A stretch of 22,740 bases of DNA. Origin: a virus. Each line of letters starts with the position of its first letter. Position 1 is the first letter of the stretch. Below are positions 1 through 22,740 of this stretch, in pieces. Location of the stretch: positions 1 to 22,740 of IMG/VR virus record IMGVR_UViG_3300045742_000025, one strand, 5' to 3'. The notes beneath the pieces are model-generated. The model did not search any database, was not told where the DNA came from, and saw only the letters and a program-made list of their open reading frames with translations. The position numbers were made by a program, and so were the translations under genes.

Positions 1-271
1 CAAGTCTAAACTCTGCACTTATTTCAGCATAAGCATTAACGCCATCTATTTGCCTTTTTTTATAAAGTTCTGTTTCAGCTTTTTTAGCTTCTAAAATTGC
101 TTTTTGTTGCAGTTCTTCAATTGTCGCACCCTCAACCCATTCTGAACCGTTCCAAAAAGGTTTATAAAAATTATAAGTGTATTCAATTGATGCTATTTCT
201 TTATCACTTGGTACTTTTTCAACGCTTGAAAAGTTGCCTGCAAATTGTCCATTTATATGTGTGCTTACCAT
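1..271 (-). CDS. Tail fibre-like protein, N-terminal 90 residues (runs off left edge)
   Basis: An open frame starts with ATG at 271 and stays open to the window edge, giving about 90 residues. The N-terminal part contains FYKPFWNGSEWVEGAT (about residues 38-53), a type of Trp-rich segment seen in phage tail-fibre and tail-tip proteins. It is followed by a charged, probably coiled-coil stretch rich in Glu, Lys, Ala and Gln (about residues 55-75). The start lies 6 nt after the stop of the preceding fibre-like gene, so it is the next gene of the same leftward operon. The family assignment rests on this motif and on position at the end of the structural genes. The C-terminal half, which would carry receptor binding, is outside the window. 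Confidence 0.75.
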   Translation of the reverse strand, partial: MVSTHINGQFAGNFSSVEKVPSDKEIASIEYTYNFYKPFWNGSEWVEGATIEELQQKAILEAKKAETELYKKRQIDGVNAYAEISAEFRL

Positions 272-277
272 AATTAA

Positions 278-868
278 TTATATTACTTCTTCAACTTCAA
301 CAGTTATAGTCATAGTTCTATTTTGCAAAGCTAAATTATTGTTAAAAAAAGCCATTGTAAATTCTCCGCCCTCTTCCATAGTGAAAGGAGTGGGTATTTC
401 ATATATTTTATTCCTTGTACCTGTGTTTGCTGGGAGTGTTACCTCGTGGACTGTATGATTATCAAAACTAAAATTACTTGTACCCACTTTAAAGTATTGA
501 AAACGTAAGGTTACAGGGTTAGAAATCCATTCTGAACTAATAGTTATTTTTGTTACTTTTTGATTAAATAAAACCGATTGCGACCATACTTTACAATCTG
601 TAATTGTATTAGTTGTGCCATCGTATAAACCTGTAATTAAATTTGTAGTGTAAATAGATTGTCCGAAATTGTTCCGAAAAGAATACCAGCTCGTACTTGC
701 ATTAGCTATATGTTGAGAAAAAAACAAATATTTATCTGTTCTTAATGAACCTCCAAACTCACTCGCAGCTACTTTTTTAGTTTCTCCACCTTGAACAATT
801 GCGACTTCTTCCGTTCCTGCTAATGGTAAAGTTGCACTTGTTAATTCACTTATTTTTTTATTTGCCAT
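278..868 (-). CDS. Tail fibre / tail-tip structural protein
   Basis: This 196-residue protein begins with a short segment containing ISELTSAT and LAGTEEVAIVQGG (about residues 6-29). That pattern recurs at the N-terminus of phage tail-fibre and baseplate-attached proteins and probably attaches the protein to the virion. The remainder is beta-rich, with alternating hydrophobic and polar residues and no catalytic motif that I can see. Its ATG overlaps the stop of the upstream gene as TAATG, so translation is probably coupled. The next fibre-like gene begins 6 nt downstream. The most likely role is a virion surface or receptor-contact protein; the exact position in the tail is inferred from context only. 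Confidence 0.7.
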   Translation of the reverse strand: MANKKISELTSATLPLAGTEEVAIVQGGETKKVAASEFGGSLRTDKYLFFSQHIANASTSWYSFRNNFGQSIYTTNLITGLYDGTTNTITDCKVWSQSVLFNQKVTKITISSEWISNPVTLRFQYFKVGTSNFSFDNHTVHEVTLPANTGTRNKIYEIPTPFTMEEGGEFTMAFFNNNLALQNRTMTITVEVEEVI

Positions 869-1440
869 TATAATATAATTTTAAAACCATCTTCTTGCAA
901 TAAGAAATCTCCGTTTTCTTGCAATAAATATTCGTTTGTATCTTCTCCTGCTATCGTAAACCCTGCACCGCTTAAACTTTCAATGTACCAAGCCTCTTTT
1001 TCTTCTTTACCCTCGAAAGACAATTTAACGCCATTAAAATCAGTTTTACCGCCTCCTGTTGTGTATTGAATATTAACACACTCTAAACCGTTTCTGTTGC
1101 CTAAAAAGCGAAAATTTCCATTTCTATCTTGTGCTATTATATTGAAGTTAAAATTTAAGAAACTTTCGTAATTAAATCCGTTTTCTTTTACAAGTTCAAA
1201 GTCAATTTTTAAATCAAAATATTTGCTGTCTGCTTCCGTTGTTTGCGTTTGGCTTATACTTGGTTGGTTATCTACTTCAAAAGGATAAATTGTTGTTGCA
1301 GGATAGCTGACTAAAATATTGTTATTCAAAATAATTTCAGAACGTAAATAATTAACATACTTAAAGAGGTATATTTTATCTATACCCCCTTGACTATCTT
1401 TACAAACTTTATTTCTTCCTTGTGTTATTGTAAATACCAT
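868..1440 (-). CDS. Second tail-tube-like protein with a repeat C-terminus
   Basis: The first 25 residues (ITQGRNKVCKD..GG..KIYLF) match those of the tail-tube-like protein at 4508-5017 (ITQGRVKACKD..GG..KLYLF). Both also share a DRNGN segment and a TTGG-K-D-NG segment near the end of the fold, so they are paralogues. This copy (190 residues) has an extra C-terminal tail with two tandem copies of a [YF]LLQE[ND]G unit (about residues 171-187). Such short repeats are common at the ends of phage tail proteins. The ATG lies inside the 3' end of the connector gene (16 nt overlap) and the stop overlaps the next ATG. It could be a tail-tip or tube-cap variant of the tube subunit; that role is inference. 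Confidence 0.65.
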   Translation of the reverse strand: MVFTITQGRNKVCKDSQGGIDKIYLFKYVNYLRSEIILNNNILVSYPATTIYPFEVDNQPSISQTQTTEADSKYFDLKIDFELVKENGFNYESFLNFNFNIIAQDRNGNFRFLGNRNGLECVNIQYTTGGGKTDFNGVKLSFEGKEEKEAWYIESLSGAGFTIAGEDTNEYLLQENGDFLLQEDGFKIIL

Positions 1441-1952
1441 TTAATATTTTTTTTACCTCCATCTAAAAACCAACCACTTGAAAGGCTTACATTTTTAACA
1501 GCATTAACCTCGTCTTGATAGGTTTTATATTCTGTTAAAGTGTTTTTACATATCCATTTGTTAAACCTTTGTACGTGAGTTTGTGCAATGTTATGATATT
1601 TACCTGCTAAAAATTGCGCTTCTTGCTTATCAACAACTTCGCTACTTTCTGGATTGTGTTTAAAAATACCGCCATTAGTAACCATATAAGAAGCAATTTC
1701 TAAATACTCTGCCAAAGCCTCATTTTTAACTATTGGCTTAACAAATTTAGTGTAAAGTTCTAAATATAAACCTGCTAAAGTATCATTTTCAGCATCTTCT
1801 AAAATCTTATTGTATAATTCAGTTCCAAGTAAAGGCTCTAATACTAATAATTGAGCATTATAAACGCAATATCTGTATTTATCTGGGTCAACATTACCGC
1901 CTAAAATAGTGGTTTTGCTTATATCTGTTGGGTTAATTAATAAAAATTCCAT
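1425..1952 (-). CDS. Putative head-tail connector protein
   Basis: The protein has 175 residues. The segment LVLEPLLGTELYNKILEDA (about residues 36-54) resembles a recurring feature of connector/adaptor-type proteins in Bacteroidetes phages (a DUF6712-like pattern). The rest is mainly alpha-helical, consistent with a small ring-forming adaptor. Its ATG abuts the portal stop codon directly (TAA then ATG), and its 3' end overlaps the next gene by 16 nt, so it belongs to a tightly packed operon. Position straight after the portal gene supports a role at the portal vertex, joining head and tail. The family call is from memory of the motif, so confidence is moderate. Confidence 0.55.
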   Translation of the reverse strand: MEFLLINPTDISKTTILGGNVDPDKYRYCVYNAQLLVLEPLLGTELYNKILEDAENDTLAGLYLELYTKFVKPIVKNEALAEYLEIASYMVTNGGIFKHNPESSEVVDKQEAQFLAGKYHNIAQTHVQRFNKWICKNTLTEYKTYQDEVNAVKNVSLSSGWFLDGGKKNIKWYLQ

Positions 1953-3620
1953 TTATCTTGGGTTTAAAAATCCGTTATTAGGCATATCGTTTGGTTTTTG
2001 ATATATCTTTTTATCTAAATTAGGCAATATTTCGCCCTCTTTTCTTGCTTGTGCAGGTGTTATTTGCTTCGCTAAAGGGTTATTTACATCAGCTTTTAAC
2101 TCGTATGTTTCACGAACCCAATAATGACGACAAGCACCACCGCCTTTATACATTAAAATATCATAAGTGTTTGAACCATTAGGACCCCAGCCCTCATTAA
2201 CTACCTTATTACTCATTGCTTTTATATCTTCAATACGATATAATTTATTAGCATTAACCATTTTTCTGCAAAACTCCCTACTATTTGCACTTAATTCGCC
2301 ACCATAACGCAATCTTGACTTAAATTTTTCTCCGTCTAATTCGCTTTTTGTGTTTGGTTTTGCTACTCCTGTACTTGCAAACTCTAAATTTGTTTCGCTT
2401 GTAATTATTTCACTTTCAACAAGTACCCAATCTTCGCTTATTTCTTCGCCTAAACTTATTAACTCATCGGCTATTGTAGTGTCAAGGTTTTTTTTTTCAT
2501 CACTACAACAAACGTGCGAACTCATATTAACATCAGTTGTTTGTGTTGTGTCTGTTAAAGGAATAAAGTATAAGTTTAAGTTTATATTATAATGGTTTAA
2601 AATGTCGTCTAAAGCTTCTAAAATGTATCTTTGTTTAGGTTGTATAACACGTTTCATTAATTGCGCTTCTGCTGTGTCTAATTCGTCTGCGTTATTACCT
2701 AAACCTGTACTGTCTTTAATTCCAAACAACATTGGACTTACTACACCGTGAGCAGTTAACAATTGTTGTCTTGCTTCACCTGTTAAATACTCCCATTGTT
2801 TATGCACATTGTCATTAACAGGAAAAGGAACAACTGTAATTTCCGCATCTACTCCGTGAAAGTTTATAACAAAGCTCATCGCATTTGGAGAACCTGTTAA
2901 TTTAGCTTTTATTTTATGTTCTAATTCTTCTTTTTGCTCTGGTGTTAGTCCGTTACCGTCTGGAATATTAATAATATAACCAGCACTTAAACCTTTACGA
3001 ATAGAATTAATATACAAGTTAGCAATTTCCTCTTCCATTTCAGCGTAAGGACAACCAGCTAAATAGTCTGGGTCGCTAAAATAGTTTTTGCCTGCATTGT
3101 AAGGGCTAATACAATAAATTTCTATTGCATCGTTAGAAGTTCCAAAAGCTGCAAACTCTTCTGGTTGGTTTTTATTTGGGTTGCTCCAATCTTTGCAAAA
3201 GAAATAACTTTCAATTTCGCCATCTTCATTTTCTAAACTTGGTACAACTTTTTCTTTCGGTAAATGATAAATAGCGTTTATATCCCCTTTCTTATCTTTT
3301 ACTATTTGCATAGCAGCTTCTCCAAACAAATTGAAGTCTGAAATGATACGTCTTAAATCCTTGTTAGATAATATTTGTTTAAACTTAACAAAGTCTTGTA
3401 TATTACGCTCTACATTCTTACACGCAATACCGTTACCGTAAAGCAAGTTATTGAAAGAATTTAAAATAGTTGCGTTTGTAGGGCTTCCATTTTTTCTATC
3501 AATTAAGTAGTTGTAAAACTCGTTATTTCTACCATTTAAAACCCAACCTTTGCTTTTATTCTCAACTAATTTAGGGCGTACATAGTTGTTCAATTGTATT
3601 AATCTGATATCGTTACTCAT
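1953..3620 (-). CDS. Portal protein with a MuF-like C-terminal segment
   Basis: This 555-residue protein has the overall pattern of phage portal proteins. It opens with a helical N-terminus, and a segment near residue 55 contains NSFNNLLYGNGI. A middle portion ends in GEARQQLLTAHGVVSPMLFG, typical of the stem and crown region. It would form the dodecameric ring through which DNA is packaged. Beyond the expected end is an extra domain (about residues 430-510) with SREFCRKM (Cys451), a YRIEDI segment and GGGACRHYW (Cys497, His499). This Cys/His pattern resembles the C-terminal part of MuF/SPP1 gp7-type minor head proteins, and no separate MuF-like gene is seen in the window. The start overlaps the preceding gene by 8 nt. 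Portal identity is fairly secure; the fused-domain reading is inference. Confidence 0.85.
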   Translation of the reverse strand: MSNDIRLIQLNNYVRPKLVENKSKGWVLNGRNNEFYNYLIDRKNGSPTNATILNSFNNLLYGNGIACKNVERNIQDFVKFKQILSNKDLRRIISDFNLFGEAAMQIVKDKKGDINAIYHLPKEKVVPSLENEDGEIESYFFCKDWSNPNKNQPEEFAAFGTSNDAIEIYCISPYNAGKNYFSDPDYLAGCPYAEMEEEIANLYINSIRKGLSAGYIINIPDGNGLTPEQKEELEHKIKAKLTGSPNAMSFVINFHGVDAEITVVPFPVNDNVHKQWEYLTGEARQQLLTAHGVVSPMLFGIKDSTGLGNNADELDTAEAQLMKRVIQPKQRYILEALDDILNHYNINLNLYFIPLTDTTQTTDVNMSSHVCCSDEKKNLDTTIADELISLGEEISEDWVLVESEIITSETNLEFASTGVAKPNTKSELDGEKFKSRLRYGGELSANSREFCRKMVNANKLYRIEDIKAMSNKVVNEGWGPNGSNTYDILMYKGGGACRHYWVRETYELKADVNNPLAKQITPAQARKEGEILPNLDKKIYQKPNDMPNNGFLNPR

Positions 3621-3945
3621 AGTAATATTCGTTATTATCTGTTTGATAATCTTGTGTTTCTTCTGCTGTTGCTATTAGTTTGCCTCTGTATAAAATTGCA
3701 CCTTTACTATCTGTTAAGGTTATTCTGTATCTATCGTTATCTTGAAAAGAAAAGTTAAATAGTAAATGCGTATAACCATCAACAAAATGATAATTATTAA
3801 ACCCTACTAAATAACTCAAAGATATTTCAGTTTCTTGTTGTGTCGCTTCATTGTATAAAAATAAATTAATTCCATTTTCGGCTGCTTGGCTTCTTGAAAT
3901 TAATTTTATTTCGTGTTCTATGTTATTTGGATTTACAACTTTCAT
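3613..3945 (-). CDS. Small conserved virion-associated protein upstream of portal
   Basis: The product has 110 residues and no catalytic motif. The C-terminal half reads DRYRITLTDSKGAILYRGKL followed by a short acidic, Tyr-rich tail, a beta-rich pattern I associate with small unassigned proteins beside head and tail genes in Bacteroidetes phages. It is the first gene of the leftward portal operon. A strong promoter-like element ends 5 nt before its ATG, so the mRNA may be leaderless. It overlaps the portal gene by 8 nt, which suggests translational coupling. Function is not known; a structural or assembly role is inferred from position. Confidence 0.6.
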   Translation of the reverse strand: MKVVNPNNIEHEIKLISRSQAAENGINLFLYNEATQQETEISLSYLVGFNNYHFVDGYTHLLFNFSFQDNDRYRITLTDSKGAILYRGKLIATAEETQDYQTDNNEYYYE

Positions 3946-3950
3946 ATAAT

Positions 3951-3981
3951 TAAAACTAAATTGTTTTGATTTTGTTACAAA
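3951..3981 (-). promoter_or_regulatory. Phage promoter element A (leaderless type)
   Basis: On the minus strand TTTGTAACAAAA (3981-3970) is followed by TAGTTTTA (3958-3951), with exactly 19 nt between TTTG and TAGTTTTA, then 5 nt, then the ATG at 3945. The layout fits the Bacteroidetes -33/-7 promoter scheme, with a final A instead of G in the -7 box. The same arrangement recurs at three other gene starts. Transcription would begin at or next to the ATG. Confidence 0.7.
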
Positions 3982-3996
3982 GTTTTTATATATTTG
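3965..3996 (+). promoter_or_regulatory. Host-type promoter for the plus-strand moron gene
   Basis: TTTG at 3965-3968 and TATATTTG at 3989-3996 are separated by 20 nt and match the canonical Bacteroidetes -33 (TTTG) and -7 (TAnnTTTG) boxes. Transcription would start near 4002, giving a leader of roughly 14 nt before the ATG at 4016. The element overlaps the divergent minus-strand phage promoter, so the two may compete. Confidence 0.65.
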
Positions 3997-4015
3997 ATAA
4001 ACTAAATTTTGATTT

Positions 4016-4474
4016 ATGAAAAATTATTTTGATTACATAGAAAATGTTATGAATATTAAGGAAGAAAAATATGGAAAATATTTTTGGTCTGTTTATAATA
4101 TAAAAGAAAAAATAAATTCACTTTATAAACTATATGAAAATTTAGAAAAAGTAAATAGTATAGTTTCAAAAAAAAATAAAACTTACCAAGATAAATATTT
4201 ACTTAAAAATATATTGCAAAATGAATATTCAACTTGTCCTCAAAATAAATTTAACAAACTAATTCAATTAAAAATAGATAAATTAGAAAAAGAAGTTTTT
4301 TCTTTTTTAGATAAATTTAATAACCCCTACGAAATAATTTTCGATGATTTTTATTTTTTTAAAAATTATGCTTATGAAAAAGGATATTATCCTTATAAGT
4401 ATTTTGGAATAAACAAAATTACTTTAAAAGTTGCAGGAGAATATGCTATGTATAAAATAAAAAACCCTACTTAA
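4016..4474 (+). CDS. Plus-strand moron, unknown function
   Basis: The 152-residue product is Lys-, Tyr- and Asn-rich, mostly helical, with no signal peptide, membrane segment or motif I recognise. It is on the plus strand, opposite to the head and tail genes on both sides. It has its own canonical Bacteroidetes promoter and ends inside a strong bidirectional terminator; the stop codon lies in the stem-loop. It is even more AT-rich than its neighbours. A single gene with its own promoter and terminator placed between structural genes is the classic layout of a moron, so a host-directed role such as superinfection exclusion or defence is possible. No function can be read from the sequence. Confidence 0.7.
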   Translation: MKNYFDYIENVMNIKEEKYGKYFWSVYNIKEKINSLYKLYENLEKVNSIVSKKNKTYQDKYLLKNILQNEYSTCPQNKFNKLIQLKIDKLEKEVFSFLDKFNNPYEIIFDDFYFFKNYAYEKGYYPYKYFGINKITLKVAGEYAMYKIKNPT

Positions 4475-4486
4475 TAAGTAGGGTTT
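4462..4486. terminator. Bidirectional intrinsic terminator
   Basis: An 11-bp perfect stem (AAACCCTACTT at 4462-4472 with AAGTAGGGTTT at 4476-4486) closes a 3-nt loop. On the minus strand it is followed by a run of six T and then ATTTT; on the plus strand by AATTTTAAT. It lies between the convergent genes at 4016-4474 (+) and 4508-5017 (-) and can stop transcription from both sides. Confidence 0.85.
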
Positions 4487-4507
4487 AATTTTAATAAAAA
4501 AGTATTA

Positions 4508-5017
4508 TTATACTAAAGCTAAAAATGCTGTAACTGTTGCACTGTCTAAAGTAGGTGCTAACAATTTAGTTGTAGAAGTACCTGTCAAAGTATATCCATT
4601 TAAATCTGCTTTTGCTCCTCCTGTTGTTGCATCAACTGTGAAATCAATACCATCGTCAATTCCAACCGCTTTATAGTTTCCGTTTCTGTCCTTAATTACT
4701 GCCATTGGATAACCAGCAGTTAATAAATTAAATTCTGCACTTGTAGCAGCATCCATTTTTTTAAGAACAATAGTAAGTGTTTGAGTATTTATAGAGGTTC
4801 CTGTATTTCTATCTGAAACTTTATTTTCAGCAAAAATGTTACCATCCCCCTCTAATTCATATTCAAACGCCTCTAATAATGATGGGTTTATAGCTGTAGC
4901 TTCTCCGTTAGCAATTGTAAAGGCATCTTCTAAATAATTAAATAAATATAATTTTGAAGTACCTCCAACGCCATCTTTACAAGCCTTAACTCTTCCCTGT
5001 GTAATATCACACGCCAT
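4508..5017 (-). CDS. Probable major tail tube protein
   Basis: This 169-residue protein begins ITQGRVKACKDGVGGTSKLY and contains KDRNGNYKAVG and TTGGAKADLNGYTL, a compact beta-rich layout expected for a tail-tube subunit that polymerises around the tape measure. A longer paralogue lies at 868-1440. It is a single-gene unit: a terminator-like hairpin ends 18 nt upstream of its ATG and a strong terminator follows its stop. No -33/-7 promoter is visible in between, so it is probably expressed by read-through from the capsid gene, which could set the ratio of the two products. Tail-tube identity is inferred from size, fold pattern and location; a head decoration protein is the main alternative. 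Confidence 0.6.
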   Translation of the reverse strand: MACDITQGRVKACKDGVGGTSKLYLFNYLEDAFTIANGEATAINPSLLEAFEYELEGDGNIFAENKVSDRNTGTSINTQTLTIVLKKMDAATSAEFNLLTAGYPMAVIKDRNGNYKAVGIDDGIDFTVDATTGGAKADLNGYTLTGTSTTKLLAPTLDSATVTAFLALV

Positions 5018-5035
5018 ATTGTATAAGGTTTTAAA

Positions 5036-5057
5036 AAGGGCTAAATTATTAGCCCTT
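5036..5057 (-). terminator. Terminator or attenuator after the capsid gene
   Basis: A 9-bp perfect stem (AAGGGCTAA at 5036-5044 with TTAGCCCTT at 5049-5057) closes a 4-nt loop and on the minus strand is followed by TTTAAAACC. It starts 13 nt after the major capsid gene and ends 18 nt before the tail-tube ATG. Some read-through is needed unless the tail-tube gene has an unseen promoter. Confidence 0.7.
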
Positions 5058-5069
5058 GTTTGTTATTAA

Positions 5070-5975
5070 TTAAGCTCTGTATAAAACGATTTCTCCACCG
5101 TAAGCGTATTGTACACCTCCTGTAAATACAACTTTCATTCTCACAGTACCAGACAAATCTGTTTCATCCATATCTTTAACTTTAATTTCGTTAAAGTCAG
5201 CAGTTAAACCTGTTCCGAAAAATACTTGGTTCTTGTTATAAGCAACCATTGTATTAGAGTTTAAACCTTTAATTTCAGTTAAAGTGTACCCCTCGAAATC
5301 AAATTCAGACGGCTTTAAAAAAGTTCCGTTTGCTCTTGCTTGTGTTCCGTAAGCTCTTCTTAACGCTCTAATTACGTTTGTAGAAACTCCCATTACTAAA
5401 CCGTCAGAACCTAAAACTTCATCTGGAATAGCATCAATAAATTTACCTACTTCTGCTTCAACATTTGCTGAAGTGATTGCTACAGGAGTAGCTACGTCTA
5501 TAACATCTCCGTCAGCAATTAATGCAGGAATTAAACCGCCAAACTCTCCGTTTGTAGCAGCTGCACCCTCCCAAATATCTACATCAACTTTACGAGCAAT
5601 TCTTTTACCCATATCAGCTAAAATAGCAGCTTGTTCAGTTTGTGGTAAGCTGTCGTTGTGAGCTGAAAAACCCATTTGAGCAGCAGTCCATAATTGTCTG
5701 AAATCTTCCTTACAAAGTTCAGAGTCCCATTTCACTTTTTTAGGTGCTAACTCTTTTTCTGAAAGAGTAATAGAACCAGCAGGAGTAAATCCGCAAGAGT
5801 AGTCAACAAAGCCATCAGCCGTTTCTACTTTTCTAATAAATTGTGGAGAAACTACGTTCGGTAATACTGTTACCAAGTTTTCAGAGATAGTGTTCGCTTC
5901 TTTAATCATTTCAGCGATATATTCTCCTGCTACTTCTCCTACAAAGTTTGTTGTTACATTTAAAGTTGTTGCCAT
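5070..5975 (-). CDS. Major capsid protein
   Basis: The 301-residue product has the size and composition of an HK97-fold major capsid protein, which forms the icosahedral shell. The N-terminal helix region (MATTLNVTTNFVGEVAGEYI) leads into a region with QFIRKVETADGFVDYSCGF. The middle has ARKVDVDIWEGAA and GLIPAL. The C-terminus has SGTVRMKVVFTGGVQYAYGGEIVLY, a typical P-domain/A-domain ending. It lies 2 nt downstream of the protease/scaffold gene, the usual partner order, and is followed by a terminator, as expected for a gene needing its own expression level. No upstream delta-domain is fused; scaffolding is probably supplied by the neighbouring gene. Confidence 0.85.
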   Translation of the reverse strand: MATTLNVTTNFVGEVAGEYIAEMIKEANTISENLVTVLPNVVSPQFIRKVETADGFVDYSCGFTPAGSITLSEKELAPKKVKWDSELCKEDFRQLWTAAQMGFSAHNDSLPQTEQAAILADMGKRIARKVDVDIWEGAAATNGEFGGLIPALIADGDVIDVATPVAITSANVEAEVGKFIDAIPDEVLGSDGLVMGVSTNVIRALRRAYGTQARANGTFLKPSEFDFEGYTLTEIKGLNSNTMVAYNKNQVFFGTGLTADFNEIKVKDMDETDLSGTVRMKVVFTGGVQYAYGGEIVLYRA

Positions 5976-5977
5976 AG

Positions 5978-7102
5978 TTACAATTTGTTTTGAATTCTTT
6001 GTGTTAATGTTAATTTTGTTCCTACTTGTGTAGGTACTGATTTAATAGGTTTTGCAGCAGGTTGTTTAGACAATTCTAAAACCTCTGCTTTTAAGTCTTG
6101 GTTTGCTTTTGTTAATTCTGAAAATTTAGCATCCCATTGCTCTGAATACTTAATTAAAACCGATTTAACAGCGTTTGCGATTGCTTCTGCTTGTGCGTCA
6201 TTGTTAGGCTGTGCCATTTGAGCAGGTTCAGCAGGTACTTCAGCAGGCGCTTCTTCTTCAACCATTGCATCTTTTACTTCTGCAACAATTCCCTCTTCTG
6301 CAACAACGATAATTCTGTTGTCGTCTGTTTCGTGTTCTCCGACTGGTAAAGGCATTTTTGCACCGTCTGGCATAGTTACCCAAATAGCTACACCTTGCGC
6401 TAATTCTTCGCCATCATACTCGAAATCAATTGAGCCATCTTTAGCTTTTACCATTCCGAATTTAACCTCAATTTGTTCTTCTTTATTAAGTCCTAACTTT
6501 GACATTAGTATCTCAAGTAAAGAATTACTCTTTTGAGTTTCTTCTAAAATTTGATTTGACATATTTACTTCACTTTTTAAATTTACTTCTTTTAAAGATA
6601 ACATTGCATCAATGCTAAAACCTTTTACTTTACCTGTTTTAACATAGTCATCCCATATTGCAGGGTCGTCAACTTTCATAACTGCAACCCAACTACCTTT
6701 AGGATAACTAAAACCAAAATTGTTTGATTTGTCGTTTGTTGGGTTTTCAACTATCCAGCTTTCAGTAAAAGTAACACCTGCAATTTTTTGTTTAGTATCG
6801 TGTTCTATTGTACTATTGCTTTGGTGTTTTTGTTTAAAGAAATTATAAGATAATTCTTTTATTGTTTGCTCTGAAAATACAATGTTAAACTCTTCTCCGT
6901 TTTGATTTCTGTAAATAGGTTTATTAGGTTCTAAAACTAAACCCATTAAAATGCGTTGTTCAGCATCTACTTCTTTAAACTGTATTTCCTCTTGCTTACT
7001 TAATGCAATAAAATTACCCTCCATTGCCGGACTTTCAACCAAAGAAATAGCGTAAACACCGCTAACTTCTTCCTCATTAAAAACTGCTTCGTACGTTTTC
7101 AT
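5978..7102 (-). CDS. XkdF-like prohead protease with scaffold region
   Basis: The first ~165 of 374 residues match the XkdF-like serine protease pattern: GVYAISLVESPAMEGNFIAL (residues 15-34), TIEHD with candidate His101, ESWIVENPTND, GSWVAVMKV, and KVKGFSID with candidate Ser163. The C-terminal portion (about 260-374) is rich in Ala, Pro, Glu and Gln and then becomes helical (SEQWDAKFSELTKANQDLKAEVLEL), as expected for an internal scaffold. The protein would guide assembly of the capsid and cleave itself or other head proteins. It sits just upstream of the capsid gene and is the first gene after a leaderless-type promoter (7108-7138). The catalytic residues are assigned by pattern only. Confidence 0.8.
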   Translation of the reverse strand: MKTYEAVFNEEEVSGVYAISLVESPAMEGNFIALSKQEEIQFKEVDAEQRILMGLVLEPNKPIYRNQNGEEFNIVFSEQTIKELSYNFFKQKHQSNSTIEHDTKQKIAGVTFTESWIVENPTNDKSNNFGFSYPKGSWVAVMKVDDPAIWDDYVKTGKVKGFSIDAMLSLKEVNLKSEVNMSNQILEETQKSNSLLEILMSKLGLNKEEQIEVKFGMVKAKDGSIDFEYDGEELAQGVAIWVTMPDGAKMPLPVGEHETDDNRIIVVAEEGIVAEVKDAMVEEEAPAEVPAEPAQMAQPNNDAQAEAIANAVKSVLIKYSEQWDAKFSELTKANQDLKAEVLELSKQPAAKPIKSVPTQVGTKLTLTQRIQNKL

Positions 7103-7107
7103 ATTTA

Positions 7108-7138
7108 TTAAACTATAAATTTTTACTTTTGTTACAAA
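7108..7138 (-). promoter_or_regulatory. Phage promoter element D (leaderless type)
   Basis: The minus strand carries TTTGTAACAAAA (7138-7127), then TAGTTTAA (7115-7108) 19 nt after the TTTG, and the ATG at 7102 follows 5 nt later. This is the same geometry as elements A, B and C. A direct repeat of AATTTATAGT flanks the TTTGTAACAAAA box. It would drive the protease and capsid genes. Confidence 0.65.
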
Positions 7139-7156
7139 AATTACTATAAATTTTTT

Positions 7157-9094
7157 CTATACTGTCGCTTCTGTTACAGAATTCCTGTCTAACTCTTGCG
7201 CACTTGTTACGTTTGAAGCTACTACATAAGCCTGTATTGGTTGTCTTTCAGTTGCTAAACTTTCAGCTATTTGGTTGCTTCCTGTGCCTTGTACTAAATT
7301 AAAACTTGGAGCAGAAGCACCACCGCCTCCACTTGGTAAACTACCCCCTTGCGCTGACTTACTTCCAGAAGTTATGTCTTTAATTGCCTTTGCTGCACCT
7401 GCAACACTTCCAGCTATACCCAATGCGGCCGCTGCTGTATTTATACCTACAAAAGGTTGCCCTCCTGTCAATGGAGAGGCTGCTGCTGCTTTTGCGTTTG
7501 CTACTGCTGTATTAGATATTATTTTTGAAACACCCTCTACTTGCTCTCTTACAACATTTGCAATAGCTAAACCTTTTGCTAAATCACTTCCTTTTTTAGC
7601 TAAATTAGATAGTAAGTTTGTAGTGTTATCAAACAACTCATATTTAGCTTGCTCTACGCTTTCTTGAAATTTAAGCTGTTGCTCTGCTGCTTCCTTGTCT
7701 TTAGCTGCGTTTTTTTCTCTTGCTACTTGCGCTACCTTTTCAAGTTCTTCTTCTGTTAATTTAGCGTAATATTCTTTTAACTCGTATTTCTCTAATTCGG
7801 TAGCGTTTAATGCTTCTAATTCTGCTAATGCTCTTTCTTCTTGTCTTGCTATTTTTTGTAATTGTGTAACATCTTCTAAATCTTCAATTTTTTGAGCGTA
7901 AGTTTTTTGTAAATCCTCAATAGCTTTAATCCTCTTTTTTTCATCTTCTATTTCTTTTTTAATAGCTTCTTCTTTAGCTTTCTGCTCTTCTTCTATTTGC
8001 TTTTTCTTTGCATCTGTTGATGCTTTGTATATTGCTTGTTCTTCTAATTGTAAGGATTGAATTGTGGCTGTTAATCTTCTTTGACCTTGAAGCCTTGATG
8101 TGTTTAATTGAATTACTTTTGCTTTTGCTTCTTCTTCTGCTTTTAACGCCTCTTTATTTGATTTAGAAAGTTTATTTTCTTCAATTATTGCATCACGTCT
8201 TAATATTGCCGTTTTTATTTCTTGATTTGTAATATCTTCTTCAATTTTAGACGCCTCTTTTAAAAATTTTATACGTTCAGAAGCACTAAATTTATCTCTT
8301 AATAATGCTTTTTCTCTTAATATTGCTATTTTTTCATCAGCCTCTGCACGTTTAACAATTAAGTTTCTTTCGGTTGTATCTGCTTGCGCTCTCTTATCTG
8401 CTATTTGTGCTGCTATTTTTGCCTCACGTTCTAATTCTGCAATAAATTCTTTAGTTTTATTAGTTGCATTTTCTAAACTTGTAGATATACTATTAACTCC
8501 TAAAGTTACTTTTGCAGTTGCATCAGCAGCTACTTTTGCGGCTTCTGAAAAATTACCCTCAAATAATAACTTAACAGCCTTGCCTAAATTTGGGATAAGT
8601 TCCAAAAGACCGTTTAACCTGTTTGTTATATTTTCCTTTATAAGATTTGCAAAGTCTTTAATTGCTTTTTGTGGATTTTCAAAAACAGAAATAACAAGCT
8701 CTCCAAAATCAGACAATATGTCTATTAAGTTGCCGGTTACCGAACCGATAACGCCCATTATTTTAGCAAACTTATTCTGCCCCTCTTCGCTTGATTTAAA
8801 GGCAGCGGTTACAGCTGCTATTGTTAGTAATAACAAACCCAAACCACTTAAAGCAATAGCCGCACCTATTCCCCTAAACCCTCCAGCTACTGCCCCAAGA
8901 GAAGAGGTTAATCCTTTTAGTTTAGTTATTGCTCCGCCAGTCATTTTGTCAATACTACCCATTAAACCAGATGTTGCTTGTGAGCTTTGGTCAACTTCTT
9001 TTTTTGTTGATTTAATGGAGCTGTTAAGATTGTCAACATTTTTAACTGCTCCAGAAGTATTAACTTTAATTTCTATTTCTTTAGTGATTGCCAT
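7157..9094 (-). CDS. Tail tape measure protein
   Basis: This 645-residue protein is the longest coiled-coil gene of the window. Residues 66-98 form a hydrophobic, Gly-rich segment, followed by a second less hydrophobic region. Residues 210-480 are a long coiled coil dominated by Glu, Lys, Ala and Gln. The C-terminus is Gly/Ser-rich with LSNLAKKGSDLAKGLAIANV and IAGSVAGAAKAIKDITSG. These features fit a tape measure protein, which sets tail length and is released during DNA injection. By the usual rule of about 0.15 nm per residue, the tail would be close to 100 nm. The start codon overlaps the stop of the small upstream gene as TAATG. Identity is well supported. Confidence 0.85.
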   Translation of the reverse strand: MAITKEIEIKVNTSGAVKNVDNLNSSIKSTKKEVDQSSQATSGLMGSIDKMTGGAITKLKGLTSSLGAVAGGFRGIGAAIALSGLGLLLLTIAAVTAAFKSSEEGQNKFAKIMGVIGSVTGNLIDILSDFGELVISVFENPQKAIKDFANLIKENITNRLNGLLELIPNLGKAVKLLFEGNFSEAAKVAADATAKVTLGVNSISTSLENATNKTKEFIAELEREAKIAAQIADKRAQADTTERNLIVKRAEADEKIAILREKALLRDKFSASERIKFLKEASKIEEDITNQEIKTAILRRDAIIEENKLSKSNKEALKAEEEAKAKVIQLNTSRLQGQRRLTATIQSLQLEEQAIYKASTDAKKKQIEEEQKAKEEAIKKEIEDEKKRIKAIEDLQKTYAQKIEDLEDVTQLQKIARQEERALAELEALNATELEKYELKEYYAKLTEEELEKVAQVAREKNAAKDKEAAEQQLKFQESVEQAKYELFDNTTNLLSNLAKKGSDLAKGLAIANVVREQVEGVSKIISNTAVANAKAAAASPLTGGQPFVGINTAAAALGIAGSVAGAAKAIKDITSGSKSAQGGSLPSGGGGASAPSFNLVQGTGSNQIAESLATERQPIQAYVVASNVTSAQELDRNSVTEATV

Positions 9095-9240
9095 TATTTA
9101 GCTTTTAAAATCCTTTTAATTTTTCTTTTAGCACCTTTCCAATTGGTTACGAGTTCGTGTTTGCCTTTTGCAATTTCTGTATATTTTCCTGCTCCGTAAA
9201 ACTCGTTACTTTGTAGTGTCTTTATTATTTCTGATATCAT
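9094..9240 (-). CDS. Small basic protein coupled to the tape measure gene
   Basis: A 48-residue frame (start MISEIIKTLQSNEFYGAGKY) fills the gap between two tail genes. Its ATG overlaps the stop of the upstream gene as TAATG, and its stop overlaps the tape measure ATG the same way. The C-terminus is strongly basic (WKGAKRKIKRILKAK), and the N-terminal half is helical. Both overlaps make it very likely to be translated. I do not recognise a family. Location directly before the tape measure gene suggests a tail assembly factor, but this is inferred from position alone. Confidence 0.7.
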   Translation of the reverse strand: MISEIIKTLQSNEFYGAGKYTEIAKGKHELVTNWKGAKRKIKRILKAK

Positions 9241-9815
9241 TATCTTGCTTTGTGTGTTCGTGTAATTACATAACGTATGTCGTAAATGTCTATATCTTCA
9301 TTGTCAGCCGAAACCATAACCATACCACCGTTAGCCTCCCAAGTGTTTAAAGTATAAGCGTTAAAAGAACTTAAATAATAATGTTCAACTCCACTACCTT
9401 TTGATAAAACAAAATCTCTTACATAAATAGCACCAACTGCACCACCTATATCAATGTATAAACTTAATCTTGGACTTGCTCCTGCTCCTGTTGGCTTACA
9501 TTTAAACTCAATAGTTATATTAATTCCATCCCCATTTCTACCTGTTATTACCGAACCATCATAAAAAGTTGTAATATCTATTGGTTTTTGAGTTTCAAGA
9601 ACTGTACCCTTGTTGTTTGGTAAAGCAACTGCTGCCGCTCCATCAACTACTGAAAATGGACTACCTACTGTGTATGTTGTATCTACATAATCACCCCAAC
9701 CTGTTGCACCATAAATCTCATCAAAATTTTCGTTTGTTTTTGTAAACGCTGTTCTTAATGGGTCTCCTGTTCCATCGTTTGCGCTTGCTCCTATTCCTAT
9801 TGTTTGTTGTGCCAT
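9240..9815 (-). CDS. Tail/baseplate structural protein
   Basis: The 191-residue protein starts with IGIGASANDGTGDPLRTAFT and continues KTNENFDEIY. This well-known N-terminal pattern (IGxGxxxNDGTGDPLRxAFxKxNxNFxELY) occurs on many phage tail-fibre and baseplate proteins, where it probably attaches the chain to the virion. The remainder is beta-rich and compatible with a surface-exposed jelly-roll-like fold. It follows the large tail protein at a 2-nt gap and overlaps the small gene before the tape measure. It probably contributes to host recognition or tail-tip structure; the N-terminal motif is seen directly, the role is inferred. Confidence 0.7.
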   Translation of the reverse strand: MAQQTIGIGASANDGTGDPLRTAFTKTNENFDEIYGATGWGDYVDTTYTVGSPFSVVDGAAAVALPNNKGTVLETQKPIDITTFYDGSVITGRNGDGINITIEFKCKPTGAGASPRLSLYIDIGGAVGAIYVRDFVLSKGSGVEHYYLSSFNAYTLNTWEANGGMVMVSADNEDIDIYDIRYVITRTHKAR

Positions 9816-9817
9816 AT

Positions 9818-12130
9818 CTAAATTGAATTATCTGCTGTTATTATATTGTTATCTGATGTTATTACGTTGTTGTCTGCTGTTACTACTGCGCCGTCTGTTT
9901 GATTTAAAGTAACTAAAATTGTTTGCAAAGTTTCTGTATTTTGTACTTCACATTGCATAACTCTTAAACTACCTGTTAAATTTTGGTCAAAAGCAAAGTA
10001 AACATTATTTCCTGTGCTTGTTACCGTTATCCAAGAAGTACCGAAACCTGTATCTATTTTATTAAAACTAAAATTACCCCCATTTGTTACATAAATACTT
10101 TCTGTTTGTTCTGCATAGTTTACGGTTATTGTTGTTCTATCTGCATTGAAACCATTTAAAGTATTGTCAAAAGAATTAATTAAATTTAAAGTTGTTTTAC
10201 CGCTTAATAAATTAAAAGTATAGTTTTCAATTCTGTAATAGTTATTTTCTATTTGTATAACATCGTTTAAACCCATTTTTAATTGAAGTCTTAAAGGCAT
10301 AACCGCCTCGTATTTAAAACTCCTTTTCTTAATGTTAAACACCGAAGTAATATAACTACTATAATAATTTGAATATAAAGTATTATTTATGATATTACCA
10401 TCCCACTCGTTAAACTCCTTGCCGAAAATCGTACTAAATTGAGGACTTTCAAAACCCAAAGTGTGACTTGGTACATTTATACTCGTTGTTAATTCTTCTT
10501 TCGCTCCTACGTCATTAATAAAGCCTATTGTTTTACTTCCAATAGATACATTTTGATTGTAAAATATATGCGGTTTAGGGTTTACGCCCTCAATACTTTC
10601 GTCAAATATTCCAGCATACATTATATTAGTATTACTATTGTCGCTAATATCTAACAACCTTTCGTAAACAACTTGTTCAAATGGTAATGCAACCTCAAAA
10701 CTTTCACCGTCTAATTGGTTGCCGTCTTCATCTTCTAAAATTAACTCCTCATCTCCATAACCTTGCCCTGTATTCTTTTCGAATTGCGTATTTAAAAGCG
10801 TTGTAGGTTCTTGAAATTTAAAGTTAATAGGATTTAATAACTTACCCCTTTCAACGTCGTAATCATTAGCATTCACATAGTCTGTTAAGTCTATTAGTTT
10901 GCCCTCTGCGTAATAGTCGTTAATAGTATTTACATAGATTGTTCCGTTATCTTGCGCTATTACTATTAATTTAAACATCTGAAACAAACCTCTTAAAAAG
11001 TCCATTGTCTTAATCTTTGGTAAATTTGCACCTGTATTAAAAACTTGCGAAATACTGTTTACGCTTGCTGTTGTAACTTCGTAAGGTTCTGCAAAAGATT
11101 GTCTTGCTCTTATCGTTGCAGTGTAAGAAAAACTATCTGATGCTTCAATATAAAATTGAACTGAAAAATTACCTATAATAGTATTTTTAATAGTTTGAGA
11201 AGTACCTACATATTCATTACTTGTAAAATCTTCTCCATTGTTAAAAGTTTTTAATTTGTAAGGCACATTTTCAAAACCTACGCTTGGAACAATGTCAACA
11301 ATATAACCACCATTTGTAGAAACTAAATTTAAAGTATCTGTTGTTTGATTTACATAAACACTACTTCCGCCATTCCAATCTATTAATTGCGAAATACTAT
11401 TTACGTTTTGTGTCGCTTCTGTGTTTAAATATAAGTATAACTTGTTAAACTCTTCACGTCCGAAAAAATCCCTGCTAAAAGTTAAATTATATTTTGTTTC
11501 TATTGCTTCGATAATAGGCAATAAACTTATACTCGGTTTTAAATCGTTCCAAGTTACCCCAGTAGTTCCTCCACTATTAAAAGCTATGTTTGATAATGTA
11601 GGAGTTTGTACAGGGTCTGCTCCGTTTCCGTTGTAGTAATATTGTCGTTTACTAAATAAAGAATAAACTAATTCATTACTAAATAAGCCACTTGTTAAAC
11701 CTGTTTTTACATTTGTACTGTTATACTCGTGGTCGTAAGCCGATAGGTCTAATACGTTTAATTCATCGTTTTTAATAGTGTCTTTTAAGTTTACAGAATT
11801 ACCCCAAAATTGAATTGTATAAGCATAAGGATTACCACCTTTAACGCTTACCTTTTCAAGTCTGAACTTACCATATTTAAATGGCATACCATCTAATTCA
11901 ATGCGACCTCCTACTTTAGTACGTGCATCAAATGTATTATCAATATTAGCGTTGTAATAATGCTTAAATAGTATGTTGTTACTTTCACTTGCTGGAACTG
12001 TAAAACTCCTTGTAAAGTCTGTTAAATTCTTTGTAATGTCTGAAATACTTGCCACCTCGCTTTTAAGTTCGACGTTTTCAGTTTCAAACATTTCAAGTAA
12101 ACTATTACCTATGTATAATTGTACTTTCAT
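9818..12130 (-). CDS. Large tail / baseplate protein with a BACON-like C-terminus
   Basis: The N-terminal region of this 770-residue protein (SDITKNLTDFTRSFTVPASE, then FKHYYN and a KYGKFRLEKV segment) matches a conserved family of large tail proteins of Bacteroidetes phages. The middle is beta-rich and has no enzyme motif I recognise. The last ~110 residues contain GTSWITVTST and LTGSLRVMQCEV, like a BACON domain, which is usually linked to carbohydrate or mucin binding. They are followed by three copies of a [VI][VI]T[AS]DN[NS] repeat. It probably forms a tail-tip or baseplate component that contacts the host surface. It starts as TAATG with the upstream gene. Confidence 0.7.
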   Translation of the reverse strand: MKVQLYIGNSLLEMFETENVELKSEVASISDITKNLTDFTRSFTVPASESNNILFKHYYNANIDNTFDARTKVGGRIELDGMPFKYGKFRLEKVSVKGGNPYAYTIQFWGNSVNLKDTIKNDELNVLDLSAYDHEYNSTNVKTGLTSGLFSNELVYSLFSKRQYYYNGNGADPVQTPTLSNIAFNSGGTTGVTWNDLKPSISLLPIIEAIETKYNLTFSRDFFGREEFNKLYLYLNTEATQNVNSISQLIDWNGGSSVYVNQTTDTLNLVSTNGGYIVDIVPSVGFENVPYKLKTFNNGEDFTSNEYVGTSQTIKNTIIGNFSVQFYIEASDSFSYTATIRARQSFAEPYEVTTASVNSISQVFNTGANLPKIKTMDFLRGLFQMFKLIVIAQDNGTIYVNTINDYYAEGKLIDLTDYVNANDYDVERGKLLNPINFKFQEPTTLLNTQFEKNTGQGYGDEELILEDEDGNQLDGESFEVALPFEQVVYERLLDISDNSNTNIMYAGIFDESIEGVNPKPHIFYNQNVSIGSKTIGFINDVGAKEELTTSINVPSHTLGFESPQFSTIFGKEFNEWDGNIINNTLYSNYYSSYITSVFNIKKRSFKYEAVMPLRLQLKMGLNDVIQIENNYYRIENYTFNLLSGKTTLNLINSFDNTLNGFNADRTTITVNYAEQTESIYVTNGGNFSFNKIDTGFGTSWITVTSTGNNVYFAFDQNLTGSLRVMQCEVQNTETLQTILVTLNQTDGAVVTADNNVITSDNNIITADNSI
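9831..9893. repeat. Imperfect tandem 21-bp repeat at the 3' end of the large tail gene
   Basis: Three 21-bp units begin at 9831, 9852 and 9873, each with a TCTGCTGTTA-like or TCTGATGTTA-like start on the plus strand. They encode the seven-residue repeats at the C-terminus of the large tail protein. Repeat number could vary by slippage without shifting frame. Confidence 0.7.
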
Positions 12131-12708
12131 TAAATGCTGTTTAACTCATTAAATGCGTTCGTAAATTCTATTTCGTAATTTATTAACCTGTCTTTTTGCC
12201 TTGTCTTATATTCTAAAGATGAAGTTGTAATATTTAAAGGTGTGAAAATTCCGTTTTCAAACTTCCAAACTTTACGACTTAACAATAATTGCCTAAATGT
12301 TTCGTTCATTGCTTCATCTACAAAACCACTATTAACTTTAAACTTTGTTCTTGCTTGTACGTTGTATTTATTGTATTGATGGTTGCCTAAATTAGCTTGC
12401 CCTGTATTAGCTTGATACTCTTCGCTTGTTATACTTATGCTTTCGGTTTGTGATTTAAAGAAACTTAAAACTTGCTCTGCACCCTCTTTATTTTGAAAGA
12501 ATATATCAATAGGAGTATATCTACATTCGTCTTGAATTAACAAAGTAATTGTTTCTCCGTTGTATGTTATTTCAATATATTCGTCTGTTGGTGCTTCCGA
12601 CACGTCAACCCACATATACTTCACAAGCTCTGAACTGTTAAGGCTATCGCTAACATCCTCTGTAAAGTTAATCTCGTTACTTGGATAAGATATTACTGTT
12701 ATATTCAT
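12130..12708 (-). CDS. Conserved tail protein of Bacteroidetes phages
   Basis: The 192-residue protein has DECRYTPIDIFFQNKEGAEQVLSFF (in two parts, about residues 78-102), a conserved pattern in tail-gene neighbours of Bacteroidetes phages. The C-terminal part (FRQLLLSRKVWKFENG and KDRLINYEIEFTNAFNELNS) is also typical of that group. The gene is packed between two other tail genes with TAATG overlaps at both ends. It has no enzymatic motif or membrane segment. The most likely role is a tail-tip or minor tail structural protein; the assignment rests on recalled family patterns plus gene order. Confidence 0.6.
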   Translation of the reverse strand: MNITVISYPSNEINFTEDVSDSLNSSELVKYMWVDVSEAPTDEYIEITYNGETITLLIQDECRYTPIDIFFQNKEGAEQVLSFFKSQTESISITSEEYQANTGQANLGNHQYNKYNVQARTKFKVNSGFVDEAMNETFRQLLLSRKVWKFENGIFTPLNITTSSLEYKTRQKDRLINYEIEFTNAFNELNSI

Positions 12709-13472
12709 TACACTACTACGTTAAAAATGTTACTATAAATATTTACTGCATTGTCATTATCGTAAGCGAATAATTGCACATTATAAGTACCTGCAACTGT
12801 AGGCAAAGTAATATCAAAAGGACTAACTATTGTACTTTCAAAACCTACATTCCAAGAAACGTCGCCATCTAATTTATAACGATAATAAATAATATCTAAA
12901 TTACCGCTTTGAGAAAATGTTACTTCGTATTGGTCGCCCCCTAATGAAGTTATATTTGTAATTGTTAAAGTTGCTAATGTTACTGTTGTTTCTTCTATCT
13001 CGATAGGTAACACAAAAAAACCTTGCCTATTTACTTTAAATTCATTTCCACTTAAAAGAATTTTGTTTACAGGTGTTGTCGCATTTTCGCCATCCATTCC
13101 GTAAGAATAACCCTTTGACATTAAGACTGTGTTTTGTTCGCTTGGTGTCGTTGCATCTAATGGATTTGATGTTGTATAATAAACTTGCCATTTTACCCAT
13201 AGTTGATTGTTTCCGTTTATTAATTCTGTTGTGATTCCCTCTTGTTGTGTAAAGTTTATAAAATCACTTATCAAATTAGAAATATCTAACTTGTCATTAC
13301 CTACACTTGCAGTTGGGTTATTCTTTGTTATTTCAAAGCTTGCTTCTGTTGGTGGGTTTGACTTTTCGCCATTCCAAACGAATAACTGGAACGTATAACT
13401 TGTGCAGGTTAGACTTGTTAAAGGACTAACAAAAGGAATATAAACGTAATATGGTGTTAAACTCTTAATCAT
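12708..13472 (-). CDS. Tail protein with a C-terminal Ig-like region
   Basis: I prefer the ATG at 13472 (protein MIKSLTPYYVYIPFVSP..., 254 residues). It leaves a 13-nt gap to the upstream gene and begins at the conserved-looking part. A start at 13502 would add ten residues and overlap the upstream gene by 17 nt. The N-terminal region (SYTFQLFVWNG) is typical of this family of phage tail proteins. The C-terminal part (about residues 170-254) is a beta-sandwich-like region (LGGDQYEVTFSQSG, YNVQLFAYDNDNAVNIYS) resembling an Ig or fibronectin-like domain. It overlaps the next gene as TAATG. It probably belongs to the tail tip or adhesion apparatus. Confidence 0.6.
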   Translation of the reverse strand: MIKSLTPYYVYIPFVSPLTSLTCTSYTFQLFVWNGEKSNPPTEASFEITKNNPTASVGNDKLDISNLISDFINFTQQEGITTELINGNNQLWVKWQVYYTTSNPLDATTPSEQNTVLMSKGYSYGMDGENATTPVNKILLSGNEFKVNRQGFFVLPIEIEETTVTLATLTITNITSLGGDQYEVTFSQSGNLDIIYYRYKLDGDVSWNVGFESTIVSPFDITLPTVAGTYNVQLFAYDNDNAVNIYSNIFNVVV

Positions 13473-13485
13473 TATTATTATTTTA

Positions 13486-13998
13486 TTAAGTTGTAAAGTC
13501 AAGGAAGTCGTCTAAATCTAAACCGAAAGCTTCAACTATTTTATCTGGTAATCTTTTAAACGCATCTTCAAAAGGTTTAGTAAAAAAGTTTGTTGTTTCA
13601 AGTCCTTTATTCCAAATAGAATTACGAATTAAAAACGCTGTACTTTTGTAACTCATAAACCGACCGCTTTTTCTATCCTTAAATTGTATGCGTTTTCTTT
13701 GTACCCACTTATCAACACCCTCTGTTAAACCTCCTTTTCTACCTGTACCTGTTCCAAACTTATAAGGACTATTCGGTGCTTTTCTTGAGCTACTAACACC
13801 TTTAACCCCTTTATCAATAAACTTACCGTGTTCATCCATAACGAAAGACAAACTAAAACTATTCTTTGAAACTTCTAACTTGTAATCAATAGAGTTGTAA
13901 AGTCCTTTAGTATCGTTTTTCTTCTTCTTCGTTAAGTTAGTTCGACTTTGTTTTTTAATATAGTCCCCAAACTTTTTAAGTTCTAATTTGACTGACAT
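13486..13998 (-). CDS. HK97 gp10-like tail completion protein
   Basis: The 170-residue basic protein contains EHGKFIDKGVKGVSSSRKAP followed by GTGTGRKGG and KWVQRKRIQFKD. These features are typical of gp10-like head-tail joining or tail completion proteins of Bacteroidetes phages. The central GKFIDKGVKG segment is the most diagnostic. The protein would help close the tail tube or connect it with the head. It follows the tail-terminator-like gene, though the plus-strand membrane gene at 14046-14246 intervenes. I see no phage-type promoter at its start, so it is likely transcribed with its upstream tail neighbours. Confidence 0.65.
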   Translation of the reverse strand: MSVKLELKKFGDYIKKQSRTNLTKKKKNDTKGLYNSIDYKLEVSKNSFSLSFVMDEHGKFIDKGVKGVSSSRKAPNSPYKFGTGTGRKGGLTEGVDKWVQRKRIQFKDRKSGRFMSYKSTAFLIRNSIWNKGLETTNFFTKPFEDAFKRLPDKIVEAFGLDLDDFLDFTT

Positions 13999-14045
13999 TC
14001 AATATTTTTTTTGTACATTTGTTTTAACCTTATAAATTATAAACT

Positions 14046-14246
14046 ATGTATTTATTTATTTCTTTACTATCATTATGTTTAATTATATTATTAAATTTTC
14101 TTTATGAGTTTTTAATTGCCTTTATGCGATTAGGAGAAACTCACGAAAAAATAAATGATATAATATACTTTATTTTATTTACTTCTTGTTTTTTGTGGGC
14201 TTCTGTATTTTTATCATATATTATTTACTTTTTAATTTCTAATTAG
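14046..14246 (+). CDS. Small membrane protein, probable moron
   Basis: The 66-residue product has two clear hydrophobic segments (about residues 2-20 and 40-63) with a short charged loop between them (RLGETHEKIND). It is probably an inner membrane hairpin protein. It lies on the plus strand within the leftward tail operon, overlaps the 3' end of the tail-terminator-like gene by 8 nt, and nothing close to a canonical promoter is visible beyond AT-rich upstream sequence. The strong hydrophobic periodicity argues against chance. Small membrane proteins in phages often serve superinfection exclusion or lysis; this one could do either, but there is no direct evidence. The gene call itself is moderately supported. 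Confidence 0.5.
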   Translation: MYLFISLLSLCLIILLNFLYEFLIAFMRLGETHEKINDIIYFILFTSCFLWASVFLSYIIYFLISN

Positions 14247-14706
14247 ACTGACATAAATTTAAAGTTGTGTTTGGTAATTCAATAGTTGTAGTCAACGCCC
14301 AACCGTCTAAAATGTTTTTTTCGTCATAAATCAAAGGTTCTAAACTTGGGTCTGATGTTACACTAATATTATTATCGTCAAAATCTCTATAAATAGTTGT
14401 CCACATTCTATTTAAAACCGCAAGCGTTTCGTTTAAATTATCAACTTCATTATCATTTTTCCAAAACTTATCAATAACTACTTCCTTGTTAATATCTCTT
14501 TGCGCTAAACATCTTATATCTAAATTAAAAGATACTGTTTGTCCGTTGCTAAAATTAGCACCTGTAATAGCGATATTAACTAATGGATAGATATTTGTTT
14601 TATTAATATCTAATTCACTAATTTCGCCCTGCTTAACAGTATTAACAAAGCTATCATTTTCTGCTAACTGCTTTAAATATATTAGCACTTCTGTATATTG
14701 GTTCAT
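14239..14706 (-). CDS. Tail terminator-like protein
   Basis: The 155-residue protein has an N-terminal helical region (MNQYTEVLIYLKQLAEN), a central alternating beta pattern, and a C-terminus LDGWALTTTIELPNTTLNLC that is a recurring ending in minor tail proteins of Bacteroidetes phages. Its size and place before a gp10-like protein match tail terminator proteins, which cap the tail tube. The start is 1 nt beyond the stop of the frameshift extension, so its translation is probably coupled to it. The assignment rests on recalled sequence pattern and gene order. Confidence 0.55.
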   Translation of the reverse strand: MNQYTEVLIYLKQLAENDSFVNTVKQGEISELDINKTNIYPLVNIAITGANFSNGQTVSFNLDIRCLAQRDINKEVVIDKFWKNDNEVDNLNETLAVLNRMWTTIYRDFDDNNISVTSDPSLEPLIYDEKNILDGWALTTTIELPNTTLNLCQSN

Positions 14707-14707
14707 C

Positions 14708-14977
14708 TTACAATTGTGTTACGTTTGCGTTTGCTCCTTTTTTCATAATAGTAGCCTTTAAATTTTGTTTGTCTATCTTGTGAGCTAAAAATATATGCAC
14801 CTCGTGTACGTTCATTTTTAAAACCTTATCAATTTTTAATATATTACCCTTTGCAATTTCAGAAATAGTAGCATACCAACCCCACTTGCTGAAATAATCA
14901 CTTGCTACTTTACCTTCTTTTGTTCCTCCAGAATAGATTTCTGGATATAATTCTGTAATTCTATTGACAAATTGATA
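14708..14977 (-). CDS. -1 frameshift extension of the upstream chaperone-like gene
   Basis: The frame from 14977 to the TAA at 14708-14710 encodes 89 residues with clear protein-like features: KWGWYATISEIAKG, ILKIDKVLKMNVHEVHIFLA and a basic end. The frame has no ATG in its first part, and its first possible in-frame ATG lies well inside this conserved segment. Upstream it is closed by a stop shortly before the T9 run. It lies in the -1 frame relative to the gene at 14905-15516, beginning right at a run of nine T. The simplest reading is a programmed -1 shift giving a fusion of about 269 residues (180 shared + 89), like the G/GT tail assembly chaperones of lambda. A true frameshift mutation or a homopolymer error would look the same. 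Confidence 0.7.
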   Translation of the reverse strand, partial: YQFVNRITELYPEIYSGGTKEGKVASDYFSKWGWYATISEIAKGNILKIDKVLKMNVHEVHIFLAHKIDKQNLKATIMKKGANANVTQL

Positions 14978-15516
14978 AAAAAAAACAACCCACCGTCAAC
15001 AACTGACAAAGGCATCTTTAACATTACGTCTTTATATTGTTTACTTCCGTTATATTCTGCTATTTCGTAATTACCAAACGCATCTTTTTTAGTGATAGGT
15101 CTAAATAATACACACATTAACTTATGTAAATCTTCTGTTTTATTCGCTGCATTACTTGCATCTACAAACTCGCCAATATTTAAACCATCTAACGCTTCTA
15201 AAAAATGAACCTCTTGCGTTGATATATTATTTAAGTTAGGAATAAAACCAAACTCTACACCATCAATTTTAAAAGTAGGTTTAAATTCTGCCTGTTCGTT
15301 TAATGCGTTGTTAATTTGCGATAAACAAAACTCAAAATCTATCTGACTAACTTTAGAAGTTTGATTGTATGTCAAAGGCGTAAACAATTCTAAAACACGT
15401 CTATTGAAAGTATAAACATCTATTTCATTAGCTTCGTAACTTTGATATAGTGATGCGTACTTAATATACTGCTCTAATGTTATTTCGTTTTTATTCTCTG
15501 GTAATTTAATCTTCAT
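14905..15516 (-). CDS. Tail assembly chaperone-like protein (zero-frame product)
   Basis: The 203-residue product contains FKPTFKIDGVEFGFIPNLNN, HKLMCVLFRPITKKDAFGNY and YKDVMLKMPLSVVDGGLFFF. It is read from a leaderless-type promoter (15522-15552), with the ATG 5 nt downstream of the -7 box. It is the first gene after the terminase, and its last 23 residues overlap the -1 frame extension. A short product followed by a frameshifted longer form is the hallmark of tail assembly chaperones, which load onto the tape measure. Here the tape measure lies several genes further on, unlike lambda. Function is inferred from this architecture; no catalytic motif is seen. Confidence 0.6.
   Translation of the reverse strand: MKIKLPENKNEITLEQYIKYASLYQSYEANEIDVYTFNRRVLELFTPLTYNQTSKVSQIDFEFCLSQINNALNEQAEFKPTFKIDGVEFGFIPNLNNISTQEVHFLEALDGLNIGEFVDASNAANKTEDLHKLMCVLFRPITKKDAFGNYEIAEYNGSKQYKDVMLKMPLSVVDGGLFFFINLSIELQNYIQKSILEEQKKVK
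14977..14985 (-). other. Slippery T9 run for a -1 frameshift
   Basis: Nine consecutive T on the minus strand are read in the zero frame as TTT TTT TTT, followed by ATC. A -1 slip on T TTT TTT keeps full codon-anticodon pairing and continues as TAT CAA TTT into the 89-residue extension. A 6-bp hairpin (CCAGAA/TTCTGG, 14928-14944) lies about 32 nt downstream, which is further than usual for a stimulatory structure. Confidence 0.65.
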
Positions 15517-15521
15517 ACTAT

Positions 15522-15552
15522 TAAAACTAATTTTTATGTTTTTTGTTACACG
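15522..15552 (-). promoter_or_regulatory. Phage promoter element C (leaderless type)
   Basis: The minus strand has GTGTAACAAAA, then TAGTTTTA (15529-15522), with 19 nt between the position equivalent to TTTG and the -7 box, and the ATG at 15516 5 nt later. The -33 tetranucleotide reads CGTG rather than TTTG, so this copy is the weakest match. The element starts directly after the terminase stop codon (15553-15555) and would drive the tail module. Confidence 0.6.
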
Positions 15553-16935
15553 CTATCGAATATCTATGCTAAAGTTTTTCATTAAGTTGTCCTCAATTCC
15601 ATAACAAGTTAAGTCGACGTGTTCGTCGTGTTTTGCGTTTGGAAACATTGCGACTTGGTTTAAAAAATGTTCATTCCAAGAACCCTTTACAAGTTTAACG
15701 CGTCCACCCTCTATGTAAGGAGAAGCCATACGAGCGCATTCTATTTTTGACATATTAACAAAGTCGCTTTTTATTTCTGCTATATTTAATCTTGTTTGTT
15801 CTCTTATTAATTGAGCAATACTTTTACCACTTGCTTTAGGTTCTACTTTTAATAAGTTAATTTTTAAACCTGTTGATTTTATATACTCTGGTATAAACTT
15901 TATTAACTCTGGCAATTCCATATACTTATCAATAGAAGAGTAAATATAATAGTTGTTATTATGTTTAGCTCCTATTTGTATTCCTGTTGGGTCGTTCAAT
16001 GTGTTCTTTGTGTATGCTCCATCAATATAAACTTTCCAATCTAAATTGGGTAATGTTTTTAAGTCGACAATTTCAAACCACTCTTTTTTCCATTCGCCCC
16101 CCTCATCTGGAGCAGGAGTTTGCATATATTGTCCAGCAAAGTTATAGCTATTTGCTTGTCTTATTTGCTCTAACTCTTCGAAAGTGTGCTTTTCTGGATA
16201 TAAAGCATTGTTATCTTTATCTAAAGCAGGTAAGCATAAATGCGTCCACTCTTCCCCACTTCCACCGTTTAATAAATAACCGCTCATATCGTCCTCGTGT
16301 AACCTTTGCATAATAACAATAACAGGAGTATCTCTACTATTAACACGCGAACGAATAGTATTATTATATCTTTCGTTTACTGCTTTTCTTTTAACTTCTG
16401 AACTTGCATCGTCTGGTTTTAATGGGTCGTCTATTATAATAGCACCGCTAAACTCTTTACTATCTGAAACACCTGCTCCAAAACCTGTGATAGCTCCACC
16501 GCTTGCAGTAGCATAGACACCCCCTCCTTGCTCGTTAAACCATTTCTTTTTCCCTTGTGCATCTTTCTTCAGCTTCATATTCCAAAGCCTTTGAAACGCA
16601 TCGCTTTCGATATATTCTTTTGTTTGGCTTGAATTGTCAAGCGCCAAATCATCAGAGTAAGATAAGTGTATAAATTTTGATGCAGGATTTTTAGCTAAAC
16701 TCCAAGCAATAAAATTTTTAACAGCTAATTCAGTTTTACCGTAACGTGGAGGAATATTTATAATAAGTCGTTTTGTTTTACCGTCTACAACGTCCTGCAA
16801 TGCTTTAGCTATTTTAACAAAGTGAGGCGCAATGTTAAAGTTGCGCCTGTGATTTTCTTTAAATATGTAACGAGTAAAAAATAATAAATCATTCTCACAC
16901 ATTACTTTTAAAACCTTTTCTTCGTTAGTAAGCAT
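15553..16935 (-). CDS. terL: Terminase large subunit
   Basis: The 460-residue protein is the DNA-packaging motor. Residues 62-69 (PPRYGKTE) form the Walker A motif, IIIDD at 166-170 is the Walker B motif, and MQRLHEDD (209-216) is a coupling motif. The C-terminal nuclease domain has the acidic residues expected for RNase-H-like terminases: Asp305 in YIDGAYT and the HDEHVDLTCYG segment (436-446). It docks on the portal, pumps DNA with ATP, and cuts the concatemer. The start overlaps the small subunit gene by 11 nt. All catalytic elements appear intact. Confidence 0.95.
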   Translation of the reverse strand: MLTNEEKVLKVMCENDLLFFTRYIFKENHRRNFNIAPHFVKIAKALQDVVDGKTKRLIINIPPRYGKTELAVKNFIAWSLAKNPASKFIHLSYSDDLALDNSSQTKEYIESDAFQRLWNMKLKKDAQGKKKWFNEQGGGVYATASGGAITGFGAGVSDSKEFSGAIIIDDPLKPDDASSEVKRKAVNERYNNTIRSRVNSRDTPVIVIMQRLHEDDMSGYLLNGGSGEEWTHLCLPALDKDNNALYPEKHTFEELEQIRQANSYNFAGQYMQTPAPDEGGEWKKEWFEIVDLKTLPNLDWKVYIDGAYTKNTLNDPTGIQIGAKHNNNYYIYSSIDKYMELPELIKFIPEYIKSTGLKINLLKVEPKASGKSIAQLIREQTRLNIAEIKSDFVNMSKIECARMASPYIEGGRVKLVKGSWNEHFLNQVAMFPNAKHDEHVDLTCYGIEDNLMKNFSIDIR

Positions 16936-17230
16936 CGTTTAAAGATTTCTTAATTATCTCAACTTCCTCTTTTGTTAGCTCTCCTGCTTCAAAGTTTCTG
17001 TTTATGTTTTCAATAGTTTCTTTAGGCTTACCAAAAACATACTCTTGCAATAGTTTTAAATGAGGAAAACTATCTTTACTCTCTTTAGCTATATGAATAT
17101 AGTATTTCTCAATGCTTCCGTAAACACTCTCTATCGCATCTAAACCAAGTCTTTGCACCTTTAGCTCTTCTGCTTTTGTTTTTCTTCCTGCGCCCTCTCT
17201 TGCGCCCCCTCTATTGTTTTTCTCTTTCAT
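16925..17230 (-). CDS. terS: Terminase small subunit
   Basis: The 101-residue protein carries GGAREGAGRK (residues 7-16), the characteristic N-terminal motif of terminase small subunits in this group of phages. A helical region follows with KPKETIENINRN near the end of the helix bundle and an acidic C-terminus (GELTKEEVEIIKKSL). It binds the packaging start site and recruits the large subunit. Its 3' end overlaps the large subunit gene by 11 nt, and a possible 41-residue gene overlaps its 5' end. Identity is secure given the adjacent large subunit. Confidence 0.85.
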   Translation of the reverse strand: MKEKNNRGGAREGAGRKTKAEELKVQRLGLDAIESVYGSIEKYYIHIAKESKDSFPHLKLLQEYVFGKPKETIENINRNFEAGELTKEEVEIIKKSLNDAY

Positions 17231-17336
17231 CTATTTTAGTTTTTAAATAATCAATCCAATTATTTAGTTGGTAGTTATTTAATTCCATACCTACAATATT
17301 AGCAAACTCTAATACATATTTTTTTGTTTCTTCCAT
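17211..17336 (-). CDS. Small protein overlapping the terminase small subunit
   Basis: A 41-residue frame (MEETKKYVLEFANIVGMELN...) starts at 17336 and stops 20 nt inside the terminase small subunit gene. Its start codon has an A-rich upstream stretch (AAAATATTTTTTCAA, reading minus). A possible promoter -7 box TATATTTG lies about 33 nt before the ATG (17383-17376). It is acidic/basic mixed and helical (NNYQLNNWIDYLKTKIDEREK). I do not recognise a family. Position directly before the terminase genes is the only functional clue. Confidence 0.5.
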   Translation of the reverse strand: MEETKKYVLEFANIVGMELNNYQLNNWIDYLKTKIDEREKQ

Positions 17337-17510
17337 TTGAAAAAATATTGTTTATTCAACTATAAAACCAAATATCAAATATAGTTTTAACAGTTAAAAA
17401 TATTAATATAGTTTTAGCTTCGTTTTCTTTTTTACTTTTTTTAAAGTACACTAAATACAAAAATTTACATAATAATAATAGTGATACAAAAAAAGATAAT
17501 TTTAAAGCCA
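17337..17510. other. AT-rich intergenic stretch with a 12-bp direct repeat
   Basis: No gene is visible. AATATAGTTTTA occurs twice (17378-17389 and 17405-17416). A TATATTTG box on the minus strand (17383-17376) matches a Bacteroidetes -7 element, but no TTTG lies at the expected distance. The stretch probably holds a promoter or operator for the terminase genes. Confidence 0.4.
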
Positions 17511-17750
17511 TTACTCACATTCAATTTTAACGTGGTAAAATCCGTTGTAATGTATTGTTAAGTTCTCATCGTCGCAGTCAAGGTCTGGCATAGGTACTGT
17601 GCTGTGATATTGATAAGTAATATCTCCAGGACTTAAAGTATATCTAACCTCTTGACAATCGCATACAGTTTCTACTTCGTCGCTTGAACAACTTGCACTC
17701 ATTAATAATGATGCAAATGCTAATAATAATAAAATTTTAATTGTTTTCAT
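17511..17750 (-). CDS. Short lipoprotein (possible lysogenic-conversion or exclusion factor)
   Basis: The 79-residue product begins with a basic N-terminus and hydrophobic core (IKILLLLAFASLLM), then SASC, a lipobox with Cys21 as the lipidated residue. The next residues are SSDE, compatible with the acidic Bacteroidetes lipoprotein export signal that favours surface exposure. The mature part is short (59 residues) with three more Cys, two in a CDC arrangement. A lipoprotein embedded in a phage structural/packaging region is typical of a moron for superinfection exclusion or host-surface change. Function is inferred; the lipoprotein signal is seen directly. Confidence 0.7.
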   Translation of the reverse strand: MKTIKILLLLAFASLLMSASCSSDEVETVCDCQEVRYTLSPGDITYQYHSTVPMPDLDCDDENLTIHYNGFYHVKIECE

Positions 17751-17868
17751 AATTTGTTATTAAGTTTAGTGTTTCTTTTGTTATGCTTCTATTTGCTTTT
17801 ATATCTAATTTAGAAATATTATTTTCTTTCATATATTTATCTATAAAGTCGTATAATTCTTTATTCAT
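17737..17868 (-). CDS. Possible 43-residue small gene
   Basis: An ATG at 17868 opens a 43-residue frame (MNKELYDFIDKYMKENNISK...) that overlaps the zinc-finger-like gene by 8 nt and the lipoprotein gene by 14 nt. The composition is typical of real small phage proteins: helical, Lys/Asn-rich and with an acidic start. It could equally be a chance frame in AT-rich DNA. Overlap with two flanking genes supports coupling but does not prove translation. Confidence 0.45.
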   Translation of the reverse strand: MNKELYDFIDKYMKENNISKLDIKANRSITKETLNLITNYENN

Positions 17869-18265
17869 CTTCGTATGTATTATAAATTATGTCTAATTTA
17901 TCAATCATAGTACCTATTGTTCTTGCTGTTCCGCTACAAGCAAAACAAGATGGTTTCCAATAAGGCAAGTTGAATATGTTAGAATACAGTTCGCAAATCA
18001 TTAGTATTTGTTCGTGGCTTACTCTAATCGTTCTAACTTCTTTAAATAGTTTCCATTTGTCGTGTTGTTCTTTAGTAAAACAATTAGCTTTAGTTTTAAT
18101 AGGAAACAGTTTATTTAATTTTTCTTTCCTTTTATCACATCCGCAATCTTTACCCTCTGGAGTAAATGCTTCAACTACTGCTTTAATACCTGTTGCTTCT
18201 GTAATATTTTCTATTACATCCCCAAGCCCTTTTGGTTTTCTTTTACTTCTTGTTTGCTTTGCCAT
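17861..18265 (-). CDS. Cys-rich, probably zinc-binding protein before the terminase genes
   Basis: The 134-residue protein has a basic N-terminus (KQTRSKRKPKG), then CGCDKRKEKLN with Cys41 and Cys43, Cys62, and a C-terminal CFACSGT with Cys107 and Cys110. The paired Cys motifs suggest a structural zinc site. Similar Cys-rich proteins recur next to terminase genes in Bacteroidetes phages. It overlaps the sigma-factor-like gene by 23 nt, so the two are cotranscribed. It may be involved in DNA packaging or regulation; that is inferred from gene order and the Cys pattern. Confidence 0.55.
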   Translation of the reverse strand: MAKQTRSKRKPKGLGDVIENITEATGIKAVVEAFTPEGKDCGCDKRKEKLNKLFPIKTKANCFTKEQHDKWKLFKEVRTIRVSHEQILMICELYSNIFNLPYWKPSCFACSGTARTIGTMIDKLDIIYNTYEDE

Positions 18266-18689
18266 ATTTTTCTTTTACGTTTAATATTACACGTCTTGCA
18301 AATTGGTAATTAATATTATAAGTTCTTTGTATCTCGTGAAAGCTCATTGTTTCATTTAGCCTTAATAGTTCACGTTCAACAAATGTAAGGTTGTTTAAAA
18401 TATTTACTTCTTCATCATTTAATTCATATTTACTATTGTTGTCTTCTAAATAAAATAAAGTTTCAGTACTTACTTTTTTATTATTTTCTTTGCAATAGTC
18501 AAGAAATAAATTTTTAATTGTTATGATAATATAATAATCGTTTGCGTCTAAATCTCTTTTTTGTGATACTTCATAAACTTTTAAATACATATCTTGTACT
18601 AAATCTTTTGCAAGGTCTTTATCCTTACAAATATTATAAGCTATACTACGCCAATATTTATCTTTTTTAGATAGTTCTTTTAGTATCAT
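18243..18689 (-). CDS. ECF-like sigma factor of the phage
   Basis: The 148-residue protein has sigma region 2 (DLAKDLVQDMYLKVYE, residues 25-40, then DYYIIITIKNLFLDYC) and a region-4-like helix-turn-helix (LTFVERELLRLNETMSFHEIQRTYNINYQFARRVI in two parts, residues 101-135). It is short, like ECF sigma factors, and would bind core RNA polymerase and direct it to specific promoters. It starts as TAATG with the small gene upstream and belongs to the transcription unit read from promoter B. That promoter is one of four identical-geometry elements in the window, so this protein is the natural candidate to recognise them. The role in late transcription is inference. Confidence 0.7.
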   Translation of the reverse strand: MILKELSKKDKYWRSIAYNICKDKDLAKDLVQDMYLKVYEVSQKRDLDANDYYIIITIKNLFLDYCKENNKKVSTETLFYLEDNNSKYELNDEEVNILNNLTFVERELLRLNETMSFHEIQRTYNINYQFARRVILNVKEKYGKANKK

Positions 18690-18916
18690 TAATTTAAACT
18701 TATTGCTGTGAAATATTTTTTAATAGTCTTGTATAAATTCTTATTGTATTCTAATTCATATATTTGACCACCTATAACAATTGAAATCAAATCTTCTTCC
18801 CCCATATAAAAAGCATTTACACTTTCAAGGTTAAAATAAAAATCTATAAAAGTAGTATCTTCAAACTCTAAACCGTAAACTTTCAATTTACCTTGTAAAA
18901 TATATGGTGTTGTCAT
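18689..18916 (-). CDS. Conserved small protein at the start of the sigma-factor unit
   Basis: The 75-residue product is beta-rich (GKLKVYGLEFEDTTFIDFYFN) with a segment IVIGGQIYELEYN and a basic, helical end. It has no motif I know. It is the first gene after promoter element B, its ATG 5 nt from the -7 box, and its stop overlaps the sigma gene start as TAATG. This linkage suggests it might modulate the sigma factor, perhaps as an anti-sigma or activator partner, but the sequence alone gives no evidence for this. Confidence 0.6.
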   Translation of the reverse strand: MTTPYILQGKLKVYGLEFEDTTFIDFYFNLESVNAFYMGEEDLISIVIGGQIYELEYNKNLYKTIKKYFTAISLN

Positions 18917-18921
18917 ATAAT

Positions 18922-18952
18922 TAAAACTAAAAAATTAATATTTTGTTACAAA
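18922..18952 (-). promoter_or_regulatory. Phage promoter element B (leaderless type)
   Basis: The minus strand carries TTTGTAACAAAA (18952-18941), then 19 nt after the TTTG comes TAGTTTTA (18929-18922), and the ATG at 18916 follows 5 nt later. Element B is nearly identical to element A in its -7 box and following nucleotides (both read TTTAGTTTTAATTATATG). It would drive the small gene and the sigma factor, making possible autoregulation. Confidence 0.7.
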
Positions 18953-19006
18953 TATAGTCAAACCTACAAAATTAAAACGACATTTACAAATTAAATTATA
19001 ATTATT

Positions 19007-19390
19007 TTAAACGTCTTTTAAATAACTATCTATTAATTTACATATACTTACTATGTCCCAAGCAAATAATGCTTTATAACCCAAAGAATTAAGTTTGTCT
19101 ATTGCTTTTTGTTGCTCTTCTAAATGTTCATTCTTTAAAAGAGTACCATCTTTTTTATAAGGGCTTTTAATTTTAAGCTCAATAAACAAGCCTTTATACT
19201 CTTTGTTAGGTTGAAGTATTAACAAGTCTGGACAAGCAAATCCATATTTTTGAATTGCTTTATTTCGTGCAGCTTGTAACATTGTAAGTTTTACATTTCC
19301 AATAGTATCTGATAAAAATAATACTTCTGGATAGCGTAGACTTAAATACCTACAAACTTCTTTTTGTAACTGATATTCCAAATGCTTCAT
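19007..19390 (-). CDS. VRR-NUC family nuclease
   Basis: The 127-residue protein has the PD-(D/E)XK signature of VRR-NUC nucleases: Asp55 in CPDLLIL, then Glu71-x-Lys73 in LFIELK, with an upstream YQLQKEVCRYLSLRYP helix and a downstream EEQQKAIDKLNSLGYKALFAW helix-strand. The family acts as structure-specific or single-strand endonucleases. In phages such proteins probably resolve branched DNA intermediates before packaging. The start sits 4 nt after a TATATTTG box, so the mRNA could be leaderless. All three expected catalytic residues are present. Confidence 0.75.
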   Translation of the reverse strand: MKHLEYQLQKEVCRYLSLRYPEVLFLSDTIGNVKLTMLQAARNKAIQKYGFACPDLLILQPNKEYKGLFIELKIKSPYKKDGTLLKNEHLEEQQKAIDKLNSLGYKALFAWDIVSICKLIDSYLKDV

Positions 19391-19394
19391 AACT

Positions 19395-19402
19395 CAAATA
19401 TA
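19395..19402 (-). promoter_or_regulatory. Possible -7 box before the VRR-NUC gene
   Basis: The minus strand reads TATATTTG, a perfect Bacteroidetes -7 box, and ends 4 nt before the ATG at 19390. No TTTG lies at the expected distance upstream, so activity without an activator is uncertain. Like promoters A-D, it would yield a leaderless mRNA. Confidence 0.4.
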
Positions 19403-19406
19403 CAAA

Positions 19407-19634
19407 TTAAAAAGGACAATTTGATTTTTTAGGTATTAATTCTAAATTTTGTCTTAACACTTCCAAACTTTTAAACTTACCATTTATTAAATAACCTATT
19501 GTATAACATTTAGTGATTTGCTTTACTAATTTTCCGCTTTTTAAATTAAAACAAAGTCCGCAAGTTGAAAAGATATAATTTTCATTATCTTTTAATCTAT
19601 ATTTTGCTTTATATTTTACGTTAAATTCAATCAT
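19407..19634 (-). CDS. Small Cys-containing conserved phage protein
   Basis: The 75-residue protein has a basic, Tyr/Lys-rich start (YKAKYRLKDNENYIF), STCGLCFNLKSGKL with a Cys pair, then CYTIGYLINGKFKSLEVLR and a C-terminal NCPF. The pattern YIF.TCG.CFN..SG..VKQ recurs in small unassigned phage proteins of Bacteroidetes. The Cys residues might bind zinc. It lies between the VRR-NUC gene and the Mom-like gene. Function is unknown. Confidence 0.6.
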   Translation of the reverse strand: MIEFNVKYKAKYRLKDNENYIFSTCGLCFNLKSGKLVKQITKCYTIGYLINGKFKSLEVLRQNLELIPKKSNCPF

Positions 19635-19689
19635 TTTATCAATGTTTATAATAGGTTATAGTTGCATTAAATGTGTGTTTAGCCAATAG

Positions 19690-20406
19690 TTAGTGTCTAT
19701 TTTGAGCAACATTGGTGTCAATGATAATAGGCTCAATAAAAGTTCCTAATTTGTACTTTTGATTTTCTCCTTTTGGGTACGGTTCAATTCCGTAATTTAG
19801 TTTTTTCATATATTCTTTCTTTTTTGTTTTGCTTGTTGCAAAATAAATGTATCGGTGTTTAGCACTTCGGTATTTTCTTAAACCGTTTTGTTTTTCATTG
19901 TCGTAATGCCTTGAATGTTTGCCACCTTCTACATATTTGTCAGTTCTTGCTTTTGTCATTCCTGTATAAATCCAATTTGTAGCTTGGTAAATATATCCGT
20001 TATGGTTCATTTGGCTATCAGCATAAGAAACTAATATTAAATCTTTTGATTTTAGTTCATTTAAGCACCAAGCCACAAACTTTGATAGTTGTATTTCTAT
20101 TTCACCATCAACACAAAGGCGGTTTAATTCAAATACCTTTTCGCTATATTCTTTGCCACAAACACCAATACATAGACTATTACTTGCAGGTTTTCCAAAT
20201 GTACAAACTGCTTTTAATATCCCGTTTTCAAAATACCCAAAAGAATAAGTTATACTTGGTTTTCTTCCTGAATAATGTTTAGGTAATAAAAAATCTATTG
20301 CTTCTTTATACGTAATGGAAGAAAAACAGCCACTAACAATGCATTGTAGCAATGTGGCATTTTTTGGTTTAATCACGTTTTCGTTTTCAAATAAAGTCTT
20401 TTGCAT
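19690..20406 (-). CDS. mom: Mom-like DNA modification protein (GNAT-type fold)
   Basis: The 238-residue protein matches the Mom family: HYSGRKP (44-50), a FGYFENGILKAVCTFGKP segment (56-73), FELNRLCV (92-99), VSYAD (126-130) and GYIYQATNWIYTG (137-149). The family has a GNAT-like fold; phage Mu Mom modifies adenine in DNA and thereby blocks restriction enzymes. This protein therefore probably protects phage DNA. The first ~24 residues are encoded inside an attC-like inverted repeat (20334-20458) and may not be part of the ancestral protein. A start near the conserved TYKEAIDFL segment is not excluded, but no ATG lies there. The product and target base are inferred from the family. Confidence 0.8.
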   Translation of the reverse strand: MQKTLFENENVIKPKNATLLQCIVSGCFSSITYKEAIDFLLPKHYSGRKPSITYSFGYFENGILKAVCTFGKPASNSLCIGVCGKEYSEKVFELNRLCVDGEIEIQLSKFVAWCLNELKSKDLILVSYADSQMNHNGYIYQATNWIYTGMTKARTDKYVEGGKHSRHYDNEKQNGLRKYRSAKHRYIYFATSKTKKKEYMKKLNYGIEPYPKGENQKYKLGTFIEPIIIDTNVAQNRH

Positions 20407-20458
20407 AAATTAAAATTTAGTTTTCATAAGTGCCACACTGCTACAATGCTCAACGTTA
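20334..20458. repeat. attC-like element 1 (overlaps the Mom start)
   Basis: TAACA (20334-20338) and CGTTA (20454-20458) bracket arms 20341-20359 and 20431-20449, which pair at 18 of 19 positions (GCATTGTAGCAATGTGGCA is the left arm). The left part is inside the coding sequence of the Mom-like gene, the right part is upstream of it. It has the same end motifs as elements 2-6. Confidence 0.65.
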
Positions 20459-20470
20459 TAAGTAACCTAT

Positions 20471-20638
20471 TTAGCTACTTACGTCTAAAACCTTAACACT
20501 AATAATGTTTTTGAATTTTCCGTTTAATTCTGTTAGGTTTTCAACTTCAACTATTTCAGATTTTATAACTTTATAATCGTCTAATAATGGGTGTCCGCTA
20601 TCGCACCATTTTTCATATTTTACTAAAACTGTTTTCAT
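20471..20638 (-). CDS. 55-residue cassette protein, unknown function
   Basis: An ATG at 20638 opens a 55-residue frame (MKTVLVKYEKWCDSGHPLLD...) ending 12 nt before element 1. The product is mixed, with a WCDSGHP segment, an acidic middle (SEIVEVENLTELNG) and a C-terminal KNIISVKVLDVSS. It is the only gene between attC-like elements 1 and 2, which supports its reality. The sequence suggests a small globular protein; no family is recognised. Confidence 0.65.
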   Translation of the reverse strand: MKTVLVKYEKWCDSGHPLLDDYKVIKSEIVEVENLTELNGKFKNIISVKVLDVSS

Positions 20639-20663
20639 ACTTTGTAAATTTTTAGCCTACTTA

Positions 20664-20787
20664 TAACATTCGCTATAAATCAGGCTTATGGTTATTGTTT
20701 AATTTTTACTTTGTTTTGTTTCAGTTGTTTCCATTTTGGAACATACTGCTTTTGTACTTACGCCCGATTATATAGCGTTTTCCGTTA
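20664..20787. repeat. attC-like element 2
   Basis: TAACA (20664-20668) and CGTTA (20783-20787) bracket inverted arms at 20671-20685 and 20762-20777. They pair over about 14 positions with one bulged base and one mismatch. It lies 14 nt after the stop of the 83-residue gene and 25 nt before the start of the 55-residue gene. Confidence 0.6.
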
Positions 20788-20801
20788 GTAGCAAGACTAC
20801 G

Positions 20802-21053
20802 TTAATTCCTAATAAGATAATTTTTCAAAAAATCAGATAATAAATCTTCATTGCTTTTTATTTCTCCAGTTCTTACATTTCTTGAAGTTCCATCATTTAG
20901 AGTTATCCATTGATTTGATGTTACATCATAAAAATCAATCGCCATTTTTTTACTCGCAGAAAGAAGCTGATTAAATATACTATCTTCACTATTTGTTTGT
21001 TCTGTAATAATATCTCCAATTTTAGAGGAATATCGTTGTAAATCTACACTCAT
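20802..21053 (-). CDS. 83-residue cassette protein, unknown function
   Basis: The product contains a helical N-terminus (SVDLQRYSSKIGDIITEQTN), a middle with AIDFYDVTSNQWITLNDGTS and a C-terminal helix ending in LIRN. I see no membrane segment, signal or catalytic motif. The gene is alone between attC-like elements 2 and 3 and has an A-rich start region (AACTAAATAAAA). Function is unknown. Confidence 0.65.
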   Translation of the reverse strand: MSVDLQRYSSKIGDIITEQTNSEDSIFNQLLSASKKMAIDFYDVTSNQWITLNDGTSRNVRTGEIKSNEDLLSDFLKNYLIRN

Positions 21054-21103
21054 TTTTATTTAGTTTTATAATTAATATTTGTTTTAAAAATCCGTCCAGC
21101 TAC

Positions 21104-21177
21104 TAACACTTGCTACAATTCAGCAACCGAAAGCAACTTTGTCCATAGGTTGCCGAAACTGTAGCAAGGGAACGTTG
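21104..21177. repeat. attC-like element 3
   Basis: TAACA (21104-21108) and CGTTG (21173-21177) bracket arms at 21109-21128 and 21148-21168. These pair closely (CTTGCTACA and a GCAACC end in both) with one extra base in the right arm. The 19-nt centre is short, giving a compact 74-nt element. Confidence 0.65.
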
Positions 21178-21186
21178 GAAACAATA

Positions 21187-21360
21187 CTAATCCTTAGTGC
21201 TTAATTTAACATCAAAGATTGTAATTCCTTTACCGTAAGTCTTTGCCCAATCTTCTATTTCTTGAAGTGTTGCTGTTTTTTCAAACGTCTTTGAATGGTA
21301 GTATGTATTCCATTCATCCATTCCTGTTTGCCTAGTTACTGAAATAATTGCTTGTATCAT
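21187..21360 (-). CDS. 57-residue cassette protein, unknown function
   Basis: An ATG at 21360 opens a 57-residue frame (MIQAIISVTRQTGMDEWNTY...) and stops with TAG at 21187. The middle segment (YHSKTFEKTATLQEIEDWAKTYGKG in two parts) and C-terminal ITIFDVKLSTKD look like a small alpha/beta protein. It is the only gene between attC-like elements 3 and 4. I do not recognise a family. Confidence 0.65.
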   Translation of the reverse strand: MIQAIISVTRQTGMDEWNTYYHSKTFEKTATLQEIEDWAKTYGKGITIFDVKLSTKD

Positions 21361-21395
21361 TTTATTAATTTTAGTTATTTAATCCGTACTGTTGC

Positions 21396-21442
21396 CAACA
21401 ATATGTAACAGGCATTAAAACGACCTGTTACACAATCCGTTA
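21396..21442. repeat. attC-like element 4 (short)
   Basis: CAACA (21396-21400) and CGTTA (21438-21442) bracket a perfect 9-bp inverted repeat, TGTAACAGG (21404-21412) and CCTGTTACA (21424-21432), around an 11-nt loop. At 47 nt it is the shortest of the six elements. Confidence 0.6.
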
Positions 21443-21464
21443 TATTCCAGCTTCGTGATAGCGG

Positions 21465-21668
21465 TTAAAGTAACTCTGGCTGTTCTCCGAATAGTTCTGG
21501 GTGATATTTTTTAGGATTAAAGTTTTCATTCTTAGATATTATTTCTATCCATTCCTCAAAACTTGTATATTCATTTAATCCAGTTCTTTTGTCGGTAATT
21601 TTTATGTTATCATAATAAATACCGCTTCCATCATTTGTTTGTTCTAATTTTTTACTGTGAATTTTCAT
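21465..21668 (-). CDS. 67-residue cassette protein, unknown function
   Basis: The product (MKIHSKKLEQTNDGSGIYYD...) has an ITDKRTGLNEYTSFEEWIEI segment and a C-terminal PKKYHPELFGEQPELL tail rich in Pro and acidic residues. It is soluble and has no recognisable catalytic or zinc motif. It is the sole gene between attC-like elements 4 and 5. A-rich sequence precedes the ATG (AAATATAAAATT). Function unknown. Confidence 0.65.
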   Translation of the reverse strand: MKIHSKKLEQTNDGSGIYYDNIKITDKRTGLNEYTSFEEWIEIISKNENFNPKKYHPELFGEQPELL

Positions 21669-21710
21669 AATTTTATATTTAATTTATTGGTGTAAAAAAA
21701 GCCGAGAATA

Positions 21711-21782
21711 TAACAGCAGTTAAAAATAACAGCCGATAGTTCCTGTGTGTGTAGGCTGTTTATTTTTAGCTGCGAACCGTTA
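21711..21782. repeat. attC-like element 5
   Basis: TAACA (21711-21715) and CGTTA (21778-21782) bracket arms at 21716-21734 and 21754-21773. They pair along GCAG, TAAAAATA and ACAGCC with a single extra base in the right arm. The stop codon of the 95-residue gene lies inside the conserved GTTA. Confidence 0.7.
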
Positions 21783-22067
21783 TAACTCATTTTCCAAGGC
21801 GTAAATATTATCTTCGAGTTTATCTACTTCTTCGGCTTCTGAAATACCCCAATCTCTTAAAGTATCGTTTGAACTTCTTAATTTTTCAAGTTCATTATCA
21901 AAATCCCAAAGTATATTTTCTATATCAGAAATAATATCTTTAAACTCATCAATATTATCTATTTTTTGATAGTTTCTAATAAGTTTCATTATTTCTGTTT
22001 GTCCTTTAATTAATTTGTCAATATCAGGGCAAGTATGTCTTATCGGTTCTCTATGATGTTTTCTCAT
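21780..22067 (-). CDS. 95-residue coiled-coil cassette protein
   Basis: The N-terminus is REPIRHTCPDIDKLIKG, followed by a helical, Glu-, Asp- and Leu-rich stretch (DIISDIENILWDFDNELEKL) and a conserved-looking RSSNDTLRDWG segment (residues 65-75). The rest ends in a Leu/Glu helix. This His/Cys start plus LRDWG motif recurs in small phage and island proteins of Bacteroidetes whose function I do not know. The C-terminal part is probably a coiled coil. It lies between attC-like elements 5 and 6, and its stop is inside element 5. Confidence 0.7.
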   Translation of the reverse strand: MRKHHREPIRHTCPDIDKLIKGQTEIMKLIRNYQKIDNIDEFKDIISDIENILWDFDNELEKLRSSNDTLRDWGISEAEEVDKLEDNIYALENEL

Positions 22068-22079
22068 AAAAACGAGTTA

Positions 22080-22201
22080 TAACAGTTGTTTGGCACTATT
22101 GCCGTTTTGTTTTTCAGCGGAAAATCCGCTGGTAATTTTGATGTTTATTTCTTCGATTCACGTTCACGTTATCGGCAACATTGCCAAGCAACCAAACGTT
22201 A
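22080..22201. repeat. attC-like element 6 (right end of the array)
   Basis: TAACA (22080-22084) and CGTTA (22197-22201) bracket arms at 22085-22104 and 22173-22192 that match at 17 of 20 positions. A second small hairpin (AGCGG/CCGCT, 22116-22130) lies in the central loop. This is the array's right boundary. Confidence 0.65.
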
Positions 22202-22216
22202 TAATTTAATTCTCAA

Positions 22217-22224
22217 CAAATATA
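22217..22224 (-). promoter_or_regulatory. Possible -7 box facing the cassette array
   Basis: The minus strand has TATATTTG, a perfect Bacteroidetes -7 box, about 15 nt before the right end of the outermost element and directed into the array. No TTTG is seen at the expected spacing upstream. It could supply the leftward transcription of the five cassette genes, but confidence is low. Confidence 0.3.
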
Positions 22225-22253
22225 AATAAAATATTTTAATTAAAACTATCTTT

Positions 22254-22670
22254 TTAAAAAAATCTTTCAATTTCTTCTGAAATAGTTTCATTATCTATTC
22301 CGAGCCATTGAGAAATAACAGTTTTACAATCTGTATAAAGTTTATTAAACTCTGTTTCTTCCATATTAGAAAACGAAATTGATATTGCTTTTGTTTTAAT
22401 TTCTCCTGTTGAAAAATCTACAACTTCACGATAATAACCAGCTTTAATAATAACATCTTCCCTTAAATCGTCAAGTAAATAATATGCTTCTTGATTTTCA
22501 AAAGCTAAATTCATTAAAGCAAAGAACAACCTATGAAACTTTACATTTCTTTTTTTACGATATTCAATTTCAATAATTTCGTTTGGTTTAATTTTACTAA
22601 ATAGTTCGTGGTCTGAATTGTAAGCAGGTTTTAAAAATCCATTATTTGTTTTTACTACTTGTATTTTCAT
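22254..22670 (-). CDS. DUF1367-type phage protein
   Basis: The 138-residue product matches the DUF1367 pattern: a KPNEIIEIEYRKKRNVKFHR segment, HRLFFALMNLAFEN, IIKAGYY and a C-terminal SISFSNMEETEFNKLY. These proteins are common in early or recombination regions of tailed phages, and their function is not established. The start lies 1 nt after the stop of the upstream gene, so the two belong to one operon. Its 3' end is followed by AT-rich sequence and the first attC-like element. The family match is from motif memory. Confidence 0.65.
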   Translation of the reverse strand: MKIQVVKTNNGFLKPAYNSDHELFSKIKPNEIIEIEYRKKRNVKFHRLFFALMNLAFENQEAYYLLDDLREDVIIKAGYYREVVDFSTGEIKTKAISISFSNMEETEFNKLYTDCKTVISQWLGIDNETISEEIERFF

Positions 22671-22671
22671 A

Positions 22672-22740
22672 TTATATAAAATTTTCTTCTATTAAATAAG
22701 GCAACGCATTTTTATTTACGTCAAATGTAAACTCTTCAAA
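22672..22740 (-). CDS. C-terminal end of an upstream gene (partial)
   Basis: The frame is open from the right edge (22740) to TAA at 22672-22674 and encodes the last 22 residues (FEEFTFDVNKNALPYLIEEN, then FI) of a gene that starts outside the window. The DUF1367-type gene begins 1 nt later. The fragment is too short to identify; by position it probably belongs to the early phage region. Confidence 0.65.
   Translation of the reverse strand, partial: FEEFTFDVNKNALPYLIEENFI

Follow-up and report, generated by a model that had tools for sequence, protein, structure and literature searches.

In class 1 integrons and Vibrio superintegrons, each cassette carries one gene and one folded site cleaved at G^TT, the sites are composite with boxes that match across the cassette, an attI-like site serves as acceptor, and the tandem chromosomal arrays, mostly in one orientation, are headed by the recombinase gene. 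The arrays described here share the features of cassettes, sites and tandem arrays, including a similar layout of the acceptor, and some of the chromosomal ones have a recombinase gene at their head. They differ in their core boxes, GTTA(T/G)nnGC and not GTTRRRY; in a bulge that lies in the other arm and a G.T wobble at stem pair 14; in a recombinase that lacks the IntI segment, carries an N-terminal extension and is encoded parallel to the array; and in phage genes that lie antisense to the site, so that the site is upstream of the gene.

Phage attC clusters have already been published, therefore cassettes in a phage are not new in themselves: Qi et al. 2023 reported 17 CALINs among 10,705 phage genomes (PMC9892861). 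Common to their collection and ours are integrase-less virulent phages, methyltransferase cargo and one flavobacterial phage. In the present set, however, cultured Flavobacterium phages have as many as 14 sites per array and an IMG/VR contig has about 15; further additions are an attI-like site, genes that are systematically antisense, cassettes gained and lost in nature, and a counterpart in chromosomes that has a recombinase of its own. The recombinases co-located with chromosomal arrays score 219-235 bits against the XerA-type family NF040815 ('site-specific tyrosine recombinase/integron integrase'; cut-off 220), which makes them members or places them at its cut-off; they differ from it in having some 70-180 additional residues at the N terminus, an IntI-like C-terminal SPxD motif and a physical link to cassette arrays. 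Spirochaete integrases are canonical IntI, whereas our recombinases lack the IntI insert. The spirochaete 'reverse' integrons (Treponema type) are nonetheless similar in that their integrase gene is unusually oriented relative to the cassettes (PMC9668308).

We propose, with a probability of roughly 0.8, that the locus belongs to an integron-like cassette system of Bacteroidota, a separate branch that phages would use in trans for small genes and genes of DNA modification. To judge by sequence, the system behaves like an integron, yet fails the tests that define canonical attC and IntI.

The window, i.e. the whole stretch of viral DNA analysed, is 22,740 nt long. Six inverted repeats had been placed there by the initial annotation, with one small minus-strand ORF per interval; their coordinates are correct to ±1 nt and the ORF layout holds for 5/5 intervals (Table 1). 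The five intervals are real but the array is longer, with the mom gene as a sixth cassette: the mom stop overlaps the box GTTAGTG (19689-19695), which is complementary to the left box of E1 and abuts the attI-like site. In L005, L084 and L087 the array is likewise followed by genes that resemble, by eye, the 75-aa gene flanking that site. Bulges had been claimed for four elements and exist in three (E2, E3 and E5), where they always sit in the plus strand's right arm. The spacers are unequal in 6/6 elements, with 1-4 nt on the left and 5-6 nt on the right.

Table 1 Features of the cassette array and its flank in the window.
Feature	Position	Strand	Details
Flanking phage gene, 75 aa	19407..19634	-	Adjoins attI-like site
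attI-like end site, no hairpin	19672..19697	+	TGTGTGTTTAGCCAATA^GTTAGTGTC; array boundary adjoining mom
Predicted cassette 1, mom-like DNA modification gene + E1	19690..20455	-	ORF 19690-20406, start codon within E1
Element E1, attC-like hairpin	20335..20457		Detector score 19.7; folded
Predicted cassette 2, 55-aa ORF 20471-20638 + E2	20456..20784	-	End boxes GTTATAAGT / ACTTATAAC, 9/9 match
Element E2	20665..20786		Score 13.1; single bulged T, right arm
Predicted cassette 3, 83-aa ORF 20802-21053 + E3	20785..21174	-	Boxes GTTAGTAGC / GCTACTAAC, 9/9 match
Element E3	21105..21176		Score 15.7; single bulged base, right arm; covariance model R1 29.5 bits, minus strand
Predicted cassette 4, 57-aa ORF 21187-21360 + E4	21175..21439	-	Boxes GTTGGAAAC / GTTGCCAAC, match imperfect
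Element E4, short form	21397..21441		Score 10.2; weak alone, box matches on either side
Predicted cassette 5, 67-aa ORF 21465-21668 + E5	21440..21779	-	Boxes GTTATATTC / GAATATAAC, 9/9 match
Element E5	21712..21781		Score 16.6; single bulged A, right arm; R1 44.2 bits, minus strand
Predicted cassette 6, 95-aa ORF 21780-22067 + E6	21780..22198	-	Boxes GTTATAACTC / GAGTTATAAC match
Element E6, outer array end	22081..22200		Score 15.2

The elements were scored with a detector that requires AAC...GTT ends and pairing arms; both these scores and the counts of covariation owe something to the way in which elements were selected. The six window hairpins exceed shuffled sequence: across 100 whole-window dinucleotide shuffles the top score was 14.5, with a mean of 0.24 hits ≥13 per 22.7 kb, and in 300 shuffles of 20301-22250 such hits averaged 0.01. 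E4 is not significant by itself; its boxes match those of both neighbours, imperfectly in the case of E3. The covariance model R1, a short-loop model, finds many sites and misses long-loop ones, including 4/6 window elements. An Rfam search gave no match.

The decisive regularity, overlooked by the initial annotation, is that the boxes match across the gene interval and not across the element. Interval-end boxes are identical at 9/9 positions in 68 of 98 cassettes, against 1.4% for random pairing; the two ends of one element agree in 3 of 191. Matching boxes at interval ends are predicted by integration of circular cassettes at G^TT, and the complementary cassette-end boxes and composite sites joined at G^TT are those of canonical integrons. 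The sequences indicate that each cassette consists of one gene and one folded attC-like site, and that the exchange units are cut at G^TT, i.e. AA^C on the gene strand.

The mom ORF matches PF25680 (Mom, 1.3e-28) and phrog_1384 (6e-57). Its cassette occurs in seven phage contexts, with 67-72% identity inside and about 30% outside at both boundaries. Homology stops at the predicted boxes, and most of those contigs share no other homology; such comparisons indicate that cassettes move between phages independently. A genome scan with the mom protein found no relative.

The remark that the genes run antisense to the usual cassette direction holds for the phage arrays collectively (106:5); arrays of the same elements in chromosomes follow the canonical direction (87:10). 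Of the 106 cassettes examined in phages, 38, that of mom among them, have their start codon within the hairpin element, whose 3' arm encodes the predicted leader peptide. A polarity deduced from the bulge position, by which the genes would be canonical, was dropped: the cassette boundaries show the upstream element travelling with mom. A scan for the sigma-70 consensus, which is unsuited to Bacteroidota promoters, was uninformative.

Since R1 missed known arrays in a genome scan, an IUPAC pattern was used in its place. It is present in 54 of 395 Bacteroidota genomes, a lower bound because the pattern detects one subtype only; the reversed control pattern gave three hits. The recombinase was found in 40 of these 54 genomes against 76 of the 341 others (p=2e-13). 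It lies ≤25 kb from an array in 22 of the 40, in the same geometry in 19 of the 22, and its gene runs in the direction of the array. In the remaining 18, some of which are many-contig drafts, no listed element lies within that distance of it, and 14 pattern-bearing genomes have no recombinase hit. From co-location and geometry we infer a link between this recombinase and the sites. Cassettes of 730 and 555 bp occur as identical duplicates in one chromosome. The window had been described as free of an integrase, and the tyrosine recombinase family PF00589 indeed has no match in it, nor in the 11 complete phages or 16 other records.

Aligned with IntI1 of R751, the co-located recombinases leave a 43-column gap in 7/7 alignments: the IntI-specific additional domain near patch III is absent. 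They score 187-219 bits against TIGR02249 (cut-off 265), IntI1 reaching 507. The profile scores and the shared C-terminal motif suggest that the recombinase is an IntI relative ('IntI-sister').

It is unlikely that the array is a conventional integron cassette cluster (CALIN), delivered and shuffled by a canonical IntI and differing through sequence drift alone. Such clusters do occur in phages, including two sites of the Flavobacteriaceae phage Polaribacter P12002L, and IntI1 recombined 5/6 phage attCs tested (PMC9892861); we find elements in P12002L as well, not necessarily the sites assayed by Qi et al. The top-strand TAACA...CGTTA polarity and the logic of the cassette-end boxes are also canonical-like, and the phage attI resembles attI1 (CGCCCTAAAACAAA^GTT). 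However, the strict core occurs in 6-8% of sites (RYYYAAC in 14 and GTTRRRY in 12 of 183 elements, AAC and GTTR being already required by the detector), in line with the suggestion of a distinct family in the initial annotation. Bulges fall mostly in the arm opposite to the canonical one, around column 10-13, while R751 controls show the canonical side, and the spacers of 1-4/5-6 nt compare with 5/6. Against a canonical IntI also speak the missing segment of ~43 residues and the scores below the TIGR02249 cut-off, together with IntegronFinder 2.0 naming one complete integron in Bacteroidetes proper, that of Salinibacter ruber M1 (PMC9024848).

In 11 Flavobacterium phages available in culture, the arrays have 9-14 elements each and together comprise 32 cassette types in shuffled order. 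Both breakpoints lie inside the TAAC core in 13 of 15 gain or loss differences; in the other two, one breakpoint lies outside. The attI-like sequence is invariant across the 11 phages and the cassette abutting it varies. Its motif, GCG..TA..N5-7..GTTA, recurs at constant spacing at array ends of other phages and beside the recombinase in chromosomes: an acceptor heads the array, as attI does in canonical integrons. For the window phage, no close relatives were found that would show each cassette present in some and missing in others. Related and unrelated phages carry the same elements with different genes.

It is improbable that these differences stem from phage mosaicism, in which similar hairpins, being mRNA structures or terminators, would recombine by ordinary homologous or illegitimate routes. 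Several breakpoints share 16-32 nt, the elements are repeated and close phages have hosts in common; some events may in addition be due to homologous recombination at similar elements. But homology does not predict box matching across intervals instead of elements, at other breakpoints the shared stretch is no more than 6-8 nt, in nearly all cases TAAC(GTT), a hairpin-less attI-like end serves as fixed acceptor, and chromosomal arrays adjoin a recombinase in fixed geometry. Nor do the elements have the G+C stem, short loop and U-tract of intrinsic terminators: most lack a U-tract and have long loops. Two of the four terminator-like sites in 2.7 kb are inside E6, and E1-E5 have none. The integron-cassette reading of the initial annotation is supported, and no outcome that it had named as refuting was seen: phages carry the elements with different genes, and most elements are not terminator-like.

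Chance palindromes or immobile regulatory RNA stems are highly improbable, as shuffle tests, cassette boundaries and natural cassette gain and loss already contradict them, even if gene-strand folding is slightly more stable in 6/6 window elements and the conserved G.T wobble fits RNA as well as single-stranded DNA.

Returning to an integron-like system of Bacteroidota, we consider a fuller version of it somewhat better than an even bet: Bacteroidota would have their own integron branch with an IntI-sister recombinase lacking the supposedly essential insert, and virulent phages would keep a dedicated, reverse-coded cassette pool with a phage attI and start codons in the hairpins, which the host enzyme would shuffle in trans so that counter-defence genes are traded as on a market. 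In the main proposal, a tyrosine recombinase of the IntI/XerA-like kind, encoded by the host and heading chromosomal arrays of the same sites, would act in trans; it would fold and recombine the sites, and circular cassettes would be inserted at the phage attI. The phage would thereby acquire accessory genes that can be swapped, mom and DNA methyltransferases among them; they would be read in the same direction as the phage operon and plausibly guard the phage against restriction.

Integrons are treated as rare in Bacteroidota, and here a single subtype pattern is already present in over an eighth of the genomes scanned. If confirmed, a large cassette system has been largely overlooked, as current models do not cover its sites and its enzyme, and the recombinase puts in question the need for an IntI-specific domain in cassette recombination. 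With phages and hosts in culture, the proposal can be tested directly. In phages, the system would account for the fast turnover of DNA-modification genes; in a study of Baltic Flavobacterium phages that does not mention integrons, a difference in plating between hosts of 1000- to 10,000-fold was correlated with whether one methyltransferase gene was present (PMC7077304).

By its sequence the system represented in the window is not a canonical integron, yet it would function like one. Comparison across loci establishes a cassette structure (one gene and one element), its boundaries, natural exchange, an attI-like acceptor (an array-end site without hairpin) and chromosomal co-location with a recombinase. 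The window, a virus record of 22,740 bases, carries genes for terminase, portal, Mom and a NinB-like protein, its NinB region being similar to Flavobacterium phages. It also encodes a possible phage sigma factor, a protein resembling sigma-70 region 2 (PF04542, 1.1e-6).

The six inverted repeats reported in the initial annotation, E1-E6, are present at the positions given there and score 10.2-19.7 with a detector that uses only AAC...GTT ends and arms pairing behind short spacers; the highest score among 100 dinucleotide-shuffled versions of the window is 14.5, and E4 is weak when taken alone. A strong small hairpin with a T-rich tail lies within the E6 loop.

The end motifs had been compared within each element; the informative comparison is instead between the boxes that bound each gene interval. 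Such a match follows from integron logic, because the two boxes of a circular cassette pair with each other until integration at G^TT parts them. In the full set of loci, the boxes match 9/9 in 68 of 98 intervals, against 1.4% with random pairing, and between both ends of a single element in 3 of 191. Outer box bases are not used by the detector, except that T/C before AAC and A/G after GTT are required. Since elements were chosen by arm pairing, the measured covariation (0.68, against 0.15 shuffled, with 94% of cells paired) is partly by construction.

Features of the window and of related loci
Feature	Location	Elements	Remarks
Interval-end box pair	window		GTTATAAGT/ACTTATAAC
Interval-end box pair	window		GTTAGTAGC/GCTACTAAC
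Interval-end box pair	window		GTTGGAAAC/GTTGCCAAC
Interval-end box pair	window		GTTATATTC/GAATATAAC
Interval-end box pair	window		GTTATAACTC/GAGTTATAAC
Sigma-70 region 2-like protein	window 18243-18689
GTTAGTG at mom stop	window 19689-19695
E1, with start codon	window 20335-20457
Small hairpin in E6 loop	window 22114-22132, plus strand		TCAGCGGAAAATCCGCTGG
Cultured Baltic Flavobacterium phage arrays	L207:31131-35031 (MN812207, hattifnatt9-1) and L208-L217	9-14 each	many DNA methyltransferases
Cyclobacteriaceae array	L040:3524-5574		antisense methyltransferase cassette
Chromosomal array with duplication	L192:5391-10153
Recombinase with N-terminal extension	L197:972-2720
Spaced weak model matches	G103:C1:1170146-1188543		L146, L151-L155

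The box rule identifies mom as a cassette, since its stop overlaps GTTAGTG, the complement of the E1 left box, and its start codon sits inside E1. Its relatives in IMG/VR lie on phage contigs with little in common beyond the mom unit: in L005, L006, L007 and L008 homology begins at the upstream TAAC and ends at the downstream CACTAAC, and in seven mom contexts identity is 67-72% inside and about 30% outside, at both boundaries. It is the upstream element that travels with mom, which fixes the polarity and bears out the earlier reading of the genes as antisense to the TAACA...CGTTA strand. Among the relatives, three different stem sequences surround a similar loop and flanks, both arms being altered together. 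A methyltransferase cassette behaves similarly, and one contig (L099) carries a run of about 15 elements.

When each distinct cassette is represented by its longest ORF, phage arrays have 106 antisense and 5 sense genes, whereas chromosomal arrays have 87 sense and 10 antisense (38:2 and 38:3 in an earlier, stricter count). A search artefact is an unlikely source of this contrast, since most chromosomal loci came from a gene-independent pattern, though phage loci were reached via a few query genes. The start codon falls within the element in 38 of the 106 phage cassettes, including that of E1; in many of these the core GTT and the 3' arm are apparently read in frame, giving leaders like MQKTLFENEN...VSGS. 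As such leaders are common to different genes (mom and a Muminvirus gene), the sequences suggest that the hairpin loop supplies a translation start. In the Cyclobacteriaceae array, which lies beside an IntI-like recombinase, the attI-like site is adjoined by a cassette with an antisense methyltransferase of phage type, a possible trace of exchange between phage and chromosomal pools.

The initial annotation proposed looking for the elements with other genes, and both phage and Bacteroidota genomes contain the elements. Reached through its NinB match, hattifnatt9-1 has nine elements with matching boxes, and near-identical stretches of its array occur in 47 phage records. Among 11 compared phage arrays, 32 cassette types occur in varied combinations and orders; 13 of 15 distinct insertion/deletion differences have both breakpoints within a TAAC core, with such cores making up about 2.7% of array positions. 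The end sequence ATAAC^TACAATATTACATGAT is invariant in 11/11 phages, and differing cassettes adjoin it. No tyrosine recombinase was found in the 11 complete genomes. The isolation paper regards these phages as lytic, reports that LMO9 phages plating poorly on LMO6 were without a specific methyltransferase, and does not mention integrons (PMC7077304). In L003, L051, L075 and L095 the attI-like site of the phage is immediately followed by a similar short gene of about 60 aa (MKQ.TK.K.IR...PF).

In Bacteroidota, a pattern for one element subtype matches 54 of 395 genomes, and the reversed pattern gives three matches. The chromosomal arrays L186-L187 and L189 have elements on one strand, intervening genes and matching boxes; another contains two duplicated cassettes (730 and 555 bp, 100% identity) ending at element ends. 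Some of these arrays may lie within prophages or plasmids. An IntI-related tyrosine recombinase family occurs in 40 of the 54 pattern genomes and 76 of the 341 others. Recombinase and array are no more than 25 kb apart in 22 cases, and in 19 of these they are arranged alike, with the recombinase upstream of the array and running in its direction. At several loci an attI-like site, resembling attI1 of plasmid R751, follows about 100 bp past the recombinase stop codon. This recombinase would act on these sites and might work in trans on the phages, for which the main benefit may be anti-restriction.

We do not class the system as a canonical integron because it departs in several respects: only 6-8% of 183 elements have the canonical attC core consensus, the bulge is on the opposite arm relative to R751 attC sites, and the co-located recombinases lack a 43-column IntI1 segment, do not reach the TIGR02249 cut-off and have their highest scores against NF040815. 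An N-terminal extension that includes a W-rich motif, with weak DUF5710-like matches, is present in the recombinase of L197, where it is apparently repeated, and in other recombinases. One Flavobacterium genome (G103) has, at intervals, several weak model matches of ~61 bases that possibly belong to a different repeat family.
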